DNA of 64,000 bases from an uncultured Pelagibacteraceae bacterium (GTDB lineage Bacteria; Pseudomonadota; Alphaproteobacteria; Pelagibacterales; Pelagibacteraceae), in assembly GCA_902524995.1 (NCBI GenBank), contig CABZFJ010000001.1:124001-188000 (forward strand). Direction: 5' to 3'. The notes beneath the pieces were generated by a model. That model was not told the origin of the DNA. It did no database searches and was given only the letters and a program-made list of their open reading frames with translations. Of this stretch, positions 1 to 64,000 are shown one piece after another (position 1 is the first letter of the stretch; every line of letters begins with the position of its first letter). The position numbers were made by a program, and so were the translations under genes.

Positions 1-1924
1 TATCATAGTTTGTATCTAAAACTCTCATTCCTCCTACGAGAACTGTCATCTCTGGTGCAGTTAATCCCATTAATTGTGCCTTATCAATTAATTTTTCTTC
101 AGCTGATACATGAGATTTACCTTTTTTTATGTAGTTTCTAAAACCATCAGCTTGTGGCTCAAGCAATCCAAATGAGTTTACATCTGTCTGGTCTTGTCTC
201 GCATCTCCTCTTCCTGGAGTAAATGGAACCTGAATTTTATGACCAACTTTTTTTGCTGCCAACTCTATTCCTACATTTCCACCTAATACTATAAGATCCG
301 CCATTGAGACAGATTTTTTATTTGTATCAAATTTTTTCTTAATTTTTTGTAAAGATTTAATTACCTTTGAAAGTTTTTTAGGGTTATTTACTTTCCAGCT
401 TCTTTGGGGCTCAAGCATAATTCTTGCGCCATTTGCTCCACCTCTTTTATCAGATCCTCTGTATGTGGAAGCAGAAGCCCATGCGGTTGATACTAGATCA
501 GAAACTGAGATTTTTGATTTTGTAAGCTTTGATTTTAAATCTCTTATATCTTTTGATTTAAGTTTATATTTTGGTTTATCTATAGGATCTTGCCAAATTA
601 ATTGTTCTTTTGGAACTTCGCTACCTAAATAACATGCTCTCGGTCCCATGTCTCTGTGAGTAAGCTTAAACCAAGCTCTTGCAAATGCATCTGCAAACTC
701 ATCAGGATTTTTATAAAAGTTTCTGGATATTGGTCCATAATTTTTATCAACCTTAAGTGATATATCTGTCGTTTGCATCATTGGAGGATGCATTTTACCC
801 TTTGCATGAGCATCAGGAACCATCTTTATATGTTGACCATTTTTCTTTGGTGTCCACTGAAATGCACCAGCAGGTCCTTTTGATAATTCCCAGTCGTGGT
901 TAAATAAACAATCGAAATAACCCATGTCCCACTGGATTGGATTTTGTGTCCAAGCACCTTCAATTCCACTACTTATTGCATCAACACCTTTTCCAGATTT
1001 ATAATTACTATTCCAACCAGTAGATTGATCTTGAATCCTTGATGCTTCTGGATCAGGACCTTTATGAGTTTCTGGCGCCGCACCATGAGATTTTCCAAAA
1101 GTGTGGCCTCCTGCAACTAGTGCAACAGTTTCATAATCATTCATTGCCATTCGTCCAAATGTTTCTCTAATATCATGAGCCGCTTTTAAAGGATCGGGAT
1201 TAAAATCTGGACCTTGAGGATTTACGTAGATTAATCCCATATGTGATGCTCCGAGAGGTTGTTCTAAATCTCTTTTTTTTGTGTATCTATTAACACCCAA
1301 CATTTCTTTTTCTGATCCCCAATAAATATCATCTTCTGGTTCCCATATATCGGTCCTTCCGGCGCCAAATCCGAAAGTTTTAAATCCCATTGAATCTAAT
1401 GCAACATTTCCAACTAATATAAATAGATCTGCCCAAGAAATTCTTTTTCCGTATTTTTGTTTAATTGGCCATAAAAGTAATCTTGCTTTATCTAAATTAA
1501 CATTATCTGGCCATGCATTTAAAGGTGCAAACCTTTGATTGCCTGTTCCTGCTCCACCTCTACCATCACCTGTTCTGTATGTGCCTGCTGCATGCCATGC
1601 TAATCTAATAAATAAAGGACCATAATGACCATAATCAGCTGGCCACCATTCTTGTGAGTCCGTCATTAATTTGTTTAAATCTTTTTTTAGAGCTTTGTAG
1701 TTGAGTTTTTTAAATTCATTTGAATAATTAAATTTTTTCTCCATTGGATTTGATAAATTCGAGTGCTGACTTAAAATTTTCAAATTCAAACTGTTTGGCC
1801 AAAAATCTCTGTTTGTTTGTCCTCTTCCAGCGCTAAATTTTGCTGGTGTACCTGCTCCCGTAAATGGACATTTTCCTAATTCTTTAGATGTAAAAGATTT
1901 GTTTTTAAAAATTTCCGCACTCAT
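1..1924 (-). CDS. katG: catalase-peroxidase KatG (partial, C-terminus beyond window start)
   Basis: Own reverse-strand translation from ATG at 1924: [25 protein letters not shown]...[49 protein letters not shown]...; contains the KatG active-site motif. Not in the ORF track because it runs off the window edge. Confidence 0.96.
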
Positions 1925-1964
1925 TTTTATTGCTCCTATAGTATTAATAATTTAATATCGTTTT

Positions 1965-1980
1965 TTATAATTATTCTAAA
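1965..1980 (-). promoter_or_regulatory. candidate Fur/Irr-type operator upstream of katG (TTTAGAATAATTATAA on - strand)
   Basis: 14/16 identical to a motif upstream of the adjacent Irr-like gene; 40 bp upstream of the katG ATG. Confidence 0.45.
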
Positions 1981-2019
1981 GAAGAATGTCAATGAGTTAG
2001 AATGGTTATAATCTAGATT

Positions 2020-2430
2020 TTAGTCCTCTAATTTAACTAGAACTTCAACAGATTTAATTTTTTTTCCAGGAATAGATTTTTGAATATCAATAGGTCCAAC
2101 ATCCTCATTTTTTAAATCAATAAGCTTTTCTTCTTTAACGTCGAAGAAGTGGTGGTGATCTGTGACATTTGTATCAAAATAAGTTTGATCAGAATTAATA
2201 GGTATTTCTTTTAAATATCCTTTTTTATGAAATGCATGAACCGTATTATAAACAGTTGCTAAAGAAACTTTTTCTCCAGTTTTATCTTTAATTAGATTGA
2301 ATAAGTCGCTTATAGTGAAATGAAAAGTTTTCTCTCTATTAAATAAAACCTCACATATATTTATTCTTTGTTTGGTCGGTCTTAAACTAGAGTTTCTTAG
2401 TTTTTCAATAAATTCTTGTTTACTAGTCAT
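2020..2430 (-). CDS. irr: Fur-family transcriptional regulator, Irr-like
   Basis: Fur-family fold: LRPTKQRINICEVLF...VSLATVYNTVHAFHKKGYLKEI...DHHHFFDVKEEKLIDL with HHH motif. Divergent from fabA-fabB as is usual for irr in alphaproteobacteria. ATG at 2430 preferred over TTG at 2436. Confidence 0.8.
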   Translation of the reverse strand: MTSKQEFIEKLRNSSLRPTKQRINICEVLFNREKTFHFTISDLFNLIKDKTGEKVSLATVYNTVHAFHKKGYLKEIPINSDQTYFDTNVTDHHHFFDVKEEKLIDLKNEDVGPIDIQKSIPGKKIKSVEVLVKLED

Positions 2431-2437
2431 AAGCAAA

Positions 2438-2453
2438 TTAAAACTATTCTAAA
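2438..2453 (-). promoter_or_regulatory. candidate Fur/Irr-type operator between the Irr-like gene and fabA (TTTAGAATAGTTTTAA on - strand)
   Basis: Shared near-identical motif with 1965-1980; 8 bp upstream of the Irr-like ATG. Confidence 0.45.
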
Positions 2454-2503
2454 CTATTTCTATATTATAATGTACCATAATCAAGTAATAAGATTACAAA
2501 ATT

Positions 2504-3004
2504 ATGAAAAAAAGTTCCTTTAATTACAATGAACTTATTGAGTGTGCTAATGGTAAATTATTTGGTCCAGGAAACGCAAAGTTGCCATCTCCGCCCATGC
2601 TGATGTTTGATAGAATTACAGAAATTAATGAAAGTCAGGGTTTTTATAAAAAAGGATCTATGAAAGCCGAACTTGATATTAAGGATAATTTATGGTTCTT
2701 TGATTGTCATTTTAGGGAGGATCCGGTTATGCCAGGTTGTCTTGGTTTAGATGCTATGTGGCAGCTAGTTGGCTTTTTTCTTGGTTGGCTGGGAAATCCA
2801 GGAAGAGGTAGAGCATTAGGTGTAAGCACAGTGAAATTCACTGGTGAAGTTCTTAAAAACGTCAAAATGGCGACATATGAAATAGATATAAAAAGAATTC
2901 TTATTAAAGGAGAAACAACTGTAGGTCTTGCAAATGGAATATTACTTGCTGATGGAAAAAAAATTTATAGTGCAGAAAATCTTAAAGTAGGATTATTTAA
3001 ATAA
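2504..3004 (+). CDS. fabA: 3-hydroxydecanoyl-ACP dehydratase
   Basis: ORF with [31 protein letters not shown] motif, followed by fabB and fabI. Confidence 0.95.
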
Positions 3005-4215
3005 TGAAAAGAGTAGTTGTAACAGGACTTGGTGTAGTTTCATGTTTGGGAAATAACCAAGATGAAGTTTATCAATCTTTAGTTAATACGAAATCAGGAA
3101 TAACATTTTCTGAGGAATACAAAGAACATAATTTAAAGAGCCATGTTCATGGTAAACCTAATATCAAATTAGAGGATTACATTGATAGAAAAGTTATTCG
3201 TTTTATGGGTGCTGGATCAGCATATAATTATGTTGCTATGAGTGAAGCAGTTAAAGACTCTGGATTAGAGGAAAATGAAGTTAGTAATATTTCAACTGGG
3301 ATGGTAATGGGATCTGGAGGACCATCAATTGAAAATGTGATTTTAGCATCAGATAAAACTAGAGAAAAAAATCCAAAAAAAATGGGTCCATTTATAGTTC
3401 CAAGAACAATGGCAAGCACTGCTTCTGCTACTCTTGCAGTTCCATTTAAAATAAAAGGTACTAATTACACAATAAGTTCTGCATGCGCTACCAGTGGTCA
3501 TTGTATTGGTAATGCAATGGAACTTATTCAATTAGGAAAACAAAATATAATTTTTGCAGGTGGAAGTGATGAGGTTCACTTTGCGATGACTGCAATGTTT
3601 GATGCAATGACTGCACTATCCTCAAAATATAATGATACCCCTGAAAAAGCTTCAAGACCATATGATAAAACAAGGGATGGTTTTGTTATTGCTGGCGGAG
3701 GTGGAGTTCTTGTTTTAGAGGAATACGAGCATGCTAAAGCAAGAGGAGCCAAAATATACTCTGAACTAACAGGTTACGGAGCAACCTCAGATGGTTACGA
3801 TATGGTTGCACCATCTGGTGAGGGAGCGGTGAGATGTATGAAAATGGCTCTATCAACTTCAAAAAATAAAATTGACTATATTAATACTCATGGAACATCA
3901 ACACCTGTAGGAGATATTACAGAGTTAAAAGCAGTTGGTGAGGCTTTCCCAGACTATAAACCAAAGATAAGTTCAACAAAATCTTTGTCAGGTCATTCAT
4001 TAGGTGCAACTTCAGTTCACGAGGCAATTTACAGTTTGATAATGATGAAAAATAATTTTATTTCAGCATCAGCAAATATTTCAGAAATGGACGATGAAGC
4101 AAAAAATTATCCAATTGTTACACAAGTCGAAAAAGATTTAAATTTAAACGCAATTATGTCTAACAGCTTTGGTTTTGGTGGAACTAATGCAACATTAGTG
4201 TTTGAGAAAGTTTAG
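3004..4215 (+). CDS. fabB: beta-ketoacyl-ACP synthase I
   Basis: KAS motifs [53 protein letters not shown]. Confidence 0.95.
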
Positions 4216-4219
4216 ATCT

Positions 4220-5011
4220 ATGAGTTTAATGAAGGGAAAAAAAGGTCTTATCATGGGCGTTGCCAATGAAAGATCTATTGCATGGGGTATATCGCAAAAA
4301 TTAGCAGAAGCTGGAGCAGAGTTAGCTTTTACATATTTAGGTGATGCATTAAAAAAAAGAGTTGTTCCACTTGCAGAAAAACTAAATTCAAATGTAACAT
4401 TTAGTTGTGATGTGGAAAAAAAAGAAGAAGTTGTAAAACTTTTCGAAGATGTGAAAAGTCAATGGGGAGAAATTGATTTTGTTGTGCATGCAATTGCATT
4501 TTCAGATAAGTCTGAGTTATCAGGAGAGTATTTAAATACAACTAGAGAAAACTTTTTAAGAAGTATGTTAATATCTTGCTTTTCGTTTACTGAAGTTGCT
4601 AGAGAGGCATCTAAAATAATGAAGCAAGGTGGTAGTATGATTACTTTGAGTTATGAGGCAAATAAAGCCATACCTAATTATAATGTAATGGGAGTATGTA
4701 AAGCTGCACTAGAGTCTAGTGTTAAATACCTTGCAAGGGATCTGGGAGCAAAGAATGTTAGAGTTAATGCAATAAGTGCGGGACCAATTAAAACTCTAGC
4801 AGCTTCTGCTATTGGGGATGCTAAATTTCTTTATAAGTGGAATGCTGATCATTCGTTCTTAAAAAGAAATGTTGACAATCTTGACGTAGGAAATTCAGCA
4901 TTATATCTTTTAAGTGATATGGCAGGTGGTGTTACTGGTGAAATTCACTATGTAGATGCTGGTTACAATAAAGTCGGAATGCCAGATCCTAAGAATATTA
5001 GTCAAACTTAG
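4220..5011 (+). CDS. fabI: enoyl-ACP reductase
   Basis: MKGKKGLIMGVANERSIAWGISQKLAEAGAELAFTYLG... typical FabI; start likely inside the track ORF 4202-5011. Confidence 0.93.
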   Translation: MSLMKGKKGLIMGVANERSIAWGISQKLAEAGAELAFTYLGDALKKRVVPLAEKLNSNVTFSCDVEKKEEVVKLFEDVKSQWGEIDFVVHAIAFSDKSELSGEYLNTTRENFLRSMLISCFSFTEVAREASKIMKQGGSMITLSYEANKAIPNYNVMGVCKAALESSVKYLARDLGAKNVRVNAISAGPIKTLAASAIGDAKFLYKWNADHSFLKRNVDNLDVGNSALYLLSDMAGGVTGEIHYVDAGYNKVGMPDPKNISQT

Positions 5012-5018
5012 TTAAATT

Positions 5019-5408
5019 ATGACACAACAAATTAGTCTTTATCTAACCAGTATTATATTTGGAATTATGCTCTTCTTTTCTTTTGTTGTAGCACCTGTTA
5101 CATTCACAGCATTAAATGAGGAAAATGCTAGAAAATTCATAAGAAAAATATTTCCTTATTACTACACTGTTAATTTAGCTATTAGTGTTTTAGTTTTAAT
5201 TTTATTTATAATTCTGAAAATTTTTTCCTTAGATTTTTATTTAATATTAAGTGTTGCAGTATTATTTGCTGTATCAAATTTTGTACTAATGCCAATGATA
5301 AATAAGTTCAGAGATGAAAAGCAGGATAAAAAATTTAAACAATCACACTTTATTTCTGTTGTAATAAATTTTGTACAAATGATTTTGTTAGTAATTATCT
5401 TAATTTAA
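5019..5408 (+). CDS. integral membrane protein, DUF4149/TMEM205-like
   Basis: Four predicted hydrophobic segments, pattern SIIFGIMLFFSFVVAPVTFTAL. Confidence 0.6.
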   Translation: MTQQISLYLTSIIFGIMLFFSFVVAPVTFTALNEENARKFIRKIFPYYYTVNLAISVLVLILFIILKIFSLDFYLILSVAVLFAVSNFVLMPMINKFRDEKQDKKFKQSHFISVVINFVQMILLVIILI

Positions 5409-5557
5409 AAAGAACTAGTTATACCTAGGCCAACAGCTATAAAAATACCTAACCAAATTAAGCCTTTAATAAAAAAAAATGCAAAACTACCGAGTAATAA
5501 ATATCTTCCATATTTATTTTTCTGTAGTTCTAACTTAAAGTTTTTTAAAAGCTTCAT
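5405..5557 (-). CDS. small single-TM protein (50 aa), unannotated in the track
   Basis: Reverse-strand ORF ATG..TAA: MKLLKNFKLELQKNKYGRYLLLGSFAFFFIKGLIWLGIFIAVGLGITSSF; basic N-terminus plus one strong TM helix; stop overlaps the convergent neighbour by 4 bp. Confidence 0.65.
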   Translation of the reverse strand: MKLLKNFKLELQKNKYGRYLLLGSFAFFFIKGLIWLGIFIAVGLGITSSF

Positions 5558-5584
5558 TTTGTTAAAATTTATTACAATGTTTTT

Positions 5585-5947
5585 CTACTTGATTTTTTCC
5601 CACTCTTTCATTCCACCAGTAATATTTTTGACATTTTTAACTCCCATGTCTTTCATAGTTTTGGTTGCTAATGTTCCTTGTCCACCAACACCACAAAAAA
5701 CCACATATTCTTTATCAGGATTATTTTTAAATATGTCATTTTCTAGAGGACTGCCTTCTGCTAAATAAAATTCTAGTAAACCTCTATCTAAATGAATTGC
5801 ATTACCGATTGTTCCTTTTGAAAAACTTTCTTTATCCCTAACATCGATAAATTGAACATTTGGGTCATTTAGCTTTTCTTTTGCATCACTAGCACTGATA
5901 TTTTCAATTTCATTGCTAACACTCATCAAATCTTCAAATTTTTTCAT
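5585..5947 (-). CDS. rhodanese-like domain protein
   Basis: VQFIDVRDKESFSKGTIGNAIHL...YVVFCGVGGQGTLATKTMKDMGVKNVKNITGGMKEWE. Confidence 0.88.
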   Translation of the reverse strand: MKKFEDLMSVSNEIENISASDAKEKLNDPNVQFIDVRDKESFSKGTIGNAIHLDRGLLEFYLAEGSPLENDIFKNNPDKEYVVFCGVGGQGTLATKTMKDMGVKNVKNITGGMKEWEKIK

Positions 5948-5962
5948 ATATGTTTCCTTTAT

Positions 5963-8035
5963 TTAAATAGATGCCTGTTTTATTGATAACTTAACTTTAC
6001 CTCTATCAAAGCCAATTACTTTTACCTTAACCTCATCTCCTTCTTTGACAACGTCTGTTACTTTTGCAACTCTTTTATCTGCTAGTTCTGAAATATGAAC
6101 TAGACCATCTTGTTTTCCCAGAAAATTAACAAATGCTCCAAATTCCATAATCTTCATAACTTTTCCATTATAAATTTTATTGAGCTCAGCCTTTGCAGTT
6201 ATATCTTTAATCATTTGCATAGCTTTGTTTCTAGATTCCTCATCTGGAGCTGCAACTGTAACTTCTCCTTCGTCATTAACATCAACTTTTGCCCCAGACT
6301 TTTCAACAATTTCTCTTATTGTTGCTCCACCTTTTCCAATAACGGCAGCAATATCTTTTTTATCTACAGTGATTTTCTCCATTTTCGGTGTATGTTTGCC
6401 TACATCATCTCGGGATTTGCTTAGAGCTTTATTCATCTCTCCCAGGATATGAATTCTCCCGTCTTTCGCTTGATTCAAAGCTTGTTCCATTATTTCAAAT
6501 GTTATACCTGTAATTTTGATATCCATTTGAAGAGATGTTATTCCATCTTTAGTGCCGGCAACTTTAAAGTCCATGTCACCAAGGTGATCTTCGTCCCCAA
6601 GGATATCTGATAATACACTAAAATCATCTCCCTCTTTAATCAATCCCATTGCAATACCTGCTACTGGTTCTTTGATTGGAACTCCTGCATCCATTAAAGC
6701 AAGTGAAGAACCACAAACAGTTGCCATAGACGATGAACCATTAGACTCTGTTATTTCTGAAACAATTCTGAATGTGTAAGGAAAACTTTCCTTAGACGGC
6801 AAAGATGAATTAATTGCTCTCCAAGCTAATTTACCATGCCCAATTTCCCTTCTACCAGTTCCTATTCTGCCAGTTTCACCAACAGAAAAAGGAGGAAAAT
6901 TATAATGAAGCATAAATCTTTCTTTTTGTAATCCATCTAAACTTTCAATTCTTTGTTCATCATCTGATGTTCCAAGAGTGGTTGTTACAATTGCTTGTGT
7001 TTCACCTCTAGTAAATAATGCTGAGCCATGTACTCTTGGTAATATTCCTACTTCACACATTATTGGTCTTACATCTGCAAGACCTCTTCCATCAATACGG
7101 TTTTTATTTTTTAGGATATCAGTTCTTACAATTGTTTTTTCTAAATTTTTAAGCTGTGAATTTACATCGAGGTCAGAATATTCCTCATTTTCTTCGTACA
7201 ATTTTTTAGCCTTCTCAGTAATTTCAGATATCTGATTTGATCTATCTTGCTTGTCCCTTGTAGAAAAAGCTTTTTTCAAATCTTCAGTAAATTCTTCCTC
7301 TAATTTCTTTTTTATCTCTGAAAGGTCTTTTTTCTCAACAGTCCAATCAGGTTTTCTACATTCTTTCGCAAGATCTTCTATCATTTCTATTATTGGTACG
7401 AACCCATCGTGTCCAAACTTAACAGCATTTAACATTACTTCTTCTGATAAACCATTTGCCTCAGACTCAACCATTAAAACAGCATCTTTTGTTCCGGCTA
7501 CAACAAGATCTAGTTTTGATTCTTTTAGTTGTTCTTTGCTTGGATTAAGCACGTATTCTCCTTCAATATAGCCAACTCTAGAAGCGCCAATAGGGCCCAT
7601 AAATGGCATACCTGAAATAGCTAAAGCTGCAGATGATGCAATGATAGATAAAATATCAGCTTCGTTCTCTTTATCATAAGATATTACAGTTGGTAATAAT
7701 TGTACTTCATTTTTAAATTCATCTGGAAACAACGGTCTTATAGGTCTGTCTATTAATCTTGAGATTAATGTTTCACTCTCTGTTGGTCGAGCTTCTCTTT
7801 TAAAATAACCACCTGGAATTTTACCTGCTGCATAATATTTTTCTTGATAGTTGACTGACAAAGGAAAATAATCCATATCTGGGTTTACTTTTTTTGCTCC
7901 AACAACAGTAGCTAACACTACTGTTTCACCACATTGAGCAATAATTGCTCCATCTGCTTGTCTTGCTATTTTACCTGTTTCTAGGCTTAATTTTTTTCCT
8001 TCTATTTCTATTTCTTTCTTTACTACTTTAAACAT
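5963..8035 (-). CDS. pnp: polyribonucleotide nucleotidyltransferase
   Basis: Full-length PNPase with KH ([22 protein letters not shown]) and S1 domains. Confidence 0.97.
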
Positions 8036-8284
8036 TTATTTCCTTAAATTTAATTTTGATATTACTTCTTTATAAGATTCTATTTTATTTTTTTTCAAAT
8101 AATCTAATAATTTTTTTCTTCTATTTACTGCTCTTAAAAGTCCAACTGATGAATGTTTATCTTTTTTGAACTGTTTAATATGCTTGGACAAGTTTTCAAT
8201 TTTATCTGTTAATTGTGCAACTTGAATTTCTGAAGAACCAGTATCCTTATCATGGATTGCTAATTCTTTTGCCTTATTTATCAT
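8036..8284 (-). CDS. rpsO: 30S ribosomal protein S15
   Basis: DTGSSEIQVAQLTDKIENLSKHIK...HSSVGLLRAVNRRKKLLDYLKK. Confidence 0.96.
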   Translation of the reverse strand: MINKAKELAIHDKDTGSSEIQVAQLTDKIENLSKHIKQFKKDKHSSVGLLRAVNRRKKLLDYLKKNKIESYKEVISKLNLRK

Positions 8285-8294
8285 TTTCTTTTCC

Positions 8295-8660
8295 TTATTT
8301 ATTTGTTTGTTTTATTAAATTTTCAATTTTTTCCGCATAATCAAAAGAATTATCTTTTACAAAAAATAGTTTTGGTAAAAATTTCATTACTATCTTTTTT
8401 GATAAAACTTTTCTTATTACAAATGAAAATTCTTTTAATTTAGCAACGACCTCTTCAGCATCTTTTCCGCCTAAAGGCATTACAAAAATTTTTGCTGTCT
8501 TTAAATCTGGAGACATTCTTACTTCAGTGACTGTTATTTCTTTAGTAGATAGGTTTGGCAATTTTGCTTCATCTCTTATAAATAACATTCCTAGCGCCTG
8601 TTTAATCATTTCGCCAACTCTTAGTTGTCTCTGGGTAACTGGTTTCCCTAAATTAGTCAT
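8295..8660 (-). CDS. rbfA: ribosome-binding factor A
   Basis: RQLRVGEMIKQALGMLF...ITVTEVRMSPDLKTAKIFVMPL. Confidence 0.92.
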   Translation of the reverse strand: MTNLGKPVTQRQLRVGEMIKQALGMLFIRDEAKLPNLSTKEITVTEVRMSPDLKTAKIFVMPLGGKDAEEVVAKLKEFSFVIRKVLSKKIVMKFLPKLFFVKDNSFDYAEKIENLIKQTNK

Positions 8661-10879
8661 TATATTGTTCTCTCTGTTATTGTAGAATTATAAACCTCAA
8701 TTACGTCATTTTTCTGAAAATCGACAAAATCTTTTAGTGTTATTCCACACTCTAAACCAGCAGATACTTGTTTAGTTTGGTTTTTTTCCCTGAATATTGA
8801 GCCTATTTTTCCATTGAAAATTATAGCTCCATCTCTAATAACCCTAGCGCTAGAATCTTGAGTAATTTCTCCATCTGTTACTTTTGAGCCTGCAACCTTG
8901 CCAACTTTTGAAACTTTAAATATTTCCAATATCTCTGCAGTTCCAATAATCTTTTCATCTACTTCTGGTGTTAGTAAGCCAGACATTTTATTTTTTATAA
9001 AATCTAAAACTTCATAAATAATATTAAAATTAGAAATTGAAATTTTTTCTTGTTCAGCCCTTTTTTTAGCTTCTTTGCTAGGTTTTACATTAAAGGCTAT
9101 AATTACAGCTTTAGACGCTTTTGCTAATGTCACATCCGTTTCTGTAACCATTCCAATATCTGATAAAAGTATTTTTGGCTTTACCTCATCATGTTTAATT
9201 TGATTTATAGCACTTTTTATAGCTTCTGAGGAACCATGAACATCTGATTTTATAATAATATTTAATTCCTCAGATGATGTGTCTTTAAAAGCAGAGTCTT
9301 GTGTGACAAAGGATAATGGATTTTTGCTCTCTTTTGACTCTTGTATTCTGCCATCAGATAAAGATTTTGCTTCTTTTTCAGATTTTAGAACAATAAAGTC
9401 ATCTCCTGATTTTGCCGCTCCATTAATTCCTAGTATCTCAATTGGTGTTGAAGGTTCAGCTGAAACGATTTGATTCCCCTGATCATTTATTATGGCTCTA
9501 ACTTTTCCCCACTTTAAACCGCTAACAAAATAATCACCTTTTCTTAAAGTGCCTGCAGTAATAATTACATTTGCAATTGGTCCTCTTCCTATATCAATTT
9601 TAGACTCCAATACTATACCCTTTGCATCAGTATCAAAATCTGTTTTTAGGTCTAATATCTCTGCTTGCAAAATAACACTTTCAACTAATTTATCTAAATT
9701 TTGTTTTGTTTTAGTTGATATTTCTACCATCAATGTATCTCCTGATAAATCTTCAGCTATTAGTTCATATTCTAAAAGTTGATTTTTAATCTTTTTTGGG
9801 TCAGCTTCAGGAAGGTCACATTTATTTATTGCAACAACAATTGGTACTCTGGCAGCTTTTGCATGTTTTATTGACTCTATTGTTTGAGGTTTAACCCCAT
9901 CATCAGCAGCGACTACAAGGATTACAATATCGGTTAACTTTGAACCTCTTGCTCGCATTTCGGTGAATGCTGCATGACCAGGAGTATCGATAAAAGTTAT
10001 CTTATTTTTTTGATGTGTTATCTGATATGCACCGATATGTTGCGTAATACCTCCAAATTCAACAGAAACAACATTAGCTTTTCTCAGTGTATCTAAAACA
10101 GATGTCTTACCATGATCTACATGACCCATAACCGTTACGATTGGAGCTCTACTTTTTAGATTTTGGGTTTTTATTTCTTTAATTTTTTCTAAGATTTCCT
10201 CTGCTTTTTGCTCTTTAACAGGGTTATGTCCAAATTCTTTAACTAAATACTCTGCTGTATCTGAGTCAATTGTATGATTAATTGTTACTGTTACACCCAT
10301 CCCCATCAAATGTTTTATTATACTGCTAGACTGCTCGGCCATTCTATTCGCTAATTCTCTTATGGTAATCACCTCAGGTATATTAATATCTCTTTTAACT
10401 GGTTTAAAATTTTCCTTTAACTCCTCTTTGTTTTGAGATCTGTTTTCTTTTTGCTTTGCTCTTTTTAAAGAAGCAAGACTTCTCGATCTCGTGCCTATAT
10501 CATCTCCACTTAAGGCTCTAGATACTGTAAGCTTTAATTCTCTTCTTTTGCCTCCTAATTTGACAGGTTTGTTCTCTTTTTGTGAATTTTCACCTTTTAA
10601 CCTTCTTGTGGCTCTTTGTTCTGCTAATTTTCTTTTTTCGAAATCAGAAGTTATTGGAGATGAAGGTTTAGAAAAATTTGTTTTTTTTGGGATAAATGTA
10701 CTTTGTAATCTGCTTTCAGTTGACTTGGCACCTCTAGAAAAATTTGGTTTGCCACCAAACCTTGGGGATCTTTTTTCAATTACAACTGTATTTTTTGATT
10801 GAGATTTTGCTTGTTCAATACTATTAATTGTTTTCTTGGACGCTCCAGAAATTGATAACTTTAGTTTTTTCTTTTCCAT
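8660..10879 (-). CDS. infB: translation initiation factor IF-2
   Basis: GTPase motifs VTVMGHVDHGKTSVLDTLR, DTPGHAAFTEMRARG, NKCDLP. Confidence 0.97.
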   Translation of the reverse strand: MEKKKLKLSISGASKKTINSIEQAKSQSKNTVVIEKRSPRFGGKPNFSRGAKSTESRLQSTFIPKKTNFSKPSSPITSDFEKRKLAEQRATRRLKGENSQKENKPVKLGGKRRELKLTVSRALSGDDIGTRSRSLASLKRAKQKENRSQNKEELKENFKPVKRDINIPEVITIRELANRMAEQSSSIIKHLMGMGVTVTINHTIDSDTAEYLVKEFGHNPVKEQKAEEILEKIKEIKTQNLKSRAPIVTVMGHVDHGKTSVLDTLRKANVVSVEFGGITQHIGAYQITHQKNKITFIDTPGHAAFTEMRARGSKLTDIVILVVAADDGVKPQTIESIKHAKAARVPIVVAINKCDLPEADPKKIKNQLLEYELIAEDLSGDTLMVEISTKTKQNLDKLVESVILQAEILDLKTDFDTDAKGIVLESKIDIGRGPIANVIITAGTLRKGDYFVSGLKWGKVRAIINDQGNQIVSAEPSTPIEILGINGAAKSGDDFIVLKSEKEAKSLSDGRIQESKESKNPLSFVTQDSAFKDTSSEELNIIIKSDVHGSSEAIKSAINQIKHDEVKPKILLSDIGMVTETDVTLAKASKAVIIAFNVKPSKEAKKRAEQEKISISNFNIIYEVLDFIKNKMSGLLTPEVDEKIIGTAEILEIFKVSKVGKVAGSKVTDGEITQDSSARVIRDGAIIFNGKIGSIFREKNQTKQVSAGLECGITLKDFVDFQKNDVIEVYNSTITERTI

Positions 10880-10889
10880 TTTTCATCTC

Positions 10890-12443
10890 TCAATCTTGAT
10901 ACACAATGTCTCTTGCTGACATAATCAAATCATCAGCTTCTTTTTTTGAAAGAGCAAAATCTTCTAAATATCCTTTAATTCTTACTCTTTCACCCTTGAC
11001 AACATCATATCCACCTGTCAATTCATCAGATGCCAAATCTGCAAAATCGTTTAGTGTTAATATTTTTTGTTCACCTAGTGTTACAAGCATTCCGGGTGTT
11101 AGACCTTTGTGATTAATTAAATCATTCTCTAACCCTAAATCTTTAATTCTTTTAGATATTTCCTCTTGGTCTTTTTCATAAAATTCTTTAGCTCTTTCAA
11201 TTAATTCTTTAGCAGTCTCTTCTTCAATACCTTCTATTTTCATTAAAGCTTCAGGATTACTATCTTTAATGTCATCTATTGATGAAAATCCTTCTGCTAC
11301 TAGTAATTGTCCTAACGTTTCATCTAGTTCTAAATTTTTTACAAAATTATCTGTTTTCTCTTTGAATTCAATTTGTCTTCTCTCCGAATCTTCTTGATCA
11401 GTCATGATGTTAATTTCGTAATTCATTAATTTGGTTGCCAATCTAACATTTTGGCCCCTTCTTCCAATTGCTTTGCTCAAATTCTCCTCGGTTAAAATTA
11501 CATCAAGCTTTCTCCCCTGTTCATCTACATTAACTCTTTGTACCTCTGCTGGAGAAAGTGCATTTGCTACTACAACTGCTGGATCTTCTGACCAGTTGAC
11601 TATATCGATTTTTTCACCCTGAAGTTCGTTTACAACTGCTTGCACTCTACTTCCCCTCATACCTACACACGCTCCCACTGGATCTAAAGATGTATCAATT
11701 GCACTAACACATATTTTAGCTCTGCTACCTGGATCTCTTGAGGATGATTTAATCTCAATAAGACCATCATATATTTCTGGAACTTCTTGAATGAAAAGTT
11801 TTTCCATGAATTTAGGATGTGCTCTAGAAAGAAAAATTTGCTGCCCTCTTGGTTCTCTTCTTACGTCTAAGCAATATGCTTTTACTCTATCACCTGCCTT
11901 TATATTTTCTCTTGGGATCATTTCATTTTTTTGAATTATTGCTTCGGTTCTTCCAAGATCAACAATTATGTTTCCGAACTCTAGTCTTTTAACTATACCA
12001 CTCAAGATAGTATCAATTTTGTCTTTAAAATCGTTATATTGTCTCTCTCTTTCCGCTTCCCTTACGTTGAAACTAATTACTTGTTTTGCAGTTTGTGCTG
12101 CTATTCTCCCAAAATCAAAAGATGGCAAAGGTTGAAGAACTTCATCTCCAATTTGTTTTCCCTCATTACTTCCATTAAGTTTTATGGCATCATTAAGGGT
12201 TATTTCTAAGTTTGAATTTTCTGGTTTTTCTACAATTACTAGTTTTCTAAATATTCCAATTTCACCATTTTCTCTGTCAATTTCAACTTTGATTTCATTT
12301 TCAGATCCAAACTTGGATTTAGCTGCTTTTGCAATACCGTTTTCCATCGATCCAATAATTAACTCTTTATCAATAGATTTTTCTAATGCTACTGCTTCTG
12401 CTATTCTTATTAATTCTAATTTATCTGCTCTTCTATTTAACAT
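10890..12443 (-). CDS. nusA: transcription termination/antitermination factor NusA
   Basis: S1/KH architecture, DPVGACVGMRGSRVQAVVNELQGEKIDIV, C-terminal HhH repeats. Confidence 0.97.
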   Translation of the reverse strand: MLNRRADKLELIRIAEAVALEKSIDKELIIGSMENGIAKAAKSKFGSENEIKVEIDRENGEIGIFRKLVIVEKPENSNLEITLNDAIKLNGSNEGKQIGDEVLQPLPSFDFGRIAAQTAKQVISFNVREAERERQYNDFKDKIDTILSGIVKRLEFGNIIVDLGRTEAIIQKNEMIPRENIKAGDRVKAYCLDVRREPRGQQIFLSRAHPKFMEKLFIQEVPEIYDGLIEIKSSSRDPGSRAKICVSAIDTSLDPVGACVGMRGSRVQAVVNELQGEKIDIVNWSEDPAVVVANALSPAEVQRVNVDEQGRKLDVILTEENLSKAIGRRGQNVRLATKLMNYEINIMTDQEDSERRQIEFKEKTDNFVKNLELDETLGQLLVAEGFSSIDDIKDSNPEALMKIEGIEEETAKELIERAKEFYEKDQEEISKRIKDLGLENDLINHKGLTPGMLVTLGEQKILTLNDFADLASDELTGGYDVVKGERVRIKGYLEDFALSKKEADDLIMSARDIVYQD

Positions 12444-12454
12444 TTAAAAGTCCT

Positions 12455-12481
12455 AAAAAAAAATGGGCCGAAGCCCATTTT
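12455..12481 (-). terminator. intrinsic terminator/attenuator between metK and nusA
   Basis: - strand: AAAATGGGC-TTCG-GCCCATTTT followed by TTTTT; perfect 9-bp stem with UUCG tetraloop and U-tract. Confidence 0.85.
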
Positions 12482-12536
12482 GAAATTTCAATAATATTTT
12501 GGAATATATTTATTTTTTTTTAATATTCAACTTTAT

Positions 12537-13700
12537 TTACTGTCTAAATACGTCTGATTTATCTGTCTTTTCCCATGAAAATGAGCCTTTATCATCTGGA
12601 ATTCGTCCGAAGTGTCCGTAAGCTGCTGTTTTTTCATAAATAGGTTTATTTAATCCCAGCATTTCTCTTATACCCCTAGGACTTAAATCAAAATTTTCGT
12701 GAATAAGCTTTTCTACATAAATATTTTTTTCATTATCGTTATCAAACAAATCAACATAAATAGATAAAGGTTTTGATACACCAATTGCATATGCAAGTTG
12801 TATTAAACATTTTTCAGCAATTTTAGAAGCAACAACATTTTTTGCTAAATATCTTGATGCGTAAGCAGCTGACCTATCGACTTTCGTTGGATCTTTTCCC
12901 GAAAATGCACCTCCTCCATGTGGTGCGGCTCCACCATAGGTGTCAACAATAATTTTTCTACCAGTCAAACCACTATCACCATCAGGACCTCCAATAACAA
13001 AATTTCCCGTTGGGTTCACATATATTTCCTTTTCATTCAATGAACTTAATAATTCTTTTGGTATTGATCTTTCTATATAAGGTATTACCAGTTCTCTAAC
13101 TAGGGCTTGATTGACATCTGGAGAGTGTTGTGTCGATATAACTACAGATTTTACTGATGATGGTTTACCGTCTTTATATTCAATCGTAATTTGGCTTTTT
13201 GAATCTGGTTCTATATTTTTTAATTTACCAGATTTTCTGTCCTCAGCCATAAGTCTTAATATTTTATGAGAGTAGTGTATTGGAGCAGGCATCAGTACGT
13301 CGGTTTCATTACAGGCATAGCCAAACATAATTCCTTGATCTCCAGCACCTTCATCTTTATTTCCAGAGGAGTCTACACCCATGGCAATATCAGCAGATTG
13401 AGCATGTAAATGACTTTCAACTGAAGTTGCCTCTTTCCAAGTAAATCCTTTTTGATCATAACCTATATCTTTAATACAATGTCTTACTTTTTCTATTAAA
13501 TCCTCTTTTTTAATTTCTGGACCTCTTACTTCGCCAGCTAATACAACTTTATTTGTTGTTGTTAAAGTTTCACAGGCAACTCTTGATTGAGGTTCAGCTG
13601 CCAGATAAGTATCTACAACCATATCAGAAATTCTATCGCAAACTTTATCCGGATGACCTTCGGATACTGACTCGCTAGTAAATAAGTAGTCTTTTTTCAT
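12537..13700 (-). CDS. metK: S-adenosylmethionine synthetase
   Basis: [51 protein letters not shown]. Confidence 0.97.
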
Positions 13701-15217
13701 TTATTCTCCCTAATTTTTAAAATCACAGTGAAAGTAATATAAATTAGAACAAAATAAAAGAAGATCTTATTGCCATGTTTAGCAAAATAAGTTTTATTAA
13801 CACGTTTGATTTTTTTAACATCAAAATATCCTTTTTTTTTAATTTGTTTAATAATTTGACCTTTGGGATTAACAAAAGCAGATATTCCATTATTTGTTGA
13901 TCTTATAACATTTTTACCTTCTTCAATTGATCTAAAGATTGAGTGAGTCAAGTGTTGTTCAGGTCCAATGGTTTTTCCAAACCAACCATCCTCAGAAATA
14001 TTTAATATAAAATCATAATAATTTTTATTTGGATTGATTTTTCCTGAATAGATGATTTCATAACAAATAAGTGGAATAAATTTTAATTTATCGATTTCCA
14101 AAATTTCTCTTTTATCATCAGCTGAAAATGATTGATATCCTTGAGTTATTTTTTTTAAACCTATTCTTTTAAGAAAATTTTCAAAAGGTAAAAATTCTCC
14201 AAATGGAACAAGTTTATTCTTATTGTACTTATGCAGTAATTCTGACTCGTTATTTAAAACTATTAGAGAATTATAAATTTTATTTTGGTTTATGCTATTA
14301 ATGCCCAGTATGACTTTATGGTTAATGTTATAATTTTCTTTGAAGATATCTTTAAACAATTTTAAATCTTTTAAATATATGCTTGTAATAATTCCTTCTG
14401 GGTAAATGAATATTGTTTTATTAAGGATATGTGGATCACTTAAACTAATTAATTCATTAATATTTTTTTCTACATGTTGGTTTGATAAGAATCTTTCGAT
14501 GGGTATATTTGGAGAGATAACTCGAATAATGGAACTTAAGTTATCATATTTTTTTTTTTCGAAATTTTTTAAAACCAAATTTCCATACAAAAAATTAATT
14601 ACTACTAAAATTAAACTAAGACTGAAAATTATAAACTTAGTTAATTTTTTATATTTAAAAAAAAATATTACTGGTAACAAAAAAATAGTTATTGATAATA
14701 AATTTAATGAATAAGTGCCTACGTAAGATAAAATTTGTAAAGAATTTATGTTATTTGAAAAACTAAAAACTAGTAAATTCCAAGGAAAACCACCAAAAAT
14801 AAAACTTCTTAGAAACTCAACTCCACCAAAAAAAATTGAAAAGATTAAAATTGATGAGAATTTATTTTTTAAATTAAAAAAATTGCATAAAAAAGTACCT
14901 AAGCCATAAAATATTCCTAAAAATAGTGGGATTAATGTTAATGCAAATGGAATGATAAATTTAAAATTTGCATCAAATGTCAAAGAATTTGTAATCCAAT
15001 AAAGGTTTGAAATAAAATAACCAAATCCAAAAATCCAACCTACAAAAAATGAAATAATTTTATTATTCACATAATTAATTAATATGTAAAGTAATACTGG
15101 AAGTGTTAAAAAATTAATAAAAAATAAATTGTAAGGAGGTAAACTAAATGACGTTAGTATACCTAAAAGTAAACAAATTAAAAATAGGAACACTTTATTT
15201 TCTAGAATAGAGTTCAA
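13697..15217 (-). CDS. lnt: apolipoprotein N-acyltransferase
   Basis: N-terminal TM segments plus nitrilase-like domain ([32 protein letters not shown]). Confidence 0.92.
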
Positions 15218-15660
15218 TTTATTTTATTCAATTTTTTAAATATTAGATTTTCTTTTTTCTTCATTAGATAATAATCTTTATTTTTTTTATGGTCATGTCC
15301 TAAGAGATGTAAATAACCGTGTATCCACATTTTATCTAATTCATGATCAAAACTAGATGATTTTGCTCTTCTATTAATTATTTCAAAAGAAATGGCTATG
15401 TCTCCTAAATATAATTTATTTTTTAATTTAACTTTTAGAGGAAAAGAAAGTACATCTGTAGAAACATTTTTATTTCTAAACTTTGAATTTAAATCTTTCA
15501 TTTTTTTATTATTAGTTAGCATCACAGTAAATTCTTGATTTTTATTTTTAAAGGAGCTGAATTTAGATAATTTGTTTAATTTCTTTTTGAAGTAAATTTG
15601 TGGTTTTTTTAATTTTTTTTCCCAAATTTTTTTGTCTATAACTACGTTGGCCTTAATCAT
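15214..15660 (-). CDS. ybeY: endoribonuclease YbeY
   Basis: TDVLSFP and MWIHGYLHLLGHDH motifs; between phoH and lnt. Confidence 0.93.
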   Translation of the reverse strand: MIKANVVIDKKIWEKKLKKPQIYFKKKLNKLSKFSSFKNKNQEFTVMLTNNKKMKDLNSKFRNKNVSTDVLSFPLKVKLKNKLYLGDIAISFEIINRRAKSSSFDHELDKMWIHGYLHLLGHDHKKNKDYYLMKKKENLIFKKLNKIN

Positions 15661-16667
15661 TAATCTGAATTTTTATCAGAATAAGCCTTGACTATCTTGG
15701 AAACTAGTGGATGTCTTACAACATCAGTATGATCGAAATCTACAACAGATATCTCTTTTAAATGACCAAGTAATTTTTTTGATCTATTTAAACCTGACAT
15801 TGTTTTATTAGGTAAGTCTATTTGGGAAGGATCACCGTTAATAACTATTTTTGAATTTTCACCAATTCTTGTTAAGAACATTTTTATTTGAGTATCAGTG
15901 GCATTTTGTGCTTCATCAAGAATTGCAAAAGAATTTTTTAAAGTTCTTCCCCTCATAAAAGCAAGTGGTGCAATTTCAATATCTCCAACTTCTATTTTTT
16001 TTTGAATTTTTTCGAAATCTAATAAGTCATACAATGAATCGTAAAGAGGTCTTAAATATGGATCAACTTTTTCTTTCATATCTCCTGGTAAGAAACCTAA
16101 TCTTTCTCCTGCTTCAACCGCTGGTCTAGACAAAATGATACGATCAATTTTTTTTTCAAGTAACATTGTTAAAGCAACCGCGACAGCTAAAAAAGTTTTA
16201 CCAGTTCCCGCTGGTCCTGCAGAGATAACAATATCTGATTCTTTTAAAGCTCTTATATAATTTTTTTGCTTTTCAGATCTTGGTATTACAGATTTTTTTG
16301 GAGTTTTTATTATGTATTCTACGTTTTCGCTTTTTTTTGTAACCTTCTCATCAATCATAAATTTGTTTACAGATGACTCTATATCCTTTTTTTCTAATGT
16401 TCCATTATTTAAAAATTGATCTATAAGAAAAAGAATTGCATTCTTTATTAACTCATTTTTTTCAGGAGTATTTTTTAATAAAATTGAATTTCCTCTTGAG
16501 TAAATGTTAGTATTTGTAATTTTTTCTAATTCTTTTAAGTTATTATTAAATTCTCCTAAAACACCTAAAAGTAGTTCATTGCTTTGGAATACAATACTTA
16601 ATGCATTTTTTTCTGAATATACGTATTTTAGATCAGGATTAATTTTAGATTTTGCAAAATTATTCAA
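15660..16667 (-). CDS. phoH: PhoH-like ATPase
   Basis: AGPAGTGKTFLAVAVAL, RPAVEAGERLGFLPGDMKEKVDPYLRPLYD, ILDEAQNAT. Confidence 0.93.
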   Translation of the reverse strand: MNNFAKSKINPDLKYVYSEKNALSIVFQSNELLLGVLGEFNNNLKELEKITNTNIYSRGNSILLKNTPEKNELIKNAILFLIDQFLNNGTLEKKDIESSVNKFMIDEKVTKKSENVEYIIKTPKKSVIPRSEKQKNYIRALKESDIVISAGPAGTGKTFLAVAVALTMLLEKKIDRIILSRPAVEAGERLGFLPGDMKEKVDPYLRPLYDSLYDLLDFEKIQKKIEVGDIEIAPLAFMRGRTLKNSFAILDEAQNATDTQIKMFLTRIGENSKIVINGDPSQIDLPNKTMSGLNRSKKLLGHLKEISVVDFDHTDVVRHPLVSKIVKAYSDKNSD

Positions 16668-16668
16668 A

Positions 16669-18000
16669 TTATGCTGCTTTCATTTCATCTATTACTTTAC
16701 CAAATAAAGAATTTTGATTACTTTTTTCGATATTAACTTTAATTAGTTTGCCAATAAGACTTTCATTACCATCAAAAATTACTGAGTTTAAAAATTTATT
16801 TCGTCCAAAATATTTGTTTTGGTTTTTAAGTTTATTTTCTACTAGTACCTCTAAGGTTTTGCCTTCTAAAGATTTATTTAATTCTATTTGATTACTAAAT
16901 AATTTTTCTTGAATAGTTATAAGCCTGTTTTTAAGTTTATAATTATCAGTTATTGCCAATTCGGATGCCTTTGTTCCTGGTCTTGGACTAAAAATAAAAG
17001 AGAATGAATTTATAAATTTAATTTTATTAACTAAATTTAAGGTTTCTTTAAAATCATTTTCCGTTTCTCCAGGATATCCGATAATAAAGTCACTAGAAAA
17101 TTTTATATCTGGATTAATTTTGATTAATTTTTCATAAATATTTAAATAATAATTTACAGTATGCTTTCTGTTCATCATTTTTAATATTCTGTCAGAACCA
17201 CTTTGAATTGGTAAATGAACAAAAGGCATTAATTTTTTTGAATTTTTGTAACATTCGATAAGATCATCTGTCATATCTCTTGGATGAGATGTGGTATATC
17301 TAATTCTATTTATTTCGTTATATTTACTGAGTGTATTAATAAGATCTGAAAGTCGATACTCTTTGGGTCCATCTATAAACGAATATGCATTTACGTTTTG
17401 TCCAAGAAAAGTTATTTCTCTAGATCCGTTTTTTATCAATCTCTCAGCTTCATCAATAATTCTTTTGAATGGTCTGGAATACTCTGGTCCTCTAGTATAA
17501 GGAACAACACAAAAGTGACAGAACTTATCACAACCCTCTTGAATCGTTAAAAAAGACGAAACATTCGTATTGTTATTTTTGATATTATCGAAATATCTAA
17601 ACTTAGAAACTGAATCAAATTCAGTTTCTTCAACTTTATTTTCTTCCTCAAAATTCTTTAAAAGATAATTTATTTTTTGATAAGATTGCGGACCTACAAC
17701 TAGATCTATATATTTTTCTCTGTTGAGCATTTCTGTATTTTCAGCTTGTGCTACGCAACCTGCAACTACCATTATTGGTTTCTTTTTATCTTTGTATAAT
17801 TTCTTAATCCTTCCAATCTCATGATAAACTTTATCTTTAGCTTTATCTCTAATATGACAAGTGTTTAAAATATAACAATCAGCATCACCCTGATTTTCAG
17901 TTTTATTATAACCTATGGCTCTAACGGCATCGTATATCCTATTGGAGTCATACTCATTCATTTGACAACCAAATGTCTTTATAAAAACTTTTTTATGCAT
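16669..18000 (-). CDS. miaB: tRNA-2-methylthio-N6-dimethylallyladenosine synthase
   Basis: FIKTFGCQMNEYDS, EGCDKFCHFCVVPYTRGPEYSR. Confidence 0.96.
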   Translation of the reverse strand: MHKKVFIKTFGCQMNEYDSNRIYDAVRAIGYNKTENQGDADCYILNTCHIRDKAKDKVYHEIGRIKKLYKDKKKPIMVVAGCVAQAENTEMLNREKYIDLVVGPQSYQKINYLLKNFEEENKVEETEFDSVSKFRYFDNIKNNNTNVSSFLTIQEGCDKFCHFCVVPYTRGPEYSRPFKRIIDEAERLIKNGSREITFLGQNVNAYSFIDGPKEYRLSDLINTLSKYNEINRIRYTTSHPRDMTDDLIECYKNSKKLMPFVHLPIQSGSDRILKMMNRKHTVNYYLNIYEKLIKINPDIKFSSDFIIGYPGETENDFKETLNLVNKIKFINSFSFIFSPRPGTKASELAITDNYKLKNRLITIQEKLFSNQIELNKSLEGKTLEVLVENKLKNQNKYFGRNKFLNSVIFDGNESLIGKLIKVNIEKSNQNSLFGKVIDEMKAA

Positions 18001-18003
18001 GAA

Positions 18004-18423
18004 TTACTTTTTTTTGATTCCGTAAAGTTCTAATTTATGATCAACGAGTTTGTAGCCATATTTATCGGCAATTTTCTTTTGTAATTCTTCGATTTCTTCG
18101 TCAACAAATTCTATTATTTCTCCAGTTTTTATATCAATCAAATGATTATGATCATCATTTAGCTCATACCTTGCTTTGCCAGATTTAAAATCATGTTTTG
18201 TTAATATACCCGCTTCTTCAAAAAGTTTGACTGTTCTATAAACTGTAGCAATACTAATTTTATTATCTATTTGAGAAACTCTATTATATAATTCATCAAC
18301 ATCTGGGTGGTCAGATTCTCCATATGTTTTTTTAGACTCTGATATCACTCTAGCTATTATTCTTCTTTGGTCTGTGAGTTTAACTCCATTTTTTTGACAT
18401 TTTTCTTCTATAGTTTCTAACAT
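18004..18423 (-). CDS. fur: Fur family ferric/manganese uptake regulator
   Basis: KLTDQRRIIARVI...SIATVYRTVKLFEEAGILTKHDF...DDHNHLIDIKTGEIIEF. Confidence 0.88.
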   Translation of the reverse strand: MLETIEEKCQKNGVKLTDQRRIIARVISESKKTYGESDHPDVDELYNRVSQIDNKISIATVYRTVKLFEEAGILTKHDFKSGKARYELNDDHNHLIDIKTGEIIEFVDEEIEELQKKIADKYGYKLVDHKLELYGIKKK

Positions 18424-18431
18424 AGTATATT

Positions 18432-18809
18432 TTAACTCGAGTAAAGGGGTTTAATCAAATTAATATTTGTAAAATTTTTTTTATCAATTTTTACTAACTG
18501 ATCTACGTCTTTATCTGTTAATTGTTCACTCAAAAATCCATATAAATCAATATTTTTTGCAAAAGCAATCCCTTTAGCAATTGCTATCGAATTTCTAATA
18601 CTTGATATTTTGCCAGGACCTTGATTGACAAATATTTCACTTATCTTATCTAGATTTGAATCATGTTTATTAAGAAAATTCAAAATTAATATCATTATTT
18701 TATCAAAATTTTCTCTACTGTTTATATGAGTGGTAGTATAAGATTCTGAGTCAGTTATGAGTGAAAATAAAATTTTATCGTCTGCAGCATTAATAATTAA
18801 AGTATTCAT
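18432..18809 (-). CDS. tsaB: TsaB-like tRNA threonylcarbamoyladenosine biosynthesis protein, short form
   Basis: N-terminal ASKHA-like segment TLIINAADDKILFSLI, VNQGPGKISSIRNSIAIAKGIAFA; only 125 aa. Confidence 0.72.
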   Translation of the reverse strand: MNTLIINAADDKILFSLITDSESYTTTHINSRENFDKIMILILNFLNKHDSNLDKISEIFVNQGPGKISSIRNSIAIAKGIAFAKNIDLYGFLSEQLTDKDVDQLVKIDKKNFTNINLIKPLYSS

Positions 18810-19809
18810 TTTTTCTATTATTTTTTTAAACGTTAAAGCTGAAGTAGTAAATAAAAAATATTATGAAAATGAGCAAGGTATTTTAGCAATTATGTATCAT
18901 AGATTTGAAGAAAATAAGTATCCATCAACAAATATAAGGTTAGACATATTTAAAAAACATATTAATTTAATAAAAGAGAATAATTTAAATTTTTATAATC
19001 CTGGTGAATTTAAAAAAAATTTTGCAAAAGTTAAGGAACAAAAGAAAATTTTACTAACTATTGATGATGCATTTACTTCATTTTATGAAAATGCTTGGCC
19101 CATTTTAAAAGAAAAAAAAATTCCATTTATTTTATTTGTTTCTACAGAAGCAGTTGGGAATAAAGGATACATGAGCTGGAACCAGATAAACGAAGTAGAA
19201 AAAGAAAACTTTGCATACATTGGTAATCACTCACATTCACACGATTATTTAACTAAATTTACTTTTCAGAAGTTTGTAGAAGATATTAAGAAATCAATTA
19301 AAATATTTAATGATAAATTAGGTTATAATCCAAGCTTTTTTTCATATCCCTTTGGTGAGTATAATTTAGAACAGAAAAATTATATTTCAAACAACTTTGA
19401 ATTTGCATTTGGACAACATTCAGGTGTTATTGATTTAAATAAAGATAAATATGAACTACCAAGATTCCCTATAAACGAAAAATATGGGGAAATAAAAAGA
19501 TTTAAAGAGGTAATATCTTATTTACCACTTCAGTATAGAATTATTAAACCTGAAAACAAATTTATGGATAAAGATAAAAACCCACCTAAAATGATGATAG
19601 AATTTTTTAAAGATCAAAAAAATTTAGAAAATATTAATTGTTTTTCAAATGAAGGTTCAAAATGGAGAAGAACTAAAATTGTCTTAATTGACAATATTTT
19701 AAATATTAATTTTGTAGAAAAATTTATTGAAAGAAGAGGTAGAATTAATTGTTCTTTAAAAGATGAAAATGGTTGGAGATTTTCAGGTTTCCAATTTGTT
19801 CATAACTAG
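18757..19809 (+). CDS. polysaccharide deacetylase family protein, secreted
   Basis: Signal-peptide-like N-terminus; IMYHRFEENKYP, LLTIDDAFTSFYENAWPILKEKKIPFILFVST, IGNHSHSH, FFSYPFGEYN. Confidence 0.85.
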   Translation: MSENKILSSAALIIKVFIFSIIFLNVKAEVVNKKYYENEQGILAIMYHRFEENKYPSTNIRLDIFKKHINLIKENNLNFYNPGEFKKNFAKVKEQKKILLTIDDAFTSFYENAWPILKEKKIPFILFVSTEAVGNKGYMSWNQINEVEKENFAYIGNHSHSHDYLTKFTFQKFVEDIKKSIKIFNDKLGYNPSFFSYPFGEYNLEQKNYISNNFEFAFGQHSGVIDLNKDKYELPRFPINEKYGEIKRFKEVISYLPLQYRIIKPENKFMDKDKNPPKMMIEFFKDQKNLENINCFSNEGSKWRRTKIVLIDNILNINFVEKFIERRGRINCSLKDENGWRFSGFQFVHN

Positions 19810-20906
19810 ATTAATTTTTTAGTCTTGTTGCTTGTAGGCATTACATTTACATCATCAAAATCTGTAAGAGAGTTTTGCTTTATAATTTTTTTTAATACAT
19901 CAATGTATTGTTGCCCTGTCTCAGCATACTTATCTAAATAATTTACCAACTTTAAACTGTCTAACTTTTCATCGTTATCTCTTTGAATTGCTCTTTCTTT
20001 TCTAAATTCAATATAGCTGCTATGAGTATTTAAATTTCGCTGATATGCTCTTACTGATGCTTTAAGAACTGCAAATTTAGCAACTTTGTGTTTTGCATCT
20101 TTATCTACACCTGCTGGTCTAATACCTTCACCATTCCAGGTCCATTGTCCAAATAATGCATTACCCTCTTGTGCAAATCTTGATGTTCCCCATCCAGTTT
20201 CTTTAGCAGCTTGAGCAAGCGCTAAGGAGACAGGCACTTCATCCATTCTAACTTTTAGAGAGTAAAAATCCCCATCTCTTAAACCATATTGTTTAAATTT
20301 TTCTTTTAACCAATTCTTTTCTTTTTGCGTGTTAATATTCTTAGCCAATATTCTAAATAATTCCTTTCTATCAAGTCTAATTTTAGCATTCTCTTCAACA
20401 ATTAAAGGTAAAACTATTTGAATGAATAATCTCTTTCTCTTTTTTGAACTCTCAATATTTTTAATCTCTAATGGAAGATGGTCAATTTTATTACCAATAT
20501 TTACCAACTTAGTCTCTCTAACTTTTTCAAGATTGTAATTTGTATCTTTAAATAATTGCTCAATTGTTCTTGCATCAAATCTTATTGAATTTTGTCCCTC
20601 GTCATCTGTGCTGAAAAAATCAATATCAGCAAAAATATTTTTTAAACTCAGATTATTTTTTTTATTTTCTTTTTCTCCATCAAGAATTTTTTTTCTTTTT
20701 TCTAGTTCTTGGTCAAAATTTATACCAGCATTTGAGATAATAGATCTTTGGAGATTTAAATTTTTATCTAAAAAATTGTTTAAAGTCGGTAAAGTAAAAA
20801 ATGAGAAAATCATTAAAAGACTAATTACTGAAAATCTAAATATATTATTTTTCTTTTTAATCTGTTTAGTATTTTTATTTTTTGTACGTCTAACCATTAA
20901 TTTCAA
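19806..20906 (-). CDS. Bax-like/glucosaminidase domain protein with N-terminal TM anchor
   Basis: VSLALAQAAKETGWGTSRFAQEGNALFGQWTWNGEGI motif. Confidence 0.82.
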   Translation of the reverse strand: MKLMVRRTKNKNTKQIKKKNNIFRFSVISLLMIFSFFTLPTLNNFLDKNLNLQRSIISNAGINFDQELEKRKKILDGEKENKKNNLSLKNIFADIDFFSTDDEGQNSIRFDARTIEQLFKDTNYNLEKVRETKLVNIGNKIDHLPLEIKNIESSKKRKRLFIQIVLPLIVEENAKIRLDRKELFRILAKNINTQKEKNWLKEKFKQYGLRDGDFYSLKVRMDEVPVSLALAQAAKETGWGTSRFAQEGNALFGQWTWNGEGIRPAGVDKDAKHKVAKFAVLKASVRAYQRNLNTHSSYIEFRKERAIQRDNDEKLDSLKLVNYLDKYAETGQQYIDVLKKIIKQNSLTDFDDVNVMPTSNKTKKLI

Positions 20907-20925
20907 TATAATAATTATTAATTAA

Positions 20926-21468
20926 TTATACAGCTAAAACTTCTTTAACCTCAGGAATATAATGACAAAGCAAGTTTTCCACACCTTTTTTTAAAGTAAG
21001 AGTTGAAGATGGACAACCTGAACAACTACCTTTTAACAAAACTTTAACTTTTCCATCCTTGAACTCTTGGAACTTTATATCTCCTCCATCTCTTGCAACA
21101 GCGGGTCTAATTTTAGAATCAAGAATAGTTATTATTTTTTTTTCGATCTCTGAATAATTTTTGTTTTGCTCTTCCTCAGTTGTTTTATCAATAATACAAG
21201 TATTGCCATTTGCATAATGCTCATTTACATAAGATATGACAATATGCTGAATATCTTCCCATTTTTTATTCTCTTCTTTATTTATCGAAAAGAAATCTTC
21301 TCCTAAAAATACCCCAGTCACTCCATTTATTTGAAGTAAATTCTTTATCAGTAGATTATTTGTATCCTCATGATTTAAAACTTCTAAAGTACCATCATTA
21401 GATACTTTTCTACCAGGTAGAAACTTTAATGAATTTGGATTGGGTGTATTTTCAGTTTGTATAAACAT
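20926..21468 (-). CDS. NifU/Nfu-type Fe-S scaffold protein
   Basis: IQTENTPNPNSLKFLPG (Nfu N) and RPAVARDGGDIKF...LKGSCSGCPSSTLTLKKGVENLL (NifU CxxC). Confidence 0.93.
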   Translation of the reverse strand: MFIQTENTPNPNSLKFLPGRKVSNDGTLEVLNHEDTNNLLIKNLLQINGVTGVFLGEDFFSINKEENKKWEDIQHIVISYVNEHYANGNTCIIDKTTEEEQNKNYSEIEKKIITILDSKIRPAVARDGGDIKFQEFKDGKVKVLLKGSCSGCPSSTLTLKKGVENLLCHYIPEVKEVLAV

Positions 21469-21505
21469 AACCTCTATATAGTATCTATTTCAAAATAATA
21501 AATGA

Positions 21506-22507
21506 TTAAAAACCGACTATTTCTTTAATCTTTTTAACTTTTTTAGAAGAAATATCTTGCGCTTTTGCGCCACCATCCTGTAAAATTTGGTCTATATAAT
21601 TTTTGTCTGACAACAATTTTTTTACTTCTTTTGATATAGGTGACAGTTTAGTTATAATAATTTCAGATAATTTATTTTTTAGATCAGAGAAATTTTTTCC
21701 CTCAAATTCAACTAATGTATCTGTAAGATTTTTATTACTTAAGCTAGAGTAAATACCCATTAAATTTTCTGCTTCAGGTCTACCCTTAAGCCCATTTTCA
21801 TCTCCAGGTAAGGTATCATTATCTGTTTTCGCTTTTTTTATTTTATTAATAATTTGATCCTCAGTGTCTGTTAAATTGATTCTACTTCCTTCAGCAATAT
21901 CTGACTTGCTCATTTTTTTTGTGCCATCTTTTAAACTCATTATTCTTGAAAAATGTTTTTGTATAAGAGGCTCAGGTGGTCTTAAAAAATCTGGGCATTT
22001 ATATTCGTTATTAAATTTTTGAGCTATATCTCTACAGAGTTCTAAATGCTGTTTTTGATCATCTCCAACCGGCACATGAGTAGCATCATATAAAAGGATA
22101 TCAGAGGCCATCAGAATTGGATATATATATAAACCGACACTAGCTTTTTCTTTCTCTTTTCCTGCTTTTTCTTTGAATTGCGTCATTCTATTAAGCCATC
22201 CCATTCTAGCAACACATCCTAAAATCCAAGAACCTTCCGAGTGTTCAGGAACTAGGGATTGATTGAATATGATACTTTTTTTTGGATCAATGCCGCTTGC
22301 GATAAATGCTGCTGCCGTCTCTCTAATATTATTTTTTAACTCTATCGGATCTTGCATTACAGTGATTGCATGAAGATCCACTACACAAAAAATACAATTG
22401 TTATCTCTATTATTTTGTAAATCTACAAAATTTTTTATTGCACCTATATAATTTCCAAGATGCAAATTTCCTGTTGGCTGCACTCCAGAAAAAATTTTTT
22501 TAGACAT
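21506..22507 (-). CDS. trpS: tryptophanyl-tRNA synthetase
   Basis: [18 protein letters not shown] and KMSKS motifs. Confidence 0.96.
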
Positions 22508-22510
22508 AAT

Positions 22511-24037
22511 TTAATACTTTAATTTAATATCTGATATTTTAAAGGCCTTAATGAGTATTGAAATCAACAAATAAAAAGTAAATGTTAATAGAACCAATAA
22601 TATAATTGCTAAAAATTTATAACTATTTGAAAATATAAAATAATTACTAAAATAATTTATTGAAATTTTAAATGATCCCAGACATATTAGATTTGCAATA
22701 AATATTTTCAAAAGCTGTTTAAAAAACGAATTATTAAAATTAAAGTAATTTTTATTTAAGACAAATATCATCAATAAAAATCCATTTAACCATGAAGAAA
22801 TACTTGTTGCTATAGGAATTATAACAAAACCTAACTTACCAAACAAAGATACACTAATAACTATATTTAAAATTACAGAAATTAATGAAAAGTAAAAAGG
22901 TGTTTTAGTATCATTTCTGGCAAATATGAAACTCGAAAATATTTTAATCATCGAAAAAGCAGGAAGACCCAGAGCAAAATAAAATAAAGCAAGCGCTGAA
23001 TTTTTGACACTTTCTTCATTAAAAGATCCATAACCAAAAAGTGCAGAAACGATTTCTTCAGAGGCAAAAATTAATGCAAGTGAAGCAGGAAGACTTAAAA
23101 ATAAACTCAGCTCTAAAGACTTATTTTGTAAAATTTCCAATTTTGATTTATTTTTACTCTTAACATATTTACTTAAGTTGGGTAAAATTATGATTCCAAT
23201 TGCAATCCCTGCTATCGCCAAGTTTAACTGATATATTCTGTCTGCATAATACAAATATGAAACTGCGCTTGCTTGAAAAGAAGCAATTATTGTACCTACT
23301 AATATATTAATTTGAGTTACCCCAGATGAAAATATACTTGGCAACAGTTTCTTAAAAAAAAATTTTATTTTATTATCTATTTGAAAGTTTGAGTTAAAAC
23401 TTGGATAAAAATATTTTCTAGTAAAAATAATTAAAAATATAAATTGTATAATTCCTGCGAATGTTACTGCATAACTTAAATAGTAAACTAAATCTGTACC
23501 ATTTTTTATAACAAGGAAACATATTATTAATATTATATTTAAAAATAAAGGAGCGGCAGCGGCAGCGGCAAATTTATTATGCGAATTTAAAATTGCTGAA
23601 AAAAAAGAAGCTATGCTTATAAAAAATAAAAAAGGAAAAGTAATTCTTGTTAAATCAACTGCTAATTTGAACTTTTTATCTATATCTGAGAAACCGGGGG
23701 CGATTAATTTTATAAAGCTCGGCATAAAAATCTCGACTAATATTGTTAGACATAAAAGTACAAACACCAATAAATTAAATACTGAGTTTGCAAACTTCTG
23801 TGCTTTTTTTTTGCTAGACAAAAGCTCTGATGAGTAAGAAGGAATAAATGCTGCATTAAAAGTACCTTCTGCAAATAATCTTCTAAAAGTGTTTGGTATT
23901 CTAAATGCTACGAAGAATGCATCAGCAATTGGTCCAGAACCAACATAAATAGCTATGAAAAAGTCTCTAATGTATCCTAAAATTCTGCTTAGCATAACAA
24001 ACAGACTAAATGTGCCTGTTGACTTAATTAAATTCAT
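22511..24037 (-). CDS. murJ: lipid II flippase MurJ
   Basis: MVIN family: SRILGYIRDFFIAIYVGSGPIADAFFVAFRIPNTFRRLFAEGTFNAAFIP. Confidence 0.95.
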   Translation of the reverse strand: MNLIKSTGTFSLFVMLSRILGYIRDFFIAIYVGSGPIADAFFVAFRIPNTFRRLFAEGTFNAAFIPSYSSELLSSKKKAQKFANSVFNLLVFVLLCLTILVEIFMPSFIKLIAPGFSDIDKKFKLAVDLTRITFPFLFFISIASFFSAILNSHNKFAAAAAAPLFLNIILIICFLVIKNGTDLVYYLSYAVTFAGIIQFIFLIIFTRKYFYPSFNSNFQIDNKIKFFFKKLLPSIFSSGVTQINILVGTIIASFQASAVSYLYYADRIYQLNLAIAGIAIGIIILPNLSKYVKSKNKSKLEILQNKSLELSLFLSLPASLALIFASEEIVSALFGYGSFNEESVKNSALALFYFALGLPAFSMIKIFSSFIFARNDTKTPFYFSLISVILNIVISVSLFGKLGFVIIPIATSISSWLNGFLLMIFVLNKNYFNFNNSFFKQLLKIFIANLICLGSFKISINYFSNYFIFSNSYKFLAIILLVLLTFTFYLLISILIKAFKISDIKLKY

Positions 24038-24081
24038 AAATCATATTACTAATTTAATCCTTTTGTATATCTAAACAAACA

Positions 24082-26370
24082 ATGAAAAAAAACAAAATTG
24101 AACATTATTCTGATAAAGAAGCTTTGGATTTTCATACTAATGATAAATCTGGCAAAATAGAGATTGTTTCATCTAAACCCGTCACCACAAAAAGAGATCT
24201 AGCTTTAGCTTATTCTCCTGGTGTGGCAGCTCCCGTAAAGGCAATAGCTGATAATCCTGAATTGGCTTATGAATATACCACTAAAGGAAACTTAGTTGCG
24301 GTCATTAGTAATGGATCAGCAATATTAGGACTGGGGAACTTGGGTGCTATAGCATCAAAACCAGTGATGGAAGGAAAAGCTGTTCTTTTTAAAAGATTTG
24401 CTGATATCGACTCGATAGATTTAGAAATAGACACAGAGGATACGAAAGAAATAATCAATTCTATAAAAAATATTGCAAAAAGTTTTGGTGGTATAAATCT
24501 TGAAGATATTGCTGCTCCAAATTGTTTCATAATTGAAGAAGAATTAAAAAAAATTTTAGATATACCTGTATTTCACGATGATCAACATGGAACAGCAATT
24601 ATAACAACGGCTGCATTAATTAATGCTGTTGATATTGCAAAAAAGAATTTAAAAAAAATTAAAATAGTAATTAACGGTGCAGGTGCTGCAGCCATGGCAT
24701 GCGCAAAGTTATTTAGAAGCACTGGTATTCCAAAAAATAATATCAAGATGTTGGATACTAAAGGTGTGATAAATAAAAAAAGAAAAGATATTAATTCTTG
24801 GAAGAAAGAGTTTGCAGTAGAAACAAGCGATAAAAGTTTAGATGATGCAATGAAAAATGCAGATGTATTTTTAGGTTTATCTGCTGCAGGCGTTGTAAAA
24901 AAAAGTATGGTTAAAAAAATGGCAAAAAATCCAATAATATTTGCCTGTGCAAACCCAGATCCAGAAATAAAACCAGAGGATATAGAAGAAGTAAGAAATG
25001 ATGCAATTATAGCAACAGGCAGATCAGATTATCCAAACCAAGTTAATAATTTAATTGGATTTCCATATATATTTAGGGGAGCATTAGATGTTAGAGCAAA
25101 AACAATAAATGAGGAAATGAAAGTTGCAGCAGCTAATGCAATTGCTTCACTTGCTAGAGAATTTGTACCTGACGAAGTAGCAGCTGCAATGGGAGGCGAA
25201 AGACCCAATTATGGTAAAGATTATATTATTCCATCTACTTTTGACCCAAGGTTAATTAGTGTAATACCAGTAGCTGTTTCAAAAGCGGCAATAAAGTCTG
25301 GAGTTGCTAGAAAAAAAATTGAAAACTTCAATCAATATTCCGAGCAATTAAAACAAAGACTTGATCCATCAGTAACAATTATGCAAGGAATAAATAATCA
25401 GATTAAAAAAACAAATAAAAAAGTTGTCTTTGCAGATGGCGAGGATGAAAATACTTTAAAAGCTGCAATAGCTTTTAAAAATAGTGGACTCGGCACACCG
25501 ATTTTAGTTGCTAAAGAAAAAGTAGTTAAAGAAAAACTTAAAGAGATTGGTTATGGTGAAAACTTTGATATTGAAATTGTAAACTCTACTTTTAGTGACA
25601 AAAGAAAAAAATATGTGAATTATTTATTTAAAAAGCTTCAGAGAAAAGAAGGACTTCTAGAGAGAGATTGTGATAAAATGGTAAGAAATGATAGAGTTAT
25701 TTGGGGATCGTGTATGGTAGCTTGTGGAGATGCTGATGCGATGGTCACTGGAAACTCAAGAAGGTATGGACAATCTCTAGATAAAGTAAAAAAAGTTATA
25801 GATGCTAGACCAGGTGAAATTATGTTTGGATTAAACATGATTGTTAATAAGGGCAAAACGGTATTCATTGCAGATACAAGTGTTCATGAATATCCAACAT
25901 CTGAACAACTGTCTGAAATAGCTATTTCTGCCTCTAGAGTTGCAAAATTATTTGGTTTTGAACCAAAAGTTGCTTTTCTTTCACACTCAACATTCGGCCA
26001 ACCAATTACAGCTAGAACAAAACATATAAGAGATGCAGTAGAAATTTTAAAAACCAAAAAAGTAAACTTTAAATTTGATGGAGACATGCAGCCTGATGTA
26101 GCCTTAAGCGACGAATATAAAGACTTGTATCCTTTTTCTGACATTGTTGGTAACGCGAATATATTAATTATGCCTGGGCAACATAGTGCCGCCATAACTT
26201 ACAAAACAATGAAAACTTTAGGTGGCGCTAAAGTTATTGGACCACTTTTAATTGGTTTAGGTCAAGCAATAGAAATCGCTCCCTTGAGGTCATCTACCTC
26301 TGACATATTAAATTTAGCTTCTGTAGCAGCATATTCAGCTGGGGTAATTAACTATAAAAAACCAAATTAA
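24082..26370 (+). CDS. maeB: NADP-dependent malic enzyme fused to phosphotransacetylase-like domain
   Basis: Malic enzyme motifs (FHDDQHGTAIITTAALINA) plus C-terminal PTA domain; 762 aa. Confidence 0.93.
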   Translation: MKKNKIEHYSDKEALDFHTNDKSGKIEIVSSKPVTTKRDLALAYSPGVAAPVKAIADNPELAYEYTTKGNLVAVISNGSAILGLGNLGAIASKPVMEGKAVLFKRFADIDSIDLEIDTEDTKEIINSIKNIAKSFGGINLEDIAAPNCFIIEEELKKILDIPVFHDDQHGTAIITTAALINAVDIAKKNLKKIKIVINGAGAAAMACAKLFRSTGIPKNNIKMLDTKGVINKKRKDINSWKKEFAVETSDKSLDDAMKNADVFLGLSAAGVVKKSMVKKMAKNPIIFACANPDPEIKPEDIEEVRNDAIIATGRSDYPNQVNNLIGFPYIFRGALDVRAKTINEEMKVAAANAIASLAREFVPDEVAAAMGGERPNYGKDYIIPSTFDPRLISVIPVAVSKAAIKSGVARKKIENFNQYSEQLKQRLDPSVTIMQGINNQIKKTNKKVVFADGEDENTLKAAIAFKNSGLGTPILVAKEKVVKEKLKEIGYGENFDIEIVNSTFSDKRKKYVNYLFKKLQRKEGLLERDCDKMVRNDRVIWGSCMVACGDADAMVTGNSRRYGQSLDKVKKVIDARPGEIMFGLNMIVNKGKTVFIADTSVHEYPTSEQLSEIAISASRVAKLFGFEPKVAFLSHSTFGQPITARTKHIRDAVEILKTKKVNFKFDGDMQPDVALSDEYKDLYPFSDIVGNANILIMPGQHSAAITYKTMKTLGGAKVIGPLLIGLGQAIEIAPLRSSTSDILNLASVAAYSAGVINYKKPN

Positions 26371-26960
26371 TTTTTAATTACTCTTAAATCCTCTACCAAA
26401 AATATGCTTGTAACAACATCTTCTACATCCAGAACTTTTTTTGCTTCATTAATTACTTCAGCTCTTTCTTCTTCATTTTGTGAGATTCCATATATATAAA
26501 TAATCTTTTTGTATGTATCTATGTCATAGTTTGGAGACTTAATTTTTTTATTTGTTATTAGAGCAGTTCTTAATTGAGAAGTTATAAGAACATCTTTTGC
26601 AGTTTGTTTAAAATTAAATTCCTCTTTAATTTTTAAATCATTTTTTACTGATCTTGCTCCTTTTATTTCCCAGCCTAATTTTGTGATTTTTAGTTTTTCT
26701 TCAACTGTATCAACTTTACCTGTTATAAAAATCCTTCCATCCAAAACTTTACTTTTTACATTTATCAAATAACTTTTATCTAATAAAATCAATTTTGCCC
26801 TTAAATTTTTTTGCATTAATGAGTCATCAATTTGAGTACCAATAGTTCTTGGATCCATTGCTATTGAAACACCCGTACCCAAGACCCCTGTTGATGAGTA
26901 ACCAATACATCCAGAAATAAATGCAAAAATTATAATTAATATTGATTTATTAAATTTCAT
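26367..26960 (-). CDS. BON-domain lipoprotein (OsmY/YraP-like)
   Basis: Lipobox-like SGCIG; two BON-like repeats. Confidence 0.75.
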   Translation of the reverse strand: MKFNKSILIIIFAFISGCIGYSSTGVLGTGVSIAMDPRTIGTQIDDSLMQKNLRAKLILLDKSYLINVKSKVLDGRIFITGKVDTVEEKLKITKLGWEIKGARSVKNDLKIKEEFNFKQTAKDVLITSQLRTALITNKKIKSPNYDIDTYKKIIYIYGISQNEEERAEVINEAKKVLDVEDVVTSIFLVEDLRVIKN

Positions 26961-27807
26961 TTTTTTTTTTTAAACAAAAATTATATACAACTTTTTTGGA
27001 TATATTATTTTCTTTACTAATTTTTGAAGTTATATCTTTTATTGACATATTTTTTAAAAGTTTAACAATTTTTTTTTTAACTGATTCTTCAATCACTTGT
27101 AACCTATTATGTAAATTTAGACCTTCTGAAATTACAACAGTTATTTCTCCCTTTTGCGTTATATCAATGTTTTTTAGGTTTTTTACCTTATCTCTAATGT
27201 ATTCTTCGTGTAATTTTGACATTTCTCTAGTTATTAAAATATCTCTATCATTAAAATATTCTTGAATTTGAATTATAATTTTTTTTATTTTTTTCGGAGA
27301 AATAAAAAAAACAATAGAACAATTTAACAAACTTATTTTTTTAAATAATTTATCAATGTGCAAGCTCTTTTCAGGTAAAAAGCCACAAAAAAAGAAATTA
27401 CTAGAAAAACCGCTAACTGATATTGCTGCTGTAACAGCGGATGAGCCTGGTACTGGAAATATATTAATTTTATTTTTGATGCACTCATTTATCAAGACTC
27501 CTCCAGGATCTGAAATTGCAGGTGTTCCTGCATCTGAAATAATTGATATTATTTTATTTTGTTTTAATAGATTTAAAGCATCGTCTATATTTCTTTTTTC
27601 ACTAAATTTATGATTTGATAACAATTTAGTTTTTATGTTAAACTTAGATAACAGTTTGCTTGAAATCCTAGTATCTTCAGACAGAATAAGATCTGATTTA
27701 TTTAGAATATATATTGCTCTTAGAGTTATATCCCCTAAATTACCTATAGGTGTTGAAACACAATATAGCCCAGGTTTTAAAATATCATTTATTTTAAAAT
27801 TATACAT
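26950..27807 (-). CDS. rsmI: 16S rRNA (cytidine1402-2'-O)-methyltransferase
   Basis: GLYCVSTPIGNLGDITLRAIYILNKSDLILSEDTR, ISDAGTPAISDPG. Confidence 0.94.
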   Translation of the reverse strand: MYNFKINDILKPGLYCVSTPIGNLGDITLRAIYILNKSDLILSEDTRISSKLLSKFNIKTKLLSNHKFSEKRNIDDALNLLKQNKIISIISDAGTPAISDPGGVLINECIKNKINIFPVPGSSAVTAAISVSGFSSNFFFCGFLPEKSLHIDKLFKKISLLNCSIVFFISPKKIKKIIIQIQEYFNDRDILITREMSKLHEEYIRDKVKNLKNIDITQKGEITVVISEGLNLHNRLQVIEESVKKKIVKLLKNMSIKDITSKISKENNISKKVVYNFCLKKKNEI

Positions 27808-27816
27808 ACAAAGATA

Positions 27817-28968
27817 ATGAAAAAATTATATATCATATTTTTAAAGTTTTTTCTTATAGTCGTTTTCATCCATCTTAACGCAAAGTCAGATGAAAAAATT
27901 AAAGTTGGTTTGATTGTTCCTCTGTCAGGTGAATATTCATATATTGGTAAATCAATAATTAAATCTACAAGAATGGCATTAAATAAAATTAATGATGACA
28001 GAATATCATTAATACCTAGAGATACTAAAGCAAATCCAATTGACACATTAAGAGTATCAAAAGAATTGCAAAATTCTGGTGTAAAAATAATTATTGGACC
28101 AGTATTTAATGAAAGTAATAAATATTTAGATGAGCTAAATGATTTAACTTTTTTATCTTTTACAAATAAAATAAGGAATAACCCTTCAAATATAATTTCC
28201 GGAGGAGTTAATGCAATTTCTCAGGTAAACACAATTAAAAAATATTTAAATGAAAATAATTTAAAAAATACAATTTTTTTAATTCCCGAAACCGATTACA
28301 AAAAAGAGATCGAAGAAGCTATTAAAAAATCTAATTTGCTTTTAAAAGAAAAATTTATTTATAGTAAGGACCCTACATTACTTACAAAACAAATTGAAGA
28401 TTTAACAAGATATCAACAAAGAAAACAGAACCTAGAAGATGAAATTAAAAGAATTGAAAAATCAAATAGCTTTAATAAAAATAAAAAAATAGATGCACTT
28501 AAAAAAAAGGATACATTAGGTTTCATTAACTTTGACTCAGTAATAATTGCAGATTTTAGTGAAAGTCTTAAAAGTGTAGCTACATCCTTATTGTATACCG
28601 ATGTATCGTCTAAAAGAATTAAGTATATTACATTAAACCAATGGTTTGATGAAAGTTTGTTAAAGGAAACATCATTGCATCCAATTTATTTTCCATCAAT
28701 AAATAGAGAAAACTTTAAAATATTTCAGGATGAGTACTTTAATAATTTTAAAAAAATTCCAAATCAAATTTCTTTTTTGAGCTACGATCTTGTTGGTTTA
28801 GTTTATTATTTATTAATAAATAATGATTTCAAAACTGATGAAAACTTATTTTTTAAAAAAAATAAATTTAAAGGAAAAATAGGTATTTTTGAAATAAATA
28901 GAAAAACAATTACGCATCAATTAAACTTTTATAGTATAGAAGAGAAAAACTTTAAAGAAATTTTCTAA
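27817..28968 (+). CDS. LpoA/LppC-like periplasmic binding-fold protein
   Basis: Signal peptide then KIKVGLIVPLSGEYSYIGKSIIKSTRMAL; located next to rsmI as LppC/LpoA homologues usually are. Confidence 0.75.
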   Translation: MKKLYIIFLKFFLIVVFIHLNAKSDEKIKVGLIVPLSGEYSYIGKSIIKSTRMALNKINDDRISLIPRDTKANPIDTLRVSKELQNSGVKIIIGPVFNESNKYLDELNDLTFLSFTNKIRNNPSNIISGGVNAISQVNTIKKYLNENNLKNTIFLIPETDYKKEIEEAIKKSNLLLKEKFIYSKDPTLLTKQIEDLTRYQQRKQNLEDEIKRIEKSNSFNKNKKIDALKKKDTLGFINFDSVIIADFSESLKSVATSLLYTDVSSKRIKYITLNQWFDESLLKETSLHPIYFPSINRENFKIFQDEYFNNFKKIPNQISFLSYDLVGLVYYLLINNDFKTDENLFFKKNKFKGKIGIFEINRKTITHQLNFYSIEEKNFKEIF

Positions 28969-29554
28969 TTTGTTTGAATGCTATTGATCTATGGTCACTC
29001 TTGAATTTTAATTTTTGGCTCATTTGGCCAAAGGTTAATCTTTTATTTTCAGGTATAAATATTGGGTCATAACCAAAACCTTTATCTCCAATTTTTTTTT
29101 TAGAGATTTTTCCATTAATAACTCCTAATGATTGTATAGGAATTTTTTTCAATCCATAAATGGTCAATGCACAAATAAATCTAGCTTTAATTTTTTTTGT
29201 CTTCCAGTTTTTATCTAATTTTGTCAATTTCTTGTAAACCTTTGAGATCGCAAGATTAAAATTACTTTTTTTTCCGCTCCATCTTGCTGAATAGATACCC
29301 GGCTGGTTATTTAGCACTTCAACTTCAAGACCAGAATCATCTGCGATACAAATTTTTTTTGTTTTTTTTGAAAAATACTTAGCTTTTATTAATGAATTTT
29401 TTAGGAAAGTATTACCATTTTCTTTTGGGCTTTTCAGACCATAGTCTTTTGGAGATGTAATTTTATAGTATTTTGGCAGTAAATCTCTAATTTCTTTTAT
29501 TTTTCCTTCATTATTTGAACCAATAACTATTTCTTTCATTTTTTTTTTTAACAT
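28952..29554 (-). CDS. rdgB: non-canonical purine NTP pyrophosphatase (RdgB/HAM1)
   Basis: VIGSNNEGKIKEIRDLL, ADDSGLEVEVLNNQPGIYSARWSG, GFGYDPIF. Confidence 0.93.
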   Translation of the reverse strand: MLKKKMKEIVIGSNNEGKIKEIRDLLPKYYKITSPKDYGLKSPKENGNTFLKNSLIKAKYFSKKTKKICIADDSGLEVEVLNNQPGIYSARWSGKKSNFNLAISKVYKKLTKLDKNWKTKKIKARFICALTIYGLKKIPIQSLGVINGKISKKKIGDKGFGYDPIFIPENKRLTFGQMSQKLKFKSDHRSIAFKQIRKFL

Positions 29555-29590
29555 CTGGAATTTCTCAAATTTCTTACCATATAGATAATA

Positions 29591-30229
29591 ATGGAAAATG
29601 AAGAATTACAAAACAAAGAAAATAATAATTTTAAAGAAGAAAATCCAGAGCTAGATACAGAAAAACAAGTTCAGGAGGAGCCGGAGAAAAAAGAGGTGGA
29701 GGAACAACTTTCCCCTGAAGACGAAATTGCAAATCTTAAAGATAAATTAGCTAGAGCATTTGCTGAGATGGAAAATCAAAGAAGAAGATTTGAAAAAGAA
29801 AAAGATGAGGCTTTTGAATATGGTGGATTTTCATTTGCAAGAGAAACTCTTAATCTTCTAGATAATTTAGAGAGATCAAAACAAACACTCGAAAGTGATG
29901 AAACTATAAAGGATAAAAACGCATTAAAAAAACTGAAAGAACATCTTGATATTATTAACAAAGATATGATTTCAATTTTCAAAAAAAATAATATTGAGCC
30001 AATTAAAGCAATTAACGAAAAACTAGATCCAAATTTACATCAGGCTATGATGGAAGTTGAAGATGATACTAAAGATCAAGGGACAATAGTTCAAGAAATT
30101 CAAAAAGGTTTTATGATGAAGGATAGATTGCTAAGACCTTCATTAGTAGCTGTATCTAAAAAGAAAGTTGAAGAAAAACAGAATATCCAAAAAAACCAAG
30201 AAAATGTGGAAAAAGAGACAAAAAATTAA
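29591..30229 (+). CDS. grpE: nucleotide exchange factor GrpE
   Basis: AEMENQRRRFEKEKDEAFEYGGFSFARETLNLLDNLER...LDPNLHQAMMEVE; upstream of dnaK. Confidence 0.93.
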   Translation: MENEELQNKENNNFKEENPELDTEKQVQEEPEKKEVEEQLSPEDEIANLKDKLARAFAEMENQRRRFEKEKDEAFEYGGFSFARETLNLLDNLERSKQTLESDETIKDKNALKKLKEHLDIINKDMISIFKKNNIEPIKAINEKLDPNLHQAMMEVEDDTKDQGTIVQEIQKGFMMKDRLLRPSLVAVSKKKVEEKQNIQKNQENVEKETKN

Positions 30230-30290
30230 TTATTTAATATGGTTGTAGTTGTAAAATTAGCACTTATATGAGCATCAAGTAGGATAAATT

Positions 30291-32213
30291 ATGAGTAAAG
30301 TTATAGGAATAGATTTAGGAACAACAAATTCATGTGTTGCAGTAATGGAGGGAACACAAGCAAAGGTTTTAGAGAATGCAGAGGGAGCAAGAACAACACC
30401 TTCAGTTGTTGCATTTACGGATGAAGGTGAAAAATTAATAGGTCAACCAGCAAAAAGACAAGCTGTCACAAATCCTGAAAATACAATATTTGCAGTTAAA
30501 AGATTAATTGGAAGAAATTTTGATGATCCAACAGTTAAAAAAGATGTAGAGACTGCGCCTTTTAAAATAGTTAATTCCGATAAAGGGGATGCATGGATTG
30601 AAGCAAAAGGCCAAAAATATTCACCATCACAAATATCAGCTTTCACACTACAAAAAATGAAAGAGACAGCTGAGAAATATTTAGGTTCAGAAGTAAAACA
30701 AGCTGTTATTACAGTTCCAGCTTACTTTAATGATGCTCAGAGACAAGCCACTAAAGATGCGGGTAAAATAGCTGGTCTTGAAGTTTTAAGAATTATAAAT
30801 GAACCAACTGCTGCATCTTTAGCATATGGTTTAGATAAAAAAGCTAATAAAAAAATTGCAGTTTATGATTTAGGTGGAGGAACATTTGATGTTTCAATTC
30901 TAGAATTAGGTGATGGTGTATTCGAAGTAAAATCAACTAATGGTGATACATTTTTAGGTGGAGAAGATTTTGATAATGCAATAGTTGATTATCTTTTATC
31001 GGAATTTAAAAAAGAAAATGGTATTGATTTGAAATCTGACAAATTAGCTTTACAAAGACTCAAAGAAGCTGCGGAAAAAGCTAAAATAGAATTATCATCT
31101 GCAACTCAAACTGAAATAAATCTGCCATTTATTACAGCTGATAAAACTGGTCCAAAACATATTAACTTAAAAATGACAAGAGCGAAGCTTGAGGCTTTAG
31201 TTGAAGATCTAATTTCAAGAACTATTCCACCATGTAAAACTGCCTTAAAAGATGCAGGTTTATCTGCAAGCGAGGTAGATGAAATAGTATTAGTCGGTGG
31301 TATGACTAGGATGCCAAAAGTAATAGAAGAAGTAAAAAATTTCTTTGGCAAAGATCCTAACAAATCCGTAAATCCTGATGAAGTTGTTGCTATGGGTGCA
31401 GCGATTCAAGCAGGAGTTTTACAAGGTGATGTAAAAGATGTATTGCTACTAGATGTTACTCCTTTATCTTTAGGAATAGAGACACTAGGAGGCGTATCTA
31501 CAAAATTAATAGATAAAAATACAACAATACCAACCAAAAAAAGCCAAGTATTTTCCACTGCAGAAGATAATCAGCCAGCAGTATCAATTAGAGTTCTTCA
31601 GGGTGAAAGAGAAATGGCTTCGGATAATAAAGTATTAGGAAACTTTGAATTAGTTGGAATAGCTCCTGCACCAAGAGGAGTTCCGCAAATTGAAGTGGCA
31701 TTTGATATAGATGCAAATGGTATTGTAAATGTATCGGCCAAAGACAAAGGAACTGGTAAAGAACAAAAAATTCAAATTCAAGCATCTGGAGGATTAAGCG
31801 ATGAAGAAATTAATCAAATGGTAAAAGATGCAGAATCTAATAAAGAGGAAGATAAAAAGAAAAGAGAAGCTGTTGATGCAAGAAATCAAGCAGATACATT
31901 GATCCACTCAACTGAGAAAAATTTAAAAGAGCACGGAACTAAAGTTTCTGATGCAGATAAAAAAGCTATTGAGGATGCATCGGCAAACCTTAGAAATGCT
32001 CTTAAAGGAACTGATGTTGAAGAAATTAAGAAGAAAACACAAGATTTAGTTCAGGCATCTATGAAGCTAGGTGAAGCAATTTATAAATCACAACAAGGTG
32101 CAAAACCTGAAGATGCTCCAAAAGACGCAAAGAAAGAAGATACAAAAGACGATAACGTTGTTGATGCAGATTTTGAAGAAGTAAAAGACGAGAACAAAGA
32201 AAAAAGCGCCTAA
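30291..32213 (+). CDS. dnaK: chaperone DnaK (Hsp70)
   Basis: Full-length Hsp70 ([18 protein letters not shown]...). Confidence 0.98.
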
Positions 32214-32240
32214 TAAACAACTGTTTGTCTATAACACGTT

Positions 32241-33365
32241 ATGGCAAAAAGAGATTATTACGAAGTTTTAGGTGTAAACAAAAGTGCTTCTGCAGATCAA
32301 ATAAAATCAGCTTACAGAAAACTAGCAGTTAAACACCACCCAGATAAAAACAAAGGTGATAAAGCTGCTGAGGAAAAATTTAAAGAAGCATCAGAAGCTT
32401 ACCACGTTCTATCTAATTCTGAGAGAAAGCAAAACTACGATAATTTTGGTCATGCTGCTTTTGAAAATGGAGGAGGTGGTAGAGGTGGATTTGGAAATTT
32501 CGATTTTTCAAATCATTTCTCTGATATTTTTGAAGACTTTTTTGGAGAGGGTTTTGGTGGAGGCCGTAGATCAAGAAGGTCTAATAATAGAGGATCGGAT
32601 TTAAGATATGATTTATCTATATCTTTGGAAGAGGCTTTTTCTGGGAAAAAACAAGATATAAAATTCTCTACATCTGATAAATGTGACACCTGTAGTGGAT
32701 CAGGTTCAAAACCTGGTCATCAGGCTGGGGCATGCTCGATGTGTGGTGGCCATGGTCAAGTAAGATCAAGCCAAGGTTTTTTTACAGTGCAACAAACATG
32801 TCCTCAATGTGCTGGTGCTGGAGAAGAAATTACACATCCTTGCTCTAGTTGTAATGGACAAGGTAAAAAACAAGCTTCAAAAAGATTATCGGTTACTATT
32901 CCAAAAGGTGTGGATGATGGAACCAGAATTAGGCTTTCAGGGAAAGGAGAGGCTGGATCAAAAGGTGGTGGTAGTGGTGATTTATACTTATTTATTAATG
33001 TTCACTCTCATGACTTATTTAAGAGATCAGATGAAAATTTATTTTTTGAATGTCCTGTTTCTATTGCTGATGCAGCTCTTGGTACTTCAATTGAAATTCC
33101 AACAATTGACGGAGGGAAAGCTAAAATTAAAATTCCAGCTGGAACTCAAAGCGGTAAACAATTTAGATTGAGGGGAAAAGGAATGCCTTACATGAGGGGT
33201 AATGATTTTGGAGACCTTTATGTTCAAGTAAACACAGAAGTACCAATATCTCTAAATAAGGAGCAGAAAGAACTATTAGAAAAATTTAGAGAAATTGAAA
33301 ATGAAAAATCTAACCCAAGTATTAAAAAATTCTTTCAAAAGGCTAAAAGCTTCTGGAAAAACTAA
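32241..33365 (+). CDS. dnaJ: chaperone DnaJ
   Basis: J-domain HHPDKN, G/F region, four CxxCxGxG zinc-finger repeats. Confidence 0.97.
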   Translation: MAKRDYYEVLGVNKSASADQIKSAYRKLAVKHHPDKNKGDKAAEEKFKEASEAYHVLSNSERKQNYDNFGHAAFENGGGGRGGFGNFDFSNHFSDIFEDFFGEGFGGGRRSRRSNNRGSDLRYDLSISLEEAFSGKKQDIKFSTSDKCDTCSGSGSKPGHQAGACSMCGGHGQVRSSQGFFTVQQTCPQCAGAGEEITHPCSSCNGQGKKQASKRLSVTIPKGVDDGTRIRLSGKGEAGSKGGGSGDLYLFINVHSHDLFKRSDENLFFECPVSIADAALGTSIEIPTIDGGKAKIKIPAGTQSGKQFRLRGKGMPYMRGNDFGDLYVQVNTEVPISLNKEQKELLEKFREIENEKSNPSIKKFFQKAKSFWKN

Positions 33366-33392
33366 TCAATAGTGCTAATCTAAATTATACGA

Positions 33393-34169
33393 ATGGGTAA
33401 AATTAACTTAGCCATAACAGGTTGCATGGGAAGAATGGGCCAACAGCTCATTAAGTCTGCTATTAAAGACAAGTCTACTAAATTGGTTGCTCTCACTGAA
33501 AATAGATCCATTAATAAAAAAATTAGCGGTATTAGACCTGAATTAAATACTGAAAAGGCTCTTGGCAAAGCAAATGTAATAATAGATTTCACAATACCAA
33601 AATGTACATTTGAGGTTTTAAAAATAGCCTCAAAACTAAAAAAAAAAGTAGTAATTGGCACAACAGGTTTTACAAAAAAAGAAGAGGACCTAATAAAGAA
33701 GTTTTCTAAAAAAATTCCAATTTTAAAAGCTGGAAATATGAGTCTTGGTATTAATTTACTTATGTACCTGACCGAAATTACATCTGCATCGCTTGGCAAT
33801 AATTATCTAAGTAAAATTTTTGAAGTACATCACAAACATAAAAAAGATCACCCTTCTGGGACAGCTTTGATGCTTGGAGAGGGAATAGCAGAGGGGAAAA
33901 ATAAAGACTTTTATAAAATGATGGGGAACAAATACTTGAATAAAAAAAAATTTCCCTATGGAAAAAAAATCAATTTCAATTCAATTAGAAAAGGTGAAAT
34001 TATAGGTGAACACGAAGTTACTTTTTCAAGTGGAAAGGAAATTATAACACTAAACCATGAAGCTTTTGATAGAAATTTATATTCTGAGGGAGCAATAACT
34101 GCTGCAAAATGGCTGATAAATAAAAAACCAGGACTTTATTCAATGAGAAATCTTTTGAATTTTAAATAA
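33393..34169 (+). CDS. dapB: 4-hydroxy-tetrahydrodipicolinate reductase
   Basis: INLAITGCMGRMGQQLI, EVHHKHKKDHPSGTAL. Confidence 0.95.
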   Translation: MGKINLAITGCMGRMGQQLIKSAIKDKSTKLVALTENRSINKKISGIRPELNTEKALGKANVIIDFTIPKCTFEVLKIASKLKKKVVIGTTGFTKKEEDLIKKFSKKIPILKAGNMSLGINLLMYLTEITSASLGNNYLSKIFEVHHKHKKDHPSGTALMLGEGIAEGKNKDFYKMMGNKYLNKKKFPYGKKINFNSIRKGEIIGEHEVTFSSGKEIITLNHEAFDRNLYSEGAITAAKWLINKKPGLYSMRNLLNFK

Positions 34170-34822
34170 TGAATGAAGAACAAAGAGCCAAAATAGTTTT
34201 AAAGATACTGAATAAAACTTATCCAACAACACCTATACCTTTAAAACATAGAAATATATTCACTCTACTAATATCTGTTTTGCTTTCTGCTCAATGCACA
34301 GATGTGAATGTTAATAATGTTACAAAGAATATTTATCCAAAATACAATAAACCTGAGCATTTTGTTAAGCTAGGAAGAAAAAAAATAGAAAAGTTAATCA
34401 GAAGCATTGGAATTTTTAGAGTTAAAGCAAAGAGTGTTTATACTTTGTCAAAGACTTTAGTTGAAAAATACAATGGTAGAGTTCCAAAAACATTTGAGGA
34501 GTTAGAGGAGTTACCTGGGGTAGGACATAAAACAGCAAGTGTAGTTATGTCCCAAGGTTTTGGGTATCCAGCATTTCCAATAGATACTCATATACATAGA
34601 CTTGCTCAAAGATGGGGTTTAACTAATGGAAAAAATGTTGTTCAAACAGAAGAAGATTTGAAGCGTTTATTTCCAAAAAAATATTGGAATAAACTCCATC
34701 TTCAGATAATTTATTATGGTAGAGAATATTGCAAAGCAAGAGAGTGTTACGGTATTTCTTGTAAAATTTGTGCTTCTTGTTATCCTAAAAGAAAAAAACC
34801 AATTAAAACAAAAAAAGCATAA
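34169..34822 (+). CDS. nth: endonuclease III
   Basis: HhH-GPD: LEELPGVGHKTASVVMSQGFGYPAFPIDTHIHRLAQRWGLT and the C-terminal Fe-S cysteines. Confidence 0.95.
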   Translation: MNEEQRAKIVLKILNKTYPTTPIPLKHRNIFTLLISVLLSAQCTDVNVNNVTKNIYPKYNKPEHFVKLGRKKIEKLIRSIGIFRVKAKSVYTLSKTLVEKYNGRVPKTFEELEELPGVGHKTASVVMSQGFGYPAFPIDTHIHRLAQRWGLTNGKNVVQTEEDLKRLFPKKYWNKLHLQIIYYGREYCKARECYGISCKICASCYPKRKKPIKTKKA

Positions 34823-34823
34823 C

Positions 34824-35753
34824 ATGAAAATTTTAGGGATAGGAAATGCAATCGTAGATGTAATTTGTAAAGTTGATGAAAACTTCATAAATCAAAATAA
34901 CTTAACAAAAGGCACGATGAAGCTTATTTTTGATGACAAGGAATTTAAATCAATGTTGTCACATTTAAAAATTGAAAAAACTATTTCTGGTGGTTCGGTA
35001 GCAAATTCAATTGTTGGATTATCTCAACTTGGAAACAAGACTGGTTTTATTGGAAAAGTGAGTGATGATGAACTAGGTAGCAAATATGAAGATGGTTTAA
35101 AATCAGAAAATGTTGAATATTTTTATACGAAGAAGAAAGAAGAATTACCAACTGGAACATGTTTAATTTTAGTAACTCCAGACTCAGAGAGAACAATGTG
35201 CACATTTCTAGGAACAGCGGGAAAAATTAATGAAAACGATGTAGATGCTAACATTGTTAAGAACTCTGAAATGATATTTTTAGAGGGTTACTTGTGGGAC
35301 GAAGGTGATCCAAAAAAAGCATTTGAAAAAGCTATTAAAAACTCAAAAAGAGTTGCTATGTCCCTGTCAGATCAATTTTGTGTGGATAGACATAAACCAC
35401 ATTTTTTAGATCTAGTTAAAAATAAGTTAGATATTACATTTGCGAATGAACAAGAAATAATGTCATTGATTGATGCTAGAGATTTCAGTGATGTGATTAA
35501 TTTTGGAAAAAATTTGAAAAAACTACTTATAATAACTAGAGGAGAAAAAGGCGCTGTATCAATCAACGGGGATGAAGTCATTGAGAACGGAATTGAAAAA
35601 AATTTGAATATTAAAGATCTTACGGGTGCTGGAGATTTATTTGCTGCAGGTTTTTTACATGGGAATTTAAATAATTTGGGTACCCAAGAAAGTCTTAATA
35701 AAGGGAGAGAAATGTCATCAAAAATAATTCAACAGATAGGAGCAAGATTATAA
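34824..35753 (+). CDS. PfkB-family sugar/adenosine kinase
   Basis: MKILGIGNAIVDVICKVD...SGGSVANSIVGLSQLG...DLTGAGDLFAAGFLHG. ATG at 34824 preferred over the track start at 34716, which overlaps nth. Confidence 0.9.
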   Translation: MKILGIGNAIVDVICKVDENFINQNNLTKGTMKLIFDDKEFKSMLSHLKIEKTISGGSVANSIVGLSQLGNKTGFIGKVSDDELGSKYEDGLKSENVEYFYTKKKEELPTGTCLILVTPDSERTMCTFLGTAGKINENDVDANIVKNSEMIFLEGYLWDEGDPKKAFEKAIKNSKRVAMSLSDQFCVDRHKPHFLDLVKNKLDITFANEQEIMSLIDARDFSDVINFGKNLKKLLIITRGEKGAVSINGDEVIENGIEKNLNIKDLTGAGDLFAAGFLHGNLNNLGTQESLNKGREMSSKIIQQIGARL

Positions 35754-35755
35754 TT

Positions 35756-36367
35756 ATGAACCTTGATGGAAAAAAAGTCTTAAAATATTTTCCACAACCA
35801 ATTTTTCAATACAAAGTTAAAAACTATAAAACCCACAACGAAGATTTATCAAAATACATATATTATCTTTATGAAAATGACAAAGAAGGTTTGGCAAGAT
35901 CAAACCGAGGAGGATGGCACTCAAAACCATTTAATTTAAAAGAAAAGGATAAACCTCCATTTAATTTTTTTATGGAAATTCAATCATATGTAGCAGATAC
36001 ATTTAAAGAATATGGATGGAGATATTCACCTGGTAAAGTAAGTTTAACAGAGATGTGGGCAATAATTAATAAAAAAAACAATTTTAATTTAGAACATACA
36101 CATCCAAATAATTATTTAAGTGCTGCATACTATGTAAAGGCGCCTGAAAATTGTGGATCATTTATAGTTACAAACCCAAATTCAGTTGCGAGAGAAAGAA
36201 TACCAGTAAGTGATAATAAAACTCAGTTCAACCAAAATATTGTACACATAAAACCTGAAGAAGGAGATTTATTACTGTTTCCAGCTTACTTGCCTCATTC
36301 TGTCGGTATGAACCTGTCGGATAAAGACCGAATTGTAATTAGCTTTAATATAGATATTTTAAAATAG
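35756..36367 (+). CDS. putative 2OG-Fe(II) oxygenase (TIGR02466-like)
   Basis: HTHPNNYLSAAYYVKAPENCGSFIV...GDLLLFPAYLPHSVGMNLSDKDRIVISFNI. Confidence 0.8.
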   Translation: MNLDGKKVLKYFPQPIFQYKVKNYKTHNEDLSKYIYYLYENDKEGLARSNRGGWHSKPFNLKEKDKPPFNFFMEIQSYVADTFKEYGWRYSPGKVSLTEMWAIINKKNNFNLEHTHPNNYLSAAYYVKAPENCGSFIVTNPNSVARERIPVSDNKTQFNQNIVHIKPEEGDLLLFPAYLPHSVGMNLSDKDRIVISFNIDILK

Positions 36368-36368
36368 T

Positions 36369-36476
36369 CTATTTTTTCTTTCTTTTAAAACTTCCTTTTC
36401 CTTTTTTAGGTTTGATTACTTTTGGCTTATATTTTTTTGAAAAGAGATCTTTTGCAATATAATTTTTTTTTTTCAA
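36369..36476 (-). CDS. ArfA-like alternative ribosome-rescue factor (35 aa, TTG start), unannotated in the track
   Basis: Own translation of - strand: (M/L)KKKNYIAKDLFSKKYKPKVIKPKKGKGSFKRKKK-stop; matches the LFxxxxxxxxxKKGKGSYxRKxK core of ArfA. TTG overlaps the upstream TGA (TTGA). Confidence 0.68.
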   Translation of the reverse strand: MKKKNYIAKDLFSKKYKPKVIKPKKGKGSFKRKKK

Positions 36477-37027
36477 AATATAAAATAACCTTTTTTTGAA
36501 CTGACAATAAAATTGTTATCTTTAAATTGCTTAAGTATCTTTTTTCTCAACCTATAAACATGTGTTTCAACAGTATGAGTTTCTAATTTTGATTTATGAC
36601 CCCAGACTTCTGACTGTAATTCCTCTATTTTAATGGCTTTTTTTGATTTATTTAGAAAAGAAATAATTGCTGTTTCTTTTTCAGTAAGTACAAGAGATTT
36701 TTCATTGATAGAAATATTTCTCGTATTAAGATTTAGTATATATTTTCCTATTTTAATATTTTTTTGTAATTCTATTTTTGTTTTTAGAAATTTGATATTT
36801 AATTGATCTAATAGTTTATTTAACTCAATAGGTGTTTGACTTATTTTTATTTGATTTTGAATATTTAAATCAGATTTTGATATCACAAGATTATTTGCTT
36901 TGTTAGCAGTATTATTTAAATCCTTTCTCGAAATTTTTTTAATATTAAAATTTAAGATATCCTTTAACTCATATAAAATATCATATAAAATATTATAATC
37001 ATAAACTAATAAATTTTGTTTATTCAT
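36473..37027 (-). CDS. OmpR/PhoB-type winged-helix protein with degenerate receiver-like N-terminus
   Basis: C-terminal LTEKETAIISFLNKSKKAIKIEELQSEVWGHKSKLETHTVETHVYRLRKKIL; start chosen at MNKQNLLVYDYN (37027) rather than 37147. Confidence 0.75.
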   Translation of the reverse strand: MNKQNLLVYDYNILYDILYELKDILNFNIKKISRKDLNNTANKANNLVISKSDLNIQNQIKISQTPIELNKLLDQLNIKFLKTKIELQKNIKIGKYILNLNTRNISINEKSLVLTEKETAIISFLNKSKKAIKIEELQSEVWGHKSKLETHTVETHVYRLRKKILKQFKDNNFIVSSKKGYFIF

Positions 37028-37040
37028 AAGACTTGAGAAT

Positions 37041-37535
37041 ATGTCAATTGTAATAAAAAATAAATATACTCTTTTATATAAAGATTTCTCTTTTAAATGT
37101 TGTGTTGGTTTGAATGGTTTTACTAAAATTAAGAAAGAAGGAGACAAAAAAACCCCTAGAGGATTATTTGGTATTGGAGATTTGTATTATAGAAGAGACA
37201 AGAATATTAAACCTCAAACTAAGTTAAATTGTAATGAAATTAAAAAATATATGGGTTGGTGTAATGATATAAAATGTAAAAAATATTACAATAAATTGGT
37301 TAATATAAGGAACAAAGTTAGGCAAGAAAAGTTATATCGAAAGGATTATAAATATGATTTTTTTATACCGGTAAAATATAACTGGCATGAACCAAAAATA
37401 CCAAACGGCAGTGCTATTTTTATTCATTTAACTAAAAATTATAAGCCCACAGCTGGATGTATAGGTTTATCAAAGAAAGACTTTCTAATACTTATTAAAT
37501 TAGTAAATAGAAAAACAAAGATTAAGATATTTTAA
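37041..37535 (+). CDS. L,D-transpeptidase (YkuD) family protein
   Basis: GDKKTPRGLFGIGDLYYRRD and catalytic-type SAIFIHLTKNYKPTAGCIGLSKKD. Confidence 0.85.
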   Translation: MSIVIKNKYTLLYKDFSFKCCVGLNGFTKIKKEGDKKTPRGLFGIGDLYYRRDKNIKPQTKLNCNEIKKYMGWCNDIKCKKYYNKLVNIRNKVRQEKLYRKDYKYDFFIPVKYNWHEPKIPNGSAIFIHLTKNYKPTAGCIGLSKKDFLILIKLVNRKTKIKIF

Positions 37536-38185
37536 TTTCTACGTCCAAATATATTAGATCCGATCCTTAAGTATGTAGATCCAAAATTAGTAGCTTCAAC
37601 ATAGTCTGCTGACATTCCCATGCTTAAATCTTCAAGTTTTAATTGGTTTTTAAGTTCATTCATTTCTTTAAAATAAAATTTACTATCTTTGTCGACTGGA
37701 GGTATACACATCAATCCTATAATATTTAAATTTAATTCTTTGCAGTAATTAAAAAAACTATTTAAATTTTTTTTATTTATTCCAGATTTTTGGCTTTCAT
37801 CTCCAATATTGACCTGAATAAAAATTTTTGTTGAGATATTATTTTGATTTTGAATATCTGATATTTTTTTTGCTAATTTTTCACTGTCTAAAGAATGTAT
37901 ATAATCGAAAAGTTTTACTGCGAATTTAACTTTATTTGATTGCAATTTTCCAATTAAATGCAATTTAATCTGGTCATTATTTTCTTTAATTTCTGGCCAT
38001 TTTTCTAATGCTTCTTGAACCTTATTTTCTCCATAATGCAAATGTCCAAATTCGATTAAATGATTAATATGATTAATTTTGAAAGTTTTTGAGACAGCTA
38101 TTATATTTGGAATTTGATTATCATTAGACAATTTTTGCTTAAGTTCATTTTGTATGTTAATTAGGTTTTGAACAGTTTCATGCAT
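37532..38185 (-). CDS. YggS-family PLP homeostasis protein
   Basis: NIIAVSKTFKINHINHLIEFGHLHYGENKVQEA...HLIGKLQSNK...LSMGMSADYVEA. Confidence 0.92.
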   Translation of the reverse strand: MHETVQNLINIQNELKQKLSNDNQIPNIIAVSKTFKINHINHLIEFGHLHYGENKVQEALEKWPEIKENNDQIKLHLIGKLQSNKVKFAVKLFDYIHSLDSEKLAKKISDIQNQNNISTKIFIQVNIGDESQKSGINKKNLNSFFNYCKELNLNIIGLMCIPPVDKDSKFYFKEMNELKNQLKLEDLSMGMSADYVEATNFGSTYLRIGSNIFGRRN

Positions 38186-38707
38186 ATAAATAATCTTAGT
38201 AAATTTTATTTTATAAATAAATTTAAAAAAAATAATATTGATAAAATACCAAATAATACAGCTATTATTTATAGAAATTATGAAAATAAAAATAATATAA
38301 ATGAGATAATCAAAATTAGATATTATTGTAGAAATAAAAAATTAAAATTTTTTTTATCAAATAATTTTAAGCTAGCTTTAAAATTAGGTCTGGACGGTGC
38401 ATATATTCCATCTTTTAATATTAATTTTAGACACCTTTCTTACAAGATACCGATAAAATTCAAAATTTTAGGATCAGCACATAATAAAAAACAAATAAAT
38501 ATTAAAGAACTTCAAAAGGTAGATATATTGTTTTTATCTTCATTATTTAAGAAGAATAAAAACTATTTAGGACTGTATAGATTTAATAGTTTAAGTTATT
38601 TAACAAAAAAAAAAATTGTTTGCCTTGGAGGAATATCAAAAAAAAACTTGAAAAAAATTATGCTAACAAACAGCTTTGGTTTTAGTGGAATTAGTTATTT
38701 TGAGTAA
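38180..38707 (+). CDS. ThiE/TenI-like thiamine monophosphate synthase family protein
   Basis: FFLSNNFKLALKLGLDGAYIPS...ILGSAHNKKQI...ADILFLSS-like; VCLGGISKKNLKKIMLTNSFGFSGISYF. Track start is 38168 (MNSFMHIN); ATG at 38180 is an alternative. Confidence 0.72.
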   Translation: MHINNLSKFYFINKFKKNNIDKIPNNTAIIYRNYENKNNINEIIKIRYYCRNKKLKFFLSNNFKLALKLGLDGAYIPSFNINFRHLSYKIPIKFKILGSAHNKKQINIKELQKVDILFLSSLFKKNKNYLGLYRFNSLSYLTKKKIVCLGGISKKNLKKIMLTNSFGFSGISYFE

Positions 38708-38736
38708 AAAAAAGGCCCCAAAAAGGGGCCTTTTTT
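38705..38736. terminator. bidirectional intrinsic terminator
   Basis: AAAAAAAGGCCCC-AAAAA-GGGGCCTTTTTT perfect stem flanked by A/T runs, between convergent genes. Confidence 0.92.
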
Positions 38737-38756
38737 ATATATCTTATTGAAATAAC

Positions 38757-39701
38757 TTAGAATGCAAAACCTAATGATAGGTTGTATGCTTCTCTGTCAT
38801 TTCCTGCAGTGTTACCAATGCTATCACCATTATGCACTGATGCTCCAATGCTTAATGATCCCATTGTGTAAGAAACAGAAACCGCAGATGTTTCTTGATC
38901 TGGGTTTGATGATCCAACTGCTTCCATGTCTTGTGCACCATAAGAAACTGATAAGTCATCATTAACTTGGTATGATATACCCATGCTAGTTGACTCATAG
39001 TCAGTTCCAGTTTCAAAATCAGCTTCTGAAACTTGTATACCTACAGTAATTCCACCCATTGCATACTTAGCATACATTGTGTTTTCATCACTTTTAGTAT
39101 TTGTAGTAGCTTCTACATCACCTTGTGCATAACCGATTGTTAAACCTTCAACACCAGTATACTCGATACCGAAGTCTGAGTATGAAACATCAGATACTGC
39201 AGCAGATGCATTAATGTAAGCTGCTGTTAATGTTACACCTGAATCATGTGAGTAGCTGTAAGTAAACATGTCATTTCCTGAATGACCTCCTACTAAGTTA
39301 GCTTCTGCACCAGATAAGATATCCCATGGCTCTTCGTGAGCTGTTGGCATAACGTCATCTTTTGCACTCATAGCAGAGCTTCCACCATGACCAGCAAATG
39401 TAAGTGTACCAGCATCACCTAAATCAAATTTAATTGATTGGCTATCTAATTGATTTGTTCCATCAGCAGCATCACCATCTAATTCTAATGATAATGTTAC
39501 ACCGATGTCGTTTACATCTCCTGAAGCAGAAAATGTAACTGAGTCAGCCATTGTCCAACCGTTTCCAGTTGTAGCTTTGCTATCTCCTCCACCGTACGAC
39601 ATAGTAGCGGAACCAGTGACTGATAAGTCAGCTGCTGATACTGAACCAGCAACTAGGGAACCAGCAAGTGCTGTTAACCCTACTTTTTTTAAATTGTTCA
39701 T
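38757..39701 (-). CDS. outer-membrane porin-like beta-barrel
   Basis: Signal peptide MNNLKKVGLTALAGSLVAGSVSAADLSVTGSATMSYGG; repeated amphipathic strands; terminal aromatic (F). Confidence 0.85.
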   Translation of the reverse strand: MNNLKKVGLTALAGSLVAGSVSAADLSVTGSATMSYGGGDSKATTGNGWTMADSVTFSASGDVNDIGVTLSLELDGDAADGTNQLDSQSIKFDLGDAGTLTFAGHGGSSAMSAKDDVMPTAHEEPWDILSGAEANLVGGHSGNDMFTYSYSHDSGVTLTAAYINASAAVSDVSYSDFGIEYTGVEGLTIGYAQGDVEATTNTKSDENTMYAKYAMGGITVGIQVSEADFETGTDYESTSMGISYQVNDDLSVSYGAQDMEAVGSSNPDQETSAVSVSYTMGSLSIGASVHNGDSIGNTAGNDREAYNLSLGFAF

Positions 39702-39920
39702 ATTAAGTACTCCTTGTTAATTGTTTAATATTAAACAGGACTCTTTTAGCAAAATTCGTTAAAAACTGATAAAATATGAGAAAAAATAACAAATTTAATG
39801 TTAATGTGTTGCAATAATACATCACAAAAAAAGCACTTAATTGCTGCTTTTTAATGATTTTATATATGGTTTTCAAAAAATTGATAAATAATCTAAAAAA
39901 TAAAAAAATTAACTAAAAAA

Positions 39921-40463
39921 ATGAAAATTCGATTCTTAATTATTCTAATGACTTTTTTTTATATAGCTTCCTGCTCAGGAGGTAAAATCCCAGGTGCAGA
40001 TGCAAGAAAGATTTCACCAAACCCTAAGGATAGGGTTCAAAAAAATCTTGAGGAGGGAAGAGGATTTAGGCTTCTAGGAAATAACAAGAGGAATTCAGGT
40101 GAATTTGATTTTGCAAGTTCTAATGAACTGTGGAGAGCCTCTCTTGATACATTGGAATTTATGCCTTTAGCTCTAGCTAATTACAGCGGAGGGATAATTG
40201 TTACTGATTGGTATAGTGACGGTGGAAATAATGAGTCAGTTAAAATTTCTATAAGATTTTTAAGTAATGAAATCAGATCAGATGCCTTAGCAATTAAAGT
40301 ATTTTATAAAAATTGTTCAATTGATCAATCTTGTAAAATTACTGATAGATCTAGTGCTCTTTCAATAGATTTGACGCAAAAAATCTTAGGTAAAGCAGCA
40401 CTTTACGAAAAAGAAAACCAGTCAAAAAATAAAAAGAAATACATAAATGAAGCTTTAAAATAA
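39921..40463 (+). CDS. DUF3576-domain lipoprotein
   Basis: Lipobox FYIASCSGG; NELWRASLDTLEFMPLALANYSGGIIVTDWY. Confidence 0.85.
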   Translation: MKIRFLIILMTFFYIASCSGGKIPGADARKISPNPKDRVQKNLEEGRGFRLLGNNKRNSGEFDFASSNELWRASLDTLEFMPLALANYSGGIIVTDWYSDGGNNESVKISIRFLSNEIRSDALAIKVFYKNCSIDQSCKITDRSSALSIDLTQKILGKAALYEKENQSKNKKKYINEALK

Positions 40464-40485
40464 AGTTTCATAAAAAATTATCAAA

Positions 40486-43029
40486 GTGGAAAGATATAAT
40501 TTTAAAAATGTCGAAAAAAAGTGGCAAGAAGAGTGGGAAAATAATAAAGAATTTAAAACAAAAAGAGATAAAAACAAAAAAAAATTTTACTGTCTAGAAA
40601 TGTTTCCCTACCCATCTGGCAAAATTCATATGGGTCACGTAAGAAATTACACCATAGGAGATGTTTTATCTCGATATAAATCTTTAAATGGTTTTAATGT
40701 TTTACATCCTATGGGTTGGGATGCTTTTGGGATGCCAGCAGAAAATGCTGCTAAAGAAAACAAATTAGATCCAAAAAAGTGGACTAACGAAAATATTAAA
40801 ACGATGAAAACTCAATTAAAAAAATTGGGTTTATCAATTGATTGGGAGAGAGAAATTTCAACCTGTTCTGAAGAATATTATAAGCATCAACAAACATTTT
40901 TTCTAGAGTTGTTAAAAAAAAAACTCGTCTACAGAAAAGAGAATTATGTTAATTGGGATCCTGTAGATGAAACTGTGTTAGCAAATGAACAAGTTATAGA
41001 CGGAAAAGGATGGAGATCTGGTGCCATTGTAGAGCGAAAAAAATTAAACCAGTGGTTCTTTAATATTTCTAGATTTTCTCAGGATTTACTAGATGGATTG
41101 GATGAACTTGAGACATGGCCAAATAAAGTGAAAACAATGCAAAAAAACTGGATTGGTAAATCATATGGTTGTGAGATTGATTTTAAAATACAAGGCAATT
41201 TACCGATTAAAAATATAAAATGCTTCACAACCAGGCCAGATACATTATTTGGATTTTCATTTATTGCATTATCTACCGATCATGAAATATCCAAGTACTA
41301 CTCTGATGATAAAGAATTTATTAAATTTAAAGAGGAATGTTCAAAAACAGGAACTACAGAAGAAGCAATTGCGGTCGGGGAGAAAATTGGTTTTAAAACT
41401 GAACTTGAAGCTTTGAATCCTTTAAAACCCGATGAAAAAGTACCTGTTTATTTTGCAAATTTTGTTCTAATGGATTACGGATTTGGGGCAGTTTTTGGAT
41501 GCCCTGGACATGATCAAAGAGATTTTGATTTTGCTAAAAAATATAATTTGGAAATTAAGACAGTTGTTAGACCACAAACTGAAAATGAACATTTTAAAGT
41601 TAGTAGCGAGGCTTATTCTGGTCCAGGGGTTATAATAAATTCTGAGTTTCTTAATGGACTTGAGGCTCCAACTAACTCAGTTTTAGAAACAATAAAGATT
41701 CTTGAAAAAAAAAAACTAGGTAAAAGACAAATTAATTATAGGTTGAAAGATTGGGGTGTCTCACGCCAAAGATACTGGGGTTGCCCGATACCAGTAATCT
41801 ACGACAGAAGCGGAAACGCTCACCCAGTACCTTTATCTGACTTACCTGTAAAATTACCTGAAAATATCAATTTGAATGTGAAAGGAAATCCATTGGATCA
41901 TCAAAAGGAATGGAAAGAAATTGAAATTAAAGGGAAAAAATACACAAGAGAAACTGATACACTGGATACATTTGTTTGTTCATCGTGGTACTATTTAAGA
42001 TTTTGTTCTCCAAATGAAAAAAGTTACGGCTTTAATAAAGAAGATATAGACTACTGGATGCCAGTAGACCAATACATAGGAGGTGTCGAGCATGCAATTT
42101 TACACTTACTTTATTCTCGTTTTTTTATGAGAGCTATTAATTATGAAAATAAAGACTTCAATATTAAGGAACCATTTCATAGTTTATTTACACAAGGAAT
42201 GGTTTGTCATGAGACATATAAAGACGAGGATAATAATTGGTTAAGCCCAATGCAAGTAGAAAAATTAAAAGATAAATTTGTTCAAAAAGGAAAACCAAAT
42301 AAAATAGTTAAAGTTGGTCCTTCAGAGTCCATGTCTAAATCAAAAAAAAATGTAATTGATCCTGAATTTATAATAGAGAATTATGGCGCAGACTCCGTTA
42401 GACTTTTTATTTTATCAGATAGCCCTCCTGAGAAAGATGTACAATGGTCTGAGCGAGGAATGGTATCTTCATATAAATTTTTACAGAAGTTATGGATTTT
42501 GCATAATGATATTAAAAATAAAATTTCAGATGAGAGAGATGAGACCTTTAATAAAGAGTTTGATGAATTTATAAATGAAATGATTGCTAAAATTTCAAAT
42601 AATTTAGAAAAATTTAACTATAATGTAATAATAGCAAATTTGTATCAAACATATAATTTTTTTAATAGTTTTATAAAAGAACATAAGCATCTCAAAAATT
42701 TAAAAGAAAATTACGAAAAAATATTAATTTGTTTTCTACCAATAATACCTCATTTCATAAATGAATGCCTAAATGATTTAAGCTTCAATAAAAAAAAAGA
42801 ATGGCCTCAATACGATAAAAGTTTTTTAGAAAAACAAAATATAAGTTTTGTTATTCAGATAAATGGAAAAAAGCGAGGTTTGTTAAATGTTAAAAAGGAT
42901 ATTAATGAAAATGAGCTGCTAGAGATGATAAAAATTAATAAAACAATGAACAAATACTTTGATGTAAGTGATATTAAAAGGGTTATATTTGTTAAGAATA
43001 GATTAATAAATATTTTGTTAAATGGGTAA
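40486..43029 (+). CDS. leuS: leucyl-tRNA synthetase
   Basis: [22 protein letters not shown] and [15 protein letters not shown] start. Confidence 0.97.
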
Positions 43030-43474
43030 GTTTTATATTAAATTTATTATACTGTTATTTCTATATAACTGTTCATATCAACCAATTTTTACTGACAAAC
43101 AATATAATTTCGAATTTAAAAATATTTATCTTAGTGGACAAGATCATATAAACAATCTGCTAAAAAAAGAACTAGAAAAAATTAATGGAGAAAAGAAATA
43201 TGATATTTCAATCTTTGCAGAAAAAAATAGAATAATTCTCTCTTCTGATAATAAGGGCGACCCAGTTACTTTCAAATTAATAATCTTGGTAAAGTTTGAA
43301 ATTATAAAAAATAATGAAACAATTTTAGTAGAAGAAATTAGAAAACAAACTAATTATAATAATATCAAAGATAAATTTGAGCTATCTAATATAGAGGAAA
43401 ATATAACAACAACTTTAATTAAAAAAATATCTGAAGAATTATTAATTTCTATCTCAAATATAAAAAATGATTAA
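43022..43474 (+). CDS. lptE: LPS-assembly lipoprotein LptE-like
   Basis: Lipobox [12 protein letters not shown]; position between leuS and holA. Confidence 0.75.
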
Positions 43475-44444
43475 AAAATTTTATGAATTAGATAAATTTG
43501 ACCTGAGTAAATACGACTTTTTTTTAATTTATGGAAAAAATGAGGGTTTAAAAACGGAAATTATTAATAAATATTTTTTTAAAAAAGAATTAAATATTGT
43601 TGATAAATATGATGAATTTGAATTTTTAGAAAATTATAATAATATACTAGATGGGATTTTATCAAAATCACTTTTTGAAAACGAAAAAACACTTATAATC
43701 TCAAGAGCAACTGATAAAATATTCAAATTGATAAGTGAAATATTTGACAGGAATATATCTAACACGAAAATTATAATAAAAAGCTTATCATTAGATAAAA
43801 AATCAAAGTTAAGAAATTTATTTGAAAAGAATAAAAACTTGGTAACAATACCTGTTTATGAAGATACAGACAATAATCTTGCGAATGTAGTAATTAATTA
43901 CTTAAGTAAAAAAAAAATTAAACTTTCAAGAGAATCTATTAATCTTTTAGTAAACAGAGCAACTGGTGATAGAAAAAATATTCAATCAGAATTGGAAAAA
44001 ATTTATAATTATTCAATTACAAACAGTAATATTAGTCATGAAACTGTCCAAAAACTTACAAATTTAGCAGAAAATTATAGCGCAAGTGCCCTGGCTGATA
44101 GCTACTTAACAAAAAACAAAAAAGATATATTAAAAATATTTAATGAGAATAATTATTCTGATGAAGATTGTATTTTAATACTTAGAACATTGCTAAGTAA
44201 ATCAAAAAGATTAATGCATATACTTAAAAAAAATAAAGAAACAAACAGTCTCGATATGGCAATTTCAAGCATTAAACCCCCGATATTTTGGAAAGAAAAG
44301 GAAAGTGTAAAAACACAAGTAAATAAATGGGATTTAAGTGATTTAAAAAAAAAAATATACCAAATAAATGAAATGGAAATGCTTGTTAAAAAAAATTCCA
44401 AGAATAGCTTGAATTTAATTTCAGATTTTATGGTTAATTACTAG
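43467..44444 (+). CDS. holA: DNA polymerase III subunit delta
   Basis: FLIYGKNEGLKTEII...; LVNRATGDRKNIQSELEKI; canonical neighbourhood. Confidence 0.85.
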   Translation: MIKKFYELDKFDLSKYDFFLIYGKNEGLKTEIINKYFFKKELNIVDKYDEFEFLENYNNILDGILSKSLFENEKTLIISRATDKIFKLISEIFDRNISNTKIIIKSLSLDKKSKLRNLFEKNKNLVTIPVYEDTDNNLANVVINYLSKKKIKLSRESINLLVNRATGDRKNIQSELEKIYNYSITNSNISHETVQKLTNLAENYSASALADSYLTKNKKDILKIFNENNYSDEDCILILRTLLSKSKRLMHILKKNKETNSLDMAISSIKPPIFWKEKESVKTQVNKWDLSDLKKKIYQINEMEMLVKKNSKNSLNLISDFMVNY

Positions 44445-45292
44445 TAATTACTCTTTATTACATCAATCAACCTATCAAGTTGATCATAGGCTTTATACTC
44501 AAAAATTAAACTCCCAGTGTTGTTTTTTTTATTTTTCAATAATACCTTCATGCCCAGTCTATCTGTTAATTCCTTTTCAGCAGCAATTATATTTGCATCT
44601 CTTGGTTTATAAATTTTATTTGGACTTTTTTTAACAAGCCTTACTAAATTCTCAGATTGTCTAACTGATAATTTTTTTTTTATTATTTTTTCAGCAATAT
44701 GTAGTGCATTCTCTAAACCAATTAACACCCTTGCATGTCCTTGAGAAATTTTTTCGTTTCGGACCATATCAATGAGTTTTTCTGGGAGTGTAAGCAATCT
44801 TAATGAATTTGAAATGTAAGATCTGCTCTTTCCAATAAATTTAGAAACTTTTTCTTGATCGTAAGCAAAATTATCAATAAGATTTTTGTAACTTTCTGCT
44901 TCGTCTATTGCATTAAGATCTTGCCTTTGAACATTTTCTACAATTGCTAGTTCTAGAGATTTAAGATTGTCAGCTTCAATAACTATTACTGGGACTTCAT
45001 GAAGACCAGCAGATTGTGCTGCCTGCCATCTTCTTTCACCTGCTATTAACTCAAACATATCATCTTGGTCATCTGATTTTCTAACTATTAATGGTTGAAT
45101 AATACCTCTCTCTTTTATTGAATTAGTTAAATCATCCAATGCCTCTTTTTCAAATATTTTTCTTGGTTGATTTCTATTTGGAGTTATGGAACTTATCGAA
45201 ATTTTATCGTTTGATGTTTTTATATCACTATCACCAATCAAAGATGATAAACCTCTACCTAGACCCTTCTTACTTTTAAAGGGATTTATCAT
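44441..45292 (-). CDS. parB: chromosome partitioning protein ParB
   Basis: GLGRGLSSLIGD, ISSITPNRNQPRKIFE, AGERRWQAAQSAGLHEVPVIV, HTH. Confidence 0.96.
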   Translation of the reverse strand: MINPFKSKKGLGRGLSSLIGDSDIKTSNDKISISSITPNRNQPRKIFEKEALDDLTNSIKERGIIQPLIVRKSDDQDDMFELIAGERRWQAAQSAGLHEVPVIVIEADNLKSLELAIVENVQRQDLNAIDEAESYKNLIDNFAYDQEKVSKFIGKSRSYISNSLRLLTLPEKLIDMVRNEKISQGHARVLIGLENALHIAEKIIKKKLSVRQSENLVRLVKKSPNKIYKPRDANIIAAEKELTDRLGMKVLLKNKKNNTGSLIFEYKAYDQLDRLIDVIKSNY

Positions 45293-46089
45293 GCTGCACT
45301 CTCCACTTGTTTATCTTGTTCTAAAAACTCCTCTGTAAATTTAAAATAAGCTTTACTGCCTGGACAAATCTTATCATATAATAATACAGGTATACCATGT
45401 GATGGTGCTTCAGACAGTCTTACATTTCTTGGAACTGCTGTTGAATAAACCTTATCTTTAAAATAATTCCTTGCTTCTGTCTCAACCTGCCCTGAAAGTT
45501 TGTTTCTTTTATCAAACATTGTAAGAAGAATGCCTCTAATTTCTAGCGACGGATTCAAATTAGATTTTATTCTATCTATAGTTTTTATAAGTTGTGTAAG
45601 TCCTTCCAAAGCAAAAAATTCTGTTTGAAGAGGTACCACCAAGGCGTCTGAGGCCACTAAAGCCATAATTGTGAGCAGACTTAGCGATGGAGGACAATCT
45701 ATGAGAATATAATCGTATGATGCTCTAGAATTATTTAATATTAGGGCTAATTCGTCTTTTAATTTGAAGGCTCTACGGCTATCTCCAGCAGTTTCAACCT
45801 CAAGTCCTGATAAATCTACGTTTGAGGTGACTAAATCTAGATTTTCAAATTCTGTTGGTTGAATTACTTCTGAAATATTCATGTTTCCATTAAGCACATT
45901 ATAAATTGTAGTGTTGGAATTTGAACTGTTAGATAACCCAAGACCAGTAGTTGCATTTCCCTGTGGATCTAAGTCTATTACTAGAACTTTTTTTCCTTTC
46001 ATGGACAATCCAGCTGCTAAATTGATGACTGTAGTGGTTTTACCTACCCCTCCTTTCTGATTTATAATCGAAATAATTTTATTGTGCAT
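45289..46089 (-). CDS. parA: chromosome partitioning ATPase ParA
   Basis: ISIINQKGGVGKTTTVINLAAGLS, IDLDPQGNATTGLG. Confidence 0.97.
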   Translation of the reverse strand: MHNKIISIINQKGGVGKTTTVINLAAGLSMKGKKVLVIDLDPQGNATTGLGLSNSSNSNTTIYNVLNGNMNISEVIQPTEFENLDLVTSNVDLSGLEVETAGDSRRAFKLKDELALILNNSRASYDYILIDCPPSLSLLTIMALVASDALVVPLQTEFFALEGLTQLIKTIDRIKSNLNPSLEIRGILLTMFDKRNKLSGQVETEARNYFKDKVYSTAVPRNVRLSEAPSHGIPVLLYDKICPGSKAYFKFTEEFLEQDKQVESAA

Positions 46090-46096
46090 TTTTTAA

Positions 46097-46774
46097 TCAA
46101 AATAAATTTTTGTTTTCATGATTTAAATCTTTAAATTTTTTTTTTTTTAAGTTTGAAATTTTTATAATCATTGAGCCTTCATTAGTTACACTTTTCATTT
46201 CTTCGTAGTCAAATTTCCAAAATTTAAGTGCATCTTTTAAAATTTCTTTTCCACTTGTCCCTAAAAATAAAATTATGTATTTAAATATTTTAAAATTTTT
46301 TTGTGCTATTTCAAAAATTATTGGCAAAGGTTTAAAAGCTCTTGAAATGATTACATCTGTAATTAAATTTTTTTCATTAAAAATATCTTTTTGATGAATT
46401 TCTGAATTTAATTCAAATTTTTTTGCCATATTTTTTAGAAAAATACTTTTATGGTAACTCTTTTCGTAAAAAACCAGCTTAAACACTGGTTTTTTTGATT
46501 TCATCAAAATACCTAAAACTATACCTGGTAAACCAGCACCTGATCCAAGGTCTGTGCATATGCTAATATCTTTTTTATCAATAAAATCAATAGTTTGCGC
46601 ACTATCTTCAATATGTCTTGTTTTAATTAGTTTTTCTGAGGATTTACTAATTAAATTAATACTTTTATTTCTTAATATTATTTCTTTTGAGTAATCTTGA
46701 AGTTCTTTTAATGTTTCACGTGAAACATTTGGAACTAGTAATTTATCAGTTTTTAAAATATTCGAATCAATCAA
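46097..46774 (-). CDS. rsmG: 16S rRNA m7G527 methyltransferase
   Basis: [15 protein letters not shown]; gidB position between mnmG and parA. Confidence 0.94.
46712..46727. promoter_or_regulatory. parS centromere site (inside rsmG)
   Basis: TGTTTCACGTGAAACA, perfect 16-bp palindrome matching the bacterial parS consensus. Confidence 0.92.
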
Positions 46775-48642
46775 GCTATATGCTTAATAGACCTTCTTTT
46801 AAGGTGAGACAACAAAATATATACCGCCGCCGGCGTAATGCCATCTATTCTAAGAGCTTGACCCATGGTTTTTGGCTTAATTTTCTTAAATTTAAATTTA
46901 ACCTCATTTGATAAGCCAGCAAAAGAGTCATAATTTATATTTTCAGGAATAATAAGGTTTTCATCTCTTTTAAATGCCAATATATCTGCACTCTGCTTCT
47001 TCAAATAACCTCTATAATGAGAGTTAATTTCTAACTGCTCGTCTATTTCACGTGAAACATATTGAATTTCTGGCCAAATCTCTCTTATTTTACTCATTTT
47101 AACTGATTTTTGGCCTAATATCTGAGTAGCTGTACGACTTACCCCATCTTTAGCGATATTTATACCATATTTTGCCACTTTTGATGGAGTAATCTTAATT
47201 TTATCCATTTTATTTTGAATTTTTTTCAACTGAATGAATTTATCTATATATTTTTCCTCTCTTTCTTTTGAAACTAATCCAATATCTATTCCTTTTTGAG
47301 TTAATCTCATATCTGCATTATCTGATCTCAGTGAAAGTCTATATTCAGCTCTTGATGTAAACATTCTATATGGTTCTGCAACACCTTTGGTTACAAGATC
47401 ATCAATCATGACGCCTATGTAAGCATCAGATCTATCTAAGATAAAAGGTTCTTTTCCTTTAATACTCAGGGCGGCATTAATACCTGCTACTAATCCTTGG
47501 GCAGCAGCTTCCTCATACCCCGTAGTTCCATTAATTTGACCTGCAAGAAATAGATTTTTAATTTTCTTGGTCTCTAGAGTAAGAAAAAGTTCTCTTGGGT
47601 CCACGTAATCATACTCAATTGCATAACCAGGTCTTATAATTTTAACATTCTCTAAACCATTGATTTTATTACATATTTCTTGCTGAATATCAGCTGGAAG
47701 TGATGTTGAAATACCATTTGGATAAATTGTATTATCATTTAATCCCTCTGGCTCTAAAAAAATTTGATGCCGATCTTTATCAGCAAATTTCTTTATTTTG
47801 TCCTCTATAGATGGACAATATCTTGGGCCTACACCTTGTATGTTACCAGAATACATAGCACTTCGTTTTATATTTTTAGAAATAATTTTATGAACAGCTC
47901 TATTTGTATATGTCATTCTACATGAAATTTGTTTGTTTAAATTTTTTTTTGTTAAAAATGAAAAGAAGTATGGATCTTTATCTGCATGTTGCTCCTCTAG
48001 ATTTCTGAAGTTTATTGTGCGAGCGTCTAATCTGGGAGGAGTTCCAGTTTTTAATCTACCGATCTTAAAATTATATTTCTCTAGTTGTTCACTTAATCCT
48101 GTAGAAGGCTTTTCATTAAACCTTCCTGCTGCAAATTTTTCTTCGCCAATATGTATTAAACCATTTAAGAAAGTTCCAGTTGTGAGAATTATCTTAGATG
48201 ATTTTACATATTTACCTGATTGGGTAGCAAACCCAACTATCTCATTATTTTTAAAATAAAACTTAATTACAGGATCAGAAAAAATGCTTAAATTACAATA
48301 GTTTAGAAGATTTTTTTGCATATATTTCTTATATAATGATCTATCACTTTGTGTTCTTGGGCCCCTAACAGCAGGTCCTCTACTTCTATTTAACAATCTA
48401 AATTGTATTCCTGATTTATCAGCTACTACACCCATGACTCCGTCGAGTGCATCTATTTCTCTTACTAAGTGACCCTTGCCCAAACCTCCAATTGCAGGGT
48501 TACATGACATTTCTCCAATGGTATCAAATTTATGTGTGAATAAAGCAGTGTTAACTCCTAATCTCGCTGATGCTGCGGCTGCTTCGCAACCAGCATGTCC
48601 ACCACCTATAACAACTACATCGAATAGAAAGTCATTTTTCAT
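46771..48642 (-). CDS. mnmG: tRNA uridine 5-carboxymethylaminomethyl modification enzyme MnmG
   Basis: [21 protein letters not shown]...[21 protein letters not shown]. Confidence 0.97.
47044..47059. promoter_or_regulatory. second parS-like site (inside mnmG), one mismatch
   Basis: TATTTCACGTGAAACA versus TGTTTCACGTGAAACA. Confidence 0.78.
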
Positions 48643-48718
48643 AGGATTAATTTATTATTGATCTTAAAATTTACAAGTAAACACTGAAAATAGTTAAAAA
48701 ACCTTGTAATACCAACGA

Positions 48719-50050
48719 TTATTTGCCTATGCAAAAGTCATTAAAAATTGAACTTAATACTTCTTCAACATCAACTTTGCCGACAAGCATACCTAAATAT
48801 CTTGTAGCCAATCTTAAATCTTCTGCAGCTTTATCAAAATCTTCTAGAGTTTTTTTTTCTTCAAAATCATTTAGATGATCCAAACATTTTTTAAGATTAT
48901 TTCTATGTCTCTCCCTAGTTATGTAGGTTTCGCCTGTAGAAATAAATTTATTTTTTAAATGCTCTTTTATTAAGTTAATAAGTTGATCTAAATTTTTTTC
49001 CTCTTTTATTGATATGTGAATTGGATCAAAATTTTTTATTTCATCATTAGTTTGATCATTTTGCAGATCAGATTTGTTAACAACCAAGATAGCCTTTTTT
49101 GATTTAAGATCCTTAGAAAAGTGAGTAAAATCAACAGTTTTTGGCTCAACAACAACTATATTTAAATCAGCATCATCGGCTTTTTTTAAAGCTAACTTTA
49201 TTCCCTTTTTTTCAATTTCGTTTTTTGAGTCTCTTATCCCAGCTGTGTCGGACATAACAACTGGGAAACCATCTAAATTTAAATGAGCTTCTATTACATC
49301 TCTTGTAGTGCCTGCTATCTCAGAAACAATTGCAATATCTCGTCTAGACAAAAAGTTTAATAAGGATGATTTTCCAGCATTAGTAGGCCCAATTATTGCA
49401 ATTTTAAAACCTTCTCTTATTCTTTCCCCTACTTTTTGATCATTTAGTATTTTTTCTATTTCATTTTTTATACTTTTTGTTTCTGAATGAATGTTTTTTA
49501 GAATATCATTAGGTAAATCTTCCTCTGGAAAATCTATTTTAGCCTCAATGTTTGATAAAATTTTTATTAACCTTGTTCTTAAGGAATTAAATTTGTCTGA
49601 ACTTTTTCCAGTCATAATTTTAATTGCCTGTTGTCTTTGGATTTCTGTCTCTGATGATATTAAATCTGAAATGCTCTCTGCCTTTAGGAGATTTATTTTG
49701 CCATTTTGAAAAGCTATCTTAGTAAACTCTCCAGGTTCGGCTAGTCTACATCCATCTATTTTAGATATTACCTCTTGAATAGAGTCTACAACTGCTTTAC
49801 TTCCATGAACATGAAATTCAGCCATATCTTGACCCGTATAGCTGGCTGGACCTGGAAACCATATTAAAATTCCCTCGTCAATTAGCTCATTATCCTTGTT
49901 TTTGTTGAATTTTCTCAACGATGCAACTCTGGGCTCTGGTAATTTTTCTTCTGATAAAGTCATAATTACTTTCTTGGTTTCGGGACCAGAAACCCTAATT
50001 ACTGATATTCCTGCTAGACCAGGGCCGGAAGATAGAGCATATATTGTCAT
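48719..50050 (-). CDS. mnmE: tRNA modification GTPase MnmE
   Basis: GPTNAGKSSLLNFLSRRDIAIVSEIAGTTRDVIE; C-terminal FCIGK. Confidence 0.97.
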   Translation of the reverse strand: MTIYALSSGPGLAGISVIRVSGPETKKVIMTLSEEKLPEPRVASLRKFNKNKDNELIDEGILIWFPGPASYTGQDMAEFHVHGSKAVVDSIQEVISKIDGCRLAEPGEFTKIAFQNGKINLLKAESISDLISSETEIQRQQAIKIMTGKSSDKFNSLRTRLIKILSNIEAKIDFPEEDLPNDILKNIHSETKSIKNEIEKILNDQKVGERIREGFKIAIIGPTNAGKSSLLNFLSRRDIAIVSEIAGTTRDVIEAHLNLDGFPVVMSDTAGIRDSKNEIEKKGIKLALKKADDADLNIVVVEPKTVDFTHFSKDLKSKKAILVVNKSDLQNDQTNDEIKNFDPIHISIKEEKNLDQLINLIKEHLKNKFISTGETYITRERHRNNLKKCLDHLNDFEEKKTLEDFDKAAEDLRLATRYLGMLVGKVDVEEVLSSIFNDFCIGK

Positions 50051-50096
50051 TAAATCAATTATAGCTAGTATTGAATTTAAATATATAAATTTTTCT

Positions 50097-50933
50097 ATGA
50101 TTATATGGATCGCGTCTTACCCAAAAAGTGGAAATACATGGGTAAGATCATTTTTATCTTCCTATTATTTTTCTAAAGACGGAAATTTCGAATTTAAATT
50201 GTTAAAAAATATTAAACAATTTCCTAGTAGAGAATTTTTTAGCAAGAGAATAGAAACTATCGAGGAAGCATCTGAAAAATGGATTATCATTCAAAAAAAT
50301 CTTAAAAAACTTAATAAGGCACGTTTCCTTAAAACTCACAATGTGTATGGAGCATATAAGGGAAATCATTTTACAACACCAGAGGTTACGTTGGGAGCAA
50401 TTATAATTGTGAGAGATCCTAGAAATGTAATTACTTCATTAATGAATCATTATTCAATTAATGAGAAAGAAGCACTTGAAATGATAAAAAGCATTTATCG
50501 AAATTTAAAAGACAAGAATGACTCTGATAATTATGCAAGTTATTCATTTATAAGTTCTTGGGCAAATAATTATAATTCATGGAAAAACTCAAATATAAAA
50601 AACAAACTTTTTATAAAATATGAAGATTTAGAAAAAGATACTGAAAGCACGTTTGAAAAAATTGTTCAATTTACTAATAAACTACTTAATAATAAAAAAG
50701 ATGTTGATAAAAGAAAATTAAGTAAATCAATTAAAAGCACTAATTTTAATGAATTAAAAAAGATGGAAAAAAGTAAAGGTTTTGATGAAGCTAGCTTTTC
50801 TTCGGATGGAACAAGGAAAACATTTTTTAACTTAGGCAAAGATAACAATTATAAAAAGCTTCTTAGCTCAGAAATAACCACAGAATTAGAAAAATTTTTT
50901 TATAAAGAAATGGGTGAATTAGAATATTTATGA
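50097..50933 (+). CDS. sulfotransferase-domain protein
   Basis: MIIWIASYPKSGNTWVRSFLSSYYF (5'-PSB motif) and VRDPRNVITSLMNHY (3'-PB). ATG at 50097 preferred over 49896, which overlaps mnmE. Confidence 0.9.
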   Translation: MIIWIASYPKSGNTWVRSFLSSYYFSKDGNFEFKLLKNIKQFPSREFFSKRIETIEEASEKWIIIQKNLKKLNKARFLKTHNVYGAYKGNHFTTPEVTLGAIIIVRDPRNVITSLMNHYSINEKEALEMIKSIYRNLKDKNDSDNYASYSFISSWANNYNSWKNSNIKNKLFIKYEDLEKDTESTFEKIVQFTNKLLNNKKDVDKRKLSKSIKSTNFNELKKMEKSKGFDEASFSSDGTRKTFFNLGKDNNYKKLLSSEITTELEKFFYKEMGELEYL

Positions 50934-50935
50934 GA

Positions 50936-52207
50936 TTAAACTGGTTTATTCATCGAATTGAAGAAGTCAGAATTATTTTTTGTATTTTTTAATTTAGAAT
51001 TAATAAACTCAATAGCATCCATGGAGCCCATTGGGGCTATAATTCTTCTTAAAACATTCATTTTTTGAAGATCATTTTTATCAAAAATTAATTCTTCTCT
51101 TCTGGTTCCAGATTTAGTTATATCAATCGCAGGAAATATTCTTTTCTCTGAAATCTTTCTATCCAATATTGTTTCACTATTACCAGTACCTTTGAATTCT
51201 TCAAAGATAACTTCATCCATCCTGCTTCCTGTATCAATCAATGCCGTTGCTATTATCGTCAAAGAACCTCCTTCCTCAATATTTCTCGCTGCACCAAAAA
51301 ATCTTTTCGGTCTTTGGAGAGCATTTGCGTCTACACCACCTGTTAATACTTTGCCTGAACTTGGAACAACAGCATTATATGCTCTTCCTAATCTTGTTAT
51401 AGAGTCTAATAAAATTACTACATCTTTTTTATGCTCTGTTAATCTTTTAGCTTTTTCAATTACCATTTCTGCAACTGCAACATGCCTTTGTGCTGGTTCA
51501 TCAAATGTTGAACTTATGACTTCGCCCTTAACTGTTCTCTGCATGTCTGTTACTTCCTCTGGTCTTTCATCAATTAATAGAACCATTAAATAACACTCTG
51601 GATGATTTGCAGTTATTGAATTTGCGATACTCTGTAATATCATTGTTTTCCCAGCTTTAGGGGGTGATATAATCAACGATCTTTGTCCTTTGCCTATCGG
51701 ACTTACTAAATCAATTAGCCTCGGAGTTAAATCAACTTTTTTCTCTACTTTGGCACTTTCAACTTCCATTACCAGTTGCTTGTTTGGATAAAGAGGCGTT
51801 AAATTATCAAAAGCTATTTTATGTTTAAACTTGTCAGTTTCTTCAAAGTTTATTTTGCTCACTTGAAGCAAAGCAAAATATCTTTCACCTTCTTTAGGAG
51901 CTCTTATTGGTCCTTCTACAGTATCGCCTGTTCTCAATCCAAATCTTCTAATTTGATTTGGACTAACATAAATATCATCAGCGCCAGGCAAATAATTCGA
52001 CTCTATTGCTCTAAGAAATCCAAATCCATCTTGAAGTAATTGAAGTACTCCACCACCAGTAATTTCTTCTCCTTTTTCTGCTAATTTTTTTAATATTGCA
52101 AAATAAATTTCTTGTCGTCTAAGGGTGCTCGCGTTTTCAATTCCTAAATTTTCAGCTTCTGTAATGAGCTTTTCTGAGCTTTTTTCTTTTAATTCTTGTA
52201 TATTCAT
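50936..52207 (-). CDS. rho: transcription termination factor Rho
   Basis: [47 protein letters not shown]. Confidence 0.98.
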
Positions 52208-52312
52208 AATGGGGGGTGAGTTTATTGAATAAAATAATATAGATACTTGTTAAAGAAAATTCAACCCTTGATTACTTTAAAATCTAAAAAAATATTGTAA
52301 ATATAAACATTA

Positions 52313-52720
52313 ATGGAACAAGAAATCAAAGAATTTAAGGTTTTTAATAAAAATATAGAACAAGTGTCTATTTATTATGGATTTTTTCTTATTATTTGGG
52401 GGGTAATTGTAAGCTTTATTTCTGGCAGCTTGTCTTTTACATCCTACATACCGAGTTATATTGGTTTAATAATTTTAGTTTTTTCATTTTTATCAATTAA
52501 ATTTTTTAGGAAAAAAAAATTTTTCATGCATCTAGTTGCTTCATTTGGTCTAATAACATTTTTGGGTGGTTTAGATTTTGTTAGATTAATTTTAAAAGGT
52601 AGCTTTTTTGAAAACTTTTGGGCAGATATATCAAAACTTATGATGCTCATTACTGGAAGTATTTTTGTATATCTATGTTTTTTGTCTTTCAGGTTTGCTA
52701 GAAATATTAGAAAAAATTAA
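52313..52720 (+). CDS. small integral membrane protein of unknown function
   Basis: 135-aa ORF with about four hydrophobic segments; no family recognised. Confidence 0.65.
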   Translation: MEQEIKEFKVFNKNIEQVSIYYGFFLIIWGVIVSFISGSLSFTSYIPSYIGLIILVFSFLSIKFFRKKKFFMHLVASFGLITFLGGLDFVRLILKGSFFENFWADISKLMMLITGSIFVYLCFLSFRFARNIRKN

Positions 52721-52721
52721 A

Positions 52722-53243
52722 CTACAGTGCTTTGAGTTCTAATGCGAATTTTTTTACCATTTCCCAGTTGGTAAATTCATATGAGTTGTCTGTATTGGTA
52801 GGACCATTAGTAATCATCATAATAAATCTTATTACATTTTTATTTATAAAATTATAATTAGGGTAATCAACCTTACCACCAAATACTGCAACTTTATCTG
52901 GTTTCCATTTAGTTTTCGCAAGAAATTTTTTCACATATGGGTTAGTTTCTGGAGTACTTTTTTCCTCTTTTCTTGCTACAACATTTACAGAAAAAAAGGC
53001 AGTCTTTTTTGTAATTAAGATATGTTTATTTTTTATAACAAAATCTTGTACTTTTCTATTATGTCTGCCATATCTAATACTTGCCCCTATTATTATTTTT
53101 TTTATTTTTTCTAAGTTAACTTTGTTAATTTTATCTAAGGAAACTATTTTAATTCTATCATTTAACGCTAAGTGATCTTTTATTGTCTCACAAATTCTTT
53201 TTGTTTGTCCATCTGTTGACGAATAAATAATTAAATCTTCCAT
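52722..53243 (-). CDS. hemG: HemG-like (flavodoxin-type) protoporphyrinogen oxidase
   Basis: LIIYSSTDGQTKRICETI...IIIGASIRYGRHNRKVQDFV...FFSVNVVARKEEKSTPETNPYVKKFLAKTKWKPDKVAVFGGKVDYPNYNF...IMMITNGPT; next to hemH-hemE. Confidence 0.87.
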   Translation of the reverse strand: MEDLIIYSSTDGQTKRICETIKDHLALNDRIKIVSLDKINKVNLEKIKKIIIGASIRYGRHNRKVQDFVIKNKHILITKKTAFFSVNVVARKEEKSTPETNPYVKKFLAKTKWKPDKVAVFGGKVDYPNYNFINKNVIRFIMMITNGPTNTDNSYEFTNWEMVKKFALELKAL

Positions 53244-53246
53244 AAT

Positions 53247-54239
53247 TTAAATACTCTTTAATATAAGATTATTTATTAATTTAATGTGATCATCGTTATC
53301 GTTCAGACATGGAATCATTTCAAAGTTTTCTCCTCCAGACTCCATAAAACTCTCTTTACCTTGTATCAATATTTCTTCTAGTGTTTCCACACAGTCAGAA
53401 GAAAACCCCGGACAAATTGCTAAGACATTTTTTTTTCCCTCCACTGGTAATTTCTCAAGTGTTTTATCAGTGTAAGGTTGAAGCCATTCTTGTGGACCAA
53501 ATCTAGATTGAAAAGTTGTTTTAATTTCTATATCATTAAACTTTTCATTTATTAACCTAGTAGTTTTATGACAATAACAATGATAAGGATCGCCTTTATC
53601 GAAGTATTTCTTCGGAATTCCATGATATGAGGCTAATATCAAATCTGGCCTCCAATTGATCTCATTAATTTTTTTATTGATAGAGTTTACCAAAGCATCA
53701 ATGTACAAAGGATGTGACTCATAATGAGGTATTATTTGTAAGGATGGTTGCCATCTCATATTCATAAGTGTCCTATAAACCTCATCACAAACAGTTGCGG
53801 TGGTAGCTGCAGCGTATTGAGGATATAAAGGTAGAATTACTAAATTTTCGCAGCCTTCTTCATGAAGTTTTTTTATTTTATTTTTGATACTTGGATTTCC
53901 ATATCTCATTGCAAAATCTATAATTAAATTTTCGTTTGATATTAAATTTCTTACCTTTTCTGCTTGTTTCTGTGTATAATATAAAAGAGGTGACATATTT
54001 TCTTTTTTCATCCAAATTTCTTTATAAGCCTTAGCAGTTTTAGATGGTCTTAGGTTAAGTATAAAAACGTTCAAAATTATCTGCCACAAGATTGGGTTAA
54101 TCTCTATGACTCTTCTGTCAGAGAGAAACTCTTTTAAATATTTTCTAATGTCTAACCAGCTGGTTGAGTCTGGTGTGCCAAGATTAATGATTAGAACACC
54201 TGTTTTTCCATACTTAACTTGGGGATGATCTAAGTTCAT
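53247..54239 (-). CDS. hemH: ferrochelatase
   Basis: KTGVLIINLGTPDS, YPQYAAATTATVCDEV, SYHGIPKKYFDKGDPYHCYCHKTT. Confidence 0.96.
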   Translation of the reverse strand: MNLDHPQVKYGKTGVLIINLGTPDSTSWLDIRKYLKEFLSDRRVIEINPILWQIILNVFILNLRPSKTAKAYKEIWMKKENMSPLLYYTQKQAEKVRNLISNENLIIDFAMRYGNPSIKNKIKKLHEEGCENLVILPLYPQYAAATTATVCDEVYRTLMNMRWQPSLQIIPHYESHPLYIDALVNSINKKINEINWRPDLILASYHGIPKKYFDKGDPYHCYCHKTTRLINEKFNDIEIKTTFQSRFGPQEWLQPYTDKTLEKLPVEGKKNVLAICPGFSSDCVETLEEILIQGKESFMESGGENFEMIPCLNDNDDHIKLINNLILKSI

Positions 54240-55237
54240 TTAAATTCCCTAACAATTCTTACTAGTTCTCTCACCATTTCAATTTCTGTTTCGGGCAGAA
54301 TACCATGGCCCAAGTTAAATACATAAGGATGATTATTAAAAAATTCTAAATATTTTGTCGCTTCAATTTTCAAGTTGTTTTTGTCAGTTAATAAGATTTT
54401 TGGATCTAATCCACCTTGTATTGGTATATCAACATCATTAAGTAATTTTTTTAGATCTGTATTATAATCTATATTTATCATACTAGGTTTCACAATTTTA
54501 CAAAATTCAACGTAATCTTTTATACCTCTTGGAAAACAGATTACAGGAACTCCAAGTTTTTTAGTATAATCAACTAGAGACGATGTAGGTTTATATAAAT
54601 ATTTATCAAAATTAGTATTAATTAATCCTGCCCAGCTATCAAATATTTGAATTATTGTTGCCCCTGCTCTTATTTGGTTTCTAATGTGTTTTTTAATAAA
54701 TTTATCTAAAATATTTAGTAAATTATCTATTAAAATATTGTCTTTGAAGAAAGTATTAGAGAGGCCATTCTTAGGCGAAACTTTATTTATCATATAAACT
54801 AATAACGTCCATGGAGCTCCCACAAAACCTATTAAATCTCTATTTTTTAATTTTTCATTCTTACTCAAATTCTCTAATAAATCGTATATGGGTGATAATT
54901 TATTAGTTAAAAGTTCATCATCCAATTTTTCGAATTTATCTAAATCTATATTTCCAAGACAAGGACCAAAATTTTTTTTAAATTCTACTTCTTGGCCAAG
55001 TCCATATGGAATCATAAGAATATCGGAAAAGATAATGGCAGCATCGAAACCGAATCTATCAATTGGTTGAATTGTTATCTCCTCTGATAGTTTTGAATCT
55101 AAACATAGTTTCACAAAGTTTGTATTTTTTTTTCTTATTTCTCTGAATTCAGGTAAATACCTTCCAGCCTGTCTCATAAGCCAGATAGGATTAATGCTAG
55201 TATCTTTGTTTAATATACAATTTTTTATTGGTGTCAT
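54236..55237 (-). CDS. hemE: uroporphyrinogen decarboxylase
   Basis: PIWLMRQAGRYLPEFREIR, FSDILMIPYGLG, NLGHGILPETE. Confidence 0.96.
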   Translation of the reverse strand: MTPIKNCILNKDTSINPIWLMRQAGRYLPEFREIRKKNTNFVKLCLDSKLSEEITIQPIDRFGFDAAIIFSDILMIPYGLGQEVEFKKNFGPCLGNIDLDKFEKLDDELLTNKLSPIYDLLENLSKNEKLKNRDLIGFVGAPWTLLVYMINKVSPKNGLSNTFFKDNILIDNLLNILDKFIKKHIRNQIRAGATIIQIFDSWAGLINTNFDKYLYKPTSSLVDYTKKLGVPVICFPRGIKDYVEFCKIVKPSMINIDYNTDLKKLLNDVDIPIQGGLDPKILLTDKNNLKIEATKYLEFFNNHPYVFNLGHGILPETEIEMVRELVRIVREFK

Positions 55238-55519
55238 TTATAATAAGAATAATATATTTAGATTTATTATTAGTATGATTTGTAGATAACGTAAATTACT
55301 CAATTTCAACACTTTTTTCACCATTTATACATTCAATATGAAGAAAAACTCCTTTAAAAGAAGGCTTATTTGATCATCTTAAATAAATATAAAATTGTTG
55401 AAAAGATATTAACATTTATAAATATGTTAATTAAAAGATTACAAATAACAAAAAACTATCAATTGTTGCTTAATTGAAAATATCTTTAATTTTAGTAATA
55501 CTTTGTTGACAAATTATAC
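55238..55519. other. candidate chromosomal replication origin (oriC)
   Basis: 282-bp AT-rich gap between hemE and the RP001/ppsR homologue (the known Caulobacter/Rickettsia origin context); DnaA-box-like TGTAGATAA at 55281; replichore-like divergence of flanking genes; parABS nearby. Confidence 0.75.
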
Positions 55520-56341
55520 ATGAAAAATACACACCAAGTTTATTTAATATCTGACTCAACTGGGGAAACACTTGATAGAATATTCATGGCACTTAAAGCC
55601 CAGTTCAATAATTTTAATTATGATTTGAATCAATTTTCGTTTACAAGAACAGAAAATCAAATCTCATCAATTCTTAGTGGTGCTCAAGAAAAAGAAAGCC
55701 CAATAATTTTATACACTGTAGTAAATAGTAAACTAGCTAAATTTTTAGCTGATGAAGCAAACAAGAAAAAAATTCCCTGCTTTGGTGTTTTAGGAGATTT
55801 AATTCTAAACTTTTCTAAAATATTAAATGAAAAGGCAACTCACCAACCAAGCGCTCAACATGTTTTAGATGAAGACTACTACAAAAGAATTGAAGCAATA
55901 CAATTTACAATGAACCATGATGATGGAAATAATACAGAAAATATATTGGATTCAAATATTATTTTAATTGGTGTCAGCAGAACTAGCAAAACCCCAACCT
56001 CGATTTATCTAGCAAATAAAGGGTTAAAAACTTCTAACATACCATTAGTTAATGAAATGAGTATACCAAAGGAAGTTATAGAATCTAAAAATATTTGTGT
56101 AATTGGACTTACAACTGAAGCAGAGAGATTGTTTGATATAAGAAGAAATAGGCTTAACTCATTAAAGGAAAATGAGGCTTCTGATTATACTAATCTAGAA
56201 AAAATTAGAAATGAGGTTGACCAATCTAAGAAATTATTTAAGAAAAATAAATGGCCTGTAATTGACGTGACTAGAAAATCTGTTGAAGAAACGGCAGCAT
56301 CCATAATTAAAATTTTTGAAATACAAAATAAAAATGTTTAA
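55520..56341 (+). CDS. kinase/pyrophosphorylase (PpsR/DUF299, RP001 homologue)
   Basis: VYLISDSTGETLDRIFMALKAQF; IILIGVSRTSKTPTSIYLANKGLKTSNIPLV. Confidence 0.94.
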   Translation: MKNTHQVYLISDSTGETLDRIFMALKAQFNNFNYDLNQFSFTRTENQISSILSGAQEKESPIILYTVVNSKLAKFLADEANKKKIPCFGVLGDLILNFSKILNEKATHQPSAQHVLDEDYYKRIEAIQFTMNHDDGNNTENILDSNIILIGVSRTSKTPTSIYLANKGLKTSNIPLVNEMSIPKEVIESKNICVIGLTTEAERLFDIRRNRLNSLKENEASDYTNLEKIRNEVDQSKKLFKKNKWPVIDVTRKSVEETAASIIKIFEIQNKNV

Positions 56342-56918
56342 GATAGTTTTAGCTTCAAAAAGTAAGGTTAGAGAAGAAATACTGAAAAAAAATAACTTTA
56401 CTTGTAATGTTCATCCATCAAATGTTGATGAAGAACCCATAAAAGAAAGTTTAATAAAAGAAGGCGCAAGTCCTGAAATAATATCAAAAAATTTAGCAGA
56501 ATTAAAAGCAAACAAAGTAAGCAATAAGTTTCATGATGTATTTGTTTTAGGTGCAGACAGTGTCATAGATCTTGATGGAGAATTAATATCAAAACCACAA
56601 GATAGAGGTGAAGCATTAAATATTTTAAAAAAACTTAATGGTAAAAAACACTCGTTAATTAGTTCAGTTTGTATATCTAAAAATGGTTCTATGATTTGGA
56701 ATTATACCGAAAGGGCCTATTTAACCATGAAAACATTTACAAATGAAGAACTTATAGATTACTTAAAAAAAATACCAAACAATATTTTATTTGCTTACAA
56801 TGTTTATCAAATTGAAGGGGAAGGTAGAAATTTATTTGTTAATATAGATGGAAACGAAGACACGATTATGGGTTTACCTATTAATAAAATAAAGAAGTAC
56901 GTGAGCAACTATAAATGA
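56334..56918 (+). CDS. Maf-family nucleotide pyrophosphatase
   Basis: MFKIVLASKSKVREEILKKNNF...DVFVLGADSVIDLDGELISKP; ATG at 56334 preferred. Confidence 0.93.
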   Translation: MFKIVLASKSKVREEILKKNNFTCNVHPSNVDEEPIKESLIKEGASPEIISKNLAELKANKVSNKFHDVFVLGADSVIDLDGELISKPQDRGEALNILKKLNGKKHSLISSVCISKNGSMIWNYTERAYLTMKTFTNEELIDYLKKIPNNILFAYNVYQIEGEGRNLFVNIDGNEDTIMGLPINKIKKYVSNYK

Positions 56919-57709
56919 AAAAATTCTTAGTAATTGGAAATCCGATTGAACACACTTTATCACCAAAATTACACAATTATTGGTTTAAAAATAATAATAT
57001 TGAAGCTATCTATGGCAAATTAGAAACCCACAAAAGTGATTTACCAGAACTATTTAAAAATTTAAAAGAAAAAAAACTGGATGGAATAAATATTACAGTA
57101 CCGTATAAAAAAGCAGCCATTCCTTTTGTTGATGTTCTTAGTGGTCATGCTCTAAGAACACAATCAGTTAATACTATTTCTTTAAACAATGGTAATTTAA
57201 TTGGACACAATACAGATATCGACGGTTTTGAGATTAGCATAAAAAAATTGAATTATGATGTTAAACATAAGACTATAATAATACTAGGCGCAGGAGGGGT
57301 TGTTCCTTCGATAGTTTACGCATTAAAAAAAATGAACGCATCAAAGATAATTTTAAGCAATAGAACTAGAGAAAAAGCTGAAGAATTAAAAAATGTATTC
57401 AAAGATTTAAGTGTTTTGGATTGGGGTGAATTAGTAGATTTTGATATGATAATTAATGCAACAAGCTTGGGTTTAAAAGAAAATGATAAGTTCGGAACAG
57501 ACTTTTCAAAAGCTGGAAAAAATAAACTATTCTACGACGTTATATATGAGCCTTATGACACTGAGTTTTCTCATGCTGCAAGAACTACAGGAAACATATA
57601 TGAAAATGGATTAAATATGTTTTTATTTCAAGCACAAAAGGCATTTAATATTTGGCATGATATTAATCCAATTATTAATGACCAGTTAATAAAATTTTTA
57701 AAAAGTTAA
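56915..57709 (+). CDS. aroE: shikimate dehydrogenase
   Basis: VIGNPIEHTLSPKLHNYWF, GINITVPYKKAAIPF, NTDIDGFE, LGAGGVVPSIVYAL. Confidence 0.95.
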   Translation: MKKFLVIGNPIEHTLSPKLHNYWFKNNNIEAIYGKLETHKSDLPELFKNLKEKKLDGINITVPYKKAAIPFVDVLSGHALRTQSVNTISLNNGNLIGHNTDIDGFEISIKKLNYDVKHKTIIILGAGGVVPSIVYALKKMNASKIILSNRTREKAEELKNVFKDLSVLDWGELVDFDMIINATSLGLKENDKFGTDFSKAGKNKLFYDVIYEPYDTEFSHAARTTGNIYENGLNMFLFQAQKAFNIWHDINPIINDQLIKFLKS

Positions 57710-57714
57710 AAATT

Positions 57715-58455
57715 GTGAGATTAAAAAATAAAATAGCAATTATTACGGGTTCAGCATCTGGTTTTGGGAAAGGAATTGCAGAAAAATTTTCTGAAGAGGG
57801 AGCAAAATTAATACTAGTCGATATTAACTCAAATTTATTAAAAAAGGTTTCAAAATCGTTATCCCAAGACTACTTTGTTGCTGATGTTTCAAAAGACTCT
57901 AATTTAAAATCCTTATTAAAATATGCTCTCAAAAAATATAAGGCAGTAGATATTATTGTAAATAATGCTGGAATAACGCATAAACCAAAAAATATGGAAG
58001 CTGTAACAGGAAGAGAATTTGATAGAGTATTCAATGTGAATGCTAAATCAGTTTATTTAAGTGCAAAATATTTCGTGCCGAAAATGAAAAAACTAAAAAG
58101 AGGTGTAATATTAAATGTAGCATCAACTGCAGGTTTATCACCCAGACCTAAATTAAATTGGTATAACGCCAGTAAAGGTTGGATGATAACAGCAACTAAA
58201 GCGATGGCTGTAGAACTTGCTCCTTATAAGGTTAGAGTGAATGCAATTGCTCCAGTAGCAGGAAAAACACCATTATTAAAATCTTTTATGGGAGGTAGCT
58301 CAAATAAAAAAAAACAAGCATTTCTATCAACAATTCCTATTGGTAGATTTTCAACACCACAAGATATGGGAAATGCTGCCTGTTTTTTATGTTCAGACGA
58401 AGCAAGCATGATTACGGGCACTGTGCTAGAAGTTGATGGTGGAAGATGTATATAA
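57715..58455 (+). CDS. short-chain dehydrogenase/reductase
   Basis: IAIITGSASGFGKGIAEKFSEEGAKLILVDIN, NNAGITH, YNASKGW; GTG start. Confidence 0.92.
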   Translation: MRLKNKIAIITGSASGFGKGIAEKFSEEGAKLILVDINSNLLKKVSKSLSQDYFVADVSKDSNLKSLLKYALKKYKAVDIIVNNAGITHKPKNMEAVTGREFDRVFNVNAKSVYLSAKYFVPKMKKLKRGVILNVASTAGLSPRPKLNWYNASKGWMITATKAMAVELAPYKVRVNAIAPVAGKTPLLKSFMGGSSNKKKQAFLSTIPIGRFSTPQDMGNAACFLCSDEASMITGTVLEVDGGRCI

Positions 58456-58473
58456 AAATTATTAAAGGGACTA

Positions 58474-59061
58474 ATGATTAGAGTATGCGTGTTAGGGAGT
58501 ATTGCCTCTGGGAAATCTTTTATATCAAAATTATTCAATTGCCCAATTTTTAATGCCGATAAAGAAGTGAGTGATATATATAAAAAAGATAAAAGTTGTT
58601 TTAGAAAGTTGAATAAAAAATTTCCTGATTATGTTAAGTCTTTCCCAATTAGAAAAATCGAATTAATTAATGCCATATCTTCAAACAATAAAAGTTTAAA
58701 ATTTATATCATCCACAGTCCACCCTATTGTAAGAAAAAGAATGAGAAAATTTCTAAAAGAAAAAAAAAATTCAAAAATGATAGTTTTAGACATCCCTCTT
58801 TTATTAGAAAATAAACTTAACAAAAAAAACGATGTATTGGTGTTTATAAATACTCAAAAAAAAATAATTTTAGCTAGAGTAAGAAAAAGGAAATATTATA
58901 ATAAAATAATTTTAAGATATTTGAAAAAAAACCAGTCTAATCTGTTCGAAAAAAGAAAATTGGCAAATTATGTAATAGATAATAATTTTCCACCGAATAT
59001 TATGAAACATAAAGTAAATTTATTAAAAAAAAGGATTTTGTATGAAAGAAATAGTTCTTGA
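58474..59061 (+). CDS. coaE: dephospho-CoA kinase
   Basis: MIRVCVLGSIASGKSFISKLF...FNADKEV...VLDIPLLLENK. Confidence 0.92.
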   Translation: MIRVCVLGSIASGKSFISKLFNCPIFNADKEVSDIYKKDKSCFRKLNKKFPDYVKSFPIRKIELINAISSNNKSLKFISSTVHPIVRKRMRKFLKEKKNSKMIVLDIPLLLENKLNKKNDVLVFINTQKKIILARVRKRKYYNKIILRYLKKNQSNLFEKRKLANYVIDNNFPPNIMKHKVNLLKKRILYERNSS

Positions 59062-59707
59062 TACAGAGACAACAGGATTATCAGTAAAAGAAGGTCACAG
59101 AATTGTTGAAATAGGTTGCATTGAGCTAGATAATTTAATTCCAACAAATAATGTCTTTCATTCTTATTTAAACCCTGAAAGAAAAGTTTCTGAAAACGCA
59201 TTAAAAGTTCATGGTTATACTGATGAGTTTTTATCTGATAAAAAAAAATTTATAGATATAGCTGATCAATTTTTAGAATTTATTGCAGAAAAAAAAATTA
59301 TAATTCATAATGCAGAATTTGACATAGGACATCTTAATAATGAGTTATCATTAATAAATAAGAAAACTATTTCCAAAGAAAATGTCATAGATACCCTTGA
59401 ATTAGCTAGAAATAAATTTCCAGGATCTAGCATAAGCCTAGATGCCCTTTGTAAAAGGTATAGAGTAGATAATTCAAGAAGAAAAAAGCATACAGCTTTA
59501 ATTGATTGTGAACTGTTATCCAAAGTCTATATCAATTTGATTGATCAAAAAGAGCCAATTTTCCAATTTAATAAAGACCTAAAAAAAAATACGACTACAA
59601 GTATTGAAATGACTGACTATTCAAAAAAAATAATTAATATTACAGACGAAGAAAAAAAATTACACGCTAAGTTTTTAAAAAGTGAATTAAAAAAAAATTT
59701 TTACTAA
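59042..59707 (+). CDS. dnaQ: DNA polymerase III epsilon subunit
   Basis: EIVLDTETTGLSVKEGHRIVEIGCIEL...IIHNAEFDIGHLNNEL...KHTALIDCELLSKVY. Confidence 0.95.
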   Translation: MKEIVLDTETTGLSVKEGHRIVEIGCIELDNLIPTNNVFHSYLNPERKVSENALKVHGYTDEFLSDKKKFIDIADQFLEFIAEKKIIIHNAEFDIGHLNNELSLINKKTISKENVIDTLELARNKFPGSSISLDALCKRYRVDNSRRKKHTALIDCELLSKVYINLIDQKEPIFQFNKDLKKNTTTSIEMTDYSKKIINITDEEKKLHAKFLKSELKKNFY

Positions 59708-60126
59708 TTTATTCTTTGTTGGTAAAGTTTTTCAAAATTAACTTTTTTTTCTAATTTCAATTCTGGAAAACCCGCATCCTTTATAAGATTGATTAATATT
59801 TTCTCAATTCTGGGATATATTTGAACTTGTAAATCACACAATAATATTTTTTCTAATTCCTCTTTCTTAATTGTTTTATCTGTAATTTTAATTACAGTAG
59901 AATAAGAGATTTCAAAGTGTGATTTTTTTTTATTTTCTTTTGGATTCTTGTAACTTAATTTAGTTACTACTTCTATCATTTCATTTTTTAATGTTTTATT
60001 TGTGATGTTTATTCCTAAAGAATACTTTGTTATATATTCCCTGCTATACACAAATGTTTCAGCACTTGGAATCTCAACTGAAAGATCTTGTATGTACTGC
60101 AAAATTATTTCATATTTTTTTGTCAT
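59704..60126 (-). CDS. secB: protein-export chaperone SecB
   Basis: YIQDLSVEIPSAETF...; LLCDLQVQIYPRIEKILINLIKDAGFPEL. Confidence 0.9.
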   Translation of the reverse strand: MTKKYEIILQYIQDLSVEIPSAETFVYSREYITKYSLGINITNKTLKNEMIEVVTKLSYKNPKENKKKSHFEISYSTVIKITDKTIKKEELEKILLCDLQVQIYPRIEKILINLIKDAGFPELKLEKKVNFEKLYQQRIN

Positions 60127-60541
60127 TATCGTCGTTTATATCCTCGTAATCACCATCAATATAATTTTTATTGTTTTCACTTTTGTATTTCTTTTTATTC
60201 TTATTTATGAATTTGCTTAATATAACTTTTCTCGTGAATGGAACTATAAGCAAAATCCCAATTATGTCAGTGGCAAAGCCTGGCAAAATTAACAATAATG
60301 CTGCAAATGCCAAAGTGGCACCTGATATTATTTCGTAAACTGGTATTTCATTTTTTACCAACTGGCTTAAGCCTGACTTAAGAGTGTTAAACCCCTCGTA
60401 TCTTGCATAAGCAACTCCAGCAACTGCAGTGGTTAAGATTAGTAAAACAGTGTTAAATGCACCTATTTGAGAACCAATCTTAATAAATAGGTAGATTTCA
60501 ATAAGTGGAATTCCAATAATTAAAAGTAAAGCTGTGTTCAT
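60110..60541 (-). CDS. FxsA family membrane protein
   Basis: GIPLIEIYLFIKIGSQIGAFNTVLLILTTAVAGVAYARYEGFNTL...LLILPGFATDIIGILLIVP. Confidence 0.9.
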   Translation of the reverse strand: MNTALLLIIGIPLIEIYLFIKIGSQIGAFNTVLLILTTAVAGVAYARYEGFNTLKSGLSQLVKNEIPVYEIISGATLAFAALLLILPGFATDIIGILLIVPFTRKVILSKFINKNKKKYKSENNKNYIDGDYEDINDDNDKKI

Positions 60542-60598
60542 TTGTCTATTATTTAATTAGCAGGTTGAAATTATCAACATAGTAAATAATATAGTTAT

Positions 60599-61186
60599 AT
60601 GAGTTATAGCTTTGAATACATCGATATTATACTACTTGCAATGATTGCAGGTTTTATTTTTCTTAGATTAAGAGGAATTTTAGGTAAAAAGACTGGTTTT
60701 GAAGAAGATATAGACTCAAGTTTCGCTCATGAGGCACCACCAGCCAAACCAACTGTTGATTTGAATGCAAATACATTTGATGAAAATGCTAAGAAAGAAT
60801 TTGTTAAAGGAGCGACAATTGCCTATGAAACTATAATCACAAATTTTGCCAAAGGAAAGTTAAAAGACATAAAATCATTATTAGACAAAAATGTATATCA
60901 GCAGTTTGAAGAGGCAATAAAAGACAGAGATATAAAAAGATATTCATCGGAAACAACATTCATTGGAATTAACTCAGCTGAAGTAAAAGAACATCAACAA
61001 AATAAAAATATGTTGGAAGTAACAGTTGAATTTGTTAGTGAAATTATATCATGTGTTAAAGACAAAGATAATAAAATAGTTTCGGGAGATCCTGAGAAAA
61101 TAAAAAAAGTATTAGATACTTGGAAGTTCTCAAAAGACAGTAGATCTACCAATCCAAACTGGCTATTAATTGATACCCAAGCTTGA
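60599..61186 (+). CDS. Tim44-like domain protein
   Basis: N-terminal TM, FVKGATIAYETIITNFAKGKLKDIKSLLDKNVYQQFEEAI; usual alphaproteobacterial position near secB/fxsA. Confidence 0.88.
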   Translation: MSYSFEYIDIILLAMIAGFIFLRLRGILGKKTGFEEDIDSSFAHEAPPAKPTVDLNANTFDENAKKEFVKGATIAYETIITNFAKGKLKDIKSLLDKNVYQQFEEAIKDRDIKRYSSETTFIGINSAEVKEHQQNKNMLEVTVEFVSEIISCVKDKDNKIVSGDPEKIKKVLDTWKFSKDSRSTNPNWLLIDTQA

Positions 61187-61596
61187 CAAATAAGCTATCA
61201 GACAAAGATAAAAAAGATTGGCAAAATTTCTTAGACAGTTCTGAGAAACTTCAGAGTAAAGACTTTGATCAGGTAAATAATAAAATAATTTCAGAAAGAT
61301 CAATTGATCTTCATGGATATACTTTAGAAGAAGCTAACAAAAAAATTTATGAATTTCTCGAGGATTGTTACTTTAATAAAGTAAAAAAAATTAATGTAAT
61401 TACTGGCAAAGGTATGAGGTCAAGAAATTTGGAGGATCCACACCAATCTAAAGACTTAAGTATCTTAAAATATTCTGTCCCAGAGTACATCAAAAATAAT
61501 AATGAATTGATGAACAAAATTATCAAAATTGACTTTGAGTCGGTTAATAGCCCTTCAAAAGGAAATTTTGATATATTTTTGAAAACTATAAAATAA
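61183..61596 (+). CDS. Smr-domain protein
   Basis: [44 protein letters not shown] start. Confidence 0.86.
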
Positions 61597-62953
61597 ACTT
61601 AGATAGGTCAGTATCTTTTACTAATTCACCAATATTATCTTTTATATATTTACCATCTACAGTAATTTTTTCTCCAGCTCTATCTGTTGCTGTGAAACTT
61701 ATTTCATCTAACACCCTCTCAATGATTGTATGCAATCTTCTTGCTCCAATATTCTCTACTGATGAATTGACTTCACTTGCTATATGAGCGATTGTATTTA
61801 TTCCGTCTTCTGTAAACTCTAGATCAACATTTTCAGTTTTTAAAAGAGCCTTATATTGTTTTATTAAACTGTTGTCTGGCTCCTTTAATATTCTTATAAA
61901 ATCCTTACTATTTAAAGCATCAAGCTCAACTCTTATTGGTAGTCTACCCTGTAGTTCAGGTAAAAGATCTGATGGTTTCGCTAATTGAAAAGCACCTGAA
62001 GCAATAAATAAAATATGATCTGTTTTAACAGGTCCATATTTTGTGCTAACAGTTGTTCCCTCTATTAATGGCAATAAATCTCTTTGAACACCTTCTCTCG
62101 AAACATCACCACCAACTCTATCAGTTCTTGCTGAAATTTTATCAATTTCGTCTAAAAAAACGATACCATTATTTTCTGTTGAATCTTTTGCTGATTTTAT
62201 AATTTTATCTTGTTCGATAAGTTTATCTGATTCTTCATTAATTAAAATATCATGAGATTCTTTTACTGACATTTTCTTTTTCTTAGGTTTTTGCCCCATA
62301 GATTTCCCTAGCATGTCAGATATATTTATCATTCCAACATTTGCACCAGGCATTCCAGGTATCTCAAATGATGGCATTTGATTAGATTCACTTACAGCTA
62401 TTTCAATTTCATTGTCATCTAAATCTCCATCTCTTAGTCTCTTTCTAAAACTTTCTCTTGTTGCAACACTTGCTTTATTTCCAACTAGGGCATCTAAAAC
62501 ACGGTCTTCGGCTAATTTTTGGGCTTGAGCATGAACTTCTTTCCTTTTCTTCACTTTCTCCATTGCAATAGCAATTTCTAAAAGATCTCGAACTATTTGC
62601 TCTACATCACGTCCCACGTATCCTACTTCTGTAAATCTTGTAGCCTCAACTTTTACAAACGGCGCTTCTGCTAACTTTGAGAGTCTTCTTGAGATTTCAG
62701 TTTTACCAACACCTGTTGGTCCAATCATTAAAATGTTTTTTGGAAGAACTTCATCTTTCATGTCATCTTCTAATGCTTGTCTTCTCCATCTGTTTCTTAA
62801 AGCGATAGCAACAGCTCTTTTTGCTTTATTTTGCCCAACAACAAATCTGTCTAATTCTGAAACAATTTCTCTTGGTGATAATGAATTTGCAATTGTAGTC
62901 TTCTCTTTTGCAACTTTGCCTTTTGGAAATGATGTAACATTTGATTTTTCCAT
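61586..62953 (-). CDS. hslU: HslUV protease ATPase subunit
   Basis: [49 protein letters not shown]. Confidence 0.97.
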
Positions 62954-63468
62954 TATATTTTCTCCATACTCAAGTTATCATTTGTAAAAACGCAAATATC
63001 TGACGCAACTTTAATAGATTTTTTAGCAATTTCCTCTGCAGACATATCAGTATCCATTAATACTTTTGCAGCTGCTAAAGCATAATTTCCACCTGATCCA
63101 ATCCCTATTACATCACCTTCTGGCTCTAAAACATCCCCAGTTCCTGAAATTATAAAACTTTTTTCTTTATCACCTATTGCCATCAAGGCTTCTAATCTTC
63201 TTAAATATTTATCAGTACGCCAATCTTTTGCTAATTCTACAGCAGCTCTTGTCAGATTACCCGCATGTTTTTCTAGCTTTGACTCTAATCTTTCAAACAA
63301 TGTCAAGGCATCTGCTGTTGATCCTGCAAAACCTGCGATCACATTTCTTTTCTCAATTTTACGAACTTTGTTAGCAGTTTTCTTAATTACAGTATTACCC
63401 ATGCTAACTTGACCATCACTGGCCACAACTACGTCATCATTTTTTCTTACAAGCACTATTGTTGTCAT
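62953..63468 (-). CDS. hslV: HslUV protease proteolytic subunit
   Basis: [52 protein letters not shown]. Confidence 0.97.
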
Positions 63469-63558
63469 AGACTATAAATGGATATGAATTTAAATAGTTC
63501 AAGCCCAGGTTTAGTATTATTGATATAATCAAAAATACCTATATACCTAATTTAGATT

Positions 63559-64000
63559 ATGAAAAGAAAAGCAAAAATAGCTAGAAAAACAAAAGAAACC
63601 AATATCAGTGTTGACCTTAATATTGATGGAAAAGGTAAGTACAACGTTGACACAGGAATAGGTTTCTTAGATCACATGCTCGAGCAGTTATCTAAACACT
63701 CATCAATGGATTTAAGTGTTAAAGCAAAAGGTGACACACACATTGATCTTCACCACACAACTGAAGACACTGGAATTGCTATCGGAGAATGCTTAAAGAA
63801 AGCATCAAAAAAATTTGTAGGCATTAAAAGATATGCTCACATACTGTTACCTATGGATGAAACATTAACAAGAGTTGCAATTGATGTTTCAAACAGGCCT
63901 TATTTGATTTGGAATGTAAAATTAAAAGTTGAAAAACTTGGTGAGATGGACACAGAATTATTTAAAGAATGGTTCCAAGCATTTTCACAAGCCGCAGGAA
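63559..64000 (+). CDS. hisB: imidazoleglycerol-phosphate dehydratase (partial, runs off window end)
   Basis: Own translation from ATG 63559: [80 protein letters not shown]. Confidence 0.95.

Follow-up and report, generated by a model that had tools for sequence, protein, structure and literature searches.

Does the intergenic region between hemE and ppsR serve as the origin of chromosome replication (oriC) in bacteria of the SAR11 group? The origins of Caulobacter crescentus and Rickettsia prowazekii lie between hemE and COG1806 (PMC1914354), and no published SAR11 oriC was found in the literature that we searched. We studied a stretch of 64,000 nucleotides, referred to as the window (G000:C1:124001-188000), from a 1.12 Mb assembly of 47 contigs. 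The host belongs to Pelagibacteraceae (SAR11); its closest named relatives, with 97% identity in ppsR, come from uncultured Pelagibacteraceae (single cells and MAGs). A preliminary description of the window had proposed that the hemE-ppsR gap is an oriC with an unusual layout that is poor in DnaA boxes. Our analysis of this sequence and of its relatives indicates that the gap is almost certainly the place where chromosome replication starts in this bacterium. In kind and location such an origin is ordinary, i.e., it is of the hemE/COG1806 type (PMC1914354). What appears to be new, so far as the searched literature shows, is how the SAR11 origin is defined, together with its AT-shifted boxes and DnaA-trio unit.

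The hemE-ppsR gap and its conservation

The gap occupies positions 55238-55519 (282 bp). Its GC content is 0.181, i.e., 18%, compared with 0.24-0.34 in 5-kb bins of the contig, which makes it more AT-rich than the genome average. No intergenic space in the window is longer; where a longer stretch is uncovered, it belongs to a gene truncated at an end of the window. On one side lies hemE, encoding uroporphyrinogen decarboxylase (54236-55237, - strand; Pfam URO-D, 4.2e-80), and on the other ppsR, the COG1806/RP001 homologue encoding a kinase/pyrophosphorylase (55520-56341, + strand; Pfam Kinase-PPPase, 4.5e-92). Transcription is directed outward on either side. The - strand flank includes hemE, hemH, a flavodoxin-type gene, rho, mnmE, mnmG, rsmG, parA (45289-46089, - strand; assigned by sequence and by its position beside parB), and parB (44441-45292, - strand; Pfam ParB_N, HTH_ParB, and ParB_C). 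The + strand flank is ppsR-maf-aroE-SDR-coaE-dnaQ. Two + strand genes, a sulfotransferase gene and a TM gene, interrupt the - strand run on the hemE-parB side; the sulfotransferase-domain gene (50094-50933) is inserted between mnmE and rho. The length, AT-richness, and divergent flanks of the gap are as the preliminary description gave them, and Pfam confirms both neighbours. Boundaries formed by hemE and COG1806 are characteristic of alphaproteobacterial origins of this type.

The preliminary description suggested an alignment of the gap across related genomes, and this revealed strong conservation. Wherever both genes could be read, namely in 108 loci, hemE and ppsR stand divergently side by side (108/108), and the gap between them measures 254-291 bp (median 281). 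The P. ubique genome is 95.5% coding (PMC2031905). The constant length is notable because SAR11 genomes hold so little non-coding DNA. Within the aligned gaps, the hemE-proximal third (55263-55316) is the most conserved, followed by the TTGTTRA...ATTMACA...ATGTTAATTAA block (approximately 55393-55436) and then by the final 20 bp ahead of ppsR. The repeats listed in the preliminary description were all located: two copies of AATTGTTG (55393-55400 and 55461-55468), the inverted repeat TTAACAT-N8-ATGTTAA (55409-55430), and the pair AAAGATATT (55402-55410) and AATATCTTT (55479-55487). The TTAACAT/ATGTTAA pair is conserved in relatives, as is the slot of the sequence TGTAGATAA discussed below; the second AATTGTTG copy and the AATATCTTT arm are retained only in the closest relatives. 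We rejected a conserved mid-gap hairpin or terminator in the CTCCTTTAAAAGAAGG region: the stem is not kept in relatives, and neither a terminator match nor an Rfam match was obtained.

In G022, a member of another genus of the family, rho rather than hemE is divergent from ppsR (locus L229, G022:C1:1050839-1070838, 9986-12432). ppsR went undetected in all 12 genomes from the order's second family (G098-G109); thus the origin boundary there must differ.

DnaA-type boxes in the gap

The box reported in the preliminary description, TGTAGATAA at 55281-55289, is present and has one mismatch to the DnaA box TGTGGATAA. Read on the - strand, it is TTATCTACA. It occupies a conserved slot (slot 1), where relatives carry TTATCAACA, TTATTAACA, TTATTCACA, or TTATCCACA. 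Near-consensus boxes (at most two mismatches) are not enriched in the window (262 versus 270 in shuffles). The window's gap contains six sites within one mismatch of TTATNMACA, all of them one mismatch off; the P-value of 0.044 is marginal, and the 283-kb contig has eight further places with as many. Since the box counts of the window itself are at the level of chance or marginal, we drew the significance of the gap elements from a comparison with relatives.

Across the 52 dereplicated gaps, TTATTAACA outnumbers every other 9-mer: it has 62 copies, while 630 permuted 9-mers matched to it in composition have 2.4 on average. The pattern TTATNMACA, represented mostly by TTATTAACA, was observed 130 times in these gaps versus 8.6 expected in dinucleotide shuffles, although z-scores of this enrichment overstate independence because the gaps share ancestry. 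A control free of this problem is the search for the densest cluster within a genome. In G063, G003, G035, and G022 the gap is the densest 280-bp cluster of TTATNMACA in the sampled part of the genome, on a background of 0.14-0.21 per kb. In the sampled parts of the genomes, the gap is thus the family's richest cluster when the AT-shifted box is counted, and the window's own copy is marginal. An unseeded EM motif search returned an uninformative AT pattern.

At least one TTATNMACA is found in 51 of the 52 gaps, and the sole exception is the gap of the window. The view of the gap as box-poor holds only in part: it fits the window's copy but not the family, as relatives have AT-shifted boxes at conserved slots. 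The box-poor look arises because SAR11 boxes diverge from the Escherichia coli consensus and because the copies in the window's lineage have drifted further. Only one box had been noticed by eye because the window's gap has no exact TTATNMACA and only the six one-mismatch sites. Its other slots hold degenerate boxes of the DnaA type. Two of them belong to slot 3: TTTTCAACA (55396-55404, - strand), where relatives have TTATTAACA, and ATATTAACA (55406-55414, + strand), where they have TTATTCACA. A third, TAATTAACA (55425-55433, - strand), falls in a conserved ATGTTAATTA block. The last, TTGTCAACA (55504-55512, - strand), is close to the ppsR start, and many relatives have TTATTAACA on the + strand at this slot.

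Could TTATTAACA be the site of another regulator, the gap still being the origin and the contacts of the initiator being different? The sequence is two mismatches away from the E. coli box and from TTATCCACA, and the DNA-contact helix of DnaA is canonical (RDHTTVIHS), i.e., no compensating change was found. However, slots that carry TTATTAACA hold TTATCCACA, TTATTCACA, or TTATCAACA in other SAR11, and slot 1 stands at the spacing expected from a DnaA-trio. Moreover, TTATTAACA is identical to the putative boxes at oriC in Mycoplasma hominis, M. mobile, and M. arthritidis (PMC2751442). These AT-rich genomes also have no useful GC skew; unlike the SAR11 gap, the Mycoplasma oriC lies beside dnaA, and the lineage is unrelated. 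We regard another regulator as unlikely. SAR11 boxes appear to be an AT-shifted form of the DnaA box and are predicted to bind DnaA.

A DnaA-trio-like unit at the hemE end

Slot 1 is the anchor of a conserved unit, 5'-TATTATTAGTAT-N4-TGTAGATAA-3'. Coming from hemE towards the anchor box, the + strand reads TAT TAT TAG TAT (55265-55276), then four bases (55277-55280), then TGTAGATAA. Counted from the box, this array is 3'-TAT GAT TAT TAT-5', with A in the middle of each trio. The 4-nt spacing is equal in most aligned gaps. On the other side the box adjoins CGTAAATTA (55290-55298, + strand), which is nearly invariant in alignments of close relatives. Among 41 gaps, the middle base is A in 88-95% at each of four successive trios, in a single register, and T/G changes within trios keep this register. 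The contrast between registers is significant (P<1/2000 permutations), likewise in 22 distant relatives alone. Three trios followed by N4 and a box occur on the + strand of 31 of 53 gaps and never on the - strand (shuffle mean 0.0). Whole-genome searches with the trio-N4-box pattern gave seven matches in 13 genomes, five of them within this gap. Matches to a reversed control pattern are about equally numerous in whole genomes; hence it is the location of the pattern that is rare, not the pattern itself. Genera g2 and g4 keep TAG-N4-TGTT with only one or two trios.

Requirements on box orientation and trio strand are taken from the case of Bacillus subtilis. A basal unwinding system (BUS) consists of a DnaA box with at most two mismatches, a spacer of 0-16 nt, and, on the correct strand, three or more 3'-NAN-5' trios, the trio 3'-GAT-5' being favoured (PMC8287927). 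The SAR11 unit has such a box, spacer, trios, and strand, and so appears to match the DnaA-trio and box of a BUS. It is like the BUS of B. subtilis and others (PMC6669920, PMC8287927) in box orientation, trio strand, and the 4-nt spacer, and, judging from the sequence, also in having at least four middle-A trios and adjacent DNA of least stability. It differs in its single anchor box of the TTATCTACA type, in the prevalence of 3'-TAT-5' over 3'-GAT-5', and in its weakening in g2 and g4. Within the gap, the minimum of nearest-neighbour stacking puts the 50 bp of lowest stability at the hemE end (55238-55288), as it does in 27 of 52 dereplicated gaps. This is the probable DNA-unwinding region, and the three-base repeat probably marks the site of DNA opening.

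The two divergent genes need transcription from the gap, so promoters of both hemE and ppsR must also lie within it, and the highest conservation falls in the block on the hemE side. One might therefore suppose that the gap is only a divergent regulatory region, its blocks serving hemE and ppsR as promoters or operators, with the origin elsewhere. Promoter-like matches are no more frequent than in shuffles (4 versus 4.2). In G022, where rho replaces hemE, TATTATTAG-GGAA-TGTTTATAA is present beside ppsR. Since the unit persists there, it belongs to the origin rather than to hemE, and we rejected the hemE promoter as the source of the conserved block. Besides, both parS and the orientation of genes across the genome are centred on the gap (see below). 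A purely regulatory role is very unlikely.

Chromosomal position and the proposed SAR11 origin

A perfect parS centromere, TGTTTCACGTGAAACA, is found inside rsmG (46712-46727), 8.5 kb from the gap, and a second copy with one mismatch inside mnmG (47044-47059). Each of the 13 genomes examined has a perfect or one-mismatch parS at 8-19 kb from ppsR; the genome of the window and G043 have two copies each. In G005 and G022, which belong to other genera, parS is on the other side of ppsR than in the window. Thus the local order was rearranged while parS stayed close.

We also determined the origin position that places most coding sequence on leading strands in six complete genomes, each sampled at 20 stretches of 20 kb (approximately 28-33% of the genome; G040 was left out). 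In all six, the optimum coincides with the gap or is at most 5% of the genome away from it, with 59-76% of coding sequence leading. With strands randomized among directons, the P-values are <0.0002 (G022), 0.008, 0.02, 0.03, 0.073, and 0.075, i.e., two genomes are not individually significant.

Cumulative GC skew, which had been suggested as a check of the proposal, does not locate the origin in these genomes. The raw skew of the contig tracks gene strand and has its minimum 53 kb from the gap. The skew at four-fold sites is small, its sign is inconsistent, and its polarity is inverted in several members of the genus. We therefore rejected both forms as an origin locator, the first being dominated by gene strand and the second weak after correction. 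On the inferred leading strand, four-fold sites are slightly C-rich in G043, G003, and G035; the opposite is seen in G022. The GC skew of P. ubique was described as atypical (PMC2031905) and as suggesting unequal arms (PMC2099444). A search for an E. coli-like dif at the terminus gave no match at three or fewer mismatches.

In many other bacteria the origin adjoins dnaA. Here dnaA is approximately 64 kb from the gap on the hemE side, a spacing kept across the genus. An origin beside it is extremely unlikely: dnaA does occupy this region in every genome, the gap upstream of it is likewise 243-291 bp long with 18-22% GC, and the co-orientation optimum is 60-70 kb broad in some genomes, but in four genomes TTATNMACA is absent from dnaA and its 1-kb flanks, ppsR is much nearer to parS than dnaA is, and the alphaproteobacterial precedent is hemE/COG1806.

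Synteny and gap length, parS, co-orientation, the box cluster, the box-free dnaA, the trio unit, and the precedent of Caulobacter and Rickettsia all support the oriC proposed in the preliminary description. Very probably, the gap is the chromosomal origin in this SAR11 organism, with opening by a DnaA box and trios at the hemE end, bidirectional forks, and parS nearby. DnaA would bind the box nearest to hemE (55281-55289), along with several others, weaker or diverged, in mid-gap and near ppsR. Starting at this anchor box, it would be loaded over the 4-nt spacer onto the trio strand (55265-55276) and would stretch that strand. The very AT-rich hemE end would then open, and the helicase would enter there; the remaining boxes may serve DnaA assembly and the regulation of DnaA. 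Forks would depart both ways, co-directionally with hemE and ppsR, and ParAB would act on parS.

The SAR11 gap shares divergent boundary genes, AT-richness, and DnaA boxes with Caulobacter Cori and the Rickettsia oriC. In contrast to these origins, which exceed 400 bp, it is approximately 280 bp long, its boxes are AT-shifted, and the IHF motif WATCAANNNNTTR is not enriched (7 versus 4.4 expected in 52 gaps). In the same gaps GANTC (CcrM) sites are depleted rather than enriched, and the CtrA-type pattern TTAA-N7-TTAA occurs 56 times versus 28.8 expected, a count confounded by the AT-rich boxes. A ctrA orthologue was reported to be absent from Pelagibacter, unlike Caulobacter (PMC2877005). Because IHF is not enriched, GANTC is depleted, and ctrA is reportedly missing, control of the Caulobacter type, including CtrA, is not expected. 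With no IHF, CtrA, or GANTC (CcrM) input visible, control of initiation would rest on DnaA alone. We lean slightly towards a minimal SAR11 oriC of approximately 280 bp, with the shifted box consensus TTATTAACA, a single unit of anchor box and trios, and such DnaA-only control, in which the boxes of the window's sublineage would have decayed further.

Metagenome growth-rate estimates depend on the ratio of origin to terminus coverage. An origin defined by sequence would provide a fixed anchor for such estimates in a group where GC skew fails. It also offers a small origin for testing in a lineage reported to have no CtrA.
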